Origin: Devosia sp.
GTDB taxonomy: Bacteria > Pseudomonadota > Alphaproteobacteria > Rhizobiales > Devosiaceae
DNA length: 64,000 bases
Direction of reading: 5' to 3'
Assembly (NCBI GenBank): GCA_017794705.1
Contig: CP051235.1
Location: 311,010-375,009, forward strand
Made by a program: the position numbers and the translations under genes. This document shows, in pieces, positions 1 through 64,000 of this stretch. The notes beneath the pieces are model-generated. The model was not told the DNA's origin and searched no databases. It saw only the letters and a program-made list of their open reading frames with translations. The number at the start of each line of letters is the position of its first letter. The first letter of the stretch is position 1.

Positions 1-1
1 A

Positions 2-1165
2 TTGGACAAGACGGGACGCGATCGCAGCCACCTGCTTGAAGCGGTTTTCGTCTGCAATCCAGTCATGCACCATCTATTCCTTGGGCTCGACCCTACTCCG
101 CTGGGTCAGGCGCCATTTAACCCCGCTGTGTCGCATGCCGTCCGACCTGAGGCTGCCGATTTGCAGCTTGAGTTTGCCCCAAATGCCCGCGTTTACATGC
201 TGCCTATCGTGGCCGGTCATGTCGGGGCTGATGCTGCAGCAGTGGCACTCGCCCAACAGCCGCAGATCAAGACGAAACCGGTTCTGATCGTTGATGTTGG
301 CACCAACGCGGAGATCCTGCTTTGGGACGGGAAGACCCTTTTCGCGGCCTCGTCGCCGACCGGGCCGGCGCTTGAAGGTGCTGAGATATCCAGCGGTCAA
401 CGGGCGGCGCCCGGAGCGATCGAGCGTATCCGGATTGACCCTGAAACCCTGGCGCCGCGCTATCGCGTCATCGGCTCCACGCTTTGGTCGGATGAGGTCG
501 GGTTTGTGGAATCGGTTGCCGGGACCGGCGTTACCGGGGTTTGCGGTTCGGGGATCATCGAAGTCGTCGGCGAAATGCTGCTCGCCGGTATCATTTCTCC
601 GGATGGCATCATTCGCGCGCCTCAGAATGAAAGCGAAACAAGCCGGCTGGTTGGACAAGGACGGACCTGGGCCTATGTGATCAGCGAGAACAATCCGCGC
701 TTGATGATCACCCAGAACGATATTCGTGCCATTCAGTTGGCGAAGGCGGCGCTCTATGCAGGCGTTAAGCTGTTGATGGACAAGGCCAATATTTTGTCGC
801 TGGACGATATCCGCCTTGCGGGAGCTTTCGGGTCCTACATCGATCCGCAGTATGCCGAGTTGCTGGGTTTGGTGCCGGATTGCCCGGCTGACAAGGTTCT
901 CGCGGTAGGAAATGCGGCAGGGCAAGGTGCGCTGAAGGCGCTGCTTGATCTGGACGCGCGCCGGGAAATCGAAGCGACCGTCACCAGGATCATCAAGATC
1001 GAGACTGCCCTGGAGCCAGAATTTCAAACCCATTTCGTCAACGCAATGGGCCTGCCGAATTCAAAGGAGCCGTTCGAGTTGACCCGCAAACATTTCGGTT
1101 TGCCCGATCTTTCGCCACCCGATGATGGCAAGCGGCGCAGGCGGTCGAGGCGAAATCGCGACTAG
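2..1165 (+). CDS. RACo-like corrinoid activation protein (DUF4445/ASKHA), 5'-truncated by window edge
   Basis: C-terminal part of a protein that reductively activates cobalamin-dependent methyltransfer (corrinoid) proteins using ATP. The reading frame is open to the left edge, so the N-terminal [2Fe-2S] and linker domains lie outside; the 387 visible residues correspond to the ASKHA ATPase half. Visible family signatures are NPVMHH near residue 19, PTPLGQAPF near 31, the phosphate loop DVGTNAEI at 98-105, CGSGIIE at 181-187 and LAGAFGSYI near 280. The C-terminus is strongly basic. The stop codon overlaps the pxpA stop codon on the other strand by 4 nt. The family assignment is firm; the partner methyltransferase is not visible and would be expected upstream. 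Confidence 0.87.
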   Translation: MDKTGRDRSHLLEAVFVCNPVMHHLFLGLDPTPLGQAPFNPAVSHAVRPEAADLQLEFAPNARVYMLPIVAGHVGADAAAVALAQQPQIKTKPVLIVDVGTNAEILLWDGKTLFAASSPTGPALEGAEISSGQRAAPGAIERIRIDPETLAPRYRVIGSTLWSDEVGFVESVAGTGVTGVCGSGIIEVVGEMLLAGIISPDGIIRAPQNESETSRLVGQGRTWAYVISENNPRLMITQNDIRAIQLAKAALYAGVKLLMDKANILSLDDIRLAGAFGSYIDPQYAELLGLVPDCPADKVLAVGNAAGQGALKALLDLDARREIEATVTRIIKIETALEPEFQTHFVNAMGLPNSKEPFELTRKHFGLPDLSPPDDGKRRRRSRRNRD

Positions 1166-1905
1166 CGGTTTGCCGCTATGGATATGCCTGCCCCATGTAG
1201 TCCCTGCCTGACTGCCTTGGCCAATTCGAGCGCCGCTTCGTTGTCACCATGCAGGCAAATGGACTGCACTTCGACATGCACGGTTGTACCGTTTGCTGAC
1301 AAAACCTGACGTTTCGTTGCCAGGTCCACGGCTTGCGCGACAGCCTTGGCCGGATCGCGCAGAACCGACCCGGGCTGACTGCGCGGGACCAGATGTCCGG
1401 TTTCGCCGTAAGCGCGATCGGCGAATCCTTCGCGGATCACGGGCAACCCAAGCGATAGTGCCGCTTCGATCTGTTGGCTACCCGCAAGCGCCATCACCGG
1501 TAGATTGCCGAATTCGCGTTGCACCTGTTGGAAGATGAACTCGGCGAGCGTCTGATCCTTCGCAGCCATATTGTAGAGCGCGCCGTGCAGTTTGACGTAT
1601 GAAACGGTTTGTCCCGCTTGTTCTGCATGGGTCAGCAGCCTTGCGATCTGGTGCTGAACCTGATCAGCGACCTCTTGATGCGGCAGGTCCAATTCCCTGC
1701 GGCCGAAGTGCTCGGGGTCTTCGAACCCCGGGTGTGCACCTATCCTGACGCCGCGGGCACCGGCAGCTTCAATCGTTGTTCGCATCAATTCGTCTGAACC
1801 CGCATGGCCGCCGCACGCGATCGAGGCGCTGGAGACGATGTCCAGAAGCTGGAGATCCAATGCAAAGCCCTCACCGAGATCGGCGTTGAGGTCGATTGAC
1901 TTCAT
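1162..1905 (-). CDS. pxpA: 5-oxoprolinase subunit PxpA (LamB/YcsF family)
   Basis: One of three subunits of the prokaryotic ATP-dependent 5-oxoprolinase, which opens cytosolic pyroglutamate to glutamate. The 247-residue product matches the family length (about 245). The N-terminal signature DLNADLGEGF is at residues 5-14, followed by the SIASACGGHAG-type motif (here SIACGGHAG) and GAHPGFED. Its ATG overlaps the pxpC stop (ATGA), so it is the last gene of a pxpB-pxpC-pxpA operon. Its own stop overlaps the convergent RACo-like gene by 4 nt. Confidence 0.94.
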   Translation of the reverse strand: MKSIDLNADLGEGFALDLQLLDIVSSASIACGGHAGSDELMRTTIEAAGARGVRIGAHPGFEDPEHFGRRELDLPHQEVADQVQHQIARLLTHAEQAGQTVSYVKLHGALYNMAAKDQTLAEFIFQQVQREFGNLPVMALAGSQQIEAALSLGLPVIREGFADRAYGETGHLVPRSQPGSVLRDPAKAVAQAVDLATKRQVLSANGTTVHVEVQSICLHGDNEAALELAKAVRQGLHGAGISIAANR

Positions 1906-2813
1906 GAGCCACCCTCCCCGCGCCGAATGGTGTGAGCGTTCTCGACGCTGATTGAGGCGAAACGCACTTCTGTACCGGGACGCATCTGGGCCAGCCGATC
2001 CAGATCAGGGCCGACGACCGTGGCGATGCGGGGGTATCCTCCTGTGGGCTGGTGATCACGCATGAGCACGATGGGTGTGCCATCTCCCAGAATTTGCACG
2101 TCGCCGGGGACCACGACGTCTGAAACGAGCGACAAGTGTTGCAGGTCTGAAAACACACCGGAACTGTCCAGCAGCCGCATACCCATTCGGTCCAGTTTTG
2201 GGGACACCGCAAAGGCGCATTCCAGGAAGGCCCGACGGGCCTTCGGTCCGAACATGTCGGCATGGATGCCCCAGATGACGCGAACTGGTCCATTGGCTTG
2301 GCCAGCGGTTTGAAAGGGGGCAGTACCGGCGGCGGCAGACAATTCGTGTGCAATTTCCAGAACATCTCCGGCGCGCAAGGTCCTGCCTGCAAGCCCGCCC
2401 AGGCCGGCGATGAGGTTGGTTGCGCGGCTGCCGAGTACCAGCGGGACATCGATTTCCCGGTCGAAGCGGACCAAACCGAAATTGCCGGTGCCGCCGGGAG
2501 ATATCTCGACACGATCGCCGCCATTCAGTTCAATCTTTGTCTCCCAATTGCGGGCAATTCCGTTGATCGAAAGCCTGAATTCTGCGCCGGTGAAGGCCGC
2601 ATGGATCCTCTCGCCTTCAACCAAAAACTCGAGGCGGCCCGCACCGAACTCGATGCAACTGGCCGCCGGATGTTCGAGCATTTGTCCGGCGCGATGCCAT
2701 GCGGACCGGTCCATGGGACCGGAGGCAGCGATGCCGTGGCGCAATTGGCCATACCGTCCGCTGTCCTGCACGGTGGTCATGGGGGCGGCGCTGAGTATTT
2801 GCAACTGCGTCAT
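1902..2813 (-). CDS. pxpC: 5-oxoprolinase subunit PxpC (KipA / biotin-dependent carboxyltransferase-like)
   Basis: Cyclophilin-like subunit of 5-oxoprolinase, also called KipA. The frame can be read further upstream, but that extension is antisense-type sequence inside pxpB. The family start is the ATG at 2813, giving MTQLQILSAAPMTTVQDSGR and 303 residues. The TTVQDSGRYG motif followed by GIAASGPMD is characteristic of the family, as is the later LMRDHQPTGGYPRIATV motif. This start overlaps the pxpB stop by 4 nt (ATGA), and the gene's own stop overlaps the pxpA start by 4 nt, so all three subunits are probably translationally coupled. Confidence 0.93.
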   Translation of the reverse strand: MTQLQILSAAPMTTVQDSGRYGQLRHGIAASGPMDRSAWHRAGQMLEHPAASCIEFGAGRLEFLVEGERIHAAFTGAEFRLSINGIARNWETKIELNGGDRVEISPGGTGNFGLVRFDREIDVPLVLGSRATNLIAGLGGLAGRTLRAGDVLEIAHELSAAAGTAPFQTAGQANGPVRVIWGIHADMFGPKARRAFLECAFAVSPKLDRMGMRLLDSSGVFSDLQHLSLVSDVVVPGDVQILGDGTPIVLMRDHQPTGGYPRIATVVGPDLDRLAQMRPGTEVRFASISVENAHTIRRGEGGS

Positions 2814-3472
2814 GAGGTTTCGACAAACCGGATGTTGTCGCCGGCGGAAAGGCGGGTGGACGGGTCTTGCGTGGGGTCGAAGTTCCTGAATTCCGTTCGG
2901 CCAATGACATGCCAGCCGGTGGGGCCAGGGGTGGCGGTGATGGAGGTCTGGCCGGCGGCGAAAAGGATCGAGCCGGCGGGGACTTGCGGGTGCAACTGCT
3001 GCCGGCGTGGAACGCTCAGTTCTGCCGGATGCATGCCGCAATAGACGAAGCCTGGTGCGAATCCTGTAGCCAAAACATGGAGTTGGGAGCTGTTGTGGGC
3101 AGAGATGAATTGCGCTTCGCCAAGGCCGCAGAGTTGGGCCGCCTTGGCCAGATCAGGGCCCTCCTCGCCGCCGAATTTCACACTTATGGTCACCGTCTCG
3201 TGCACTTTTAGGGCGATATTCGACTGCTCTGACAAAATCAGGCGGACCTGTCCTGACAGGTCGGCAAAACGGACCTGTGCCGGGTCGTAGCGCAGAAAAA
3301 CACTGACCAGAGACGGCACGATTTCAAGGAGGCCGGTGACGGTGTGGGAATGCAGCTGCTCGGCAAAGGCGACAGCCTCGGCATTCGCCTCGCTGGTGAG
3401 TTCGCGTGCAAACCTGACGAGAAGGCCGCTGTCGCCCAATGCAAGCAGTTCTGGCACCTTACCGTCCTGCAT
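2810..3472 (-). CDS. pxpB: 5-oxoprolinase subunit PxpB (KipI family)
   Basis: First gene of the pxpBCA operon; partner of PxpC in the ATP-dependent 5-oxoprolinase. I chose the ATG at 3472 (MQDGKVPELLALGDSGLLVR, 220 residues). The longer in-frame start at 3580 lies in tRNA-Ser and would only translate the tRNA. The family motifs LALGDSGLLVRF, TGLLEIVPSLVSVFLRYDP and GFAPGFVYCG(M)HP are present. The operon starts about 25 nt downstream of the tRNA-Ser 3' end on the same strand, so it may be co-transcribed with the tRNA or have a promoter overlapping it. Confidence 0.92.
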   Translation of the reverse strand: MQDGKVPELLALGDSGLLVRFARELTSEANAEAVAFAEQLHSHTVTGLLEIVPSLVSVFLRYDPAQVRFADLSGQVRLILSEQSNIALKVHETVTISVKFGGEEGPDLAKAAQLCGLGEAQFISAHNSSQLHVLATGFAPGFVYCGMHPAELSVPRRQQLHPQVPAGSILFAAGQTSITATPGPTGWHVIGRTEFRNFDPTQDPSTRLSAGDNIRFVETS

Positions 3473-3496
3473 TCTCAACACTCGCAAGTGCGGCCC

Positions 3497-3586
3497 TGGC
3501 GGGTGGGGAGGGATTCGAACCCCCGGGACGCTTTCACGCCCACCGGTTTTCAAGACCGGAGCAATCGACCACTCTGCCACCCACCC
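3497..3586 (-). tRNA. tRNA-Ser (anticodon UGA)
   Basis: A complete class II tRNA on the minus strand. The 7-bp acceptor stem pairs GGGTGGG (3586-3580) with CCCACCC, followed by discriminator G and encoded CCA (3499-3497). The anticodon loop is CTTGAAA within a CCGGT/ACCGG-type stem, anticodon TGA. A long variable arm precedes the T-arm with TTCGAAT. It decodes UCA and, with modification, other UCN serine codons. It lies between terC and pxpB on the same strand. Confidence 0.97.
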
Positions 3587-3679
3587 GCGGGATCGACACA
3601 GCCGATGAAAGGGCCGTGTATCCGTTCATTGTGCCCCGCGCAAGACTGCGCAGGGCAAAAGGCCGGTTTCACGCCGCCC

Positions 3680-4414
3680 TCACTCGCCCTGGGCTTTCTT
3701 ATGTGCCTTGCGGCGGCTGCTGACGATGATGTTGAAAGTTTCGACCAGAACCGAGAAGGCCATGGCCGAATAGATGTAGCCCTTGGGCACGTGGAAGCCG
3801 AGCCCGTCGGCCACGAGGGTGACGCCGATGAGGATCAGAAAGGCAAGTGCCAGCATTTTGGTGGTGGGATGGGCGTGCACGAAATCGGCGATGGGGCCGG
3901 AGGCGGCGTACATGACGCCCATGGCGACGATGACCGCGGCAATCATCACCTCGACATGCTGGGCCATGCCGATGGCGGTGATGATGGAGTCGATTGAGAA
4001 GACGGCGTCGATGATGACAATCTGGGTGACCACGGCGGTGAATGCCGCATCGGCCATGTTTTTCGGCTTGGTCAGCCCGGGGTCTTCCATTTCCCCGTGG
4101 ATTTCGTGTGTGGCCTTGTAAATGAGGAACAAGCCGCCAGCGAGCAGGATGATGTCGCGCCAGGAGAAGTCGTGCTCGAACAGGGTGAAAAGCGGTTGGG
4201 TCAGGCCGATCACCCAGGCGATGAGGAACAGCAGGATGATGCGGAAGACGAGAGCCAGCAGCAGCCCGATCTGGCGGGCACGGTCAGCGGCTTGCTTGGG
4301 CAGCCCGGCGACGAGCACGGAGATGAAGACAATGTTGTCGATGCCCAGAACGATCTCCATGACCGTCAGCGAGGCGAAGCTGACCCAGACGGTCGGATCC
4401 ATCAGAAGTTCCAT
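3680..4414 (-). CDS. TerC family integral membrane protein
   Basis: A 244-residue polytopic membrane protein of the TerC/Alx/YkoY family, associated in other bacteria with Mn2+ export or metal handling at the inner membrane. The family hallmarks are VMEIVLGIDNIVFIS near the N-terminus and IIDAVFSIDSIITAIGM in the middle; their acidic residues sit in transmembrane helices and are thought to bind metal. About seven hydrophobic segments are visible. A short basic tail (SSRRKAHKKA) ends the protein. The gene is monocistronic, diverging from the YeeE/YedE pair across a 158-nt intergenic region. I do not see a yybP-ykoY (Mn) riboswitch core upstream. Substrate is not certain. Confidence 0.9.
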   Translation of the reverse strand: MELLMDPTVWVSFASLTVMEIVLGIDNIVFISVLVAGLPKQAADRARQIGLLLALVFRIILLFLIAWVIGLTQPLFTLFEHDFSWRDIILLAGGLFLIYKATHEIHGEMEDPGLTKPKNMADAAFTAVVTQIVIIDAVFSIDSIITAIGMAQHVEVMIAAVIVAMGVMYAASGPIADFVHAHPTTKMLALAFLILIGVTLVADGLGFHVPKGYIYSAMAFSVLVETFNIIVSSRRKAHKKAQGE

Positions 4415-4572
4415 TTGCGATTCTCCCAGTTGAGTCAGCGGAATCTAGCCGATGCCGCTGGCGCTGCATACACGTCTGAAGGCGGCCGGATTGTTTGCCT
4501 TTCATCGGCCTTTTGCGATAGTGATGGGCAAAGTCCCGGCCCGCGTGGGCTCATGACAAGAAGGACAAGTTC

Positions 4573-5007
4573 ATGGAAGCGTTCTCTCCCGTGCCCGCAT
4601 TGATCGGCGGCGCATTCATTGGTGCCGCCTCCGCCCTTTTGTGGGTGGGGAACGGGCGCATTGCCGGCATCTCCGGTATTTTCGGGCAGTTGCTGCCACC
4701 GGCACAGACGGTCGTCTGGCGCATCCTGTTTCTGGTCGCGATGGTTGCGGGTGGGTTCATTGCCGCGATGCTTGTTCCCGGTCTTGGTGTCGGTGGGCCC
4801 GGCGGGTTGTCGGCCGAGATGATCGGCGAGCCCTGGTGGATCGCGGTGGCGGGCCTGCTGGTGGGGCTGGGCACGAAGATCGGCAACGGTTGCACGTCAG
4901 GGCACGGCGTATGCGGACTGGCCCGCTTCTCGCTGCGTTCGCTGGTGGCGGTGCTCGTGTTTTTTGGGGTGGCGATCATCACGGTCGCGGTTACGGGAGT
5001 GGTGTGA
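4573..5007 (+). CDS. YeeE/YedE family protein, first half of split transporter
   Basis: Inner-membrane protein of 144 residues with about four hydrophobic helices, belonging to the YeeE/YedE (TsuA/PmpA-like) family that includes thiosulfate and sulfur-compound channels. The family signature GNGCTSGHGVCGLARFS is near residues 102-118; its cysteines are thought to handle the sulfur species. AAGGA sits upstream of the ATG. The stop TGA overlaps the ATG of the second half by 1 nt, implying coupled synthesis of a two-part channel equivalent to full-length YeeE. No sulfurtransferase or rhodanese gene is adjacent, so the transported species cannot be assigned. Confidence 0.88.
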   Translation: MEAFSPVPALIGGAFIGAASALLWVGNGRIAGISGIFGQLLPPAQTVVWRILFLVAMVAGGFIAAMLVPGLGVGGPGGLSAEMIGEPWWIAVAGLLVGLGTKIGNGCTSGHGVCGLARFSLRSLVAVLVFFGVAIITVAVTGVV

Positions 5008-5480
5008 TGAAAAGGACGCTTTCCCTCCCCTATCTCGCTGTTGCCGGACTAAGCGGACTGTTGTTTGGCGCCGGACTTTACATCTCCCAGATGGTCGATC
5101 CGCTGAAGGTTCTAAGGTTTCTGGACTTTGGTGCCATTCCGGAAGGCGGCTGGGACCCGAGCCTGGGATTCGTTATGGTCACGGCCATCGGCTTCATGCT
5201 GATCGGGCTGCGGGTCGCGGGGCGGCGGGCGGCGCCGCTTTTTGATGTGAAGTTTCATAATCCCGAATTCACGCATATCGACACGCCGCTGGTGCTCGGT
5301 GCCGTGTTGTTTGGCGTGGGCTGGGGCATGTCGGGTCTGTGCCCGGGACCGGCCATCACCCTGATCGCGTTTTTGCCGGAGAATCTCTGGATCTTTCTGG
5401 GCATGACCTTTGTCGGCTCGTTCATCGGTCACTACGTGCAAAAGGCGCTCGTGGCGCGGGCTCAGGCTGTCCGGACATGA
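5007..5480 (+). CDS. YeeE/YedE-like membrane protein (DUF6691), second half of split transporter
   Basis: Second part of the split YeeE/YedE channel, 157 residues. I use the ATG at 5007, whose first base is the last base of the preceding stop (TGATG). Longer versions of this frame are antisense noise over the first gene. It has about four transmembrane segments and the family motif GWGMSGLCPGPAITL near residue 110, containing the second conserved cysteine. Its stop overlaps the ATG of the UbiH-like gene by 3 nt (ATGA), so three genes form a tight overlapping operon. Confidence 0.88.
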   Translation: MKRTLSLPYLAVAGLSGLLFGAGLYISQMVDPLKVLRFLDFGAIPEGGWDPSLGFVMVTAIGFMLIGLRVAGRRAAPLFDVKFHNPEFTHIDTPLVLGAVLFGVGWGMSGLCPGPAITLIAFLPENLWIFLGMTFVGSFIGHYVQKALVARAQAVRT

Positions 5481-6655
5481 CCCAAGCTGCGGGGCCGGCG
5501 TTTGATGTTGCCATTGTCGGCGGCGGACTTGTCGGGCTCGCTGCGGCGGAAGTTGTGGCGCAAAGTGGTCTCTCCTGCGTTCACCTTGCCCCGGCTGCGG
5601 CACCTGACCGGCGCACCTCAGCGCTGATGGGGCCGAGTACCCGGTTTTTGCAGGAACTGAACGTTGTCGCTGATCCGGGGGAACTGGGCACGCCCCTCAC
5701 CCACATCCGCATCATCGATGCGACACGCCGCCTGATCCGCGCGCCGGAAACGGTTTTTGACAGCGCCGAAGCCGGTCTTGAGGCCTTTGGTTGGAATTTT
5801 CCGAATGCCGATTTGTCGCATCGGCTTGTGCAGATGTCCGGACGGCATGACAAGCTGCATCGGCGCGAGGCAGCCGCCACTTCCGTCAGGCGGGAGGACC
5901 AAAACTGGCAAGTGGCATTGCAGGGCGGGGAGACAATCTCAGCCCGGCTGCTGGTGGGCGCCGACGGCAAGAACAGTCTGGTGCGCCGCCTGGCGGGCAT
6001 GGGGGTGCGCGAACACAGGTTCGAACAGTCCGCGCTCGTCGCCAACCTGAAACTGTCCCGGCCGCTGCAGGGTGAATCCATTGAGTTTCACTATGAAAAC
6101 GGGCCGTTCACATTGGTGCCGGCAGGTGAGGACCGGGCCAACCTGGTGTGGATCGACAAGGAAAGCGCGCTGAAGCGGGCGCAGGAACTGGTTCCTGACC
6201 AGTTGGAAACTGAGTTGATGCGCAAGGCGCAAAGGCTGCTGGGGCCGATGTCGCTGGAGAGCCGGACATTCGTGTTTCCCCTGTCGACACTGTCGGCTAC
6301 TGAAATCGCCCGAGAGGGCGCATTGCTGGTCGGCGAAGCCGCGCATGCCTTTCCGCCGATCGGCGCCCAGGGGTTGAACCTTGGACTGCGCGATGTGGGG
6401 GCGTTGGCCGAAGCGCTGGCACAGCATGATCAGCAAGCGGAAGGCTGGGCCGAAAAGGTCAGCAGCACCTATGCTGGGGCGCGGCAACAGGATGTGGGAC
6501 GCACCAGCCAGGTTGTGGACACGCTTTTCAGGTCGCTTCTGTCCGACTTCTTGCCTGTGCAGGCACTGCGCGCTGGTGGGCTATGGGCGCTGAAACTCAG
6601 CCCCGCCCTCCGTCAAAGGGCCTTTCGAACGGGAATGGGCGTCCAGTCTGTCTGA
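5477..6655 (+). CDS. UbiH/UbiF/COQ6-family FAD-dependent hydroxylase
   Basis: Flavin monooxygenase of 392 residues, probably one of the ring hydroxylases of ubiquinone synthesis acting at the inner membrane. The start at 5477 gives MTQAAGPAFDVAIVGGGLVG, placing the FAD-binding GGGLVG at the N-terminus. Other class A signatures are GADGKNSLVR (DG motif) near residue 160 and LLVGEAAHAFPPIGAQGLN near 285; the usual GDAAH is GEAAH here. Which ring position it hydroxylates cannot be told from sequence. It overlaps the YeeE/YedE half upstream by 4 nt and ends at a hairpin shared with the convergent ialB gene. Confidence 0.88.
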   Translation: MTQAAGPAFDVAIVGGGLVGLAAAEVVAQSGLSCVHLAPAAAPDRRTSALMGPSTRFLQELNVVADPGELGTPLTHIRIIDATRRLIRAPETVFDSAEAGLEAFGWNFPNADLSHRLVQMSGRHDKLHRREAAATSVRREDQNWQVALQGGETISARLLVGADGKNSLVRRLAGMGVREHRFEQSALVANLKLSRPLQGESIEFHYENGPFTLVPAGEDRANLVWIDKESALKRAQELVPDQLETELMRKAQRLLGPMSLESRTFVFPLSTLSATEIAREGALLVGEAAHAFPPIGAQGLNLGLRDVGALAEALAQHDQQAEGWAEKVSSTYAGARQQDVGRTSQVVDTLFRSLLSDFLPVQALRAGGLWALKLSPALRQRAFRTGMGVQSV

Positions 6656-6666
6656 ACGCCCATTCC
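6632..6666. terminator. Probable bidirectional terminator between ubiH-like gene and ialB
   Basis: A perfect 11-bp inverted repeat, GGAATGGGCGT (6632-6642) with ACGCCCATTCC (6656-6666), with a 13-nt loop. The left arm lies inside the last codons of the UbiH-like gene and the stop is in the loop. It is followed by AATTATCGTG, not a clean T-run, so its efficiency is uncertain. Confidence 0.6.
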
Positions 6667-6700
6667 AATTATCGTGATTGATCGCCTTGAGAAGCGCCTG

Positions 6701-7375
6701 CTACTGCCCGGCGTTTTCGTCGCCGGGCGGTTCTTCTTCACCACCTTCTTCAACGCCCATCTGACGGCGCAATTCTTCAGCGCGGTCCTGCAGCATCTGC
6801 TCGAGTGCCGACGTGCCCGTGGCCTGCTCATTGGCCTGGTCCATGGTGAGCGCGTTCTCAGACTCATAGACCGAGGTGAAGCCGGCGAGGTTGATGTTGA
6901 CGACCAGATCCTGGTTCTGACGGTTCTTGGCAGTCAGCGTGAGTTCGGCGCCGCGTTTCAGGCTGTTGATATAGGCTTCGTTGATGACCAACTGGGTCGA
7001 ACAGGACTGCGGATCGCACAGCATGAACGGCACGCGAACCGGCTGCCCGCCATCGATCTGCCAGGTGAGGCCAAACGGCAGCAGTACACCGAGCGGTACG
7101 GCGGCAACGGCCAGCAGGCGACTTTCCTGACCCGGATCGTCACGAATGAGGAATGAGCCCAGAAACTGGTTATTGTTCAGAATGACCTGCCGCATGATGC
7201 AGGCCTTCTCGCCACTTTCGAGCGGCTCACACACTTTCAGCCAGTTGTCTTCAGGACTGCGCTCACGTGGCTGTGCGGCCGGTGCCTCCTCAGCCTCCTG
7301 AGCAAGGGCACCACCCGCCGGCAACAGCAATGCAGCGGCTGTAATGCCTGCGAATACCCACTTTTTGATCGTCAT
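6701..7375 (-). CDS. Invasion-associated locus B (IalB) family periplasmic protein
   Basis: Secreted protein of 224 residues. Residues 1-25 form a Sec signal peptide ending ALAQ. The IalB core follows, with WLKVCEP, EKACIMRQ, LPFGLTWQIDGG and FMLCDPQSCST; its four cysteines probably make two disulfides. The C-terminal 40 residues are acidic, glutamate-rich and probably disordered. The family is named after a Bartonella invasion locus but is widespread in free-living alphaproteobacteria, where its role is unclear; the name does not imply virulence here. It is a single gene downstream of mfd in the same direction. Confidence 0.9.
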   Translation of the reverse strand: MTIKKWVFAGITAAALLLPAGGALAQEAEEAPAAQPRERSPEDNWLKVCEPLESGEKACIMRQVILNNNQFLGSFLIRDDPGQESRLLAVAAVPLGVLLPFGLTWQIDGGQPVRVPFMLCDPQSCSTQLVINEAYINSLKRGAELTLTAKNRQNQDLVVNINLAGFTSVYESENALTMDQANEQATGTSALEQMLQDRAEELRRQMGVEEGGEEEPPGDENAGQ

Positions 7376-7472
7376 TACTAACCCTGTTCTTTCGGCGAAA
7401 ACGCCTTAGATTCCCCCGCCCTTGAATGGCGCAAATCGGGCAATAACATGACGTTGAGCGCAATCCAAATCA

Positions 7473-10400
7473 TTATGCTGCCGGTGTTGCTGAAGTGTCG
7501 CCCTCCGCTGCGAGCCGCGCCAGGCGCATGAGAATTGACGCCGCCCCATTCAGGCGTTGCGCCGGATCTGGCCAGTTGCGCTGGAACACGAGCTTTTGAT
7601 CCGACTTCAGGCGGATACCTTGTGCCGGATCGTTGACGAGCGCCACCAATGCGGAGGGATTTGGGAAACTGTTGTCGCGTAGTGAAATGACGGCACCTTT
7701 TGGGCCGGCGTCGACTTTTTCGACGTTCGCCTTGCGGCAGAGGGACTTGACCACGACCACTTTCAACAATGCCTCCACCTCGTCCGGCAGGGCACCGAAC
7801 CTGTCGATCAGTTCCGCACCGAAGGCGTCGATTTCCGAGGTTTCGGTCAGGTCACCGAGCTGCCGGTATAGCTGCATGCGGACCTGCAGGTCGGGCACGT
7901 AGCTCTCGGGGATCATGACCGGCATGCCCAACGAGATTTGCGGCGACCACTCGCCGGAATCTTCGTCGACTGTCTCGCCTGCCTTCAGCGAGGCCACAGC
8001 CTCTTCAAGCATGGATTGGTAGAGTTCGTAGCCGACTTCGCGAATGTGGCCGGACTGTTCCTCACCCAAAAGATTGCCGGCGCCACGGATATCGAGGTCG
8101 TGACTGGCGAGTTGGAAGCCTGCGCCCAGACTTTCGAGAGACTGCAGGACCTGCAGGCGGCGTTCGGCGGTGCCGGTCAGCTTGCGCTGGGCGGGAATGG
8201 TGAACAGCGCATAGGCGCGCGTCTTGGACCGGCCAATGCGACCCCTGATCTGGTAGAGCTGTGCCAGTCCGAACATATCGGCGCGGTGAACGATCAGTGT
8301 GTTGGCATTGGGAATGTCGAGGCCGGATTCGACGATGGTGGTCGAGACCAGCACGTCGAACTTGCCGTCATAAAAGGCATTCATGATGTCATCGAGTTCA
8401 CCCGGCGGCATCTGGCCGTTCGTGATAACGAACGAGACTTCAGGCACATGTTCGGTCAGGAACTCGGCGATCTCTGCCTGATCCTTTATGCGGGGCACGA
8501 CGTAGAAAGCCTGCCCGCCCCGGTACTTCTCGCGCAGAAGGGCTTCACGGACGGAGAGCGGGTCGAACGGGGATACGAAGGTGCGGATGGCGAGCCGGTC
8601 CACGGGCGGTGTGGCGAGCAGCGAGAGTTCGCGAACACCTGTGAGTGCGAGTTGCAGGGTACGCGGGATGGGCGTGGCGGACAGGGTCAGAACATGCACA
8701 TTGTGCCGCATTTCCTTCAGCCTTTCCTTGTGGGCGACGCCGAAATGCTGCTCTTCGTCGATGACCAGCAGGCCCAGATCGCGGAACTTGATCGACTTGG
8801 CCAACAGGGCGTGGGTGCCCACGACGATATCGACCGAGCCGTTCTCGATCCCCTCCCGCACCAGCTTGAGTTCCTTGTTGGGGACCAGACGCGAGGCGTG
8901 GGCGATTTTTACCGGGAGCCCGGCGAACCGCTCAGTGAAGGTGCGAAAGTGCTGGCGGGCCAACAGGGTTGTCGGGACGACAATCGCAACCTGCTTGCCC
9001 GATAGCGCCATGGCGAAGGCGGCGCGCAGGGCGACCTCGGTTTTGCCGAAACCAACGTCACCACACACCAGCCGGTCCATCACCTTACCTGAAGCAAAGT
9101 CGTCGAATACTGCGGCGATGGCGTTCAGCTGGTCTTCGGTTTCCTCGAAGGGGAAGCGGGTGATGAATTCATCGTAGGGGCCGGTGGCCAGATCGACGGG
9201 TTCGGCCGACAGCATGGCGCGGGCGGCAGCGACCTTGATCAGCTGTTCGGCCATGTCGCGGATGCGTTTTTTCAGCCGCGACTTCTTGGTTTGCCAGGCG
9301 ACGCCTCCCAGCCTGTCGAGTTGAGCTTCGGAGTTGGCCTCGCCGTATCGGGACAGAAGCTCGATGTTTTCGACCGGCAGATAGAGTTTGTCGCCGTTGG
9401 CGTATTCCAGTTCGACGCAGTCGTGCGGGGCGCCTGCGGCCTCGATGGCGCGCAGACCGATGAAGCGGCCTATGCCGTGATCGACATGGACCACCAGATC
9501 GCCCGCCGACAGGCTCGAGGCCACTGTCAGGGCGTCGGACGCCTTGCGCTTGCGCCGGGTGCGGATGAGGCGTTCGCCGAGGATGTCCTGTTCGGAGAGG
9601 ACCATGAGATCGCTGGTCTGAAAGCCGGTTTCCAGCCCGAGGACCACGAGGGCGGTGTTGCCGACATGGCGGGTGCTGGCTTCCTTCCAGTTCTGGGCGG
9701 AGTGTATCCGGCGCAGGCCGTGATCGGCCAGAACCTGGCGCATGCGGTCGCGGGTCCCCTCGCTCCAGCAGGCAATGACGGTTCGTTTTTTGGCGGCTGA
9801 TGCCTTGGCGAGTTCAGCAACGACCGCCTCGAAGAGGTTGGTGTCTGCCGCCTGGCGCTGCGCGGCGAAGTTGGGTGGAAGGAAGCCGCCCCGATCATCG
9901 AGCCGAGCGGGTGTCTGGGCGGGCATGAAGGCGCTGATCTGGATGACGTCGCCCTGCCCGCTCAAGGCATAGGGATTGCCGTCGAGCACATAGGCAAGGT
10001 CAGGAGCGATCGGATTGTAGCGGGTACCGCTGGCTGTTGCCTTCTGTTCAAGCACATCAAGACGGGCCTGGTAGTAGTCGCGGATCTGGTCGCGGCGCTC
10101 GTCGATGGCTTCGGATGCCTGGTCGTCGAATATGAAGGGCGCGCCGGATGCGTAGGCAGAGAGCGTGTCGAGATCGGGGTAGAAAAAGGGCAGCCAATGT
10201 TCGGCTCCGGCGAAGCGTTGACCGGCGCTGATGGACGTGTAGAGCGCATCGTCGACGGTATTGCCGCCGAATGCGGCGGTGTAATTGCGCCGGAATGTGC
10301 GGATAGTTTCCTCGGTGAGGACGATCTCGCTCATGGGCACAAGCTGCACCGAAGGCTGCGAGCCGGTGGTGCGTTGGGTCTCGGGATCGAAGGTGCGGAT

Positions 10401-11009
10401 TGATTCCAGAGTGGAGCCGAAGAAATCGAAGCGCAGGGGCGCATCCTGCCCGGCCGGATAGAGATCGATGAGCCCGCCGCGGACGGCGAATTCGCCGGTT
10501 TCGCGGACAGTGGGGACGCGCAGGTAGCCGTTGTCTCCGGCCCATGCGATCAGCCTGTCGCTTTCGACAACCTTGCCGGCCTCGGCGGCAAACGACATGC
10601 GCTCAACCAGCTGGCGTGGCACGAAGCGCTGCAGAGCGGCATTGGCGGTGGTCAGTACAATCGCGCCGCGGGTCGCCGGGTCGGCGAGCGTTGCCAGCGT
10701 GCGCATGCGGGTGGCGATGGTGATGGCATTGGGCGAGACGCGATCGTAGGGCAGACAATCCCAGGCCGGCAGCGACAGGATTGTGTGGCCGGGCATGAGA
10801 GCCTGCAGAATGTCGGCCATCTGACCCATGCGGGTGCCGTCGCGGGCGACGTATACGGCGCTCACCGGTGCCGACGGATTTTCCGCGAGGCGCTTTTCTA
10901 CAAGGTCAGCGAAGACGAAGGGCTGCATGCCTTCGGGCACGTTCGCAAGCAGCAGGTCCGGCTGTGCGGCGGCGTGATTTGCTGTCGTTTGACTGAAAGG
11001 CTGGCTCAT
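7473..11009 (-). CDS. mfd: Transcription-repair coupling factor Mfd
   Basis: A 1178-residue DNA translocase that removes RNA polymerase stalled at lesions and recruits UvrA. The N-terminal UvrB-like region is followed by the polymerase-interaction domain (VVHVDHGIGRFIGLR near residue 505). Helicase motifs follow: Walker A GDVGFGKTE near 650, the box LVIDEEQHFG, and the LSATPIPRTL, IVESGLDIPNANT and YQIRGRIGRS motifs. The C-terminal TRCF domain (ISLGMPVMIPESYV) is present. Full length compared with about 1150 residues in E. coli. The start overlaps the sdhE stop by 3 nt. Confidence 0.98.
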   Translation of the reverse strand: MSQPFSQTTANHAAAQPDLLLANVPEGMQPFVFADLVEKRLAENPSAPVSAVYVARDGTRMGQMADILQALMPGHTILSLPAWDCLPYDRVSPNAITIATRMRTLATLADPATRGAIVLTTANAALQRFVPRQLVERMSFAAEAGKVVESDRLIAWAGDNGYLRVPTVRETGEFAVRGGLIDLYPAGQDAPLRFDFFGSTLESIRTFDPETQRTTGSQPSVQLVPMSEIVLTEETIRTFRRNYTAAFGGNTVDDALYTSISAGQRFAGAEHWLPFFYPDLDTLSAYASGAPFIFDDQASEAIDERRDQIRDYYQARLDVLEQKATASGTRYNPIAPDLAYVLDGNPYALSGQGDVIQISAFMPAQTPARLDDRGGFLPPNFAAQRQAADTNLFEAVVAELAKASAAKKRTVIACWSEGTRDRMRQVLADHGLRRIHSAQNWKEASTRHVGNTALVVLGLETGFQTSDLMVLSEQDILGERLIRTRRKRKASDALTVASSLSAGDLVVHVDHGIGRFIGLRAIEAAGAPHDCVELEYANGDKLYLPVENIELLSRYGEANSEAQLDRLGGVAWQTKKSRLKKRIRDMAEQLIKVAAARAMLSAEPVDLATGPYDEFITRFPFEETEDQLNAIAAVFDDFASGKVMDRLVCGDVGFGKTEVALRAAFAMALSGKQVAIVVPTTLLARQHFRTFTERFAGLPVKIAHASRLVPNKELKLVREGIENGSVDIVVGTHALLAKSIKFRDLGLLVIDEEQHFGVAHKERLKEMRHNVHVLTLSATPIPRTLQLALTGVRELSLLATPPVDRLAIRTFVSPFDPLSVREALLREKYRGGQAFYVVPRIKDQAEIAEFLTEHVPEVSFVITNGQMPPGELDDIMNAFYDGKFDVLVSTTIVESGLDIPNANTLIVHRADMFGLAQLYQIRGRIGRSKTRAYALFTIPAQRKLTGTAERRLQVLQSLESLGAGFQLASHDLDIRGAGNLLGEEQSGHIREVGYELYQSMLEEAVASLKAGETVDEDSGEWSPQISLGMPVMIPESYVPDLQVRMQLYRQLGDLTETSEIDAFGAELIDRFGALPDEVEALLKVVVVKSLCRKANVEKVDAGPKGAVISLRDNSFPNPSALVALVNDPAQGIRLKSDQKLVFQRNWPDPAQRLNGAASILMRLARLAAEGDTSATPAA

Positions 11010-11302
11010 GATGTCTGCCCGGCCCGGTTTGTCTGGAACGCAACGATTTGGTGCAGCAAGCCGGACAAGGGGCCCTCGGGAACCGGCGACAAACCCATCA
11101 GGACCGACTGGAGGTCACCCTCCTGCTCCTCCAGCAGTTGTTCGAAGTCATCCAACTGATCTTCGTCGAACTGCCAGAGATGTGCCACCGCGAAGGGCCC
11201 GAGAATCAAGTCGAGTTCCTTGGTGCCGCGATGTTCGGCGCGATAGCGGGCGCGGCGGCGGCGCAGCTCCAGTTCATCGGGCGTGTTTGGCAGTTCCGGC
11301 AT
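11006..11302 (-). CDS. sdhE: SdhE (FAD assembly factor of succinate dehydrogenase)
   Basis: A 98-residue protein of the SdhE/YgfY (SDH5) family, which promotes covalent flavin attachment to SdhA. I start at the ATG at 11302 (MPELPNTPDELELRRRRARY). Longer in-frame extensions run antisense into recG and are not believable. The RGxxE motif needed for flavinylation is present as RGTKE near residue 25, followed by DLILGPFA and an acidic helix EDQLDDFEQLLEEQEGDL. The stop overlaps the mfd start, forming the sdhE-mfd operon that faces recG across a 117-nt divergent promoter region. Confidence 0.93.
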   Translation of the reverse strand: MPELPNTPDELELRRRRARYRAEHRGTKELDLILGPFAVAHLWQFDEDQLDDFEQLLEEQEGDLQSVLMGLSPVPEGPLSGLLHQIVAFQTNRAGQTS

Positions 11303-11419
11303 GGCGGCTCGGTATGTCCGGGGGTCGATTGTTGCGGGATGGCCTTCATAACTGCAAGTTTGGATCTTGTCAGCCTTTTGACCCGCCGGTTGGCGCGATA
11401 AGCTTTGCCTGCACATCAG

Positions 11420-13543
11420 ATGGAACGACAGACCTTGCCGCGGCCCGCATTGCTCAACCCGCTGTTTCGATCGCTTCCCTCGTTCAAGGGCGTGGGGCCG
11501 CAGGTCAATGCGGCGTTCAAGCGGTTGCTGGGCATAGCGGACGGGCAGGATCCGGCGGCAATCGATCTGTTGATGCATATGCCGTTCACCGCCATCGACC
11601 GGAGCCGGCTTTACACGGTGATGGATGCCCCATTCGGTCGGATTGCGACAGTGAAGGTGCATGTCGATTCGCACCAGGCCCCGCCTCGTGGGCGCCATGG
11701 CGTGCCGCACCGGGTGATGGTGCATGACGAAAGCGGTGAGCTTCAGCTTGTGTTCTTCGGGAACAGCGGCGGCTGGGTCGAGAAGTCTTTGCCGGTCGGC
11801 GAGATCAGGTTCGTTTCGGGAGAGATCGGATTCTTCCAGGGGCAAAAACAGATCACTCACCCTGACTATGTACTGCCGGAAGCCAAGTTTGCCGAGATGC
11901 CGCCGGTGGAGCCGATCTACCCTCTGACCGCAGGTCTTTCGGGAAAACTCGTCAATCGGGTGGTCAGGCAAGCGCTTGATGTGTTGCCGGAGGTTCCCGA
12001 ATGGATTGAAGCCGAGCGGTTGGCGCAGTTCAAGTGGCCGGGGTTCTCGGACGCGATGCGAGCCGTCCATGCGCCGAAAACTGCCGACGAGGGCGAGGTG
12101 ACGGCCTCGGCGCGCATGCGGCTGGCATATGACGAGTACCTCGCCGGACAATTGGTCCTGCAACTGATCCGGGCGCAGACTGTGACGCAGCGCGGGATTT
12201 CACGGACGTTCACCGGTGAACTCACATCGAAATTGCAGACCGCCCTGCCCTATGAACTCACGGCAGGTCAGAAGGCAGCGGTAGCCGAGATCGCAGCTGA
12301 TCTCGCGGCGCCGGACCGGATGTCCAGGCTGTTGCAGGGCGATGTCGGCGCGGGAAAAACCATCGTGGCGCTGATGGCGATGGCGGCCATGGCCGAAGGC
12401 GGCGCCCAGTCCGCGCTGATGGCGCCGACCGAACTTCTGGCATCGCAACATCTCAACACGATTGCCCCGCTTTGCGAGGCGATCGGGCTGAAGGCGCAGT
12501 TGCTGACAGGCAAGATGACGGCTGCAGAACGCCGCGCCGCCTACACGGCGATTGCCTCAGGGGAAGTGAACATCGTCATCGGCACGCACGCGCTGTTCCA
12601 GGCCGATGTGAGCTTCAAGGACCTCGGTCTGGTGGTTGTCGACGAACAGCACCGGTTTGGCGTTCACCAGCGGTTGGCGCTGTCGGACAAGGGGCAGCGC
12701 AGTGATATGCTGGTGATGACGGCGACACCCATTCCAAGGACGTTGGTGCTGACGCATTTCGGGGACATGGCCGTTACACAACTGACCGACAAGCCGGCGG
12801 GCCGGCAGACGATCGATACGGCCATTCTGCCGTCGAGCGAGTATGACCGCGTAGTGAAACGGCTGAAGGCGCGGATCGACGCAGGAGCGCAGGCCTATTG
12901 GGTATGCCCGCTGGTCGAGGAATCCGAGACGCTGGACGTGGTGTCGGCGCAGGACCGGTACAATGCGCTGAAGACGGTCTTTCCAGGTCAAGTCGGGCTG
13001 GTGCATGGCCGCATGTCTCCGCGCGAGAAACAGGCGGTGATGGATGCGTTTATCGCCGGGGATCTAAAGCTGCTGATCGCGACGACTGTGATTGAGGTGG
13101 GCGTGGATGTTCCCAACGCCACGATCATGATCGTGGAGCATGCCGAACGGTTCGGGCTGTCGCAACTGCACCAGTTGCGCGGACGAGTGGGGCGCGGCGC
13201 GGGGAAGTCGGCCTGCCTGCTGCTCTACAAGGAGCCGTTGGGCGAGACGGCGTCGGCCCGGCTGGAAACGATCAGGGATACGGATGACGGGTTCAAGATT
13301 GCTGAACGCGACATGGAATTGCGCGGGCATGGCGATGTGCTGGGCACGCGGCAATCCGGCATGCCGGGCTATCATCTGGCAGTCCCGGACGTGCACCGGC
13401 ATCTGCTGGAGTGGGCGCATGGCGACGCGGCACAGATCATGCAGGAGAATCCGCGACTATCGGGCCCGCGTGGAGAATCCCTCAGGGCGCTGCTCTACAT
13501 TTTCAGGCGGGATCAGGCGATTTCGCTTATCCGGGCAGGATGA
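11420..13543 (+). CDS. recG: ATP-dependent DNA helicase RecG
   Basis: Branch-migrating helicase that remodels stalled replication forks, 707 residues from the ATG at 11420 (MERQTLPRPALLNPLFRSLP); a TTG five codons earlier is also possible. The N-terminal wedge/OB domain occupies about 50-250, then Walker A GDVGAGKT near residue 307, DEQH box VVDEQHRFGVHQR near 406, the MTATPIPRTL motif, and QLRGRVGRG with the RecG C-terminal motif GHGDVLGTRQSGMP. It diverges from sdhE-mfd. Its stop TGA is directly followed by the TCA (TGA on the other strand) of the DUF502 gene, leaving no spacer. Confidence 0.97.
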   Translation: MERQTLPRPALLNPLFRSLPSFKGVGPQVNAAFKRLLGIADGQDPAAIDLLMHMPFTAIDRSRLYTVMDAPFGRIATVKVHVDSHQAPPRGRHGVPHRVMVHDESGELQLVFFGNSGGWVEKSLPVGEIRFVSGEIGFFQGQKQITHPDYVLPEAKFAEMPPVEPIYPLTAGLSGKLVNRVVRQALDVLPEVPEWIEAERLAQFKWPGFSDAMRAVHAPKTADEGEVTASARMRLAYDEYLAGQLVLQLIRAQTVTQRGISRTFTGELTSKLQTALPYELTAGQKAAVAEIAADLAAPDRMSRLLQGDVGAGKTIVALMAMAAMAEGGAQSALMAPTELLASQHLNTIAPLCEAIGLKAQLLTGKMTAAERRAAYTAIASGEVNIVIGTHALFQADVSFKDLGLVVVDEQHRFGVHQRLALSDKGQRSDMLVMTATPIPRTLVLTHFGDMAVTQLTDKPAGRQTIDTAILPSSEYDRVVKRLKARIDAGAQAYWVCPLVEESETLDVVSAQDRYNALKTVFPGQVGLVHGRMSPREKQAVMDAFIAGDLKLLIATTVIEVGVDVPNATIMIVEHAERFGLSQLHQLRGRVGRGAGKSACLLLYKEPLGETASARLETIRDTDDGFKIAERDMELRGHGDVLGTRQSGMPGYHLAVPDVHRHLLEWAHGDAAQIMQENPRLSGPRGESLRALLYIFRRDQAISLIRAG

Positions 13544-14275
13544 TCAGCCGGAGTTTGCGGCTTTTCGTTCCTGTTCGGCGTCGTGTTCGGCTGCAAGGTC
13601 AGCGGTCTTCTTCTGGTACTCTGGGGAAACCAGGCCGGCCGAGATAATCAGCTTGGCCGCATCCTCGGTGCCCATCGAGAGGATCTTGACCTCTTTGCGC
13701 GGGATGAAGAGCAGGAACCCAGAGGTCGGGTTCGGGGTGGTGGGCAGGAAGCAGCTCAAGACTTCTTCGCCGGGGATGCTTTCGAAAATCTCGCCCTTGG
13801 CGGGTGTGGAAATCAGCACGATGGCCCAGAGGCCGGGGCGCGGATACTGGATCAGCCCGACGCTGCGGAAGCTCTGGGAGCTCTGGTTGACCACCGTTTC
13901 GAAGATTTGCTTCAGACCCCTGTAGAGGATCGAAACGATTGGCAACCGGTTGAGCAGCCGTTCGCCGAACTGGACCAGTGACCGGCCGACCAGGTTGGCG
14001 GCCAGGAAGCCGAAGATGGTGATCACGACCGCCGCGGTCAGCAGCCCGAAGCCAGGAACGTCGACCGGAAGATAGGTGTCCGGATTGTACTGGGCCGGGA
14101 TCAGCGGCTTGACGAAATTGTCGATGACGCCGATGACCCACCAGGCCACGTAAAGCGTAATGCCCACCGGACCGGCGATGACAAGGCCGGTCAGGAACCA
14201 GTTGGTGAGATGTCGGACAAGTCCCCCTCGGCCGGGAGCTGGAGTCGGCGTCAACGGCGGAATTTTCTGGTCCAA
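13544..14275 (-). CDS. DUF502 family membrane protein
   Basis: A 243-residue protein with two predicted transmembrane segments near the N-terminus (WFLTGLVIAGPVGITLYVAW and GLLTAAVVITIFGFLAANLV). A conserved soluble region follows, with IYRGLKQIFETV, PAKGEIFESIPGEEVLSCF and TPNPTSGFLLFIP. This is the DUF502 signature; function is unknown although the family is often found beside recG/glmS in alphaproteobacteria, as here. The gene abuts recG stop to stop and lies downstream of glmS on the same strand, with 107 nt between. Confidence 0.9.
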   Translation of the reverse strand: MDQKIPPLTPTPAPGRGGLVRHLTNWFLTGLVIAGPVGITLYVAWWVIGVIDNFVKPLIPAQYNPDTYLPVDVPGFGLLTAAVVITIFGFLAANLVGRSLVQFGERLLNRLPIVSILYRGLKQIFETVVNQSSQSFRSVGLIQYPRPGLWAIVLISTPAKGEIFESIPGEEVLSCFLPTTPNPTSGFLLFIPRKEVKILSMGTEDAAKLIISAGLVSPEYQKKTADLAAEHDAEQERKAANSG

Positions 14276-14382
14276 GAGGATCGCTCCGTAGGCGTGGCGG
14301 CGAGGATCGCTGGAACGAATATAGGCACGTCACTCAAATCCGCCAAGCGGCGTCGCCGGAAAGGGCTAAATTTGTTTTGCTG

Positions 14383-16209
14383 CTATTCGACTGTCACGGA
14401 CTTTGCGAGGTTACGCGGCTGGTCGACGTCGGTGCCGAGGGCAACGGCTGCGTGATAGGCCAACAGCTGCACTGGAATCGCCGCCACGATGGGGGCAACG
14501 AACGGATGCACGACCGGGACGGCGATGATCTCGTCGTTGTCCGAACCGACCTGTTTGGCGCCCTTCTCGTCAGTGATCAGAATGATCTTGCCACCACGGG
14601 CCGCGACTTCCTGCATGTTGGAAAGGGTCTTTTCCATCAGATCGTCTGACGGGGCGACGACAATCACCGGCATTTCCTCGTCGATAAGGGCGATTGGACC
14701 GTGCTTGAGTTCGCCTGCCGCGTAAGCCTCAGCGTGAATGTAGGAGATTTCCTTCAGTTTCAGCGCACCCTCGTGGGCAATCGGGTACATTGCCCCGCGC
14801 CCCAGGTAGAGCACGTCCTTTGCCCGTGACAGGCGCTTGGCGATGGCTTCCAGTTGCTCCTCGTTGGCGAGAGCCTCGCTGACGGCGCTGGGCAGATGCA
14901 GAAGAGCCGCAACCAGTTCCTGCTCATCTTCTGCCGTCAGGACGCCGCGGGCCTTGCCGGCGGCGACGGCAAGAGAGGCCATGACGGTCAACTGGGCCGT
15001 GAACGCCTTCGTGGAAGCCACGCCGATCTCGGGTCCGCACATAAGCGGGAACACGGCCTGCGATTCGCGGGCGATGGTGGATTCCGGCGTGTTGACGATG
15101 GAGGCAATGGATTGACCTTCGGCGGCGCAATAGCGCAGCGCGGCCAAAGTATCAGCAGTTTCGCCGGACTGCGAAATGAACAGTGACAGCCCACCCTCTT
15201 CGAGGGGCGGTTCGCGATAGCGGAATTCGGATGCGATATCGACGTCAACCGGCAGGCGGGCGTATTTCTCGAACCAGTATTTGGCGACGCAACCTGCGAA
15301 ATAGGCGGTACCACAGGCCGAGATCGTCAGCCGGGACAAGGATTTGAAGTCGAATGGCATCTTCTCGCGGATGGCCACTGTGCCACTGGCCATGTCGATG
15401 TAGTGACCGAGCGCGTGCGAGATGGTTTCGGGCTGCTCGTAGATTTCCTTGGCCATGAAGTGACGATGGTTGCCCTTGTCGACGAGCGCCGATGAGACGG
15501 CGGAGCGCTGAACCTGGCGCTGCACCTCTTTGCCGTCGAAATCACGAATGACCACGCCCTGCGGGGTGAGGACCGCCCAGTCCCCCTCTTCGAGATAGGT
15601 CACCGTGTTGGTGAAGGGTGCAAGGGCGAAGGCATCGGAACCAAGGTAGGTTTCTTTCTCGCCGAAGCCGACAGCCAGCGGCGAGCCCTTGCGCGCGGCG
15701 ATCAGCAGTTGCGGGTGATCCGCAAACATGAAAGCCAGGCCGAAGGCGCCGCGAAGGATCTTGACGATATTTCCGACCGCCTGTTCAGGCGTGGCGCCGC
15801 GATCCATTTCGCGTGTCGCCAGCAGCGCGACGGTTTCCGTGTCGGTTTCGGTGACGGGATGATAGCCGTCTGCGGCGAGGTCAGCGCGCAATTCGCGGTA
15901 GTTCTCGATGATGCCGTTGTGGACGACGGCGACCTTTGCAGTGGCGTGCGGATGAGCATTGTTTTCGGTGGGGGCACCGTGGGTGGCCCAACGGGTGTGG
16001 CCAATGCCGATCAACCCTTCCATGGGGTCGGCTTCCAGTTTGCCGGTGAGATTGTCCAGCTTGCCCTCGGCACGGCGGCGCTCGATCCCTGTGTCGGACA
16101 GGACGGCCACACCGGCGCTGTCGTAGCCGCGGTATTCCATGCGCCGCAGTGCCTCGACCATCCGGCCGACGACCGGCTCAACGCCGATGATGCCAACTAT
16201 TCCGCACAT
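14383..16209 (-). CDS. glmS: Glutamine--fructose-6-phosphate aminotransferase GlmS
   Basis: Makes glucosamine-6-phosphate from fructose-6-phosphate and glutamine, the first step to UDP-GlcNAc. The 608-residue product matches the family length. The N-terminal glutaminase has the catalytic Cys directly after the initiator (MCGIVGIIG), and GHTRWATHG follows. Two SIS sugar-isomerase domains occupy about 280-608, with ISACGTAYFAG and FISQSGETADT, ending in NLAKSVTVE. It is second in a glmU-glmS operon with a 6-nt spacer. The upstream sequence is glmU coding, so there is no room for a glmS ribozyme. Confidence 0.97.
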   Translation of the reverse strand: MCGIVGIIGVEPVVGRMVEALRRMEYRGYDSAGVAVLSDTGIERRRAEGKLDNLTGKLEADPMEGLIGIGHTRWATHGAPTENNAHPHATAKVAVVHNGIIENYRELRADLAADGYHPVTETDTETVALLATREMDRGATPEQAVGNIVKILRGAFGLAFMFADHPQLLIAARKGSPLAVGFGEKETYLGSDAFALAPFTNTVTYLEEGDWAVLTPQGVVIRDFDGKEVQRQVQRSAVSSALVDKGNHRHFMAKEIYEQPETISHALGHYIDMASGTVAIREKMPFDFKSLSRLTISACGTAYFAGCVAKYWFEKYARLPVDVDIASEFRYREPPLEEGGLSLFISQSGETADTLAALRYCAAEGQSIASIVNTPESTIARESQAVFPLMCGPEIGVASTKAFTAQLTVMASLAVAAGKARGVLTAEDEQELVAALLHLPSAVSEALANEEQLEAIAKRLSRAKDVLYLGRGAMYPIAHEGALKLKEISYIHAEAYAAGELKHGPIALIDEEMPVIVVAPSDDLMEKTLSNMQEVAARGGKIILITDEKGAKQVGSDNDEIIAVPVVHPFVAPIVAAIPVQLLAYHAAVALGTDVDQPRNLAKSVTVE

Positions 16210-16215
16210 GTGTGC

Positions 16216-17568
16216 CTATTTCCCTTTTGATTTTTTCAGCGCGAGGTTGCGCTCGCGAATTTTGGCGGCGTAGCCGGGTTTGTTTTCCTGGCGGCTCCGG
16301 GCGATGGCCAGTTCATCGGCACCGACGTCCCGTGTGATGGTGCTGCCGGCCGCGATTGAGGCGCCGTCGCCGATCTTGACGGGCGCAACGAGGGCCGTGT
16401 TGGAGCCGATGAACGTGTCGGCGCCAATGTCGGTGAAATGCTTGTTTACGCCGTCATAGTTGCAGGTGATGGTGCCGGCGCCGATGTTGGCCCGGGCACC
16501 GACCCGGGCGTCGCCAATGTAGGTCAGGTGATTGACCTTGGCGCCCTGCTCTACTTCGGCGTTCTTGATTTCAACGAAATTGCCGACCTTGGCGTCCTCG
16601 GCCAGTCTGGAGCCCGGGCGAAGTCGCGCGAACGGCCCGATGACGGCGCCGGTGCCGATTGTTGCGCCCTCGATGTGGGACCAGGCCTTGATGGTGACAT
16701 TGTCGCTTATTTCAACCCTGGGGCCGAACCAGACGCCAGGCTCGACGAGTACATCCTGCCCGAGAGTAGTGTCGTATGAAAAGTAGACGGTCTCCGGATC
16801 GATCAGCGTTGCCCCGCCAACCAAGGCGCGGTTACGGAGCCGCTTTTGCATCAGACCTTCTGCTTCGGCGAGTTGGGCACGGCTGTTGACGCCGATAACA
16901 TCGGCTTCTTCGGCGACGGCGTAGGACACCTTGTAGCCTGCCTGGTTGGCCAGGGGCACCAGGTCGCCGAGATAGAACTCGTTTTGGACGTTGTCGTTGC
17001 CGACCTTGTCGATCACGGCGCCAAAGGTTTCGGCGCGGAAGCCGAGGATGCAGGCGTTGCAGAGGCCGATCTTGCGCTGTTCTTCGCTTGCGTCCTTGTG
17101 CTCGACGATGGTCTTGAGCGCATCGCCTTCGGTGACGAGGCGGCCGTAGCCGGTTGGGTCCTTGGGCTCGAAGCCCAGAATGACGGAGTCCCAGCCGGCA
17201 TCGAGCTTTTCTGTGACCAGACGGAAGACGTCGCCGGTGAGCAGCGGATGGTCGCCGTAGACAACTGTGATGTAGCCGTCGGCGGACTCAAACAGGGGGC
17301 GGGCAGCCTTGGCGGCATCGGCTGTGCCGCGGGCCACTTCCTGAGTGTAGAATTGTACGTTCTCGTCGATGTTGGCAACGGCTGTGCGGAGTTCTTCGGC
17401 GCCGGGGGCCGTGATGACGGCAATCTGGTTTGCGCCTGCGTCTCGAGCGGCGGTGACGACGTGGCCGATGATGGGGAAGCCGGCAACCTTATGCAGAAGC
17501 TTGGGCGTTTTGGAACGCATGCGCGTGCCCTCGCCCGCCGCCAGGATGATCGCCGTCAAGCTTGCCAT
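16216..17568 (-). CDS. glmU: Bifunctional GlcNAc-1-P uridyltransferase / GlcN-1-P acetyltransferase GlmU
   Basis: Carries out the last two steps of UDP-GlcNAc synthesis. I use the ATG at 17568 (MASLTAIILAAGEGTRMRS, 450 residues), because GGAGGG lies 7 nt upstream and the nucleotidyltransferase motif LAAGEGTRM then falls at residues 9-17. The upstream in-frame sequence is promoter DNA. The uridyltransferase domain is about 1-230. A left-handed beta-helix acetyltransferase follows, with hexapeptide repeats such as ARANIGAGTITCNYDG and IGSNTALVAPVKIGDGASIAAGS. It leads the glmU-glmS operon and diverges from the SPOR-like gene. Confidence 0.97.
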   Translation of the reverse strand: MASLTAIILAAGEGTRMRSKTPKLLHKVAGFPIIGHVVTAARDAGANQIAVITAPGAEELRTAVANIDENVQFYTQEVARGTADAAKAARPLFESADGYITVVYGDHPLLTGDVFRLVTEKLDAGWDSVILGFEPKDPTGYGRLVTEGDALKTIVEHKDASEEQRKIGLCNACILGFRAETFGAVIDKVGNDNVQNEFYLGDLVPLANQAGYKVSYAVAEEADVIGVNSRAQLAEAEGLMQKRLRNRALVGGATLIDPETVYFSYDTTLGQDVLVEPGVWFGPRVEISDNVTIKAWSHIEGATIGTGAVIGPFARLRPGSRLAEDAKVGNFVEIKNAEVEQGAKVNHLTYIGDARVGARANIGAGTITCNYDGVNKHFTDIGADTFIGSNTALVAPVKIGDGASIAAGSTITRDVGADELAIARSRQENKPGYAAKIRERNLALKKSKGK

Positions 17569-17730
17569 GTACGCCCTCCAAGCCTTTCGGCTGTCCCCTC
17601 GAAAACAAGGCGCCGCAGCCGCGCTATCCACCGATTTTATGGCAGCATAATGTTGGCAAACCGATAACGGTCTGCCCGGATGGTAAACTGCTGCAATCAG
17701 ATATTGATTCGCGGCGGCGGGGCAAAAGTA

Positions 17731-18573
17731 TTGGCGGATATTTCCAACCAGGTCGGTCAGGCCGACGTGACCCGTTGGGGCATTGTTGCGATGGTGTTCG
17801 GCGGCGTTGCGCTGCTGAGCTTCAGCCTGAGCGGCAACGTGCCGGACAGCGTGTCGACGGCTCTGCACGCGACCCGTGTTCAGGGCGCCAATGCGAATGT
17901 GCTGCGGCAGCAGGTTTCCGATTTGCAGAACCAGCAATTGCGGATCGACCGGAACCTGCAATTGCTGGATGGGCAGCTGCGCGTCTCGGAGCGGGATCAG
18001 GGGGACCTCATCCGGCGGTTGAGTGCGTTGGAGACTGCCATTCCGGCGCTGCTTGAGGTGGTGCCGCCGGACGCCGAGCTCGACTATTCGCTGACGGGAT
18101 CGATCGAGGATCCGGAAGAGGAAAGTTTTGATGCCGAAGGCGGTTCGGTGACGGTGACGCAGAGCCCGATGTTTCCGGAGGAAGCCTCGGCTGAGGAGAC
18201 GGAAGACGTGCAGGATATGCCGGCGCTGCCGCCATCGCTGGAGGAAATTCCGATAGAGGAAACTGCGCCGGAAGTGATTTTGACCGCTTCGCAGTATGGT
18301 TTGGCCATTGGCGAGGTCATTACGGACGAAACCGCGGAAACGAAGTGGGCCGACCTGCGCCAGAGTGTGGGGACACTGCTGATTGGTCTGGAACCGGCGC
18401 TTTCCGAACCCTCAGGGACCGGGGATTCGAGGATCATTGTCGGGCCGATCTCGGACTATGCGGCGGCCGAGACCCTGTGCGCCCGGATTGCCCGGGCGGG
18501 CGTGCCCTGTTTGCCAGTTCAGTATGTCGACGAGGACCTGCTGGCGCTCGATGCATTGAACGCCACCAATTGA
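17731..18573 (+). CDS. Single-pass membrane protein with SPOR-like C-terminus
   Basis: I do not recognise a named orthologue. From a TTG at 17731 preceded by a G-rich ribosome-binding sequence, the product has 280 residues; an ATG at 17680 is possible but lacks a visible binding site. Residues about 14-35 form one transmembrane helix, then a coiled-coil stretch rich in Gln and Leu (LRQQVSDLQNQQ), then a very acidic linker (EDPEEESFDAE, EEASAEETED). The last 60 residues resemble SPOR domains, which bind denuded peptidoglycan: RIIVGPISDYAAAETLCARI followed by AGVPCLPVQYVDEDL. Topology is probably N-in with a periplasmic tail. It is divergent from glmU, consistent with an envelope role. Confidence 0.65.
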   Translation: MADISNQVGQADVTRWGIVAMVFGGVALLSFSLSGNVPDSVSTALHATRVQGANANVLRQQVSDLQNQQLRIDRNLQLLDGQLRVSERDQGDLIRRLSALETAIPALLEVVPPDAELDYSLTGSIEDPEEESFDAEGGSVTVTQSPMFPEEASAEETEDVQDMPALPPSLEEIPIEETAPEVILTASQYGLAIGEVITDETAETKWADLRQSVGTLLIGLEPALSEPSGTGDSRIIVGPISDYAAAETLCARIARAGVPCLPVQYVDEDLLALDALNATN

Positions 18574-18574
18574 G

Positions 18575-18602
18575 TTGACACGAAAGGGTCAATCACTATG
18601 TT
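18575..18602 (+). promoter_or_regulatory. Candidate sigma-70 promoter for tRNA-Lys
   Basis: A perfect -35 hexamer TTGACA (18575-18580), a 16-nt spacer and TATGTT (18597-18602) lie just past the stop of the SPOR-like gene and about 120 nt before tRNA-Lys. The -35 is canonical; the -10 matches at four of six positions. No other gene start is nearby on this strand. Confidence 0.45.
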
Positions 18603-18722
18603 GCGCCGCATTCTGACGGAGGGTCGGGCAATGCTGCCCTCGCCGATCCAGAGAATGCCAACATCGAATTGATGCGTTTTCATCGCCGCGACGTGCTTCG
18701 CACCCGCCCCGGAAACGCCGAT

Positions 18723-18797
18723 GCGCCCGTAGCTCAGTGGTAGAGCATCCGACTTTTAATCGGCAGGTCGAAGGTTCAAATCCTTCCGGGCGTACCA
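18723..18797 (+). tRNA. tRNA-Lys (anticodon UUU)
   Basis: A complete 75-nt tRNA with encoded CCA. The acceptor stem GCGCCCG (18723-18729) pairs with CGGGCGT (one G-U pair). The D-arm is GCTC...GAGC, the anticodon loop CTTTTAA gives anticodon TTT, and the T-arm is GAAGG-TTCAAAT-CCTTC. The outermost anticodon-stem position (T27/C43) appears mismatched, which is a minor oddity. Its reverse complement produces false protein-like translations containing KDLNLRPAD. Confidence 0.96.
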
Positions 18798-19232
18798 ATT
18801 CTGGCTGTGAATAATCGGAAGACATGCTGAACGGCCCGGCAGGACATGTCCTCCGGGATTTGCTCCAGTCTTTGCTCCCGTTGAACGAGAAGCGGCGCGG
18901 CGGGACTTCGTCCCGGTGCGGTATTCCGCGAATGAGAAGGTGGGACTAATTCCCGCCGACGCGAACGCGTTTTTATCGCGGGGCCTCTGAGCAAGAGGGT
19001 TTGCCATTCGACCATAGGTCTCATGGCCTTCTCGGTTCAAATCCTTCCACCGGAAGGATTTGTCCGGCAATGCCGGCACACCTCGAAGTCCCGCGACCCG
19101 GGACAGGACGGCTCCTGCCCCGAACGAACCCCTTCCGCGACGTTCCGTTACGCCTCGCTCCGGAAAGGTGAAGGCAGTATGGCACGGTTTGTTGGGGCGG
19201 GGATAAGTTCTGCGCGCACCTTTTGCTCCGTT
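18798..19232. repeat. Gene-free stretch dense in inverted repeats between tRNA-Lys and pgi
   Basis: No believable gene is present in these 435 nt. It contains a run of short inverted repeats: AGGACATGTCCT (18841-18852) flanked by CCCG/CGGG; CGGGAC-TTC-GTCCCG (18901-18915); GCGG-TATT-CCGC (18918-18929); a 7-bp stem at 18939-18957; CCTCT/AGAGG (18984-18998); GCCAT-tc-GACC-ata-GGTC-tc-ATGGC (19003-19027); an 11-bp stem with a 3-nt loop (19038-19062); CCGGC/GCCGG (19064-19076); and GTCCCG/CGGGAC (19088-19104). The 15-nt GGTTCAAATCCTTCC of the tRNA-Lys T-arm recurs exactly at 19034-19048. It could be a structured RNA, a palindromic-repeat mosaic or the scar of a tRNA-targeted element. Confidence 0.6.
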
Positions 19233-20870
19233 CTAACTCCGCAACCGGTGGTAGTGCGCCAGAAGGCCCGATGTTGAGCTATCGTGGCCGTTGCCACGGT
19301 CTTCGCCGGAGACTTTGGGGAGGATGGCTTTTGCGAGTTGCTTGCCGAGTTCGACGCCCCATTGGTCGAAGGAATTGATGTTCCAGATGGTGCCCTGGAC
19401 GAAGACCTTGTGTTCGTAGAGCGCGATGAGCATGCCGAGTGTTGCCGGGTCAAGCTTGCGGTAGAGAAGCGTGTTCGAGGGGCGATTGCCGGGGAATATC
19501 TTGTGAGGTTTCAGCGCCTTGATCGCCGCAGGTTTCAGGCCGGCGGCTTTCAATTCGGTTTCAACTTCGTCGCCAGTCTTGCCGAGCATCAGGGCTTCGG
19601 ATTGCGCGAGGCAGTTGGCGACCAGTTTCTGATGGTGTTGGCCCATTTCCTCGTGCGGGTTGGAGGCGACGAGAAAATCGCAGGGGATCACCGAGGTGCC
19701 CTGGTGAATGAGCTGGTAGAAGGCGTGCTGGCCGTTGGTGCCTGGCTCGCCCCAGACCACGGGGCCGGTGTCGTAATCGACCGGCATGCCGTCGAGCATG
19801 ACGGATTTGCCGTTCGATTCCATGTCCTGCTGTTGCAGGTATGCGGCGAAGCGGCTCATGCGCTGGTCGTAGGGCAAGACCGCATGTGTGGCGAAGCCCC
19901 AGGCGTTGCGGTACCAGATGCCCAACAGGCCCATGATGACAGGGAAGTTTTCTTCCAGCGGGACCGTGAGGAAGTGGCTGTCCATCGCTGCGGCGCCCTT
20001 GAGGAACAGCGCAAAATTGTCATAGCCAACGGCCAGCGCGACTGGCAGGCCGATTGAGGACCAAACGGAGTAGCGGCCGCCGACCCAATCCCAGAAACCG
20101 AAGATGCGATCCTCAGAAATGCCGAAACTGGCGCAGGCTTCAAGGTTTGTGGACACGGCGGCGAAATGATCGCCTACGGCTTTTTCGCCCAGTGCTTTTG
20201 CCAGCCAGGCGCGGGCGGAATGGGCATTGGTCATGGTTTCGTCGGTGGTGAAGGTCTTGGACGCGACAATGAAAAGCGTGGTTTTCGGGTCGAGGCGTTT
20301 CAGCGTATCGTGCATGTGGGCGCCATCAACGTTTGAAACGTAGTGCGCGCGCAGGTTCTTGCGGGTGTAGGGCTCAAGGGCAGCCGTGACCATGGCGGGG
20401 CCGAGGTCCGAGCCGCCGATACCGATGTTGACGATATCTGTGAACGGTTCGCCGGTGGCGCCCTTGATGGAGCCATCACGAACCTGACCCACGAATTTTT
20501 TCATGCGCGACAGGACCTCGCGGACCTGGGGCATGACATCCTTGCTGTCGACCTTGACCGGCTCGGTGCCGCCGTAGCGCAGGGCCATGTGCATGACCGA
20601 GCGGCCCTCGGTGACGTTGATGGGTTCGCCGGCCCACATGGCGTCGCGGCGCGCTTCAACGCCGGCGGCGCGGGCAAGATCAAACAGGGCGGCCATCGCC
20701 TGTTCGTCGATCCGGTTCTTGGAATAGTCCAGCAGCATGGAGCCACAGGTGGCCGAGTATTTGCGGAACCGCTGGCTGTCGCCGGCAAACAGTTTGCGCA
20801 TGCTGGTGTCGGCAAGACGCTTTTGATGCGCCATCATTGCATTGAGAACGGACTTGCGATCAGACGCCAT
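19233..20870 (-). CDS. pgi: Glucose-6-phosphate isomerase
   Basis: Interconverts glucose-6-phosphate and fructose-6-phosphate, so it feeds the GlmS substrate. It has 545 residues from the ATG at 20870 ([20 protein letters not shown]); a GTG three codons upstream is also in frame. PGI signatures are present: [19 protein letters not shown] near residue 148, [17 protein letters not shown] near 205, and the C-terminal motif [14 protein letters not shown] with the catalytic Lys. Full length. It is 31 nt downstream of tgt on the same strand and may be the last gene of the gyrA...tgt run. Its 3' end borders the palindrome-rich region. Confidence 0.97.
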
Positions 20871-20901
20871 TGGTTGCACCCCGGTTTCTTGACGTTTGGA
20901 T

Positions 20902-22029
20902 TCAGAGCGCCGCGATGTCCCCGCGCGCCCAGCCGGCGCGGGTCTCAGCAGCGAAATCAGTGAACTGGCCGCGCTCTATAGCAGACCGCGCCCCAGCCGT
21001 CAGTTCCTGATAGTAGGAAAGATTGACCTGGGAGAGCACCATGGCACCGAGTATCTCCTCTGTGCGCACAAGGTGATGCAGGTAAGCTCTTGAGAAACGG
21101 CGGCAATTCGGGTTGGGCGAGCTTTCGTCGAGCGGGCGGGGATCATCCTTGTGACGGGCGTTCTTGAGGTTGACGACGCCCATTCTGGTGTAGGCGTGTC
21201 CGTGACGTCCGGCACGGGTGGGATGGACGCAGTCGAACATGTCAATTCCGCGTTCGATGGCGCCGAGGATGTCGTCCGGCTTGCCGACGCCCATGAGATA
21301 GTGAGGCGCATCCTGGGGCAGTTCAGGGACTACTTCGTCGAGGACACGGAACATGACGTCCTGCGGTTCGCCCACGGCAAGGCCGCCGACAGAGTAGCCG
21401 TGAAAGCCGATATCGCGGAGGCCGTGCGCCGAACGGGCCCGAAGTTCAGCATTGTCGCCGCCCTGCACGATGCCGAACAGGCCCCTGCCCTTGGACTTGT
21501 TGAAGGCGGCTTTGGACCGGTCGGCCCAGCGGAGGGACAGTTCCATGGCGCGCTCCATTTCCTTGTGCTCGGCGGGGAGCGCCAGGCATTCGTCGAGCTG
21601 CATGATGATGTCGGAATCGAGCAGGATCTGGATTTCGATGGAACGTTCGGGGGTGAGTTCGTGTTTGGAGCCGTCGATGTGCGACTGGAAGGTCACCCCC
21701 TCCTCCGTGAGCTTGCGCAGTTTTGACAGCGACATGACCTGAAAGCCGCCGCTGTCGGTAAGGATCGGTTTCTGCCAATCCATGAATTCGTGCAGTCCGC
21801 CGAGGCTGGCGATACGTTCCGCGCCCGGGCGCAGCATGAGATGATAGGTGTTGCCAAGCAGGACTTCGGCGCCGGTTTCGGCGACCTGTTCGGGATACAT
21901 GGCCTTGACCGTGGCCGCGGTACCCACCGGCATGAAGGCGGGTGTATTGATCTGCCCGCGCGGGGTGGAAATGCGCCCGCGCCTTGCCGCGCCGTCAGTG
22001 GCGATCAGGTCAAACTGGAAGTCAGTCAA
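20902..22029 (-). CDS. tgt: tRNA-guanine(34) transglycosylase Tgt
   Basis: Exchanges guanine 34 for preQ1 in tRNAs with GUN anticodons during queuosine synthesis. It has 375 residues. The nucleophile/base motifs are intact: [13 protein letters not shown] (general acid Asp) and [15 protein letters not shown] (nucleophile Asp). The zinc site is not. The E. coli pattern is Cys302, Cys304, Cys307, His333; here the aligned segment is [19 protein letters not shown], leaving one Cys (residue 309), and the later position reads SQVNLSYYQ, with Val where His is expected. It follows queA by 3 nt. Identity is secure; zinc binding is doubtful. Confidence 0.96.
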
Positions 22030-22032
22030 TAC

Positions 22033-23112
22033 TCAGTCTCCGGCCCGGGTCAGCAGCGACCCGTCACCATAGGAATAGAAGCGGTAGCCCGCCGAAATGG
22101 CGTGGGCGTAGGCTTTTTGCATGGTTTGAATGCCAGAGAAAGCCGAGACGAGCATGAAAAGCGTCGAGCGTGGCAGGTGGAAATTGGTCATTAGCAGATC
22201 AACCACCCGGAACTGGAAGCCGGGGGTGATGAAGATATCGGTTTCTCCGGAGAAGGCGCGTAGTTCACCCGTCTCCTGTGCCGCACTTTCCAGCAAGCGC
22301 AGGCTGGTGGTGCCGACAGCGACGACCCGGCCGCCTGCGGCCCGCGCCCGATTGATGCGCTCGACGGTGTCTTCGGTCACCTCACCCCACTCGGCATGCA
22401 TCTTGTGATCGTCGGTATCGTCGGCCTTCATCGGCAGAAAGGTGCCGGCGCCGACATGCAGGGTGACCTTTTCAATGCGGACGCCCTTGTTGCGCAGGCG
22501 ATCCAGCAGGTCTTCAGTGAAATGCAGTCCGGCGGTGGGCGCGGCGACGGCGCCTTCCTGTTCGGCATAGACGGTTTGATAGTCGGTTTCGTCGCGCTCT
22601 TCGAAATCCCGCTTGGCGCTGATGTAGGGCGGCAGCGGCATGGCACCGAAGGCCTTGATGGCTTCGTCAAGGAAAGCGCCGCTGAGGTCAAATGCCAGTG
22701 TGACCTCGCCGCCCGGGGCGACGTTTTCGACTTTGGCTTCGAGACGGGTCAGTGCGCAGGCGCGGTCATTGCTTTCGCCGAATTCGACCCGGTCGCCGGG
22801 CTTGAGGCGTTTGGCCGGGCGCGCGAGGGCCGCCCAGTGGTTCGCGTCGATCCGCCGGTGCAGGTTGAAGGATACATTGGACTGGAATTCGCCGCGGTGG
22901 CGGACGCCATGCAGTTCTGCCGGAATGACGCGCGTGTCGTTGACGACCAGCACGTCCTCGGGGTTGAGCAGGTCGACAAGATCGGTGACGCGCCTGTCCG
23001 CCAGTTCCCCGTTGGCGCCGACTGTCAGCAGGCGCGCTGAATCGCGCGGTTCGGCGGGATGCAGGGCGATGCGATCTTCGGGAAGTTCGAAGTCGAACAG
23101 ATCGACTTTCAT
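22033..23112 (-). CDS. queA: S-adenosylmethionine:tRNA ribosyltransferase-isomerase QueA
   Basis: Converts preQ1-modified tRNA to epoxyqueuosine using the ribose of SAM, directly after Tgt. It has 359 residues, near the family length. Signatures are [21 protein letters not shown] at the N-terminus ([11 protein letters not shown]), [32 protein letters not shown] (the PPYI...YQTVYA pattern), [13 protein letters not shown] and [10 protein letters not shown]. Its ATG overlaps the stop of a small secreted-protein gene by 1 nt, and tgt follows 3 nt after its stop, so queA-tgt are clearly co-transcribed. Confidence 0.97.
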
Positions 23113-23489
23113 CAGGGGCCCTCGCAGGTCACGGCATAGGCGCCGACGCCGACGAGTTCCAGGGTCCCGGCCATGACAAAATCAATCTCTTCATCTGCCT
23201 GGAACAGGCGGACACGGGCGAGGACCCCCTCCAGATTGGGGTCGGTGAAATCGATTCGAATGGATTCGCCGTCGGCAAAGGCCTGGGAGGTGGAAATCTG
23301 ATCATCGGCCATGCTGAGGGTTGTCCCCTCACCCACCACCGTGGCGCTGATGATGGCCATGCCGGGAACGTTGCCGAGGCCGAGATCGACCCCGTTTCCG
23401 TTCCCGTCGTGACAGGATATGGAGCTTGTCGCCTGTGCGCCGCCCGTCAATGCGAGGGCAACAAGGGCGGCAAGCGACAGGCTCCGCAC
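23112..23489 (-). CDS. Small secreted protein of unknown function
   Basis: I do not recognise this family. From the GTG at 23489 the product has 125 residues with a signal peptide ([20 protein letters not shown], cleavage about residue 20). The mature part has two cysteines, one at each end (SISCHDG and AVTCEGP), which could form a disulfide, and alternating hydrophobic residues suggesting a small beta-sandwich. The longer in-frame start at 23573 lies inside the cyclophilin gene. It is locked into the operon, 4 nt after ppiB and overlapping queA by 1 nt, yet nothing connects it to queuosine chemistry. Confidence 0.75.
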
Positions 23490-23493
23490 TGGA

Positions 23494-23970
23494 TCAGGCC
23501 AGGTCGGCGGCGACACGCATGGTGACGATCTGGTCCGGGTTGCGGACAGGTTCGCCGCGCGCAAGCTGGTCAATCGCGTCCATGCCTTCGGTCACCTTGC
23601 CCCAGACCGTATATTGCCGGTTGAGGAAAGGCGTATCGCCGAAGCAGATGAAGAACTGGGAATTGGCCGAATCGGGATCGGCAGTGCGGGCCATCGAGCA
23701 GGTGCCGCGTACATGCGGTTCTTCATTGAATTCCTGCTTCAGGTCGGGCTTGTCGGACCCGCCTGTGCCGGTGCCGTTGGGGCAGCCGACCTGGGCCATG
23801 AAATCGTCGATGACCCGGTGAAACACGATGCCATCGTAGAATTTTTCGCGCGCCAGCTCCTTCAGCCGGTTGACGTGGTTGGGCGCGAGGTCCGGCCGCA
23901 ACTCGATGATGGCTGTGCCCTTGCTTGTTTCGAGCACGAGCGTGTTTTCTGGATCCTTGTAATCAGGCAT
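23494..23970 (-). CDS. Cytoplasmic cyclophilin-type peptidyl-prolyl isomerase (PpiB-like)
   Basis: Proline isomerase with no signal peptide, hence cytoplasmic. I choose the second of two adjacent ATGs (23970; MPDYKDPENTLVLETSKG, 158 residues) because GGAAG is about 5 nt upstream of it. Cyclophilin motifs are FHRVIDDFMAQVGCPNGTGTGG near residues 44-65, with the catalytic Arg in FHRV, MARTADPDSANSQFFICF and the QYTVWGKV region. It lies 25 nt downstream of a membrane-anchored paralogue. Confidence 0.94.
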   Translation of the reverse strand: MPDYKDPENTLVLETSKGTAIIELRPDLAPNHVNRLKELAREKFYDGIVFHRVIDDFMAQVGCPNGTGTGGSDKPDLKQEFNEEPHVRGTCSMARTADPDSANSQFFICFGDTPFLNRQYTVWGKVTEGMDAIDQLARGEPVRNPDQIVTMRVAADLA

Positions 23971-23995
23971 CATTCTTCCTTGGTTTGAAACTTGT

Positions 23996-24607
23996 CTATT
24001 CGCTATCGACGACGCGCATGGCGACAATGTGATCGGGGTCCTCGACGAGACCATTGCGGGCGGCATCGCCCAGCTTGATCTGATCGACAACGTCCATGCC
24101 TTCGATCACTTCGCCAATCAGCGTGTACTGACCATCGAGATGGCGTGCGTCGGCGAGGACGATGAAAAACTGCGAGTTGGCGCTGTTGGGGTTCGACGAG
24201 CGGGCCATGCCGACCGTACCACGCACGAAAGGTTCCTCGGAGAACTCTGCAGGCAGATCAGGCAGGTCAGAACCGCCCGTGCCCGTGCCGGTCGGGTCGC
24301 CGGTCTGGGCCATGAAGCCGTCGATCACGCGGTGAAAGACGATATCGTCATAAAAGCCTTCGCCAGCCAGCGTCACGATGCGTTCGGCGTGCTCCGGCGC
24401 GAGTTCGGCGCGCAACTGGATGAGGATTTCGCCGTTCTCGGTCTCGAGGGCCACGACCGGGAGTTCGCCTTCGAACTCGGTCGTGCTTTGCGGAGCCGGC
24501 TGGGGCGAATTGAACATCTGCCAGCCGACGAAGCCGACAAACAGGGCAAAGAAGGCCAGCGCCAGGACCTGAATGGTCCGGTTGCGCCCGGATTGAGGTG
24601 CACTCAT
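23996..24607 (-). CDS. Membrane-anchored periplasmic cyclophilin-type peptidyl-prolyl isomerase
   Basis: A second proline isomerase of 203 residues. Residues about 11-31 (IQVLALAFFALFVGFVGW) form an uncleaved signal anchor or signal peptide, then a short Pro/Gln linker, then the cyclophilin domain: FHRVIDGFMAQTGDPTGTGTGG, MARSSNPNSANSQFFIVLA and GQYTLIGEVIEGMDVVD. It is predicted to act in the periplasm, complementing the cytoplasmic copy. Its start overlaps the coaD stop by 4 nt. Confidence 0.93.
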   Translation of the reverse strand: MSAPQSGRNRTIQVLALAFFALFVGFVGWQMFNSPQPAPQSTTEFEGELPVVALETENGEILIQLRAELAPEHAERIVTLAGEGFYDDIVFHRVIDGFMAQTGDPTGTGTGGSDLPDLPAEFSEEPFVRGTVGMARSSNPNSANSQFFIVLADARHLDGQYTLIGEVIEGMDVVDQIKLGDAARNGLVEDPDHIVAMRVVDSE

Positions 24608-25095
24608 TTGTTCTCCAACGCCCTCAGAACGACGGAGGGCACAAAAGCGGAAATATCGCCGTCAAGGGAGGCGATCTGACGGACCAGCGTGGCGGAAATA
24701 TGCCGCACGTGCGGGCTGGATGGCACGAAGACGGTCTGCAAATCGGGCGCCATCTGGGCATTCATGCCCACCATCTGCATTTCGTAATTGTAGTCGGTGG
24801 TGTCGCGAAGTCCGCGAATGATCAGCGAGGCGCCCAGTTCGCGGGCCTTGCGGATCATCAAGCCCTCGAAATCCACAACCTGGACGTCTGTATGCGTCCG
24901 GCGGGCGATCGATTCGATGGTCTGTTCGAGCAGAATCTTGCGGTCACTGGCGGAAAGTAGCGGGTTTTTGGCAACCTGAACGCCGACGCCGACGTAGAGC
25001 GTATCAACGAGCCGGCAGGCCCGCTCGATCACGTCGAGATGGCCGTTGGTCACGGGGTCGAACGATCCGGGATAAAAGCCTGTGAGCCTGTCCAT
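24604..25095 (-). CDS. coaD: Phosphopantetheine adenylyltransferase CoaD
   Basis: Transfers AMP to 4'-phosphopantetheine in coenzyme A synthesis. The ATG at 25095 gives MDRLTGFYPGSFDPVTNGHL and 163 residues, matching the family. The nucleotidyltransferase T-x-x-H motif is TNGH near residue 17; IIRGLRDTTDYNYEMQM and the ISATLVR signature follow. It lies 13 nt after a LysE-family gene and overlaps the cyclophilin gene by 4 nt. Confidence 0.97.
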   Translation of the reverse strand: MDRLTGFYPGSFDPVTNGHLDVIERACRLVDTLYVGVGVQVAKNPLLSASDRKILLEQTIESIARRTHTDVQVVDFEGLMIRKARELGASLIIRGLRDTTDYNYEMQMVGMNAQMAPDLQTVFVPSSPHVRHISATLVRQIASLDGDISAFVPSVVLRALENK

Positions 25096-25108
25096 GCCGC
25101 GGTTTTTG

Positions 25109-25729
25109 TCACGCCTTTTGCTGGAAGGCAAGCCAAAGGCCGGCGCAGATCAGAACGGCGCCGGAAACCCAGCCGGCGCGTTGTGAAAAGCGGCCCACGA
25201 ACAGGTTACGCGCGCCGCCGGCGAGCAGGATGTAGGCCGCGTCAGCAATGACGACGATGGCGATCCAGAGGGCACCCAGAAATACGACCTGCGGGGCGAT
25301 GGGCTGGTTGACGTCGACGAACTGGGGTACGAAGGCGCCGAAGAACAGCAGCGCCTTGGGGTTGGTCCACAGGACGATGAAGCCGGTCATGATCTGGCGG
25401 AAATAGTCGTTGGTGCCTTGACCAACCGCGATGACACGCGGCGGCTTTCTGATCATCCGGACACCGAGCCAGATGAGATAGAGAGCGCCGGCAATCTTCA
25501 CCCAGTCAAAGGCCGACGCCATGATCCGGCTGACGGCATCCAAACCGAAGATCAGCAGGATGAGCATGGAGATGCGGGCGAGAACAGCGCCGACTTCCAT
25601 GACAAAACCTGCCCTCAGACCATGACCAAGCGTCGTGCCGACAAGGGAGGACACCGTGACACCGGGAATGGCCATGACGGCTGCGGTCGTCAGGATGAAG
25701 GCGAGAAGTTCGGGGGATGTAAGCGTCAT
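25109..25729 (-). CDS. LysE/RhtB family exporter, copy 1
   Basis: Inner-membrane exporter of 206 residues from the ATG at 25729 (MTLTSPELLAFILTTAAVMA); upstream in-frame sequence belongs to the second LysE gene. About six hydrophobic segments are visible. Family features are IPGVTVSSLVGTTLGHGLRAG near residue 21, corresponding to the PGP...G.R.G core, and GALYLIWLGVRMI. Members export amino acids or related solutes; the substrate is not predictable. It is 10 nt downstream of a paralogue, both placed between gyrA and coaD. Confidence 0.9.
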   Translation of the reverse strand: MTLTSPELLAFILTTAAVMAIPGVTVSSLVGTTLGHGLRAGFVMEVGAVLARISMLILLIFGLDAVSRIMASAFDWVKIAGALYLIWLGVRMIRKPPRVIAVGQGTNDYFRQIMTGFIVLWTNPKALLFFGAFVPQFVDVNQPIAPQVVFLGALWIAIVVIADAAYILLAGGARNLFVGRFSQRAGWVSGAVLICAGLWLAFQQKA

Positions 25730-25739
25730 GCAGGCACGT

Positions 25740-26354
25740 CTACCGGCGGAGAAGCGCCAGCCAGATTCCCCCCGCCATGAGAACGCCGCCGCTGATCTTG
25801 CTGAGAATCCGGACACGGCCTGCCGTGAGCGCATTACGGGCGGATCCAGCGAGAATGGCGTAGACTGCATCCGTCAAGGTGGCGACGGCCATCACGATCA
25901 ATCCGAGAAAAAGAATTTGGGGAAATGCGGGTTCGGAAAGCGTCACGAATTGAGGGATGAAGGCGCCGAGGAAAAGCAGCGTCTTGGGATTGCCCCAGTT
26001 GACCAGTGCGCCCTGCCAGATGAATGCGGATATGCGGGGTGAACCCGCCTCGCCTTCAAGCTTCAGTCCACCACGACTGGAGAACATCTGCCAGCCGATC
26101 CAGATGAGGTAGGCGGCGCCGGCCAGCTTGATCCAGAAGAAGGCGGCTCCGACCAGTTCGACCACGGCATCAAGTCCGATGGCGAGGATCAGGACCATGG
26201 TCAACATGCTGACTTCTGTTCCAAAGATGGTCCACAGACCCGCCCTTGTGCCGTGAGCCAGTGAATTGGCCAGCACGACAGTGACCGACGGGCCGGGCAC
26301 GACGGAGAAGACGAAACAGGCGGCGATGTAGGTAAGAAGAAGGGTCGGTTCCAC
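25740..26354 (-). CDS. LysE/RhtB family exporter, copy 2
   Basis: A 204-residue relative of the downstream LysE protein. It begins at a GTG (26354) with GGAG about 10 nt upstream. The family core VVPGPSVTVVLANSLAHGTRAG lies near residues 18-39, and AGAAYLIWIGWQMF and WGNPKTLLFLGAFIPQF match copy 1 (WTNPKALLFFGAFVPQF), pointing to an old tandem duplication. It lies 81 nt downstream of gyrA. Substrate unknown. Confidence 0.9.
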   Translation of the reverse strand: MEPTLLLTYIAACFVFSVVPGPSVTVVLANSLAHGTRAGLWTIFGTEVSMLTMVLILAIGLDAVVELVGAAFFWIKLAGAAYLIWIGWQMFSSRGGLKLEGEAGSPRISAFIWQGALVNWGNPKTLLFLGAFIPQFVTLSEPAFPQILFLGLIVMAVATLTDAVYAILAGSARNALTAGRVRILSKISGGVLMAGGIWLALLRR

Positions 26355-26435
26355 GGCGGGTCACTCCAAGCAGGAAGGTGAAGCAAGCACCAGTTTCATG
26401 CCCGCTTCAAGCCCCCTGCTCCGCTCGCCTATCTT

Positions 26436-29195
26436 CTATTCTTCCGCCGGTCCTTCGTCGTCTGCGCCGGGCGCCTCATCAGTGATGTCATCACCGTTCT
26501 CGTCATCTTCCTCGTCAGGCTCGGAGATGCCTTCGACGGACACGACTTTCTCGTCTTCCGCAGTGTTGAGAATCGTGACGCCCTGGGTCGAGCGGCCTGC
26601 GATCCTGATGCCGTCGACCGGCACACGGATGAGTTTTCCTGCGTTGGTGACAAGCATGATCTGATCGTCATGTTCGACGGGGAACGAGGCCACGATCGGA
26701 CCATTCTTTTTGGTGATGGCCATGGCGGCAATGCCTTTGCCGCCGCGACCGGTGACCCGGTATTCATAGCTTGACGTGCGTTTGCCAAACCCGTTCTCCG
26801 AAACGGCAAGCACAAACTGCTCGGCTGCACCCATTTCCGCGTAGCGTTCCTGAGACAGGTCACCGGCTTCGGCTTCCAGTTCCACCTCGGCATCATCGGT
26901 TTCGCCCCGCATCGCCCGGCTCTTCTTGAGATAGGCGGAACGTTCTTCCGGCGTCGCTTCAAAATGCCGAAGGATAGCCATGGAGATGATGGTGTCGTTC
27001 TCGGCGAGATTTATGCCGCGGACGCCCATTGAGTTGCGGCTTTGGAAAACGCGCACGTCGTCCACATTGAAACGGATCGCCTGACCGTTTGCCGTGGTGA
27101 GCAACACATCGTCATCTGACGAACAGGTTTCGACACCGACGATCCCCTCGCCGTCGTCGAGCTTCATGGCAATCTTGCCGTTGGCCCTGATCTCGGTGAA
27201 ATCGCCCAGCGAATTGCGGCGGACCGTGCCCCGCGTGGTGGTGAACATGATGTCGAGATCGGCCCAACTTGCTTCATCCTCGGGCATGGGCATGATCGAG
27301 GTGATGCGCTCTCCGGCCTCGAGCGGCAGCATGTTTATCAGTGCCTTGCCGCGGGCGTTTGGCGCTGCCTGCGGCAGCCGCCAGACCTTGAGCTTGTAGA
27401 CGATGCCGCGGGAGGAGAAGAACAGCACCGGTGTGTGCGTGTTGGCGACGAACAGGCGTGCCACGAAATCCTCGTCGCGCATGGCCATGCCTGAGCGGCC
27501 CTTGCCGCCGCGCCGTTGCGCCCGGTAGGTCGAGAGCGGTACGCGCTTGATGTAGCCGCCGTGGGTGACCGTGACCACCATGTCTTCGCGGGCGATGAGG
27601 TCTTCATCTTCAACGTCGGCCGCGTAGTCAGTGATTTCGGTCTTGCGGGGCGTGGAGAACTGGTCGCGGACTGAAATCAGTTCCTCGCGGATGATTTCCT
27701 CGATCCGCTCCCTCGATCGCAGGATATCCAGATAGTCGGAAATCTGGTCGCCCAGTCCGTGCATTTCGTCGCCAATTTCGTCGCGGCCAAGCGCGGTCAG
27801 GCGGGCCAGACGCAGATCGAGAATGGCGCGGGCCTGCTCGTCGGAGAGCTTGAACGTACCGTCGGCATTCACCTTGTGACGCGGGTCGTCGATCAATTCA
27901 ATCAGCGGCTTGACGTCGGCGGCGGGCCAGTCTCGCTCCAGGAGTTGGGCGCGGGCCGTGGCCGGATCAGGCGCGTTTCGGATCAGGCGAATGACTTCGT
28001 CGACGTTGGCTACGGCGACGGCGAGGCCGACCAGAACGTGGGCGCGGTCGCGGGCCTTGCCGAGAAGGAAGCGCGCACGGCGGGTGACAACGACCTGACG
28101 GAACTCGATGAAGGCGGCGAGCATTTCACGCAGGCCCATGAGTTCGGGCTTGCCGCCGTTCAAAGCAACGAAGTTGCAGCCAAACGAGGATTGCAGCGCG
28201 GTGAACCGATAGAGCTGGTTGAGGACCACATCGGCCATGGCATCGCGCTTGATTTCGATGACGACACGCATGCCGTGCCGGTCGCTTTCATCGCGGATGT
28301 CGGAGATGCCTTCGATGCGCTTTTCGCGGACCAGATCGGCGATCTTTTCGATCATCGTGGCCTTGTTCACCTGATAGGGAATCTCGGTGATGATCAGGGC
28401 TTCACGTTCCTTGCGGATTTCCTCAACCGCCACCCGTCCGCGAACGAGAACGGAGCCGCGGCCGGTTTCATAGGCAGAGCGAATGCCGGCGCGGCCCAGA
28501 ATAATGCCACCTGTGGGGAAGTCCGGGCCGGGCATTACTTCGAGCAGTTCATCGACCGTGATGCCGGGATTGGACAACATGGCCAGGGTGGCGTCGATTA
28601 CCTCGCCGAGATTGTGGCTGGGGATATTGGTCGCCATGCCGACTGCAATGCCACCGGCGCCGTTGACCAGCAGGTTGGGAAACTTTGCGGGAAGGACCGA
28701 GGGTTCCTGAACAGAGCCGTCGTAGTTGTCCTTGAAATCGACAGTGTCCTTGTCGAGGTCGTCCAGCATGGTGCTGGTGACCTTTTCCATGCGGGATTCG
28801 GTGTAGCGCATCGCCGCCGGCATATCGCCGTCGACGGAGCCGAAATTGCCTTGCCCTTCGATCAGCGGCACGCGCATGGAGAAGTCCTGCGCCATGCGGA
28901 CCAACGACATGTAAATCGCGCTGTCGCCGTGCGGATGGTACTTACCCATGGCCTCACCCACGACCACGGCCGATTTGCGGAACGGCTTGGTGTGGTCAAA
29001 GCCCAACTGATGCATGGAATAAAGAATGCGGCGGTGCACAGGTTTCAGCCCGTCGCGCACGTCTGGCAGCGCCCGGCTGACGATCACGCTCATGGCGTAA
29101 TCGAGGTAGGATTTCCGCATCTCGTCAGAGATCCAGACCGGCTCGATATCGGACGGATCGAAGGTCTCTTCGGGCGTTTCTGGCGTGTCGGTCAC
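26436..29195 (-). CDS. gyrA: DNA gyrase subunit A
   Basis: Breakage-reunion subunit of gyrase, 919 residues, starting at a GTG. The N-terminal signature [20 protein letters not shown] is at residues 29-48 and the catalytic tyrosine is Tyr131 (AAMRYTESR). The quinolone-determining segment reads [17 protein letters not shown]: Ser92 corresponds to E. coli Ser83, but Met96 occupies the Asp87 position. The C-terminal beta-pinwheel contains the GyrA box QRRGGKG. A charged insertion ([16 protein letters not shown]) precedes the last blades, and a very acidic tail ends the protein. It heads the minus-strand gene run and diverges from the RND exporter across 242 nt. Confidence 0.98.
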
Positions 29196-29437
29196 GTAGG
29201 CAATTCTCGGATGGTTAGACTCATTTGATTTCTATTTGATTCCGCACCCTGAAGCCATGCTTTGCGGGCACTTATCCGCCCCTCTTCATCGCCCGATTCC
29301 GGGGCTTTCAGTCAGTGCGCCGGTGCCCGTTCGTTCACCATTGAACGGCAAAATCCGGGCGGGCGGGACCGTGTTACTGGACGCAAGAGGACCAAACCCT
29401 TAGAAAACCGGCGATAAGCGTTGAAGGGGAATGATTC

Positions 29438-31711
29438 TTGTCGATTGGTTTTGGAATTGAACGCCTCGGAATTCTGGCACTAAGGTTTCCGAGGGCGGCG
29501 GGTCTCCTCGTCATTCTTTTCACCATATTGTGCATGTCGGCGCTGCCGCGCGCTTCCGTAGATGGTGATCTTTTGCGAATCTACAACAATTCCGGCGAGA
29601 TGTATGACCGCTACCGTGACCTTTCGGATACGTTCGGCACTTTCGACAATGACCTTTACCTGCTGGTCAATTCGTCTCAGCTGACTGACCCCGAGGTCCT
29701 GGAGACACTTCGCGAGCTCGCCTTTGATATTGAATTGAATGACTACACGGTCGGCACGCTCTCGCCTTTTTCCCTCCGCAAACCGGCTGAAAACAACCAG
29801 ACGCTGCCAGCGGTGCCGGAGAACATGGCTTCCGCCGAAGAGGTTGAGCGCGAACTGACGAACCTGCGCGAGACCGACCCGTTGATGGGCAACCTGATCA
29901 CCGGCGACCTTTCAGGTCTGGTGATGATCATGTTCCCGGATTCGGAACTGACGCGCGGCCAGGGCGAGCGCGACATGGTGGCCAGCGTCCAGGAGACGGT
30001 GGACCGCTACCAGTCCGACATCATCAACATTGAACTCACAGGCTCGGCGATCTGGAAGAACGAGATGCTGGATGCCAGCACAGCGGACCAGATCAAGTTC
30101 TCCGGCTACGGGTTCATCATCGGGTTCCTGACGGCGCTTCTGAGCTTCCGGTCTTTCTGGGGGGCGGTGCTGGCGACGCTCACGCCCGGTGTGTCGGTGA
30201 TCTGGGTGTCGGGTGTGGTGATCCTGCTGTTCGGGTCATTCACCTTCCTGACCGTCATCGTGACAACGCTGGTGATGGTGATTGCCTTTGCGGAAAGCAT
30301 GTTCTTCTGTTTCACTTGGATGCGATTGTGGCGGGACGGGATGGAGCCCAACGAGGCCGTGCGGGAGACCGTGCTTCGGGTCAGCCCGGCCTGCGCCCTC
30401 ACCTCGCTGACCACGATGATTGCCTTTGCATCGCTTTACGTGACCCAGGGTCAAGGCATTCGCGAATTCGCCGTTGCCGGCATCATTTCGGTCATCGTCG
30501 CCTATGTGACGCTGGTCACCTTCCTGCCGCTGGCCCTCAAGCTGGCCCTGCGGCTTGGGTTCAAGAACCCGCGCACGCCGAGCGTGGCGCTGACTGCGCC
30601 CATTCCGGTTGCGCAGTTCATGACCAGCAAGTTCCGCCTGCCGCTGGCGATCGGCGGTATTGCGCTGACCTTGCTCTTGTTCATCCCGCACAATCTCTTG
30701 CAGCCGCGATTTTCGTTTCAGGATTTCCTGCCTGCGGATTCGGCGTCCCTTGATGTTGCGGAACAGATCGACAGCGGTGTGGGCGGGGTTTCTCCTGTCT
30801 ATGTTCGGGTGCCGCTGAATCAGGGCATGGAGGACGTGGGCGACGCCGATTATCAAATGATCGAGACGGTGCACCAGATCGTCGAGAACAATATCGGCCG
30901 GCTGGAGGGTGACCCGGCGCTCGGCGAAGGCAAGGTGATTTCGGCTGCCAGCTTTGGCCACTACGCGGATTCCGGCTTCAGCCGCGACCAGATCTTCAAT
31001 GCGGTCGGACCTTTCCTCAAACGCCGCTTCGTCACCGATGAAGGGGATCACGCGCTGGTCACGGGCTTTCTGCCGACCATCATTTCTTCCAGCCAGCTGC
31101 GTGACTTCGTGGAGAATACGGACCGCGAACTGGCCGAAGCCCAGATCGAGGGCGCGCAGGTTTCCGGGTTCCGGGTGCTGACTTCATTTGCCAGCGTCGA
31201 CATGATCCGCAGCCTGCAGCAGGGGCTGACCATTGCGGTGTTTGTGTCGATCTTCATCATCGGCGTGGCATTTCGCTCGTGGAAGGTCGCTCTGGTCTCG
31301 TTCGTTCCGAATATCCTGCCGATCCTGGGGACCGAGCTGTTCCTGTACATAACCGATGCCGGGCTGCAGTTGACTACGGTGATCGCGCTGACGATTGCAT
31401 TCGGTATCGCGGTGGATGACACGATCCACTTCCTGGCGAACTACCGACGTGCGCGCTTGAACGGGCTCGAACACGATGAGGCCGTGGTACGCGCGCTTGA
31501 TCGGGTCGGTCCGGCGCTGGTTGCGACCACGCTGATTCTTTGTGCGGGCACCGTGATCGTGGCCTTCTCGGCGCTGCCGCAGGTCGCCCTATTTGGGACA
31601 CTAACGGTGCTCACGCTGCTACTGGCTTTGCTCGGAGATTTATTTATTCTCCCCGCGCTGCTCTTCGCCGGGGGGCGATTCTTTCATGCTCTAGGAGGCA
31701 TCCGAAAATGA
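29438..31711 (+). CDS. RND superfamily / MMPL-type exporter
   Basis: A 757-residue inner-membrane protein starting at TTG with AGGGGA about 8 nt upstream. Two repeats each have a first helix, a periplasmic loop domain (about 45-210 and 425-590) and a five-helix bundle. The second bundle holds IAFGIAVDDTIHFLANYRRA, typical of the RND/SSD fold, with Asp residues that could carry protons. It is the short, MMPL/HpnN-like type rather than an AcrB-type drug pump, and no membrane-fusion or outer-membrane partner gene is adjacent. Relatives move hydrophobic lipids. Its stop overlaps the ATG of a small secreted-protein gene (ATGA), suggesting the two work together. Confidence 0.85.
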   Translation: MSIGFGIERLGILALRFPRAAGLLVILFTILCMSALPRASVDGDLLRIYNNSGEMYDRYRDLSDTFGTFDNDLYLLVNSSQLTDPEVLETLRELAFDIELNDYTVGTLSPFSLRKPAENNQTLPAVPENMASAEEVERELTNLRETDPLMGNLITGDLSGLVMIMFPDSELTRGQGERDMVASVQETVDRYQSDIINIELTGSAIWKNEMLDASTADQIKFSGYGFIIGFLTALLSFRSFWGAVLATLTPGVSVIWVSGVVILLFGSFTFLTVIVTTLVMVIAFAESMFFCFTWMRLWRDGMEPNEAVRETVLRVSPACALTSLTTMIAFASLYVTQGQGIREFAVAGIISVIVAYVTLVTFLPLALKLALRLGFKNPRTPSVALTAPIPVAQFMTSKFRLPLAIGGIALTLLLFIPHNLLQPRFSFQDFLPADSASLDVAEQIDSGVGGVSPVYVRVPLNQGMEDVGDADYQMIETVHQIVENNIGRLEGDPALGEGKVISAASFGHYADSGFSRDQIFNAVGPFLKRRFVTDEGDHALVTGFLPTIISSSQLRDFVENTDRELAEAQIEGAQVSGFRVLTSFASVDMIRSLQQGLTIAVFVSIFIIGVAFRSWKVALVSFVPNILPILGTELFLYITDAGLQLTTVIALTIAFGIAVDDTIHFLANYRRARLNGLEHDEAVVRALDRVGPALVATTLILCAGTVIVAFSALPQVALFGTLTVLTLLLALLGDLFILPALLFAGGRFFHALGGIRK

Positions 31712-32235
31712 CATCTATCCGGGCAAATGCTCGCCCTTTCATTGCGGCAGTTGCTGTTGCGGCTGCGTTGGTATCCGGTACACCCTCTATGGCCGCGCAG
31801 GCCGATCTCGATCTTATCCAGTCCTATGTCGGCGACTGGCGCGGCAGCGGCAGCATGACGTCGGCCGAAGGCAATACGGAGACGGTGCGCTGCACGCTGG
31901 GCGTTACCCGGTCCACAGCGGAAAAGATCAACTTCCGCGGGCGCTGCGCGCTGGCCGGGGCAAACCTGGCAATGAACGGCACAATGGCCTACATCTCGGC
32001 CAGCAACCGTTATGAAGCCGTCTTGACGTCGAACACTTCCTTTTCCGGCAATGCCATCGGCCGCCGCAGCGGTCGTACCATCACGTTCAACATTACGGGC
32101 ACCGATGCCAATGGGAACCCGTCGAACGTCCGCGCCGGTTTCGGCTTGTCCGGCGACAATATCAGCGTTGATTTCTCTGTGACCAATGCGGACGGGTCGC
32201 GCATACGTGCGCAGGTTCCATTCAACCGCGAGTAG
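31708..32235 (+). CDS. Small secreted beta-rich protein coupled to RND exporter
   Basis: I do not recognise a named family. From the ATG at 31708, preceded by AGGAGG 7-8 nt upstream, the product has 175 residues with a signal peptide of about 31 residues ending SMAAQ. The mature part begins LIQSYVGDWRGSGSM, a GxWxGxG-type opening seen in lipocalin- and nitrobindin-like barrels, followed by repeated beta-strand patterns (NFRGRCALAGANLAMNGTMA, SGRTITFNITG, SVDFSVTNADG). Two cysteines (RCTLG, RCALA) could pair. It overlaps the RND gene by 4 nt and is followed by a strong terminator. A periplasmic carrier for the exporter cargo is an inference. Confidence 0.78.
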   Translation: MTSIRANARPFIAAVAVAAALVSGTPSMAAQADLDLIQSYVGDWRGSGSMTSAEGNTETVRCTLGVTRSTAEKINFRGRCALAGANLAMNGTMAYISASNRYEAVLTSNTSFSGNAIGRRSGRTITFNITGTDANGNPSNVRAGFGLSGDNISVDFSVTNADGSRIRAQVPFNRE

Positions 32236-32254
32236 TTTGCAGGATTCGGCACAA

Positions 32255-32281
32255 AAAAAGGCGGCCCTGAGCCGCCTTTTT
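32255..32281. terminator. Bidirectional intrinsic terminator
   Basis: An 11-bp perfect stem: AAAAAGGCGGC (32255-32265), loop CCTGA, GCCGCCTTTTT (32271-32281). The A- and T-runs on either side let it work on both strands, serving the RND/secreted-protein operon and the convergent ssb gene. Confidence 0.93.
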
Positions 32282-32299
32282 CGTTGTGTTGGTTTGACT

Positions 32300-32767
32300 T
32301 CAGAACGGAATGTCGTCGTCGGCGCCGCCGGCATCAAAGGCGGGCGCCTTTTCGGAGGGCCGGCTGCTGCCGCCACTACGGGCCGGAGCCGACCCGGAGA
32401 AACTGCTGTCGCCCTCATTGCGGCCATCGAGCATGGTCAGGGCTGAATTGAACCCCTGTAAAACCACTTCGGTTGTGTACTGATCCTGACCATCACGTTC
32501 CCACTTGCGGGTCTGCAGCTGCCCTTCGATGTAGACCTTGGAGCCCTTGCGCAGATATTGCTCGGCGATGCGTGCCAGACCCTCGTTGAAAATGACCACG
32601 CGATGCCACTCGGTGCGCTCGCGACGTTCGCCGGAATTGCGGTCACGCCAGCTTTCCGAGGTTGCCACGCGGAGATTGGCGATCGGCCGCCCGTCCTGCG
32701 TCTGCCGGATTTCGGGATCCGCCCCCAGATTGCCGATCAGAATGACCTTGTTGACGCTGCCTGCCAT
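32300..32767 (-). CDS. ssb: Single-stranded DNA-binding protein Ssb
   Basis: A 155-residue SSB. The N-terminal OB-fold runs to about residue 110, with [43 protein letters not shown] and [17 protein letters not shown] Gly/Ser-rich linker follows, ending in the conserved acidic partner-binding tip DDIPF. It binds single-stranded DNA in replication and repair. A LexA-type box lies about 125 nt upstream (32891-32905), so SOS induction is likely. In many proteobacteria ssb directly faces uvrA; here an AlkB-like gene lies between. Confidence 0.97.
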
Positions 32768-32890
32768 CTCGATTTCCTTTCCGGCAATTGCTTGCCGTTC
32801 AAAATAGTTCGCCTGTCATTAGGCCGGTGGACCAGTCATGTCTGTGGCAAACTGGCACTCTTCCACAGGCCGCGCGGCAAAATCTCGTTT

Positions 32891-32905
32891 GTTCATATTA
32901 TGTTC
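32891..32905. promoter_or_regulatory. LexA-type box between ssb and alkB-like gene
   Basis: The sequence GTTC-ATATTAT-GTTC exactly fits the alphaproteobacterial SOS box GTTC-N7-GTTC. It lies about equally far (125 nt) from the ssb start on the minus strand and the AlkB-like start on the plus strand, so it could control either or both. Confidence 0.75.
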
Positions 32906-33029
32906 TCATTCAAAGTCAAGTTTTCAAGCCATTTGCCCGGTTCGGACGCGCAATTTTTTGAGTGCAGAAATGGTTCAATCTCTCAAACTTATGTGTATGT
33001 ATACGCTGGAATTGACGCACCGGGCTCCA

Positions 33030-34214
33030 ATGACGACGCAACCTGAAGAGATCAAGCCGCGCTGGCCGTTTCTGGCGACCCGCTGGGCGAATACCATTCG
33101 CTACTCCCTGATGAACATCTTCATTCTGGTGTGCACCTACACGCTGGCAATGGGCGGGTACTGGATGTGGTTCGGGCTGTGTTCGACCTTCATCATCATC
33201 GGGTATGTCGAGGAGTTGATGGGAGACGCCGGTGACAAGGAATTGATGCCGCCCATTTGGTATATGAACCTGATGTTGTGGCTGACGCTGCCACTGCTTT
33301 TGCTCGCCACTCTTGTGGCGTTGAACGTGATCGGCGACGGCAAGCCGTGGTTGGATGTGTTCGTCTCGTTCTTCGGAATTGATCCGGACGCGGCGCGGGC
33401 GAGAACCAGCTGGTATCCTGCGACTGGCGGGCTTGCCAGCCTGGGGATGCTCTACGGGCTCGGCGGGATCAACGTCGCCCATGAGCTGGTGCATCGCACT
33501 GACAAGCTGTTTGATTTGCTCGTAGGGCGCTGGCTGCTTTCATTCACCTGGGATACGGGATTTTCGATCGAGCATGTTTATGGGCATCACCGCAATGTTG
33601 GCACGCCGCTTGATCCGGCAACCGCCAAGCGTGGCGAATATGTCTTCGCGTTCGTGGTGCGCTCGACCTGGGGGCAGTTGGTATCCGCCTACCAGTTCGA
33701 AAAGGAGCGTCTTGCCCGCAAGAACATCCCCAACCTGCCGTGGAACAACCGGTTCTGGCGCGGCCAGATGATGACGGCCTGCGTTGTGGCGCTTTATACC
33801 TATATGGTCGGGCCGTGGGGCATTTTGCTCAGCCTGTTTGCCGGTGCCATCGGCAAGATCTATCTCGAAATCGTCAATTACGTGGAGCACTACGGGCTGG
33901 TGCGCATTCCCGGTACGCGCGTTGAGCCCCGGCACTCGTGGGACAGTTATCGTCGGCTATCTACCGGGATGACCTACAATCTGCCGCTGCACTCATTTCA
34001 CCATCGCTATGCCACCCGCCCCTTCTGGGAATTGCAGCACTCAACCGGGCAGGCGCCGATGATGCCCATGGGCTATATGCCGATGATTTTGTGCTCGTTC
34101 TGGCCGCCACTCTGGCGCCGTCTGGTCGATCCGCTGCTGGCAGACTGGGACAGCCGCCTTGCCAGCCCGGACGAGCGTGCCTATCTGGAAGCCCGGGGCG
34201 AGTTGCGCGCCTGA
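33030..34214 (+). CDS. AlkB-type membrane diiron hydroxylase (alkane/xylene monooxygenase family)
   Basis: Integral-membrane non-heme diiron monooxygenase, predicted to hydroxylate terminal carbons of alkanes or similar hydrophobic substrates. I start at the ATG at 33030 (394 residues); in-frame ATGs 20-25 codons earlier are possible and no start has a clear ribosome-binding site. The histidine clusters are complete: HELVH (151-155), EHVYGHH (181-187), NYVEHYG (283-289) and HSFHH (321-325), with GTPLDPATAKRGEY after the second as in AlkB. About six transmembrane helices are visible. No rubredoxin or rubredoxin reductase gene is adjacent. It sits between ssb and uvrA, each with a LexA-type box. 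Confidence 0.9.
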   Translation: MTTQPEEIKPRWPFLATRWANTIRYSLMNIFILVCTYTLAMGGYWMWFGLCSTFIIIGYVEELMGDAGDKELMPPIWYMNLMLWLTLPLLLLATLVALNVIGDGKPWLDVFVSFFGIDPDAARARTSWYPATGGLASLGMLYGLGGINVAHELVHRTDKLFDLLVGRWLLSFTWDTGFSIEHVYGHHRNVGTPLDPATAKRGEYVFAFVVRSTWGQLVSAYQFEKERLARKNIPNLPWNNRFWRGQMMTACVVALYTYMVGPWGILLSLFAGAIGKIYLEIVNYVEHYGLVRIPGTRVEPRHSWDSYRRLSTGMTYNLPLHSFHHRYATRPFWELQHSTGQAPMMPMGYMPMILCSFWPPLWRRLVDPLLADWDSRLASPDERAYLEARGELRA

Positions 34215-34261
34215 CACCTGCTGACATTTTTCGACGCAATCAATTGTCAGATTGAGTGACG

Positions 34262-34288
34262 CCTGCTTGACGAAGGCAGGTTTGTTCT
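34262..34288 (+). terminator. Probable terminator of the alkB-like gene
   Basis: Stem CCTGCTT (34262-34268), loop GACGA, AGGCAGG (34274-34280) with one G-U pair, followed by TTTGTTCT. It lies 47 nt after the AlkB-like stop. The T-rich tail runs into the LexA-type box of uvrA. Confidence 0.65.
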
Positions 34289-34298
34289 ATCTATGTTC
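34284..34298. promoter_or_regulatory. LexA-type box upstream of uvrA
   Basis: The sequence GTTC-TATCTAT-GTTC exactly fits GTTC-N7-GTTC and lies about 80 nt upstream of the uvrA ATG, where a repressor site is expected for this classical SOS gene. Both half-sites and the spacer length match the other box at 32891. Confidence 0.85.
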
Positions 34299-34376
34299 CT
34301 TGTGGATTTCGTGGTTTTGCGGTTCTGGACCGTGCCCCGGATTTCACCATCACGGGACCGACTTCAGGACCTTCAA

Positions 34377-37271
<2,895 letters not shown>

Positions 37272-37424
37272 CCGACCCCGCGAGATTCGACCCGCAAAGG
37301 TGTGACGATTGTATGAATCCGCCATGCCCTGAACGCATAGCGCCTGTTCCGCTCACGGCCTAGCTCAGCAAACGAACCTGACTATTCTCCGGCTCGTCTT
37401 TGAACCTTGAAAGGGAATCCAAAG

Positions 37425-37616
37425 ATGTTTGTGAGAACCGTATGGAGACTAAGGCGGATGTTCGACGTGTCCGGTGCCCTGCGCGAAATGGATGTGCGGG
37501 TTGATCGCAGCAGCGACATTCTGGGTCTGGGAGGCGTTGACTTCTCGGACATGACCGAGGGTCACTTTGACCGCATCACAAGCAGCCGCCACACCCGGCG
37601 CCGCGTGGGGAAGTGA
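37425..37616 (+). CDS. Small basic protein of unknown function
   Basis: A 63-residue reading frame with AAGGGA 9 nt before its ATG. Its N-terminus is arginine-rich (MFVRTVWRLRRMFDVSGA), its centre is acidic (SSDILGLGGVDFSDMTEGHF) and its tail is basic (RHTRRRVGK). I do not recognise a family. The layout, a basic helix followed by a DIxGxxxxDxxDM-like segment, faintly recalls DUF1127 proteins, and a true DUF1127 gene lies 128 nt downstream on the same strand, but this is not enough to assign it. Confidence 0.5.
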   Translation: MFVRTVWRLRRMFDVSGALREMDVRVDRSSDILGLGGVDFSDMTEGHFDRITSSRHTRRRVGK

Positions 37617-37744
37617 TTGCAAATTCTTAACAATTTGTAACCGCCCGCCTTGCATCTGGTGCATGGGAGACTTGAGCAAAACACCCCTGCTCATCCCGAA
37701 CTAACCGACCTATATCGGTGTCGTCATAACAAAGGAGACACAAA

Positions 37745-37894
37745 ATGGATATTCGCAAGACCTTCCAGCGCTGGAACGCTTACCAGCAGACCGTGCGCGA
37801 ACTGAATGCTCTTGACCAGCGTTCGCTGAATGACCTCGGCATCAACCGTGCCGACATCAATCGCATCGCGCGCAACCATGCTGCCCAGATTTAA
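37745..37894 (+). CDS. DUF1127 small protein (YjiS-like)
   Basis: A 49-residue protein with AAGGAG 7 nt upstream of its ATG. The DUF1127 pattern is clear: a basic/aromatic N-terminal helix (TFQRWNAYQQTVRELNAL) and then LDQRSLNDLGINRADINRIA, matching the family consensus of L-x-D-x3-L-x-D-[IL]-G-[IL]-x-R-x-[DE]-I. Short family members in Agrobacterium and other alphaproteobacteria have been linked to RNA turnover and to phosphate, carbon or stress metabolism. A strong terminator follows 39 nt after the stop, so it is probably a short, abundant transcript. Confidence 0.9.
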   Translation: MDIRKTFQRWNAYQQTVRELNALDQRSLNDLGINRADINRIARNHAAQI

Positions 37895-37933
37895 GGCTGC
37901 ATCGGTTTCGGCCGCAACAACGACCGATTTTCG

Positions 37934-37973
37934 AACACCCGCGTTCTAAACGGAATGCGGGTGTTTCGTTTTT
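37934..37973 (+). terminator. Intrinsic terminator after the DUF1127 gene
   Basis: A 13-bp stem with one G-U pair: AACACCCGCGTTC (37934-37946), 6-nt loop, GAATGCGGGTGTT (37953-37965), followed by TCGTTTTT. Confidence 0.9.
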
Positions 37974-38047
37974 GGCTCCGGTCATGAAGCTTGACGGGCT
38001 GAAAACGGGCTGACTAACTTGCGTCCGGTTTTGATGAGGACGCACCA

Positions 38048-38608
38048 ATGACCGCCAAATTGAGCTCTTTCAGAGCAATCCTATCCGCCATCTGCATTCT
38101 GCTTTTTGCTGCGGCTGCGACGGCGCAGACGCCCATGATGGGCGCGCAAGTGCCGCTGACACCAGAAATTGTTGGCCAATTCATCGAATCTCATCCCGTA
38201 ATTCAGGAACGACTCGACACTTTTTCGGACGATTATGCTGCGCCGGAGGGCGATTCTCCTGCAGATGCTGTTGCCGCCTATATGACCTACCAGGCCGCGA
38301 GTGGCGAGCTTGATGCGCTGGTGGGCGAATATGGCTTCAGCAGTTTCATGGACTGGGTGCAGACCATGTCGGCCGTGGTAACGGCCTACACGTTCGTGCG
38401 CGAAGGCGGCGGGATGGATCAGGGCTTTCAGGACGCCATCGACCAGATCAACAGCAATCCCAACTTCACCGAAGAGCAGCGGCAGGCGATGATCGCGCAG
38501 ATGGCGGCGGCCATGCAATCGGTGGATGCGATGCGGCCCGATCAAGCAAACCTCGATGCAGTCGAACCCTTCAACGCGGAACTGGCGGTTCTTTTCGGGG
38601 ACGACTGA
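38048..38608 (+). CDS. Secreted helical protein of unknown function
   Basis: A 186-residue protein with a signal peptide of about 26 residues (CILLFAAAATAQ). The mature part is acidic and mostly helical: PEIVGQFIESHPVIQERLDT, ASGELDALVGEYGFSSFMDW, TEEQRQAMIAQMAAAMQSVD. It has no cysteines and no catalytic motif I recognise. The DALVGEYGFSSFMDWVQTMSAVV block is the most likely conserved core. ATGAGGA precedes the ATG. The gene converges on a GST gene 12 nt away and has its own promoter region after the DUF1127 terminator. Confidence 0.78.
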   Translation: MTAKLSSFRAILSAICILLFAAAATAQTPMMGAQVPLTPEIVGQFIESHPVIQERLDTFSDDYAAPEGDSPADAVAAYMTYQAASGELDALVGEYGFSSFMDWVQTMSAVVTAYTFVREGGGMDQGFQDAIDQINSNPNFTEEQRQAMIAQMAAAMQSVDAMRPDQANLDAVEPFNAELAVLFGDD

Positions 38609-38620
38609 AGGTAGCGACGA

Positions 38621-39265
38621 TCAATCCCTGGCGCGCAGTTCGTCGTAGGACTGACAGGCCCATTTGTTGAAACCTGGCCGCTGTTTCAGCCGTTCATGCC
38701 ACGCATCGATGTGGTCGAACTGCGGGTGATCGAACTCGAGTGTGGTCCAGCGGAACAGGCTGATGCCGGTCAGGATATCGGCATACGTGAAAGTCTCGCC
38801 TCCGACATAGGGCGTCGTGGCGAGGCGCGCGTCCAGCATGGCGAATTTAGGCGTGGCGGCAGCCACTGCAGCTTGGACCTTCCCGGGATCGAGTTGGGAC
38901 GGTGGCGTGCGGACGATTGTCGCGAAAACACCCAGCCAGGAGGGCTGAAACGTGGTGTTGGCCCAATCCGACCATTGATCCGACAGGGCTCTTTGTTTTG
39001 GGGATTCGGGCCAGAGCGAGCCAGAGCCGTAGGTTGCCGCGATGTAACGGACAATTGCGGAGCTCTCCCATAACAGCAAATCGCCATCACGCATGACGGG
39101 CACCAGCTGATTGGGGTTCATGCCCCGATATTCGTCTGTATCGAGACCGCCGAACTTGCCGCCGGCGTCGATGCGTTCGTAGCGCTGCCCCACCTCGTCC
39201 AGTGCCCAGAGCACTTTTTGCACGTTGGCCGAACTCACCCGACCCCAAACTGTTATGCCTGCCAT
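38621..39265 (-). CDS. Glutathione S-transferase family protein
   Basis: Cytoplasmic GST of 214 residues. The N-terminal thioredoxin-fold part has TVWGRVSSANVQKVLWALDE, with Ser in the position that activates glutathione in many bacterial classes, then VPVMRDGDLLLWESSAIVRYI, containing the cis-Pro and the ES glutathione-contact pair. The C-terminal helical domain carries FTYADILTGISLFRW, the N-capping box. Its substrate is unknown. It diverges from trmFO across 61 nt. Confidence 0.92.
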   Translation of the reverse strand: MAGITVWGRVSSANVQKVLWALDEVGQRYERIDAGGKFGGLDTDEYRGMNPNQLVPVMRDGDLLLWESSAIVRYIAATYGSGSLWPESPKQRALSDQWSDWANTTFQPSWLGVFATIVRTPPSQLDPGKVQAAVAAATPKFAMLDARLATTPYVGGETFTYADILTGISLFRWTTLEFDHPQFDHIDAWHERLKQRPGFNKWACQSYDELRARD

Positions 39266-39326
39266 GGTTGCCCCGTCGCCTTCAATCTTCGTTGCACACT
39301 ATCGCTGCTCTTGATACCAGCACATC

Positions 39327-40820
39327 ATGCAAAAATCCTATCCTGAAATTCACGTGATTGGTGGCGGGCTGGCCGGTTCGGAGGCCGCGTGGCAGGCGGC
39401 CAATATGGGTGCAGCGGTCGTGCTGCACGAAATGCGGCCGCAAAAGAGCTCGCCCGCGCACGTGACCCAGCAACTGGCGGAACTGGTTTGTTCGAACTCG
39501 TTTCGCTCGGATGATCATGAGCATAATGCGGTGGGGCTGCTGCATGAGGAGATGCGGCGCAGCAATTCCCTGATCATGCAGGCGGCGGATGCGCACGCCC
39601 TGCCGGCCGGCGGCGCCCTGGCGGTGGACCGGCACGCGTTTTCGGACTTTGTGGCTGAGAAGCTGGCTGAGCTGCCGAACGTGGAGGTTCAGCGGGAGGA
39701 AATTGCTGGCTTGCCGCCCGCTGAGTGGCAGAACGTGATCATCGCCACCGGGCCGTTGACGTCCGAGCCGCTGGCGCGGGCTATCCAGCAGATCACGGGA
39801 GAAGACGCCCTCGCCTTTTTCGACGCCATAGCCCCGATCGTGCATGCGGAATCGATTGACCGGAGCATTGTCTGGGCGCAGTCGCGCTATGACAAGCCGG
39901 GACCAGCAGGCACGGGCGCGGACTATCTCAACTGCCCGATGAACGAGGCGGAATACAATCGCTTCATCGATGCTTTGCTCGAGGCTGAGCAGCATGAATT
40001 TCATGAATGGGAGAACGTGCCCTATTTCGACGGGTGCATGCCGATCGAGGAGATGGCTGCGCGGGGACGGGAAACGCCGCGCTTCGGGCCGATGAAGCCG
40101 GTGGGGCTAACCAACCCGAATGATCCTGACAATCCGCCCTATGCCGTCGTGCAATTGCGCCAGGACAATGCGCTGGGCACATTGTGGAACATTGTCGGAT
40201 TTCAAACCAAGATGAAGTACCGGCAGCAGGCGGAAATCCTGCGGCTGATTCCGGGGCTGAAGAATGCGCAGTTTGCGCGCCTTGGCGGGTTGCACCACAA
40301 TACATTTCTCAATTCCCCCAAGGTTTTGGATGGCACTCTGCGCCTGAAAGCTGAGCCGCGGCTGCGGTTCGCGGGGCAGATTACGGGGGTTGAGGGTTAT
40401 GTGGAAAGCGCCGCCATCGGGCTTCTGGCCGGACGGCTGGCGGCGTCGGAGGTCTTTGGTCGTGAAGGACATTTGCCGGGACCTGAAACGGCGCATGGCG
40501 CGCTTTTGCGGCATATTACCGAAGGACACGTCTCAGACGACTCCTCCAAACTGCGCAGCTTTCAGCCGATGAATGTGAATTTCGGCCTGTTCCCGGCGAT
40601 CGAGATCAGGAAGCCGGAAGGCGTCAAGCGCTGGCGCAAGGCGGAACGGACGCTGTTCAAGAAGAAACAGATTTCGCTGCGGGCGCTCGACGGAATCGCG
40701 CGGTGGAATGATGCCTATTCGGCGTTAGAAGCTGCCAACGATCCTTCGATGAAATTTAGTGACAACGCGGCATCCTCTGATGCGCGGGAAACCGAAGCTG
40801 CAGATACGATCAGCCGGTAG
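39327..40820 (+). CDS. trmFO: Methylenetetrahydrofolate--tRNA-(uracil-5-)-methyltransferase TrmFO
   Basis: FAD- and folate-dependent enzyme that makes ribothymidine 54 in tRNA. It has 497 residues. The N-terminal FAD-binding motif is [20 protein letters not shown], followed by VLHEMRP and [26 protein letters not shown] and FVEGYVES-type (here [18 protein letters not shown]) motifs are also present. TrmFO is usually 435-475 residues. The extra C-terminal part (after about residue 462) overlaps the 3' end of the convergent DUF4153 gene by 106 nt and has no conserved look. Confidence 0.96.
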
Positions 40821-42484
40821 GACACGCCGCCGCGCGTGAATCCGATGACGGGATTGCGGATCTGCTCGCCCAACTGGCTGTCGATCCACTCCTGCAACGG
40901 AACAATGGTCGCCGCCTCAGCGGTTGCCGCCGGGTCTGTGACAGTGGTCGAAACAACCAGATCGAGGCCGGAGAGGCTGAAGTTGAGGTTTGCCATTTCC
41001 GTTTCGGATTGGGCGTGAATCTGGAACGGTGGATAGATCACCGCCATGCCGGTCACCATCCCCGGCTCGGCGCCGCGGTTCCAGCTCATGTAGGTGAAGG
41101 TTTCACCGTCGGGCGTTGTGAGTTCGGGGATGCCGAGCGCATCATATACGGCACGAGGTGAAATGCCCTGCTCCCAGTCCTCGACGACACCATAGCGCTC
41201 GAGCAAGGTCTGCAACTGTTCCCTGTTCTCGTTTTCCGAGGTCAGATAACCGATGGTGCCCCTCGCCTGTTGGGCGGACTCGTCAGTCCATTCGAATCCA
41301 CTGTCGGTCTGAGCTGCCATCAAGGCACTGTCCAGACGCGAAAGCTGGTCGGAACGGGCCAGATTGAACAGGTTCCAGGGACCGATGGCGATGAGGAGCA
41401 GCAGGAGACCCGCGAGGCCCGGGATAATGCGAATGTCGGCGGCCAGCCGGGACAGATATGCCAGCGTCAGCAAGGCGGCCCAAAGGCCGCCGGCGATCAA
41501 AAGGATTCGTTCCTCGGTCAGGCCATAAGCGTCAATTCTGATCCATACGGCGACGGCATAGAGGCCGATGGGAACGATGGTGAGCCAGAACCAGAGCCGC
41601 CTGAACCAGCGGACGGTGGGCCTTGTGTGCATGAAGCCGGGATGCAGCACCAGCCAGTTGGCCGCACCGGTGATGATGAAGACGAGCACCATCCAGCCGA
41701 GGATGCCTTCCGGCAACTCGCCGACGAGAACAATCTGCACCGCGTAAGCGATCAGGATGAGCGAATAGATCACCAGCAGTGGCGACAGGACGAACTGTCC
41801 CATGAAGCCGATGGCGCGCGACAGGAAGTCAGGTTCGTCGATCTCGCTGCGGGAGAATTCGTCGAGCCTTGGCAGCGTCGACATCCAGTAGAGCGGCGTG
41901 AGGAATACGCCGGCGACGGGCAGAATGAACTTGTAGACGATGTCGCCCAGTTCAAGGCCGAACAGGAATGATAGCGACCGGTCGATGGCGAACAGACCCA
42001 AGGCCACCAGAATGAAGCCCAGCCCGGCAACGATGCCGGTGGTGACGGCGCGATGATTGAGCCACCAGAACCTGTCCTGCTGTTCGGCCCGTTCGGCGCC
42101 GCTGCCAATGACGGTGAACGCGGAAACGGACATCCAGAACAGTCCAACGGGTGGCAGCATCAGTGCCACTATCCATGTCGTGTTTTCCACCTGCAGGCTT
42201 AGGGCGACTGCGATCGGCACCGCCCAGCCGACGAGAATGTTAAGCCAGGCGGGAATTTTGCGGCTCTCGTTCAACAAAGCGCCGGCGACCGCGTAGAACG
42301 AACCGGCGAGGACGCCGACCATCAAACGGCCGAACAGGTCGTCTCCATCGACGAACCACTCATTGAGCAAGGCAATCAGCAGGACCGTGCCGATCGCCAG
42401 CAGCGCCACGGCAAGCGGAAAGCGGCGGAAAGTTGCAGCTACATCAGGGGCCTGACGCGTGAACCAGTCTGCAATTCCGGCCAT
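40715..42484 (-). CDS. DUF4153 polytopic membrane protein
   Basis: A 589-residue membrane protein with about 10-11 hydrophobic helices between residues 25 and 370, and a soluble C-terminal domain of about 200 residues ([20 protein letters not shown] onward). Family features include RDxF-type [17 protein letters not shown] in the middle. Function is unknown. The gene lies 1 nt after the phytoene-synthase-like gene in the same direction and its last 106 nt are antisense to the end of trmFO. Confidence 0.85.
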
Positions 42485-42485
42485 G

Positions 42486-43313
42486 TCATTTCCCCTCGCG
42501 CAAAACCCACCAGGTCATTCTGGCCAGCTTGATCCAGTCCATCTGGTCGGGCGGTGTGATAAACGGCAAACGCGCATATTCATGCAACCTGGCCAATTGA
42601 TGGCGCAGCAACGTGATGGGGGCAAAGACTGGCCGGATATGCACCGGCAGATCGCTGATCGCGGTATCGGCCTTCTGGAGGTGATCCCCGGCCAGTTCAC
42701 GCAGGTGCGCGGTGGCTGCCTGGATGCCTTCTGTGGGCTGACCGGCGAACAGCTCACCTTCCTGCACGCCGTGGGCGGCAAAGACCGACCAGGGCAGATA
42801 GATCTGGGCGCGGGCCGCGGTAATCGGCAAGGCACGCATATGACCTATCAGGGCGTGGGCGACGCCGATGTGTCCGGCTGCATCGGCCGTGCCCGCATCG
42901 TTGCCGCCATTCAGCACCATAGCTGCGAATTGATAGAGAACCGAATTGGTTTCTCCGGCGTAGCCTTCGAAAGTCTCGATGTCGGGCATGGGATCGTCAT
43001 AAAGGTCAAAGCGCCTTGCGGCCAGCAGCCGCCGCAGCGGACCGCTTGGCAGGTCATAGCGGTCTATCGCCTCGAGGAGTGCGCCCGCAACCGGGTGGCT
43101 GCGCACGTCGCCATGTTCGGTGCCTTCGAGAAGGTCGACCCACCATTGGAGGCGGATTTCGCCGGGTCCAGGTTCGGAAACCAGTTCGCGAACGCGGGCT
43201 GCCTCGGCCCCGAACGCATACAGCGCCTGCACCGGTTCGCGCGCAGTCTCAGCCAACATCAGCGATGCCAGATAGCGTTCGCGATCCAGCCGCTTGAGTT
43301 CTTTCCCCAGCAA
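42486..43313 (-). CDS. Squalene/phytoene synthase-like protein, NDUFAF6-type (non-catalytic)
   Basis: A 275-residue member of the squalene/phytoene synthase fold. It keeps structural motifs such as LQWWVDLLEG and the YLPWSVFAAHGVQ...HLREL region, but lacks the aspartate-rich motifs that bind prenyl diphosphate: the segment after LYAFGAEAARVRELVSEP has no DxxxD, and no DVGED-type second motif is seen. This pattern matches the mitochondrial complex I assembly factor NDUFAF6. Placement beside an NDUFAF3-type gene supports a role in respiratory complex I assembly rather than carotenoid or hopanoid synthesis; this is inference. Confidence 0.85.
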   Translation of the reverse strand: MLGKELKRLDRERYLASLMLAETAREPVQALYAFGAEAARVRELVSEPGPGEIRLQWWVDLLEGTEHGDVRSHPVAGALLEAIDRYDLPSGPLRRLLAARRFDLYDDPMPDIETFEGYAGETNSVLYQFAAMVLNGGNDAGTADAAGHIGVAHALIGHMRALPITAARAQIYLPWSVFAAHGVQEGELFAGQPTEGIQAATAHLRELAGDHLQKADTAISDLPVHIRPVFAPITLLRHQLARLHEYARLPFITPPDQMDWIKLARMTWWVLREGK

Positions 43314-43336
43314 TTTAGCGCCCTCAACTCACTCCG

Positions 43337-43753
43337 TTACTTCGCCCGTTCCACGGCGATGAGTGCTGCCCCCACAGCTCTACGTTCCCCCAAGAGTATG
43401 TTGTAAGTGCGGACAGCGCCGCCCGTGGCGGTGGCTTCCACAATTATTTTTTGCTCGCGCAGTTGTTCCCTGAGATCGGGGTCGAGGATCGCGATGTCCT
43501 CACCCATGCCGACCAGCAGGACGTCAAGCTGTTCAGCGGCGTCGAACACGGGCTGGAGGCTTTTGCGCGTGATGTCGGCAATTCCTTTGACCGCCCAGGC
43601 CTGCATGCCGGTGGGCAGGCAGAGCAAGGAGCCACGATGCGACATGTCCGCGAAGCGGAAGCCGCCGTTGCCATAGGCATCGATCGAGGCCTGGTGGGGA
43701 TAGTACCCCTCGCGAATCCCGGCCTCGCCCTTCATCGGGTCAAACGGCAGCAC
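43337..43753 (-). CDS. Mth938/NDUFAF3-like protein (DUF498)
   Basis: A 138-residue protein of the Mth938 family, homologous to mitochondrial NDUFAF3, a complex I assembly factor. Signatures are ASIDAYGNGGFRFADMSHRG, SLLCLPTGMQAW, LLVGMGEDIAIL and VEATATGGAVRTYNIL. I keep the GTG at 43753, which overlaps secDF by 14 nt; an ATG at 43735, 4 nt after the secDF stop, would remove six residues. The link of this family to secDF/yajC is conserved in alphaproteobacteria. Confidence 0.9.
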   Translation of the reverse strand: MLPFDPMKGEAGIREGYYPHQASIDAYGNGGFRFADMSHRGSLLCLPTGMQAWAVKGIADITRKSLQPVFDAAEQLDVLLVGMGEDIAILDPDLREQLREQKIIVEATATGGAVRTYNILLGERRAVGAALIAVERAK

Positions 43754-46286
43754 CGTCTGCGCGCTTTTCCTCAGCCTTTTTCTCCACCACTTCGCGGGTC
43801 TTGAGGCCGAAGAAGATCAGGATCGGCGCGGCAATGAAGATCGAGGAATAGGTTCCGACCAGTACGCCCCACGACATGGAGATCGTGAAGCCGCGGATCA
43901 CTTCACCGCCGAACACGACGAGCGAGATGAGCGCGAGCAGCGTGGTCAGCGAGGTCATGATGGTCCGCGACAGCATCGAATTGATCGAAATGTCGATCAA
44001 TTCGCTGATGGGCATCTTCTTGAACTTGCGCAGATATTCGCGCACGCGGTCATAGACCACCACCGTATCGTTCAACGAATAGCCCACGATCGTGAGGATG
44101 GCAGCAATGGACGTCAGGTTAAACTCAAACCCGACCAGTGCATACAGCCCGACGGTCAGAATCACGTCATGCACGAGCGCGATGACCGCGCCCACGGCGA
44201 ACTGCCATTCAAAGCGGAACCAGATGTAGGCCAGCACAGCGCCGATGGCGACCAGCACTGCGATTGTGCCGGCAAGCGCGAGTTCGCCCGAGACAGTCGG
44301 GCCGACAACTTCCGTACGGCGAATGTCGTAGTCAGACGCGAGTGCATCACTGACTGCGCTGACAGCTTCCTGCTGGGCAGTATCTCCGCCCGGCTGCTGT
44401 TCGACGCGGATCAGGACGTCGACAGGTGTGCCGAAGCCCTGAACCTGGACGTCGCCCAGATCAAGTGTGCTCAGTCGCGAGCGGATGTCGGCGATGTCCG
44501 CCTCGCCTTCGATGGCCTGTACTTCAACGGATGAACCGCCCTTGAAGTCGATGCCGAGGTTGAGCCCGGCGACACCAAACAACCCCATGGAGCCCACCAT
44601 GGCCACAACGGACAAGCCAATGGCGATCTTGCGCCAGGACATGAACGGGATCCTGGTGCCGTCCGGCACCATGTTTATCAGATGGATCTTAAAGGCTTTC
44701 GGCCGGGCCCAGGCAAACCAGCGTCCAATGATGAATTGGGTCACGAAATAAGCCGTGAACATGGTGGTCAGAATACCGAGCGCGAGGGTGACGGCGAAGC
44801 CCTGGATGGGCCCCGACCCGAGGAAAAACAGGATCGCGGCGGCGATAAACGTCGTGACGTTGGCGTCAATGATGGTGCCCATGGCGCGCTGGAAACCTGC
44901 TTCCAGCGATTGATAGGCGGATCGCCCGCCGCGCATCTCTTCGTGGATGCGCTCGAAAATCAGCACGTTGGCGTCCACGGCCATGCCGACGGTCAGCACG
45001 ATGCCGGCGATGCCGGGCAAAGTCAGCGTCGCGCCCAGCATCGAAAGGGCGCCCAGAATCATCGTGACATTCAGTATGAGGGCAATGTTCGCAAAAAGAC
45101 CGAACTTGCCGTAGATCGCCAGCATGAAGGCGACCACCAGCAGGGCGCCTACGACGCCTGCAGTGACACCTGCCTGCACACTGTCCGCGCCGAGGCTTGG
45201 GCCGACTGACCGCTCTTCAATGATGTCGAGCGTGGCCGGCAAGGCACCGGCGCGCAGGAGCACGGCAAGGTCGTTTGCGGATTCGGCAGTGAAGTTGCCT
45301 TCGATCTGACCCGAGCCGCCGGTGATCGCGGAGTTGATGACAGGTGCTGTGATGACCTGTCCATCAAGAACGATGGCGAAGCGGCGTCCGACATTTTCGG
45401 AAGTCACTTCACCAAACACGATGCTGCCGCGCGTATCGAAGCGGAAGGTGACGATCGGCTGGTTGTTCTGCGGATTGAAACCCGGCTGCGAGTCAACGAG
45501 GTTCTCGCCGCCCAGCGCCACATCCTCGTAAAGCAGTTCGTCCGGCCCATCGACGCTCGGCACGATTATGGTTCCGGCGGGCAGTCCCTGCGCCTGTGCC
45601 TGTGCTGCGGTCATGGACGGATAGACCAGATGGAAGGTCAGGCGGGCAGTGCGGGAGATCAGGTCCTTGAGCCGTTCCGCATCATCGAAGCCGGGCACCT
45701 GCACCAGCACACGGTCGTCGCCCTGGCGCTGGATGGTCGGTTCGGTTGTACCGAGTTCGTCGATACGGCGACGAATGACTTCGATCGACTGTGTGACCAG
45801 CGACGACATGCGCTCGTTGATGCCCTGTTCGGTCAGCGCGATTGAGATCGTGCCATCGGCATTGGTACTGATGGTGCTCTCTTCGACACCATTCACCGAG
45901 AACAGGGTCGAACTCATCGTGGTGATAAGATTGTCGCGAAGCGCTTGCTCTGCCTGAGCCAACTGCGCCGGGTCGGTCAGTTCGATGGTCAGCAGGTTGT
46001 CGCCGGTCTGGATGAAATGGCCGATGCCATTGTCGTTGGCCAGAATGGACCGGGCGTCACGGCGGATTTCGCCCAGCCGCTCGGAGATGATGTCCTCGCG
46101 GTTGACCTGCATCAGCAGGTGCGAACCGCCCTGCAGATCCAGCCCCAGGACAATCTGCTGCTTGGGCAGCCAATCGGGCAGTCCGTCCACGAAGTCGCGC
46201 GACGCGAAGTTCGGCAGCGTGAACGCGATTGCCAGAAGGGCAGCGGCCGCAATCAGAAAGGTGCGGAGGGGCGAGAACTGAAGCAT
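43740..46286 (-). CDS. secDF: Fused protein translocase subunit SecDF
   Basis: An 848-residue fusion of SecD and SecF, the proton-driven accessory of the SecYEG translocon. The SecD half (about 1-530) has LGLDLQGGSHLLMQVN near residue 49, a large periplasmic domain and a six-helix bundle with VGMAVDANVLIFERIHEEMR. The SecF half (about 540-848) has GLNLGIDFKGGSSVEVQ and GYSLNDTVVVYDRVREYLRK. Both D1-type and D4-type signatures are thus present twice. Fused SecDF occurs in Hyphomicrobiales and Bacillus. The gene follows yajC by 45 nt. Confidence 0.97.
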   Translation of the reverse strand: MLQFSPLRTFLIAAAALLAIAFTLPNFASRDFVDGLPDWLPKQQIVLGLDLQGGSHLLMQVNREDIISERLGEIRRDARSILANDNGIGHFIQTGDNLLTIELTDPAQLAQAEQALRDNLITTMSSTLFSVNGVEESTISTNADGTISIALTEQGINERMSSLVTQSIEVIRRRIDELGTTEPTIQRQGDDRVLVQVPGFDDAERLKDLISRTARLTFHLVYPSMTAAQAQAQGLPAGTIIVPSVDGPDELLYEDVALGGENLVDSQPGFNPQNNQPIVTFRFDTRGSIVFGEVTSENVGRRFAIVLDGQVITAPVINSAITGGSGQIEGNFTAESANDLAVLLRAGALPATLDIIEERSVGPSLGADSVQAGVTAGVVGALLVVAFMLAIYGKFGLFANIALILNVTMILGALSMLGATLTLPGIAGIVLTVGMAVDANVLIFERIHEEMRGGRSAYQSLEAGFQRAMGTIIDANVTTFIAAAILFFLGSGPIQGFAVTLALGILTTMFTAYFVTQFIIGRWFAWARPKAFKIHLINMVPDGTRIPFMSWRKIAIGLSVVAMVGSMGLFGVAGLNLGIDFKGGSSVEVQAIEGEADIADIRSRLSTLDLGDVQVQGFGTPVDVLIRVEQQPGGDTAQQEAVSAVSDALASDYDIRRTEVVGPTVSGELALAGTIAVLVAIGAVLAYIWFRFEWQFAVGAVIALVHDVILTVGLYALVGFEFNLTSIAAILTIVGYSLNDTVVVYDRVREYLRKFKKMPISELIDISINSMLSRTIMTSLTTLLALISLVVFGGEVIRGFTISMSWGVLVGTYSSIFIAAPILIFFGLKTREVVEKKAEEKRADGAAV

Positions 46287-46331
46287 GTTGTGGTCCGAAA
46301 AACAGAGCGGCGCCCTCTGGGCGCCGGGGAA

Positions 46332-46622
46332 TTATTTGTTGTCGTTGACGGGTTCAGGCTTGGACCGCACATCGGCGACCATCGAGCGCACGATCTTGAC
46401 CTTCACGCCTGAGGAAATCTCGACTTCCAGGTCTTCGCCGTCGACCGACTTGGTGACCTTGCCGACCAGGCCGCCGGTGGTGACGATGGTGTCATTGCGC
46501 TTGATTGCGTTCAGCATCGCCTGATGTTCCTTGGCGCGCTTCTGCTGCGGGCGGAAAATGAAGAACCAGAAAATGACCACCAGTAGAATGATGGGCATGA
46601 ATTGAATGAGTGCTTGATCCAT
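46332..46622 (-). CDS. yajC: Preprotein translocase subunit YajC
   Basis: A 96-residue single-pass membrane protein associated with SecDF. The N-terminal helix is FMPIILLVVIFWFFIFRPQQ; RPQQKRAKEHQAML and TTGGLVGKV are the family signatures. It begins the yajC-secDF-Mth938-NDUFAF6-like-DUF4153 unit and diverges from the DUF815 ATPase gene across about 214 nt that contain no recognisable gene. Confidence 0.97.
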   Translation of the reverse strand: MDQALIQFMPIILLVVIFWFFIFRPQQKRAKEHQAMLNAIKRNDTIVTTGGLVGKVTKSVDGEDLEVEISSGVKVKIVRSMVADVRSKPEPVNDNK

Positions 46623-46836
46623 TTAAACCGCCTCCAGCCGGTCACTGCGCAGCGGCAGTCTTTTGACGCACATTGATAGCTCCTTGCCACCAACCGAACG
46701 GATCGCCATTCGATTGGCTTGTCAAAGCCGATTTGATCGCCTCATAGTAAGGCTTTGATGCTCCCATATAGGGACAACGCGCGAAAATGATAGCCCATTC
46801 CCGGCGAAAATCGCGCGGACTATACGCGCGCGTCCT

Positions 46837-47763
46837 GTGGATTGCAAAGCCAATCCCCAGCCCAGAACCGGAGCCATTTCTGCATTGAGCGACGCCGAAT
46901 TTCTCTCCCGGATTTCCGAACAAATGGACCGGCTGACGGAGGCCGTTGAGCATCTTGCGGGGAGCAAGATCGCTGCCCCTGCCGCCCTGAAAGAAGCCAA
47001 TGCCTATCACTGGGATGCGGCCGATGGTCAGCTGGTTCCAGTGGACAAGGTCAACCGCGTACCGCTGCAGCTGTTGCGCGGAATTGACGGTCTGAAACGC
47101 CAGCTTGAACAGAACACATTGCAGTTCGCCCGGGGCTTTGCCGCCAACAACGCCTTGCTGTGGGGCGCCAAGGGCATGGGCAAATCTTCGCTTGTGAAGG
47201 CGCTGCACGCGGACATCTGCGACCGCCAGGATGACACGATCAAGCGGTTGGTTCTGGTGGAAATCGCCCGCGAAGACATCGCCACGCTGCCCCGGCTCAT
47301 GCGCACTGTCGCTGCCCTGCCCGCACAGTGCATTCTGTTGTGTGACGACCTGAGTTTTGACCACGACGGCGCCAACTACAAATCGCTCAAGACGATCCTT
47401 GATGGTGGCCTTGAAGGGCGGCCGTCGAACGTCATCTTTTATGCGACGTCCAACCGCAGGCACCTGATGCCGCGCGATATGATCGACAACGAACGGTCGA
47501 CGGCCATCAACCCGGATGAGTCGGTGGATGAGAAAGTGTCACTTTCGGACCGGTTCGGGCTTTGGCTTGGGTTCCACAATTGCTCGCAGGACGACTATCT
47601 GGAAATGATCGCGGGATATTGCGACCATTACGGTATCGAGATCTCACGAGAACAAATTCGGGCGCGCGCCATTGAATGGGCGCAGTTACGCGGTGCCCGT
47701 TCGGGACGAGTTGCCATCCAACTGGTCAGGCAACTGGCGGGCGAACAGGGGAAATTCGTATAG
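46837..47763 (+). CDS. DUF815 AAA-family ATPase
   Basis: A 308-residue ATPase. Walker A is GAKGMGKSSLVKAL near residues 112-125 and Walker B is ILLCDDLSF near 170; ATSNRRHLMPRDM is the DUF815 sensor-like motif, and DRFGLWLGFHNCSQDDYL follows. The start is uncertain: the GTG at 46837 gives the longest form, but a TTG at 46885 (before SDAEFLSRISEQMDR) removes a proline-rich leader. The family's function is not established. It occurs next to yajC in many alphaproteobacteria and here converges on the NlpD-like gene. Confidence 0.9.
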   Translation: MDCKANPQPRTGAISALSDAEFLSRISEQMDRLTEAVEHLAGSKIAAPAALKEANAYHWDAADGQLVPVDKVNRVPLQLLRGIDGLKRQLEQNTLQFARGFAANNALLWGAKGMGKSSLVKALHADICDRQDDTIKRLVLVEIAREDIATLPRLMRTVAALPAQCILLCDDLSFDHDGANYKSLKTILDGGLEGRPSNVIFYATSNRRHLMPRDMIDNERSTAINPDESVDEKVSLSDRFGLWLGFHNCSQDDYLEMIAGYCDHYGIEISREQIRARAIEWAQLRGARSGRVAIQLVRQLAGEQGKFV

Positions 47764-47775
47764 GTGCGAAACGGT

Positions 47776-47810
47776 TTGAGCCGGCCACCGGGTTGCGGTG
47801 ACCGGCTCAA
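47776..47810. terminator. Bidirectional terminator-like hairpin
   Basis: Stem TTGAGCCGG-C-CACC (47776-47789) pairs with GGTG-A-CCGGCTCAA (47797-47810) with a single C/A mismatch and a 7-nt loop. It lies between the convergent DUF815 and NlpD-like genes and has no long T-run. Confidence 0.7.
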
Positions 47811-47848
47811 TGCACCGGATACTCAAAGCGTCTTTGTCGAAAGAGCGC

Positions 47849-48997
47849 TTAGCCAGCCAACATTGGCATGGGATCGACTGGGCTGGCGCCCTGGCGCAAT
47901 TCAAAGTGCAGTTGCGGACGGTTGACGGAACCGGTCATGCCGATGGTCCCGATCGGATCGCCGCGTTCGATAACGTCTTCCTTGGCCACCGTGATGTCCT
48001 TGAGGTGGGCGTAGGCGGTGACATAGCCGTTCGAGTGACGGACCAGCACCAGGTTGCCGTAGCCGGGGACGTCGCTGCCGACGTAGATCACCGTGCCGTT
48101 TTCGGCGGCGCGGACGGCCGCGCCTTCGGGGGCTTCAATGTTGATGCCGGTTTCGCGGGAGCCAGCGAAATCAACGATCACGCGGCCCTGAACCGGCCAG
48201 CGGAAGTTGCCCGCGCTGGTGACGCTGGCGGGGTCGATGGAGGCTGTACGGGTTTCGGCCGGCGCGGGTGTGGCTGCCGGAGCCGGTGTTGCGGTCTGAT
48301 TTTGCTGGATCGAAGCGGTTGTGGTGGTGTCGGTCTGACCGCCGCGGGCCGCCAGAAGGTCGACGCGTCCGGGAATGATGAGTTTCTGGCCGACAAAGAT
48401 CTGGTCCGGCGCCGACATGGAATTGGCGCTGATGATGGCATTGGTTGTGACATCGTATCGGCGGGCAATGGCATAAAGCGATTCGCCGGGCTCGATGGTG
48501 TGCTGGAATGCACCTTCCGGAACGACGGAGAGATTGGGGGTCGATGGCGCCGCTGTCGGCGTCGCCGCGGAACGCGGTACTGAATTATCTGCAAACAGCG
48601 GAGATTCGGCTGGCTGTGCTTGCATGGTCTGGGGGCTCCCAACAGGGGTTGACTGAGGCAGGTCCGGAAGGGCCTGGGTACTGACGGAAGTGCTGTTTGC
48701 TGGAGGTAATGAGGCCACTTGTACCGAACCGCCCTCGCCGATGTTGGCAGGCGGCAGGTAGGGACCCGAGCCATTCTGACCCAGGGCGGAAGGCATTGAC
48801 TGTTGCAGGTTGCCCGCGCCGTTCGCTCCGGTGGATCCGGTAATCGTCGGGTCGGAAGAAGCCATAAATCCCGATCCGGATCCGAAGCTGGAACAGGCGG
48901 CAAGAGACGAAACACCGATTACCAGGCCGACAATTTGCGCGGTGGTCTTCAGCGATTGTCCGTACACACGGCTTCTCATCGGATTACTCATACTCAA
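47849..48997 (-). CDS. NlpD-like lipoprotein with LysM and degenerate LytM (M23) domain
   Basis: An outer-envelope lipoprotein of 382 residues. The lipobox SLAAC places the acylated Cys at residue 35. A Pro/Gln/Thr-rich linker follows, then a LysM peptidoglycan-binding domain (HTIEPGESLYAIARRYDV, about 163-212) and a LytM domain from about 275. Metal-site residues are only partly kept: the HxxxD motif is replaced by GSRETGINIEAP, whereas YAHL and LHFEL remain. As with NlpD/EnvC, it is probably not a protease but an amidase activator in daughter-cell separation. A CtrA-like site lies upstream. The pcm gene, which often sits between surE and nlpD, is absent. Confidence 0.92.
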   Translation of the reverse strand: MSMSNPMRSRVYGQSLKTTAQIVGLVIGVSSLAACSSFGSGSGFMASSDPTITGSTGANGAGNLQQSMPSALGQNGSGPYLPPANIGEGGSVQVASLPPANSTSVSTQALPDLPQSTPVGSPQTMQAQPAESPLFADNSVPRSAATPTAAPSTPNLSVVPEGAFQHTIEPGESLYAIARRYDVTTNAIISANSMSAPDQIFVGQKLIIPGRVDLLAARGGQTDTTTTASIQQNQTATPAPAATPAPAETRTASIDPASVTSAGNFRWPVQGRVIVDFAGSRETGINIEAPEGAAVRAAENGTVIYVGSDVPGYGNLVLVRHSNGYVTAYAHLKDITVAKEDVIERGDPIGTIGMTGSVNRPQLHFELRQGASPVDPMPMLAG

Positions 48998-49040
48998 CTA
49001 CACGACGCAGTCAGAGTAACCCGGTTTGGTAAATGTCGGC

Positions 49041-49055
49041 TTAAGGACAAATTAG
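49041..49055. promoter_or_regulatory. Candidate CtrA-type site upstream of the NlpD-like gene
   Basis: TTAA-GGACAAA-TTAG matches seven of eight conserved positions of the alphaproteobacterial cell-cycle box TTAA-N7-TTAA and lies 44-58 nt before the NlpD-like start. A short AT-rich motif like this can arise by chance, so the call is tentative. Confidence 0.4.
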
Positions 49056-49056
49056 A

Positions 49057-49079
49057 ACAGCATTAACCTCAAATGCTGT
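49057..49079 (-). terminator. Probable terminator after surE
   Basis: Perfect 8-bp stem ACAGCATT/AATGCTGT with a 7-nt loop. On the minus strand it is followed by TCTAATTTG, a modest T-rich tail, 11 nt after the surE stop. It separates surE from the NlpD-like gene, which then needs its own promoter. Confidence 0.65.
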
Positions 49080-49090
49080 GGACCGCTGAT

Positions 49091-49864
49091 CTAGCTGGAC
49101 AAATTCAGCTTGCCCGTCAGGCGGGTGATCTCGGTTCTGTCGGTGTGGTCGAGCACCAGCGGCGTGACTGTGATCGCGTCGGTCTCGAGCAGCGTGTGAA
49201 AATCCTTGCCCGGCTCGATTGGCTTTGGCGTCTCGGGGATGGTGACGAAGAATTTGCCGGCGTTCTCGCTGGCGTAGTAGCGGAACGCAGCCTGGGTAAA
49301 GCGCTGCTGCGGGACGAGTTCGATGCCCGCCACCTGGCTTCCGGGGCAGTGCGGGAAATTGACGTTGTAGTAGACGTCGCTACCGTTTGTTTCGGCGATC
49401 AGGGTTCGGATGAGGGCCGCGGCATGGATTTCGGAAGCCGACCAGTCAACTGGCCGCTGAAGGTTGTAATCCACGCCCTGGCTGAGGGCGATGCCGATGG
49501 CGCCGTGCAAGGCCCCTTCCCTTGCGCCGGCGAGCGTGCCGGAACAATGGATGATGTCGCCAAGGTTCTGGCCGTGATTGACCCCGGACAGAACCACATC
49601 CGGACCGCGATCTCCCATGAGGTGAGTGGCGCCCGTCACCACGCAGTCGGCCGGAGTGCCGGGGAGACAGAATTCCCGTTCGGCCCGCTGTTCGAGGGCG
49701 AGCTCGCGCCCGAGGGTGAAGCGGTGCCCTGCCCCGCTCTGGTTGCCGCTGGGCGCGACGACCCAGACATCGTCTGACAGTTCTGCCGCGATGCGCCGCA
49801 GTACTTTCAGGCCCGGTGCATCAATGCCGTCGTCGTTGGTGAGCAGAATGCGCGGACCGCTCAT
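49091..49864 (-). CDS. surE: 5'/3'-nucleotidase SurE
   Basis: Metal-dependent nucleoside monophosphate phosphatase linked to stress survival, 257 residues. The start is the ATG at 49864 ([20 protein letters not shown]); the longer frame upstream is antisense to serS sequence. The catalytic DD pair is in [11 protein letters not shown] at residues 8-18; [10 protein letters not shown] and [12 protein letters not shown] complete the metal and phosphate site. It overlaps serS by 4 nt. Confidence 0.96.
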
Positions 49865-51141
49865 GCCGGCCCGTCGATCTGTTCCTGCCCGCCCATATAG
49901 GGACGCAGCACATCTGGAATGCGGATCGAGCCATCCTGCTGCTGGTAGTTTTCCATGACGGCAATCAGCGCGCGGCCAACGGCAACGCCCGAGCCATTGA
50001 GCGTGTGGACGTAGTCGAGGTCGCCGTCCTTGTTGCGGTAGCGGGCATTCATGCGGCGGGCCTGCCAGTCGCCGGCAACGGAAACGGAGGAGATTTCGCG
50101 GTAGGCATCCTGGCCGGGCAACCAAGCCTCGATGTCGAATGTGCGCTGCATGGTCGCTCCCATGTCGCCTGCGCAAAGGCGGAGGACGCGATAGGGAACA
50201 TCGAGCTTCTGCATGACATTTTCGGCGCAGGACAAAAGGTATTCCTGTTCCTCGTCGGACTTGTCGGGCGTTGTTACAGCGACCATTTCGACTTTCCAGA
50301 ACTGGTGCTGGCGCAGCATGCCGCGCGTGTCCTTGCCCGCCGAGCCGGCCTCGGCGCGGAAGCAAGGGGTGAGCGAGGTGACCCGCATGGGCAATTCAGC
50401 CGCGTCGACAATACTCTCGCGGACGAGATTGGTCAGCGAGACTTCAGATGTCGGGATCAGCCAACGGCCGTCCGTGGTGGCAAAAGCGTCTTCGGAGAAT
50501 TTGGGCAACTGTCCAGTTCCGTACAGTGCTTCCTCTCGCACCAGCAAAGGGGCCGACACTTCAGTGAACCCGTGTTCCTGCGTATGCAGATCAAGCATGA
50601 ACTGGCCGATGGCGCGCTCGAGACGGGCCAGATCGCGGCGGAGGACAACGAAGCGCGAGCCGGAGATTTTGGCGGCGGTTTCGAAATCCATGTGGCCGGC
50701 CGCTTCGCCAAGTTCCCAATGTTCTCTCGCTGCGAAGTTGAACTGCGTGGGTTCGGAGTAGTTGCCCCGCTCGACATTATCCGCTTCGCTACCCCCGTCA
50801 GGCACGTCGTCGCGCAGCAGGTTGGGCAATTGCAGCAGGGCGTCGGTAAGCGCCTCCGTCTGGGCGCGTTCCTTATCTTCGAGCGCCTGCACCTCATCCT
50901 TGAGCGAGCCGACCTCGGCCATAATGGCCTTGAACTTTTCTTCGTCGCCGGAGGCCTTGGCCTGGCCGATCTGCTTTGAGGCGGCGTTGCGTCTCTCCTG
51001 CAACGCGTTCATATCGGCAACGGTCTTGCGGCGGGCGTCGTCGAGTTCGAGCAATGCAGCCGACTGGGGCCCCAAACCGCGGCGGGACATGGAACGGTCA
51101 AACGTCTCGGCGTTGGCGCGAATCCATTTGATATCGAACAT
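49861..51141 (-). CDS. serS: Seryl-tRNA synthetase
   Basis: Charges tRNA-Ser, including the tRNA-Ser(UGA) in this window. It has 426 residues from the ATG at 51141 ([20 protein letters not shown]); upstream in-frame codons lie in intergenic DNA. The N-terminal coiled-coil arm spans about 30-105 ([20 protein letters not shown]). The class II core has [10 protein letters not shown] (motif 2 region), [20 protein letters not shown] and a C-terminal motif 3 with [20 protein letters not shown]. It overlaps surE by 4 nt and follows tatC by 75 nt. Confidence 0.97.
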
Positions 51142-51216
51142 GTCTTTTACCGGCTCAGATGCCGGCCCCTTGAATCGGTTGGCGGGATAAGTTGATGCCG
51201 GAAAACCCGGCAATCC

Positions 51217-52059
51217 TCAAGACGAGGATTCGGAAGTCTCAAGTCCCTCGACAGGTGGGCGGTTGCGCTCGATCCACCTCACCGAGAAGATCGACAACTC
51301 GTAGAGCAGCAACATCGGAAGGGCCAGCCCGAGCTGGGAAATCGGATCAGGTGGCGTAAGAAAGGCCGCAACGATCAGAACGCCGACGATCGCATATTTG
51401 CGCCAGGTCTTGAGCTGATTAGAGGTGACCAGTTCGATCCGGGCCAGAAGGGTCAGCACGACCGGCAGTTGGAAACAAACGCCGAAAGCGAGGATCAGCG
51501 TCATGATCAACCCGAGATACTCGCTGACCCGGGGCAGCATTTCGATGGTTGCAGCCGTTCCGCCGCCGCCTTCCATGGACAGGAAGAACCTCAGCGCCAG
51601 CGGCAGCACACCATAAAACATCACTGCGGCGCCAATGACGAAGAAGATCGGCGTTGCGATCAGATAGGGTAAAAATGCATATCGCTCTTTTTTGTACAGG
51701 CCGGGCGCGACGAAGGCATAGATCTGAGAGGCGATGACTGGAAATGCAAGAAACACGGCGCCGAACAAGGCCAATGTCAGCTTGGTGAAGAAGAACTCCT
51801 GTGGGGCGGTATAGATCAGCCGGACCTCGCGCATGCCGTCGGTGGCGGTCTTGAAAGGGGTCAGCAGGAACTCATAGAGCCAGTCGGCGGCAAAGAAACA
51901 ACCAACGAACAGCACGGCAATGGCGCTCAGCGACCAGATCAGCCGCGTGCGCAACTCGGTGAGATGCTCGATCAGCGTGGCTTCGGTGCCCGCCAGTTCG
52001 TCTTCTTCAGCCGCGGCATTTTCACCGGAAGCCGCAGCCCTGGCCTTGTCCGCACTCAT
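51217..52059 (-). CDS. tatC: Twin-arginine translocase subunit TatC
   Basis: Six-helix receptor of the Tat system for folded proteins, 280 residues. The cytoplasmic N-terminus carries an acidic extension (AAAEEDELAGTEATLIEHLT), then the invariant HLTELRTRLIWS, the EFFFTKLTLALFGAVFLAFP region and PPDPISQLGLALPMLLLYEL. Tat substrates bind the first cytoplasmic loop and N-terminus. It overlaps tatB by 4 nt. Confidence 0.97.
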   Translation of the reverse strand: MSADKARAAASGENAAAEEDELAGTEATLIEHLTELRTRLIWSLSAIAVLFVGCFFAADWLYEFLLTPFKTATDGMREVRLIYTAPQEFFFTKLTLALFGAVFLAFPVIASQIYAFVAPGLYKKERYAFLPYLIATPIFFVIGAAVMFYGVLPLALRFFLSMEGGGGTAATIEMLPRVSEYLGLIMTLILAFGVCFQLPVVLTLLARIELVTSNQLKTWRKYAIVGVLIVAAFLTPPDPISQLGLALPMLLLYELSIFSVRWIERNRPPVEGLETSESSS

Positions 52060-52748
52060 GTCGAGGCACCATCCGCATCAGTGGTGGCTGTCTGGCGCCG
52101 GGCGCGGGTGGTCTTTGCAGTGGGTTTTTTGGCGGCGGGCTTCTTGGCCGCAGGTTTTTTCGTGGCGGGCTTGCTTTCTGCTGATGTGACGGCAGCCGGT
52201 TTTGTTGCCGGTTTTCTTGCAGCCGGTTTTTTCGCTGCGGCTTTGGGTTTTGCGGTTTTGGGTTTGGCCGCCGCGGCAGCGGGTGCGGCCGCTTCCGCCG
52301 CCTCGGCCTTGACCGGGGCCAGCGCCTCGGATTGTGCCTTGCGCATAGCTTCGGTCATGGCGTCCCTGGCGTTCTTGCCCGCCTCGTCGACGGATGCCGG
52401 CATGCCCGCTGCCTTGCGGATTTCCGAAGTGACATCCTCTACCTTAGGGTCGGCCGGTTTCAGCGCACCCGAGGGTTTGACCGAGCCGTCGGTGCCAATC
52501 GAATTGAAGTCTTTCTGGATGTCCTGCTTTATGCTGGTGAGCGGGTTGGTGACCGATTTCTTGAGATCCTTGATCTCATCGACAGCCACGGCCTTGTTGA
52601 TCTCCTGGCGGAAATCATTGCCCATGCGCCGGAGCTGGCCAGCAAACTTGCCAACCTGCTGCAACATTGCAGGCAGGTCTTTCGGGCCCACGACGATCAG
52701 TGCGATCGCCGCAATGAGCATCATCTCGGTCCAGCCGATACTCAGCAT
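52056..52748 (-). CDS. tatB: Twin-arginine translocase subunit TatB with Lys/Ala/Pro-rich tail
   Basis: Tat component that passes substrates with TatC, 230 residues. The TatB core is normal: GWTEMMLIAAIALIVVGPKD as the membrane helix plus hinge, then the amphipathic helix LQQVGKFAGQLRRMGNDFRQ. From about residue 140 the protein becomes a Lys/Ala/Pro-rich repeat (KPKTAKPKAAAKKPAARKPA, later KKPAAKKPAAKKPTAK) resembling histone H1 tails. E. coli TatB is 171 residues without such a tail. The tail is expected to be cytoplasmic and disordered. It lies 35 nt after tatA. Confidence 0.95.
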   Translation of the reverse strand: MLSIGWTEMMLIAAIALIVVGPKDLPAMLQQVGKFAGQLRRMGNDFRQEINKAVAVDEIKDLKKSVTNPLTSIKQDIQKDFNSIGTDGSVKPSGALKPADPKVEDVTSEIRKAAGMPASVDEAGKNARDAMTEAMRKAQSEALAPVKAEAAEAAAPAAAAAKPKTAKPKAAAKKPAARKPATKPAAVTSAESKPATKKPAAKKPAAKKPTAKTTRARRQTATTDADGAST

Positions 52749-52783
52749 GTCAAAAGCCTTGTTAAGTGCGCGTCACCCCGCCA

Positions 52784-52978
52784 TCAGGCGTCGGTGGTTT
52801 TCTCCGGCTCTTTGGTGGCGTCGATCTGCGCCGCAGGCTTTTCCTCGTCCTTCATGCCTTTTTGGAAGGCACGGATGCCGGTGGCCACTTCGCCCATCAT
52901 GCCGGCAATCTTTCCGCGACCGAACAGCAGCAGCACCGCCACCACGATCACGACAATACCCCAGAAACCAGGATTCAT
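52784..52978 (-). CDS. tatA: Twin-arginine translocase subunit TatA
   Basis: A 64-residue pore-forming component of the Tat system. A strong AAGGAGG lies 6 nt before the ATG. The membrane helix is WGIVVIVVAVLLLFGRGKIA with the FGRGK hinge, followed by an amphipathic helix (VATGIRAFQKGMKDEE). It lies 58 nt downstream of an unrelated ABC ATPase gene rather than directly after scpB. Confidence 0.97.
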   Translation of the reverse strand: MNPGFWGIVVIVVAVLLLFGRGKIAGMMGEVATGIRAFQKGMKDEEKPAAQIDATKEPEKTTDA

Positions 52979-53036
52979 TAGTTCCTCCTTTTGCGCCCGT
53001 CATCGCGGGCTGCACATGTGAGTACCACAGATATTG

Positions 53037-54158
53037 TCAATCCGGGTCAAAAACAAGGACGTGCTCGGCATTCAGCCGCAGCATTATGTCACTTCCCGGC
53101 TTGAGGTTAATGTCGGACCGCCTTCTGAGGTGAATGGGCTCGTCGACCCCGGCCACCTGCACCTCGAACAGGTCCACACCAAGGGCCTCGCGCTTGGAGA
53201 CGACACGCCCCGGAATCCCTTCGCCTTTGGTCACCACATCGAGTGCGCCCAGGGGACGTACGGCGACGACGACCTGCGCGCCATCGGCCCTGCCCTCGAC
53301 CGTCATTTTTCCAAGTGGCGTTTCGACCACACCGCCCATCACTTGTGCCGAAATTTCCGTGAGCGGCGAGAAGAACCGCGCCGCACCCAGGTCTGCCGGC
53401 TTGCGGTAGATCTCGGCAGCCGTGTCGACCTGCACAATCCTGCCGTCGCGCAACAGGGCGATCCGGTCGCCCAACACCATGGCCTCTTCGGGGTCGTGGG
53501 TGACGATGAGCGTTGTCGCGCGGGTTTCGCGCAGGATCGCCAGCGTCTCGTTGCGCACGGTCTCCCGAAGGCGGGCATCCAGGCTGGAAAAGGGCTCGTC
53601 CAGCATGAGTATGCCGGGGCGCGGTGCGAAGGTGCGCGCAAGCGCGAGACGTTGCTGCTGACCGCCTGAAAGCATATGTGGATAGGACGTTTCACGGTCA
53701 CCGAGCCCGACACGCTTCAGGGCGACGCGGGCCTGCGCCAAGGCTTCCCGGCGCCCCAGATCGCTGAGGCCGAAAGCAGCGTTCTGCAGGGCGGTCATGT
53801 GCGGGAACAGGGCGAAATCCTGGAACATGAGGCCCACGCCACGGCGTTGCGGCTCCATGTGATAGCCAGCGCTTGAAACCAGGGTGCCGTTGACCCGGAC
53901 TTCCCCTTTTTCGATGCGCTGAATGCCGGCGGCGACACGCAGCATTGTCGACTTGCCGGACCCACTTTCGCCCAGCAGGCAAACGATCTCGCCCGGCACG
54001 AGCGGGAGCGTGACGCCCTTCAGGATGTGGCGGTCGCCGATGCTGACATGGACGTCCTCAAAGGTCAGCGCGGCGGCGATGCTGACGCCTGCGGTGCCGC
54101 GTGGGCCCCACTGCCCGGCCGGTCGCCCGGGACGCGGTGCGGATTGGAGTTCAGCCAC
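53037..54158 (-). CDS. ABC transporter ATP-binding protein (FbpC/PotA type), orphan
   Basis: A 373-residue ATPase starting at a GTG whose first base is the last base of the scpB stop (TAGTG). Walker A is LGESGSGKST near residue 58, the signature is LSGGQQQRLALAR near 164, Walker B is ILMLDEPFSSLD near 184 and the switch His is in IVTHDPEEAM. After about residue 260 there is a TOBE domain, as in iron (FbpC), polyamine or spermidine importers. No permease or binding-protein gene is nearby, so partners must be elsewhere. It is inserted in an otherwise conserved scpB-tatA junction. Confidence 0.9.
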   Translation of the reverse strand: MAELQSAPRPGRPAGQWGPRGTAGVSIAAALTFEDVHVSIGDRHILKGVTLPLVPGEIVCLLGESGSGKSTMLRVAAGIQRIEKGEVRVNGTLVSSAGYHMEPQRRGVGLMFQDFALFPHMTALQNAAFGLSDLGRREALAQARVALKRVGLGDRETSYPHMLSGGQQQRLALARTFAPRPGILMLDEPFSSLDARLRETVRNETLAILRETRATTLIVTHDPEEAMVLGDRIALLRDGRIVQVDTAAEIYRKPADLGAARFFSPLTEISAQVMGGVVETPLGKMTVEGRADGAQVVVAVRPLGALDVVTKGEGIPGRVVSKREALGVDLFEVQVAGVDEPIHLRRRSDINLKPGSDIMLRLNAEHVLVFDPD

Positions 54159-54829
54159 TATTCGTCTTCATCCGCATCGCCGAAGTCGCCTTCATCAAGC
54201 GGGTCTTCATCGTCGCGCAACGCTCCGTCGAAGGGCAGCGGTATCTGCATGTCGGGCGGCAGGCGATTGGAGAGCAATCCGGCGCCCTTGAGTTCCTCCA
54301 GACCCGGAAGGTCCGACAGGGCTTCGAGATTGAAGTGATCCAGAAAACCTTCGGTTGTGCCATAGGTCACCGGGCGGCCGGGTGTGCGCCGGCGTCCGCG
54401 CATGCGGACCCAGTCCGCTTCCATGAGGGTGTCAAGCGTCCCCTTGCCGGTCTGCACGCCGCGAATCTCTTCGATTTCCGCGCGCGTGACCGGCTGGTGG
54501 TAGGCAATGATGGAGAGGGTTTCGAGAGCGGCGCGCGACAAGGGGCGCGTATTGGTTTCCTCGCGCCGCAACAGGAACGCAAGGTCCTCAGCGGTACGAA
54601 AGGCCCACTTGTCACCACGCCGCACGAGGTTCACGCCCTTGTCGGCGTACTGGGCAACCAGGTCGGCCATCAACAAATCCAGATCAGCCTCGTCGGAAAC
54701 GAAGGGGCGCAGTTCAGCGGTGCCCAGGGGCGTTTCGGAAGCGAACAACAGGGCTTCCAGAATTCGCAGATTGCGCTGCCTGATATCCTGATGTTCCGCC
54801 GGCTCGGGGGCAGCGTTGGTGTCGTTCAT
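54158..54829 (-). CDS. scpB: Segregation and condensation protein B (ScpB)
   Basis: Winged-helix partner of the SMC-ScpA condensin, 223 residues. I start at the ATG at 54829 (MNDTNAAPEPAEHQDIRQRN); upstream in-frame sequence is inside scpA. Two winged-helix domains cover about 20-180, with RILEALLFASETPL, ETLSIIAYHQPVTRAEIEEI and the RGVQTGKGTLDTLMEADWV signature. The C-terminus is very acidic (DEDPLDEGDFGDADEDE). It lies 14 nt after scpA. Confidence 0.94.
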   Translation of the reverse strand: MNDTNAAPEPAEHQDIRQRNLRILEALLFASETPLGTAELRPFVSDEADLDLLMADLVAQYADKGVNLVRRGDKWAFRTAEDLAFLLRREETNTRPLSRAALETLSIIAYHQPVTRAEIEEIRGVQTGKGTLDTLMEADWVRMRGRRRTPGRPVTYGTTEGFLDHFNLEALSDLPGLEELKGAGLLSNRLPPDMQIPLPFDGALRDDEDPLDEGDFGDADEDE

Positions 54830-54843
54830 CGCCTGGTGACTCC

Positions 54844-55635
54844 TCAGGGCCGCTCGGACTGGCGGCGGCGCATCAACAAGGGGCCAAAGGCCAGGGTCTG
54901 GCGCAACTCCAACTGCCCTTCGCGCACCAGCTCGAGCGTGGCGCTGAAGCTGGAGGCCAGCACGGTAGCCCGTTCGGCGGGTGTGGCCAGGTATTCGGCA
55001 AGGTAGCCATCTAGCGCTACCCATTCGGTGCTGGTGCCGACCAGCCGTTCAAGAATGGCGCGGGCTTCCGCGAGTGACCAGACGCTGCGCCGGGTGGGCT
55101 GGTAATCGCTGACAATGCCACGCTCACGGATGGAGCCGTAGGCCTTGAGCAATTCGTAGAGGCTCGCCTCCCATATCTGGGTACGCGAGATATTGATGGG
55201 TTCGCCGTCGCCCCGGGCAAAGATCTGCTGGGCCAGTTTGGGCCGGGCCATCAGCTGGCGGGCGGCGTCACGCATCGCTTCCAGCCGTTTGAGGCGGAAC
55301 TGCAGCATCGCGGCCATCATCTCGCCGCTGGGCTCGTCGTCATCGACGCTCTGGGGCACCATCAAGCGGCTCTTGAGGTAGGCGAGCCAGGCGGCCATCA
55401 CCAGATAGTCGGCGGCAACCTCAATGCGCTTCTGGCGTACTTTTTCGATGAACCCGAGATATTGTTCTGCGAGGGCCAGAACCGAAATCTGGGCCAGATC
55501 GACCTTCTGGCGGCGCGCCATTTCCAGCAGCAGGTCGAGTGGGCCCTCGAAGCCGTTGACGTCGACATAAAGCACGTCGTCCGGCGCGCTTTGCGGGGCC
55601 GGATCCTCAAACCAATCTTTGTCGAGTGCGTTCAT
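54844..55635 (-). CDS. scpA: Segregation and condensation protein A (ScpA)
   Basis: Kleisin subunit of bacterial condensin, 263 residues from the ATG at 55635 (MNALDKDWFEDPAPQSAPDD). The N-terminal kleisin motif is VDVNGFEGPLDLLLEMARRQ near residues 24-43, followed by KVDLAQISVLALAEQYLGFI and YLVMAAWLAYLKSRLMVP; the C-terminal winged helix is about 180-255. The ATG is 120 nt past the SPOR gene stop; nagZ, which usually fills this junction in related genomes, is missing. Confidence 0.94.
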   Translation of the reverse strand: MNALDKDWFEDPAPQSAPDDVLYVDVNGFEGPLDLLLEMARRQKVDLAQISVLALAEQYLGFIEKVRQKRIEVAADYLVMAAWLAYLKSRLMVPQSVDDDEPSGEMMAAMLQFRLKRLEAMRDAARQLMARPKLAQQIFARGDGEPINISRTQIWEASLYELLKAYGSIRERGIVSDYQPTRRSVWSLAEARAILERLVGTSTEWVALDGYLAEYLATPAERATVLASSFSATLELVREGQLELRQTLAFGPLLMRRRQSERP

Positions 55636-55755
55636 TGCCGATTTTGTTCCGGGCCCGTTGCGGACGGGGCCAAATGTCACCTTTGCTCAACCCGAGGTCA
55701 AGCGTGCGGGCCGTGCGTTCCCAAGCAATTCGCCCGTCCTGGCTGCATTGCGGGG

Positions 55756-58134
55756 CTAGTTGGCGCGGGCGAAACAGTCTCCGCCGATGCTGGTGATCTG
55801 GCTGCAGATGGTTTGCGCTTCGCTCAGCGAGCCGGCAGGGACCATCACCCGGTACCAGATGCCGCGATCGGCAAGGTCAGCACGCTGAACGACAGGCTGA
55901 CGACCGCCCAGTGCGGACGAATAAAGCCGGCTCAACCGGCCGGCCTCGGAATTGGCGATTGCCTGATCCCGCTGCGACGCAAGTTGTACCCACGCCGCCG
56001 CGGTGACCGGTTGCCCAGGCGGATCGGCCGCCGAGGGAACCGTGGCCGGTGGTTCGGGCGACGGGGTCACCGCCTCAAGATCGCCGAGCAAGTCAACGGT
56101 GCCGGACTGTTGCGGCGCGGTCTGTTGCGGCGGGGTGGCCGTGACGGCCGGCTGCGTGTTGGTTGGCTGCGTGACGATAACCGGGGTCGACTGGGCTGGC
56201 ACCGCGGCTCGCAGCGCCGCCAGATCATCTGGACGCGACACCGGGAACGGCACGCTGGTGCCGTTGACCGCGACCAGATTGGCCGGATCGGCGGAGGTCA
56301 GGCTGGCGGCGGGATCAGCGACGGGTTCATCGAGCGAGAGCCCTGCCACTTCGGTGTTTGCAAGTGGGCTGGTGACCGCGTCTTCAGGCAGTGCGGGCAC
56401 GTCCGGACGCTCGACCGGAAGAGCCTCGGTGCCGGCAACTTGGTCGTCGCCCCGAACAATCGTGCCGTCCGGGCGCACGGTGACGGTGCGGACACGGCGG
56501 TTAGCCAATCCGTTCTCAGTTGTATCAGCGGTGATGATCTGGCGAATCGCATCATCCCCGGCGGGTGTGACCGGATTGTTGGCCGGATCCTGGCTCTGGT
56601 CGCGGGACACGAGTTGTTCCTCAGCGCCGTCAGCCTCCTGGTCACCGGTGAATACGATGGCGTCATCGGTTTCGGCGGGCGCTTCGGGCTCAGGCGTCAC
56701 CTTGTTCGGATCGGCATCGGCGGTCAGCACCGGTGTCTCGCCTTCCGGCGGGGTCGCAGTCAGGAACATGTAGCCGCCATAGCCAATGGCGCCGAGCAGC
56801 AACAATGCGGCAACCGGCACGAGGACGCGGCCCCAGCGGATACCGCCGCGCGACTCCTGGGAGTCATTGTCCGTCAGGACATCATCAGGCGGGGGCTGGC
56901 CGTAGTCGACGGCAACCGCCGCAGGCTGTTCGGGCTGCCGGGCGCGCGGCTCGTTGGCACCCCGGCTGTTCGAGGCCATGGCGGCGAGGATTGCCGCTTC
57001 TGCCTCGTCAACATCGCTCTCGGGGGCCGGTTGCGGTTGTGCCTGGCGCGGCTGATGCGGGCGAACTGCCGGTTGCGGCACGGGCGCAGGTTCGACCCTT
57101 GCTTGTGGCTGGCGTTCTTGTGGCTGGCGTTCCTGGGCGGGCAAATCAACCCGGACTGCGCTGCCGATCAGATTTTCTATGTCATCAAGGGCATCCGACC
57201 CGCCCATCGAACGTTTGCCCGAATCGCCACCCAGCCCGAAGACCGGCGGTACGGTGAAGTTGTCGGAATTTGAATCCGGACGCTGCCGGGTCTGGGCCGG
57301 CTGCGACGGCGGAAGCGGGTTGGGAACGGGTTCGGGCGCCCTCTCCTCTGCCGGTTTGGGATGGTCCAGTTGATCGCGGATCAGGGCCGCGATGGGGTCA
57401 TCGTCCTCTACGTCCGAATCTGCGGCGCTGCCAGCGGGCTGCTGCGGACCGGGCCGTGCCGCCTCTGGTTCCGCAGACGCTTTTGGAGCGCTGGGCCCGA
57501 AACCGAAATCAAAGTCGTGCGGGGACTGCGCCGTTGCCGTCGGTGCCGGTGGCGGAGCAGGTTCGGGGGAGCGCGGCGTTTCGCGCTTCAGACCAAAATC
57601 GAACTCGGCCCGTGCAGGTTCGGCCGGACGCTGCGGGCGCCAGCTTTCAGCCCTAGCGGGTTCCGGGGTCACCTCGGGCTCATGCTCATCGACGGCAGGC
57701 CGTGACGGCGGGCGAAGGGCGAAACTCGGCTCCTTGCGCTCATCGCTGCCCGATTCTGAATGGCTTTCAGGCTGGGGTGCCTTCGGCGCGGGTGCGGGAT
57801 CAGGCGCGGCGGGACGCCGGTTTTGCGGCAACCAGCCCGGCGTGTTGCCGGACGCGTTGGAAGACGCTGGCGTATCTCGGGGCACAGCAACCGGCTCGGG
57901 AGCCGGACGCGACTGTGTACCCTCACCCGAATTGCGCGCGTCAGAAGAAGGCCCTTCCGGTCTGGGACCGGATGAGGATTGAGACGCCTTGGTGCTGGTC
58001 TCGGATTCGGACGAACGCGACGGGCTGGGATTGCCCATCAGTTTCGCCATTTCCTCGATCAGATCGTCGGCATCCCCGGCTTTGCTGGAAGGGTTCGACG
58101 TATTGTCGCTGTCCATCAACCAGTCATCCTTCAA
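55756..58134 (-). CDS. Large SPOR-domain membrane protein
   Basis: A 792-residue protein with three parts. Residues 1 to about 430 are cytoplasmic, highly charged and Pro/Glu/Ser-rich, with little predicted structure. A single transmembrane helix (VPVAALLLLGAIGYGGYMFL) lies near 437-456. A Thr/Pro/Val-rich periplasmic linker leads to a C-terminal SPOR domain (about 715-792: AAWVQLASQRDQAIANSEAG, GIWYRVMVPAGSLSEAQTIC) that should bind glycan strands lacking peptides at the division site. An ATG six codons later is an alternative start. The place between argS and scpA is the usual one for this family. Confidence 0.9.
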   Translation of the reverse strand: MKDDWLMDSDNTSNPSSKAGDADDLIEEMAKLMGNPSPSRSSESETSTKASQSSSGPRPEGPSSDARNSGEGTQSRPAPEPVAVPRDTPASSNASGNTPGWLPQNRRPAAPDPAPAPKAPQPESHSESGSDERKEPSFALRPPSRPAVDEHEPEVTPEPARAESWRPQRPAEPARAEFDFGLKRETPRSPEPAPPPAPTATAQSPHDFDFGFGPSAPKASAEPEAARPGPQQPAGSAADSDVEDDDPIAALIRDQLDHPKPAEERAPEPVPNPLPPSQPAQTRQRPDSNSDNFTVPPVFGLGGDSGKRSMGGSDALDDIENLIGSAVRVDLPAQERQPQERQPQARVEPAPVPQPAVRPHQPRQAQPQPAPESDVDEAEAAILAAMASNSRGANEPRARQPEQPAAVAVDYGQPPPDDVLTDNDSQESRGGIRWGRVLVPVAALLLLGAIGYGGYMFLTATPPEGETPVLTADADPNKVTPEPEAPAETDDAIVFTGDQEADGAEEQLVSRDQSQDPANNPVTPAGDDAIRQIITADTTENGLANRRVRTVTVRPDGTIVRGDDQVAGTEALPVERPDVPALPEDAVTSPLANTEVAGLSLDEPVADPAASLTSADPANLVAVNGTSVPFPVSRPDDLAALRAAVPAQSTPVIVTQPTNTQPAVTATPPQQTAPQQSGTVDLLGDLEAVTPSPEPPATVPSAADPPGQPVTAAAWVQLASQRDQAIANSEAGRLSRLYSSALGGRQPVVQRADLADRGIWYRVMVPAGSLSEAQTICSQITSIGGDCFARAN

Positions 58135-58199
58135 CGTTTTTACCCAATGGGTTGGACTTGCTCATGAATGCGGCGAGTCAACATAGCAATGTGCCTGAA

Positions 58200-59954
58200 T
58201 TATGATAGTTCGCGCGGTTGCGAGACCCCAAGTATTTCAAGCCCATTGGCAATGACCAGACGCACTGCTTCCACCATGGCGAGTCGTGCCGTTGTCAGTG
58301 TCGGGTCCTTATCGTTAACAAAACGTAACGCCGGGTTTTCATTTCCCTTTGCCCACAGGACATGAAAGGCTGACGCGAGGTCGTGAACGTAGAAAGCGAT
58401 GCGGTGCGGTTCGTGGGCTTCCGCAGCTGATGCCACCAACCGTGGCCATTGCGCCAGCACGCGCAGAAGATCAATATCTTCAGGTGCTTGTAGAAGCGCG
58501 AAATCAGCAGATTTCAGCGCACTTTCGGACAGATCGATACCCGGCAGGTCACGCTCGGCAGCGCGCATGGCGGAGCAGGCGCGGGCGTGGGCGTACTGCA
58601 CATAAAATACCGGATTGTCGCGGGTCTGTTCCTTGACCTTGGCGAAATCGAAGTCCATTGCCGCATCATTGCGCCTGAACAGAAGCAGAAAACGAGTCGC
58701 GTCGGCCCCGACTTCGGCCACAACATCGGCGACGGTGACCAGTTCGCCAGAGCGCTTGGACATCTTGACCGGTTCGCCGTCGCGCAGCAGGTGCACCAGT
58801 TGGCAGAGCTTTACGTCGATACTGGCCCTACCGTCCGAGACGGCCTTTACCGCCGCCTGCAACCGTTTCTGATAGCCGGAGTGATCGGCGCCGAGCACGA
58901 TGATCTGGTCGGTGAAGCCGCGCAGGAACTTGTCGCGGTGATAGGCGATGTCGGCGGCGAAATAGGTATACGACCCGTCCGACTTGACCAGTGGCCGGTC
59001 GGTGTCGTCGCCAAATTGCGTGGCACGGAACAGGGTCTGCTCGCGGTCTTCCCAATCCTCGGGCTGCTTGCCCTTCGGCGGCTCGAGCCGGCCTTCGTAA
59101 ACGAGCCCCTCCTCCCGCAGCCAGGCCAGGGTCTCGGCGATCTTGCCGTTCTCGCCGTGCAGGACCCGCTCTGAAAAGAAGAAATCGTGCTTGACCCCCA
59201 AGTCCGCGAGGTCGGCCCGGATGAGGTCCATCATCGCAGCCAGAACTCGCTCCTTGACCGTGGGCAACCACTCGGTCTCGGTCTGGTTCAGCAAGGTGTC
59301 ACCAAACTCCTGCTTGAGCGCCTCACCGATGGGTACCAGATAATCGCCGGGATAAAGACCAGCGGGAATTTCGCCGATGTCCTCACCAAGAGCCTGGCGG
59401 TAACGGAGGAAAGCGGAACGGGCCAGAACGTCGACCTGGGCGCCGGCGTCGTTAGTGTAGTACTCGCGGGTGACATCGTAGCCGCAATAATCGAGCAGCG
59501 AGGCGAGCGCGTCGCCGTAGACGGCGCCGCGTGTGTGGCCGACATGCATGGGACCGGTCGGGTTGGCCGAGACATATTCGACATTGACCTTTTCACCCTT
59601 GCCGATGTCTGCGGCGCCGTATTTGTCCTTGAGCTCTAGGACATCAGCGACAAGCTGCTGCCAGACCGAATTGGCCAGTCTCAAATTCAGAAAGCCCGGA
59701 CCGGCGACCTCGGCGGACACGATGTTTTGGTCCCGGGCCAGCACGCCGGCCAGCTCGGTGGCCAACTGGCGCGGGTTCACACCCATGGGCTTTGCCAGAA
59801 CCATGGCCACGTTGGAGGAAATGTCGCCGTGCGCCAAGTCGCGGGGCGGCTCCACGGTCATTCGCTCCAGCGCCGCCGCCACTTCCGGATTGTCAGGATA
59901 GAGCGCGGTGAGCGCATCGCCGATACGGGCGGAAATCTGGGCAAAAATGTTCAT
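58200..59954 (-). CDS. argS: Arginyl-tRNA synthetase
   Basis: Class I synthetase of 584 residues from the ATG at 59954 ([20 protein letters not shown]). The HIGH-type motif is [14 protein letters not shown] near residue 133, and [15 protein letters not shown] near 395 is a full KMSKS-type loop, which many ArgS proteins lack. The C-terminal DALR anticodon-binding domain ends ...[17 protein letters not shown]. It is 31 nt downstream of dgt. Confidence 0.97.
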
Positions 59955-59985
59955 CGGATCACCAAGGCGGACAAGCTGGCAGCGG

Positions 59986-61143
59986 TTAGCCGAATTCCGG
60001 TCTAGCGTCAAACAGGCGCTCATATTCGTCAAGCGCATAAGGGTCGGTCATGCCTGCGATGAAATCGGAGATGGCGCGGGCCTTTGCGCGCTCATCGTAG
60101 GTTTCGGCAAGCTTTTCGGCCCACTGGCCGGGCAGATCGCCACCTCGCATGTAAGCAGTGAAAAGCGCGGCCACGACCTTTTCTGACTCGGCGACAGGCG
60201 TCATGACTTCGGGAGCGCGGTAGACGTTGGCAAAAAGGAACGACTTCAATTCTCCAACCGCCGCAGCCACCTCGGGAGAGAAGCGGATCAGGGTCTCGCC
60301 TGCGCTACGTACATCTGTTGGAGTTTTGACAACGCTTTGTCGGATCGCTTCCGAGCTGGTTTCGATGATGTCCTCAATGGTGGTGGTGATCAGACGTCGC
60401 TGGATTTCATGAGTGATGCGGGTGCGGCTGGCTTCGGGCCAGCGTTCGGTTACCTCAAGCACAATGGGGCCGACCAAGGGTACGTCCTGTAATGCGTCCG
60501 GGGATATCAGTCCTGCCCTCACCGCATCGTCGATGTCGTGGGCGTTGTAGGCGACGTCATCGGCAATGGCGGCGGCCTGTGCCTCAAGGCCGGCGTGGGT
60601 GAAGGGCTCAAGATCAAACTCTTCCGGGATGAAGCTGAGGTTGACCGGCGGATCTTCGGGAATGGGACCGTTGTGCTTGAGAATGCCCTCAAGGGTTTCC
60701 CAGGTCAGGTTCATACCGTCGTGATCGGCGTAGCGGTTTTCCAGAATGGTCACCGTGCGCAAGGCCTGCAGGTTGTGGTCGAAGCCACCGAATGGTTCCA
60801 TGGCGAAGTTGAGCGCCCGCTCTCCAGCGTGGCCGAAGGGTGTGTGGCCGAGGTCATGCGCCAGCGCGACGGCTTCGGCCAGGTCCTCATTGAGGTGTAG
60901 GTAGCGGGCGATGGAGCGGGCGATCTGGGAGACTTCGAGCGAATGGGTGAGCCGCGTGCGGTAGTGGCTGCCTTCGTGGTGCAGAAACACCTGTGTCTTG
61001 TGTTGCAGTCGGCGGAAGGCGGTCGAGTGAATGATGCGGTCTCGGTCGCGTTGGTGAGCTGAGCGTGTCGGGCTGGCGGATGCCTCATAGAGCCGCCCGC
61101 GGCTGTCGGCCGGGTCGCAGGCGTAGGGAGCCAATTCTGACAT
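59986..61143 (-). CDS. dgt: Deoxyguanosinetriphosphate triphosphohydrolase-like protein
   Basis: HD-domain nucleotide hydrolase of 385 residues from the ATG at 61143 ([20 protein letters not shown]). Metal ligands are visible in [26 protein letters not shown] and [20 protein letters not shown] (HD pair), with [18 protein letters not shown] carrying the last Asp. It removes triphosphate from dNTPs and may set dNTP balance. It is the first gene of the dgt-argS-SPOR-scpAB run and diverges from erpA across 89 nt. Confidence 0.94.
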
Positions 61144-61232
61144 GTGCGTTACCTGCCTCTTTTCATTCGCCGCGCCGGTGCCTATTTTGGGGATGCACCG
61201 TATCAGTTTTCCGGCGCAACAAAGGAAACGCC

Positions 61233-61586
61233 ATGAGCGAGACAGCCCTAGCATCAAATCCTGTGGAATTGACAGACCGGGCAGCGAAGCGCATCGCGCA
61301 GATATTGACCAAACAGCCCAGCGGCACGGTCTTGCGCGTGGCGGTGCTGGGTGGCGGCTGCTCGGGGTTTCAGTATGAGTACAAGCTGGAACAGGGCGAA
61401 GCGGCCAACGACGATCTGGTGCTTGATAAGCATGGCGCCCGTGTGCTGATCGATTCGCTGAGCCTTGAGTTCCTTGGTGGCGCGAAGATTGATTTTGCCG
61501 ACGACCTGATCGGCCAGTCGTTCAAGATCGACAATCCGAACACGGTCGCGTCCTGTGGCTGCGGGAATTCCTTCACCGTCGGCTGA
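61233..61586 (+). CDS. erpA: Iron-sulfur cluster insertion protein ErpA (HesB/IscA family)
   Basis: A-type Fe-S carrier of 117 residues from the ATG at 61233, with AAAGGAA upstream. The three cluster-binding cysteines are in GGGCSGFQY near residue 43 and NTVASCGCGNSF near 110 (CGC). It delivers clusters to apo-enzymes. Its divergent placement opposite dgt matches other Hyphomicrobiales. Between ErpA and IscA names, ErpA is favoured because no isc or suf genes are adjacent. Confidence 0.92.
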   Translation: MSETALASNPVELTDRAAKRIAQILTKQPSGTVLRVAVLGGGCSGFQYEYKLEQGEAANDDLVLDKHGARVLIDSLSLEFLGGAKIDFADDLIGQSFKIDNPNTVASCGCGNSFTVG

Positions 61587-61622
61587 TTTCAAGCGCATCA
61601 CATCGGTTTTGAGGAGGTGACT

Positions 61623-62735
61623 TTGGGCGCCATCGACAAGGTCATCGACGAAGCTGTGGCCGGTGGCAAGATCGCCGGGACCATGATTCTGGTCGCCCGC
61701 CATGGCGAAGTTGTCTACAGCCGGTGTGCCGGATTTGCGGACCGGGAATCGGGCGAGCCGATTGCCGAGGACACGATTTACCGGCTGGCCTCGGTCAGCA
61801 AGCCGATCGTGGCGGCGGCGGTTCTGGCGCTTTGCGACCAAGGCCGGATGGCGCTCGATGCGACGGTGACCGACTATTTGCCGTGGTTCACGCCAAAGGC
61901 GCCCGACGGCAGCACGCTGGCGATACTGATCCGCCACCTTCTCACGCACACTTCCGGGGTGACCTATCGGCCCGGTCTTCTGCGGCGCAGTGGCGTTTCG
62001 GGCGGGCTCGACGATGTGTCGACATCGCTTCAGGACAATATCAGGCGGCTGGCCGACGTGCCTCTGATCTTCGCACCGGGGACAGCCTGGGAATATGGAA
62101 TGTCGATCGACGTGCTGGGCGCGGTGGTGGAAGCTGTGACGGGCGCGACGCTGGGGGACGCGGTTGCCGATCTCATAACCGGACCTCTTGGAATGAATGA
62201 CACCGCTTTTCGGGCGGTTGATCCGGAGCGGCTGGCGGTTGCGTATGGCGATGGACCGGATCAGCCGGTGCGAATGGGCAACCCGCATACGGTGGTCGAC
62301 GACAACGGCGCCGACCTGATCTTCTGGCCTGAGCGGATTTTCAATCCTGAGGCATTTCAGTCCGGTGGCGCGGGCATGGCGGGGACAGCGCCGGATTTTC
62401 TGGCACTGCTGGAAGCCGTTCGGACTGGCGGCGGGCCGATATTCAGCGGAAACATGGCGGCCACGGCCGTGACCAACCAGATTGGCTCCATTCCGCGCCC
62501 GGACCGGCCGGGGCAGCGGTTCTGCTATCTGGGGATGGTAATTGAGGACAGTGCGGCGGCCGAGACCCCGCAATCGGTGGGCACGATCGGCTGGGGCGGC
62601 GTTTATGGGCACAGCTGGTTCATGGATCCGGTGAACGGGATCAGCGCGGTGAAGTTCACCAATACTGCTGTCGAAGGTTGCACCGGCGTCTACACAAAGA
62701 ACATCACCGAGGCGATCTACGCTGACCTGACTTGA
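61623..62735 (+). CDS. Beta-lactamase-fold serine hydrolase (class C-like)
   Basis: About 370 residues without a signal peptide, hence probably cytoplasmic. I favour the TTG at 61623 because GAGGAGG lies 5-6 nt upstream; a GTG two codons earlier overlaps that site. The SxxK catalytic motif is SVSK near residue 58 (RLASVSKPIVAAAVLAL), HLLTHTSGVTY follows, and the second catalytic tyrosine is in WEYGMSIDVLG. Family members include esterases, D-aminopeptidases and beta-lactamases; the substrate is unknown. It lies 36 nt after erpA, in a place where erpA and xthA are often direct neighbours. Confidence 0.88.
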   Translation: MGAIDKVIDEAVAGGKIAGTMILVARHGEVVYSRCAGFADRESGEPIAEDTIYRLASVSKPIVAAAVLALCDQGRMALDATVTDYLPWFTPKAPDGSTLAILIRHLLTHTSGVTYRPGLLRRSGVSGGLDDVSTSLQDNIRRLADVPLIFAPGTAWEYGMSIDVLGAVVEAVTGATLGDAVADLITGPLGMNDTAFRAVDPERLAVAYGDGPDQPVRMGNPHTVVDDNGADLIFWPERIFNPEAFQSGGAGMAGTAPDFLALLEAVRTGGGPIFSGNMAATAVTNQIGSIPRPDRPGQRFCYLGMVIEDSAAAETPQSVGTIGWGGVYGHSWFMDPVNGISAVKFTNTAVEGCTGVYTKNITEAIYADLT

Positions 62736-62844
62736 GTCGGGCCAGACAAAACATTTCCATTTTCGCTCCGTCTTGTTTTGCTGGGCAGCCGATAGAAACC
62801 TGATAGGTTGCGTCAAAAGCCAAGTGGAATAGTGGAGCGGGCAG

Positions 62845-63624
62845 ATGCGCATTGCGACCTGGAACATCAACGGGATCAAGGCGCGGCTGCCCGTGGTGCT
62901 GCAGTGGCTGGAACAGCAGAAACCGGACATCGTCTGCCTGCAGGAAATCAAGTCACTGGATGAAAACTTCCCGCGGGAGGAGTTTGAATCGCTCGGCTAC
63001 AATGTCGAAACGCACGGCCAGAAGAGCTGGAACGGGGTTGCGATCCTGTCCAAATTGCCGTTCGACGAGGTGCACCGCGGGCTGCCGGGCGACGACGGCG
63101 ATGAACAGGCGCGGCTGATCGAGGGCGTCTTTTCAACGGACAACGGTCCCGTGCGGGTGTGCTGCATCTACCTGCCGAACGGCAATCCGGTGGACAGCGA
63201 AAAGTTTCCCTACAAGCTGGGGTGGATGGAGCGGCTGATCGCATTCGTTCAGACGCGTCTCGCGCTTGAAGAACCCTTTGTGCTGCTGGGGGATTTCAAC
63301 CTGATCCCGACCGGCCACGATTGTCATGACCCCGAAGCCTGGTGGGGCGATGCACTGTTCCGCGAGGAGAGCCTTGAACGCTGGCGGACATTGAGCGCGT
63401 TGGGACTGACCGATGCCGTGCGGGCGGTCACGGACGCGCCTGCCTACACCTATTGGGATTTCCAGTCGGGTGCCTGGCGGCGCGACAACGGCATCCGGAT
63501 CGATCATCTGATGCTGTCGCCGCAAGCGGCGGACAGGTTGCAAGGCGTGACGATCCACCGGGACGTGCGCGGATGGGACAAGCCATCCGATCATGTGGCG
63601 GTCGAGGGCCAGTTCGGGTTCTGA
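62845..63624 (+). CDS. xthA: Exodeoxyribonuclease III
   Basis: AP endonuclease and 3'-5' exonuclease of base-excision repair, 259 residues. The fold signatures are MRIATWNINGIKARLPVVLQ at the start, VCLQEIKSLD (metal-binding Glu), NGVAILSK, YLPNGNPVDSEKFPYKLGWM, LLGDFNLIPTGHD (Asp/Asn pair) and the C-terminal DNGIRIDHLMLS plus WDKPSDHVAVEGQF with the catalytic His. GGAGCGGGCAG is upstream of the ATG. Confidence 0.97.
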   Translation: MRIATWNINGIKARLPVVLQWLEQQKPDIVCLQEIKSLDENFPREEFESLGYNVETHGQKSWNGVAILSKLPFDEVHRGLPGDDGDEQARLIEGVFSTDNGPVRVCCIYLPNGNPVDSEKFPYKLGWMERLIAFVQTRLALEEPFVLLGDFNLIPTGHDCHDPEAWWGDALFREESLERWRTLSALGLTDAVRAVTDAPAYTYWDFQSGAWRRDNGIRIDHLMLSPQAADRLQGVTIHRDVRGWDKPSDHVAVEGQFGF

Positions 63625-63750
63625 AGTCCGAGCGACTGAATTCGCCCGCAGGAACGTTGCCTGTGGGGAAATTCGGGCCGCGGGCGTATCATTATGGCGC
63701 GCACCCGTCGCGATTCGGGGCTGGCGGGGCGAAATGATGGGGGGACCATT

Positions 63751-64000
63751 ATGGCTGATCCAGTGCCGTATGCGGCGCGCTTCAATGTTGAATATCAAGA
63801 ACAACTTGACCGGCTCACCAGCTTTTTCAGGCTGATCTGGGCGATACCTATTCTGATCATTCTGGGATTGCTGAGTGGTTCGGGATCTTCGCGAACCGTG
63901 GATGCCGCCGGAAATGTAATCGAAACCGGCGGCGGGGGTATAGCCGGAGGATTGTTTCTGGCTACGGTTCTGATGCTGGTGTTCCGGCAGAAATACCCCA
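63751..64000 (+). CDS. DUF4389-like membrane protein, 3'-truncated by window edge
   Basis: An open frame from the ATG at 63751 (GGGGGACC upstream) to the right edge, 83 residues visible. It begins MADPVPYAARFNVEYQEQLD and has a hydrophobic helix (LIWAIPILIILGLLSG), a Gly-rich linker and a second helix (GGLFLATVLMLVFRQKYP). The RLTSFFRLIWAIP pattern matches the start of DUF4389 proteins, whose function is unknown. The 126 nt between xthA and this gene hold nothing recognisable beyond a long-loop inverted repeat CGCCCGC/GCGGGCG. Confidence 0.65.
   Translation, partial: MADPVPYAARFNVEYQEQLDRLTSFFRLIWAIPILIILGLLSGSGSSRTVDAAGNVIETGGGGIAGGLFLATVLMLVFRQKYP

Follow-up and report, generated by a model that had tools for sequence, protein, structure and literature searches.

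The run of hairpins between the tRNA-Lys and pgi genes of Devosia sp. is one interspersed repeat inserted in another. The inner member of this nested pair probably belongs to a family of structured elements of mRNA 3′ ends, found in Alphaproteobacteria and mainly in Hyphomicrobiales. Throughout, "the window" means the whole stretch of 64,000 nucleotides that was analysed.

Two nested repeats account for the hairpins next to pgi

Between tRNA-Lys and pgi no credible gene was found, in agreement with the first-pass annotation, and the main inverted repeats that it had listed were recovered in the sequence (coordinates in Table 1). These are the 12-nt palindrome AGGACATGTCCT flanked by CCCGG and CCGGG, the 6-bp stem with a TTC loop, the 11-bp stem with a 3-nt loop, a 5-bp stem, and the "9-bp stem" with a 2×2 loop, which reads GCCAT-TC-GACC-ATA-GGTC-TC-ATGGC in the forward direction. 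It had overlooked a long-range helix joining 19028-19036 to 19080-19088, as well as the two-repeat make-up of the region. Neither a sigma-70-like promoter nor a terminator was called there.

The comparison with dinucleotide shuffles that had been proposed gave z = −3.96 on the plus strand and −5.00 on the minus strand, with 0 of 100 shuffles folding as well. Most of this excess came from positions 19003-19088 (z = −5.65 on the minus strand, where one structure dominates, and −5.13 on the plus strand; 0 of 200 shuffles). When positions 18800-19240 were searched against the own genome (3.3 Mb in a single contig), likewise a first-pass suggestion, two interleaved sets of matches emerged. One set defines an outer repeat, O, which spans 18823-19210 in the window and is present in four copies; three of the four follow a tRNA-Lys, a tRNA-Trp or the end of an ORF, and diverged relatives occur in several other Devosiaceae. 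Two copies of O are uninterrupted and carry no insertion (GAGCAAAGGTGATCCCG at C1:2819072). The inner element, I, of the window lies directly before TCCCG, and the junction reads GAGCAAGAGGGTTT[GCCATTCG...CCTCGAAG]TCCCGCG with I in brackets. The copy of O at C1:2072713 contains another inner element at a different site, in the loop of the hairpin GGTGGGAC-TATT-TCCCGCC. Once I was removed, O of the window folded with z of about −2 to −2.6. An uninterrupted copy elsewhere gave z of about 0, no better than shuffles, and O was therefore rejected as a structured RNA in its own right.

The earlier proposal, either a non-coding RNA with structure or a mosaic of palindromic repeats, thus holds in part on each side: the mosaic consists of two nested interspersed repeats, and the inner one shows compensatory changes, but it is a multicopy element, usually downstream of a gene and in sense with it, rather than a free-standing small RNA gene.

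Table 1. Features of the region between tRNA-Lys and pgi (window positions), and further copies of O in the same genome (contig C1)
Feature	Position	Strand	Evidence or remark
tRNA-Lys	18723-18797	+	converges with pgi
pgi	19233-20879	-	Pfam PGI, E=2e-219
Outer repeat O, left part	18823-19002	+	84-86% match to three other own-genome copies
Outer repeat O, right part after insertion	19089-19210	+	80-87% identity to the same three copies
Other copies of O	C1:540385-540692; C1:2819072-2819383; C1:2072713-2073067		
Perfect palindrome AGGACATGTCCT in O	18841-18852	.	not conserved among O copies
Hairpin CGGGAC-TTC-GTCCCG in O	18901-18915	.	nearly invariant in all O copies and relatives
Hairpin GGTGGGAC-TAAT-TCCCGCC in O	18939-18957	.	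loop holds an inner element in another O copy
Inner element I, 86 nt	19003-19088	- (sense to pgi)	full-length hit of covariance model R1 when the whole own genome is searched, E=1.2e-14; fold z −5.65
P2 5′ arm of I (CTTCGAGGT), with GA of tandem mismatch	19080-19088	-	pairs with 19028-19036
P4 hairpin of I, CCGGC-ATT-GCCGG	19064-19076	-	fold; pairs covary
P3 hairpin of I, 11 bp and triloop	19038-19062	-	fold; 9 of 11 pairs double-changed among copies
P2 3′ arm of I (ACCGAGAAG)	19028-19036	-	fold, covariation
H1 hairpin of I, GCCAT-GA-GACC-TAT-GGTC-GA-ATGGC, tandem G.A	19003-19027	-	covariation, kept G.A

The structure of the inner element is under selection

In the minus-strand reading of the window, the long-range helix P2 encloses hairpins P4 and P3 and is followed by the terminal hairpin H1. 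The family consensus, in the same reading, is P2a CUUCGAGCC; P4; P3 AAAUCNNUCC-RGU-GGANNGAUUU; P2b GGCGAGAAG; and H1 GCCAUGAGAGC-UAU-GCUCGAAUGGC, the unit being 72-87 nt long with several helices. Both P2 and H1 contain tandem G.A mismatches, which form a stable nucleic-acid motif when placed between a pyrimidine and a purine. The DNA pattern of the conserved hairpin had at least 119 matches in named genomes, nearly all of them Devosia, Cucumibacter or unclassified relatives. With model R1, 14-18 copies were counted in the own genome. Genomes of other Devosiaceae contained as many as 68 or more, and the remaining families of the order almost none.

The compensatory changes expected of a structured RNA, a check also put forward at first pass, were abundant. 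Among 28 aligned copies, 16 pairs had changed on both sides, giving 93 double-changed cells against 26 after shuffling, and very few double changes were scored in a control where the partner was slid by one base. An alignment of 128 Devosiaceae copies yielded 29 such pairs and 467 double-changed cells, against 111 after shuffling. The window copy itself differs from the consensus by compensatory changes in P2 (GGT/ACC for GCC/GGC) and in H1 (GACC/GGTC for GAGC/GCTC). The tandem G.A and A.G of H1 were kept in 119 and 123 of about 125 copies; read on the opposite strand, these positions would be U.C mismatches. The structure of the element is under selection.

In the sense reading, G.U pairs outnumber A.C (59 versus 31, p=0.004), a leaning that falls short of proof, since it was the model that fitted the alignment. 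G.U pairs are nevertheless rare (59 of 4171 cells), unlike in many RNAs, and this leaves room for selection on DNA structure; selection on a single-stranded DNA form of the element is possible.

One sequence coincidence was followed and discarded. A 15-nt stretch, GGTTCAAATCCTTCC, is common to the T arm of tRNA-Lys (18772-18786) and to P3 of the inner element (19035-19049), as a tRNA-derived or attachment-site remnant might show. This match is at chance level (E about 1), and other copies of the element vary at the 15-mer, with compensation.

Copies lie downstream of genes and often include the stop codon

To place copies relative to genes, a simple codon-usage gene caller was applied to fetched loci, and 151 copies were placed. 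They follow a gene on the same strand in 103 cases and a gene on the opposite strand in 48 (p=9e-6). The stop codon of that gene fell at the start of the element (−15 to +5 nt) in 46 of the 103 same-strand copies; at the H1 end, taken as a control, only 3 of 79 convergent stops were so placed (Fisher p=7e-11). The family thus has an orientation bias and an overlap with stop codons that is limited to a single end and strand. The majority of the placed copies lie off a stop codon.

Where there is overlap, the stop codon often sits inside P2a, as C-TAG, CT-TGA, CT-TAA or CTT-TGA (hyphen before the stop), and in many of these copies P2b matches exactly. The genes upstream are real and often housekeeping: their products include gyrB, ychF, dnaJ, gmk, clpX, trigger factor, rpoZ and prs, together with peptidyl-prolyl isomerases, solute-binding proteins, folE and dnaE. 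Downstream of several copies a distinct hairpin resembling a terminator, with a T-run, was found, which suggests that the element should be part of the mRNA; H1 itself is, on average, followed by no T-run.

The window copy lies 144 nt past the pgi stop and is therefore outside the 15-nt range. Given this distance and its nesting in O, it may be no more than a passenger here, or may simply stabilise the 3′-UTR, and any role on pgi is conjectural.

A variant outside Devosiaceae, and elements at orthologous stops

The first clear match outside Devosiaceae was on the stop codon of cox3. Model R2, made of P3 and H1 only, then picked up the element in 39 genomes from other families within the order, and the full model R3, searched over the class, added copies in five genomes of four other families. 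Within the order the variant is spread over many families; in the rest of the class it is sporadic. Its P2a is G-TGA-GNNNN and its P2b NNNNCGAAC; in many copies the TGA is the stop of the upstream gene, and its GA faces the GA of CGAAC. A long ORF ended in or beside P2 in 25 of 40 copies. Among 28 aligned variant copies the G and A of the TGA faced A and G in all 28, and 19 pairs were double-changed (120 cells versus 33 shuffled).

Copies at the class level gave 95 double-changed cells against 26 after shuffling, and the P2 G.A pairs were kept in 25 of 26. The TGA at position 2 of P2a ended an ORF of at least 80 codons in 11 of these 26 copies, with a few more on a neighbouring stop; counted over every GTGAG site in those loci, the elements' own among them, the figure was 26 of 107. 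This stop test is weaker than the Devosiaceae one.

An element is present at lepA in several genomes; the P2 helices differ there, and two are fully matched. At lepA of relative G168 (L333:1098-1187), P2 (GTGAGGAAC/GTGACGAAC) would hold two successive G.A tandems. Orthologous stops were compared at ychF, where the element was found on the stop codon in six genomes and is absent from most relatives. The six P2 helices are CTTGAGGTC/GACCTCAAG, CTTAAGCGC/GCGCTTAAG, CTTAAGACC/GGTCTTAAG, CTTAGCGTC/GACGCTAAG (twice) and CTTAGAGGC/GGCGAGAAG (imperfect). All three stops, TGA, TAA and TAG, occur among them, and the partner strand of P2 matches in five of six. In the ychF tree the six carriers fall in one clade, which also holds strains without the element (L228, L229). 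This pattern may reflect either one old insertion followed by compensation or several insertions.

Possible function, and competing explanations

Taken from sequence comparison, the most likely identity of the inner element is a REP-like mRNA element of 3′-UTRs, which would act as RNA. A ribosome positioned at the stop codon would hold P2 open; on termination it would free the stop codon, and P2 would close beside H1. The resulting compact 3′ structure would shield the message from 3′-to-5′ exonucleases, feed back on termination, or both, as enterobacterial REPs close to stop codons do. Copies would spread by some copying process, probably not RAYT. A bolder version, which we hold only tentatively, is that the copies form a class of cis-acting RNAs across Alphaproteobacteria that build the stop codon of the gene into their own structure: its U would be paired, and its GA would make the tandem G.A at the heart of the closing helix. 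On many housekeeping genes, the folding of the 3′ end of the message would then be tied to termination and release of the ribosome.

The most serious competitor, in our view rather unlikely, is that the element is a purely selfish miniature mobile DNA whose hairpins serve as single-stranded DNA signals for a transposase, stop codons being merely a tolerated insertion site. The copies are indeed interspersed, nested in O at two different places and sometimes arranged in tandem arrays; the element is present or absent at the same ychF stop, and G.U pairs are few. A bare insertion signal, however, does not predict that P2 pairing is kept after the stop codon has changed at an orthologous site, nor that stop overlap is limited to one end and one strand. 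Inspection by eye of the two insertions of an inner element in O, whose flanks are diverged, showed neither a duplicated target nor terminal inverted repeats. RAYT mobilisation was rejected, as no match to PF01797 (Y1/RAYT transposase) was found in the own genome or in the copy-rich relatives G013 and G014. The paired changes might also be an unselected mutational by-product, template-switch correction of quasi-palindromes, which would account for the scarcity of G.U intermediates and would be helped by the closeness of hairpin arms. We find this hard to credit: correction should remove exactly the tandem G.A of H1, which survives in about 95% of copies, and the arms of P2 match at orthologous stops although more than 50 nt apart.

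Two further readings concern the kind of RNA. The stable single fold and strong covariation would suit a free-standing small RNA gene or a trans-acting structured RNA. The missing sigma-70-like promoter, terminator call and Rfam match, the many copies per genome and the overlap with stop codons argue for a cis element instead, and make this reading very improbable. Equally little weight is given to a transcription terminator, intrinsic or bidirectional, serving the convergent tRNA-Lys and pgi genes. The element lies between them and O carries CGCGAACGCGTTTTT, but no terminator was called in this region, H1 on average lacks a T-run, and several stop-adjacent copies are followed by their own hairpin with a T-run.

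Relation to known repeats

Rfam 15 contained no family matching above the gathering threshold, and none even at permissive thresholds. A search of open papers yielded no description of the family, and an earlier report in the subscription literature is possible. The family is apparently large and undescribed.

The closest parallel is with enterobacterial REPs, which are described in PMC12306157 and PMC5082802 as multicopy palindromes downstream of genes. Where a REP lies no more than 15 nt from a stop codon, it stalls ribosomes and sets off trans-translation, while those elsewhere stabilise mRNA against 3′-to-5′ decay (same sources). As described there, REPs are single hairpins of 20-40 nt, whereas the inner element is an 80-nt multi-helix unit with a long-range helix. 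It also differs by the nucleotides shared with the stop codon, the tandem G.A, and the absence of a GTAG tag and of any RAYT found. For GTAG-REPs and REPtrons in particular, no conserved GTAG lies beside H1, and the associated RAYT gene was not found in the own genome, G013 or G014. The resemblance to REPs acting at stop codons is one of working mode, not of ancestry, and concerns those same-strand copies (46 of 103) that lie no more than 15 nt from the stop codon, not the window copy.

Among alphaproteobacterial repeats, Br-REP1 and Br-REP2 of Bradyrhizobium are multi-palindrome repeats of 3′-UTRs for which transcripts have been seen; the Br-REP1 consensus printed in the available part of PMC5082802 (CCGGAATCTCGAGATTCCGG) resembles no part of the inner element, and that part of the article reports no stop-codon overlap. 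CGTC-REPs are likewise alphaproteobacterial, form RNA-capable hairpins and have no known dedicated transposase (PMC3733652). Their defining marks are a CGTC tag left unpaired, a stem of 8-9 bp that opens with two A-T pairs, and a CCA tail (PMC3733652), none of which is found in H1, which begins with GCC and has variable flanks. By defining tags and shapes, the inner element is thus neither a GTAG nor a CGTC REP, and its working mode may be that of a stop-codon-proximal REP.

RIME, ABC, Bru-RS and the Caulobacter intergenic repeats (CIR) are intergenic palindromic mosaics of about 100 bp in related bacteria. Their likeness to the inner element is by description only, and matches to the type-1 model R1 are virtually limited to Devosiaceae.

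Whether REP-like repeats are junk, mobile DNA or regulators is a long-standing argument. The present family offers a clean test of this question, with a precise structure, strong covariation, and nucleotides that the element shares with the stop codons of genes including gyrB, ychF, lepA and cox3; orthologous genes with and without the element allow comparison. If the element does act at termination, it would represent a widespread structural link between the stop codon and mRNA fate that is in no current Rfam family.

Sequence context of the copies

The inner element often nests in other repeats. In relative G013 (L048-L056), most inner elements lie within a palindrome different from O, CCCCTCACCCGGC..GACCTC[element]CCCCCAAAGGGAGAGGTG. 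Palindromes similar to TTTCACGTGAA, which resemble parS, were seen on the P2 side of several copies (L087:5576-5656, and the flanks of L102, L137 and L167). The right end of O (19194-19210, GGGGCGGGGATAAGTT; reverse AACTTATCCCCGCCCC) contains a short exact motif that recurs at at least 10 other sites of the own genome, and sequence similar to TTATCCCCGC directly flanks several inner elements at other loci (L045, L064, L073, L190). Finally, at L087:5504-5656, L176:7570-7876, L060 and L333, either just H1 or the entire element is repeated head to tail in tandem arrays; in these arrays, usually only the copy nearest the stop codon has the full P2 arm.
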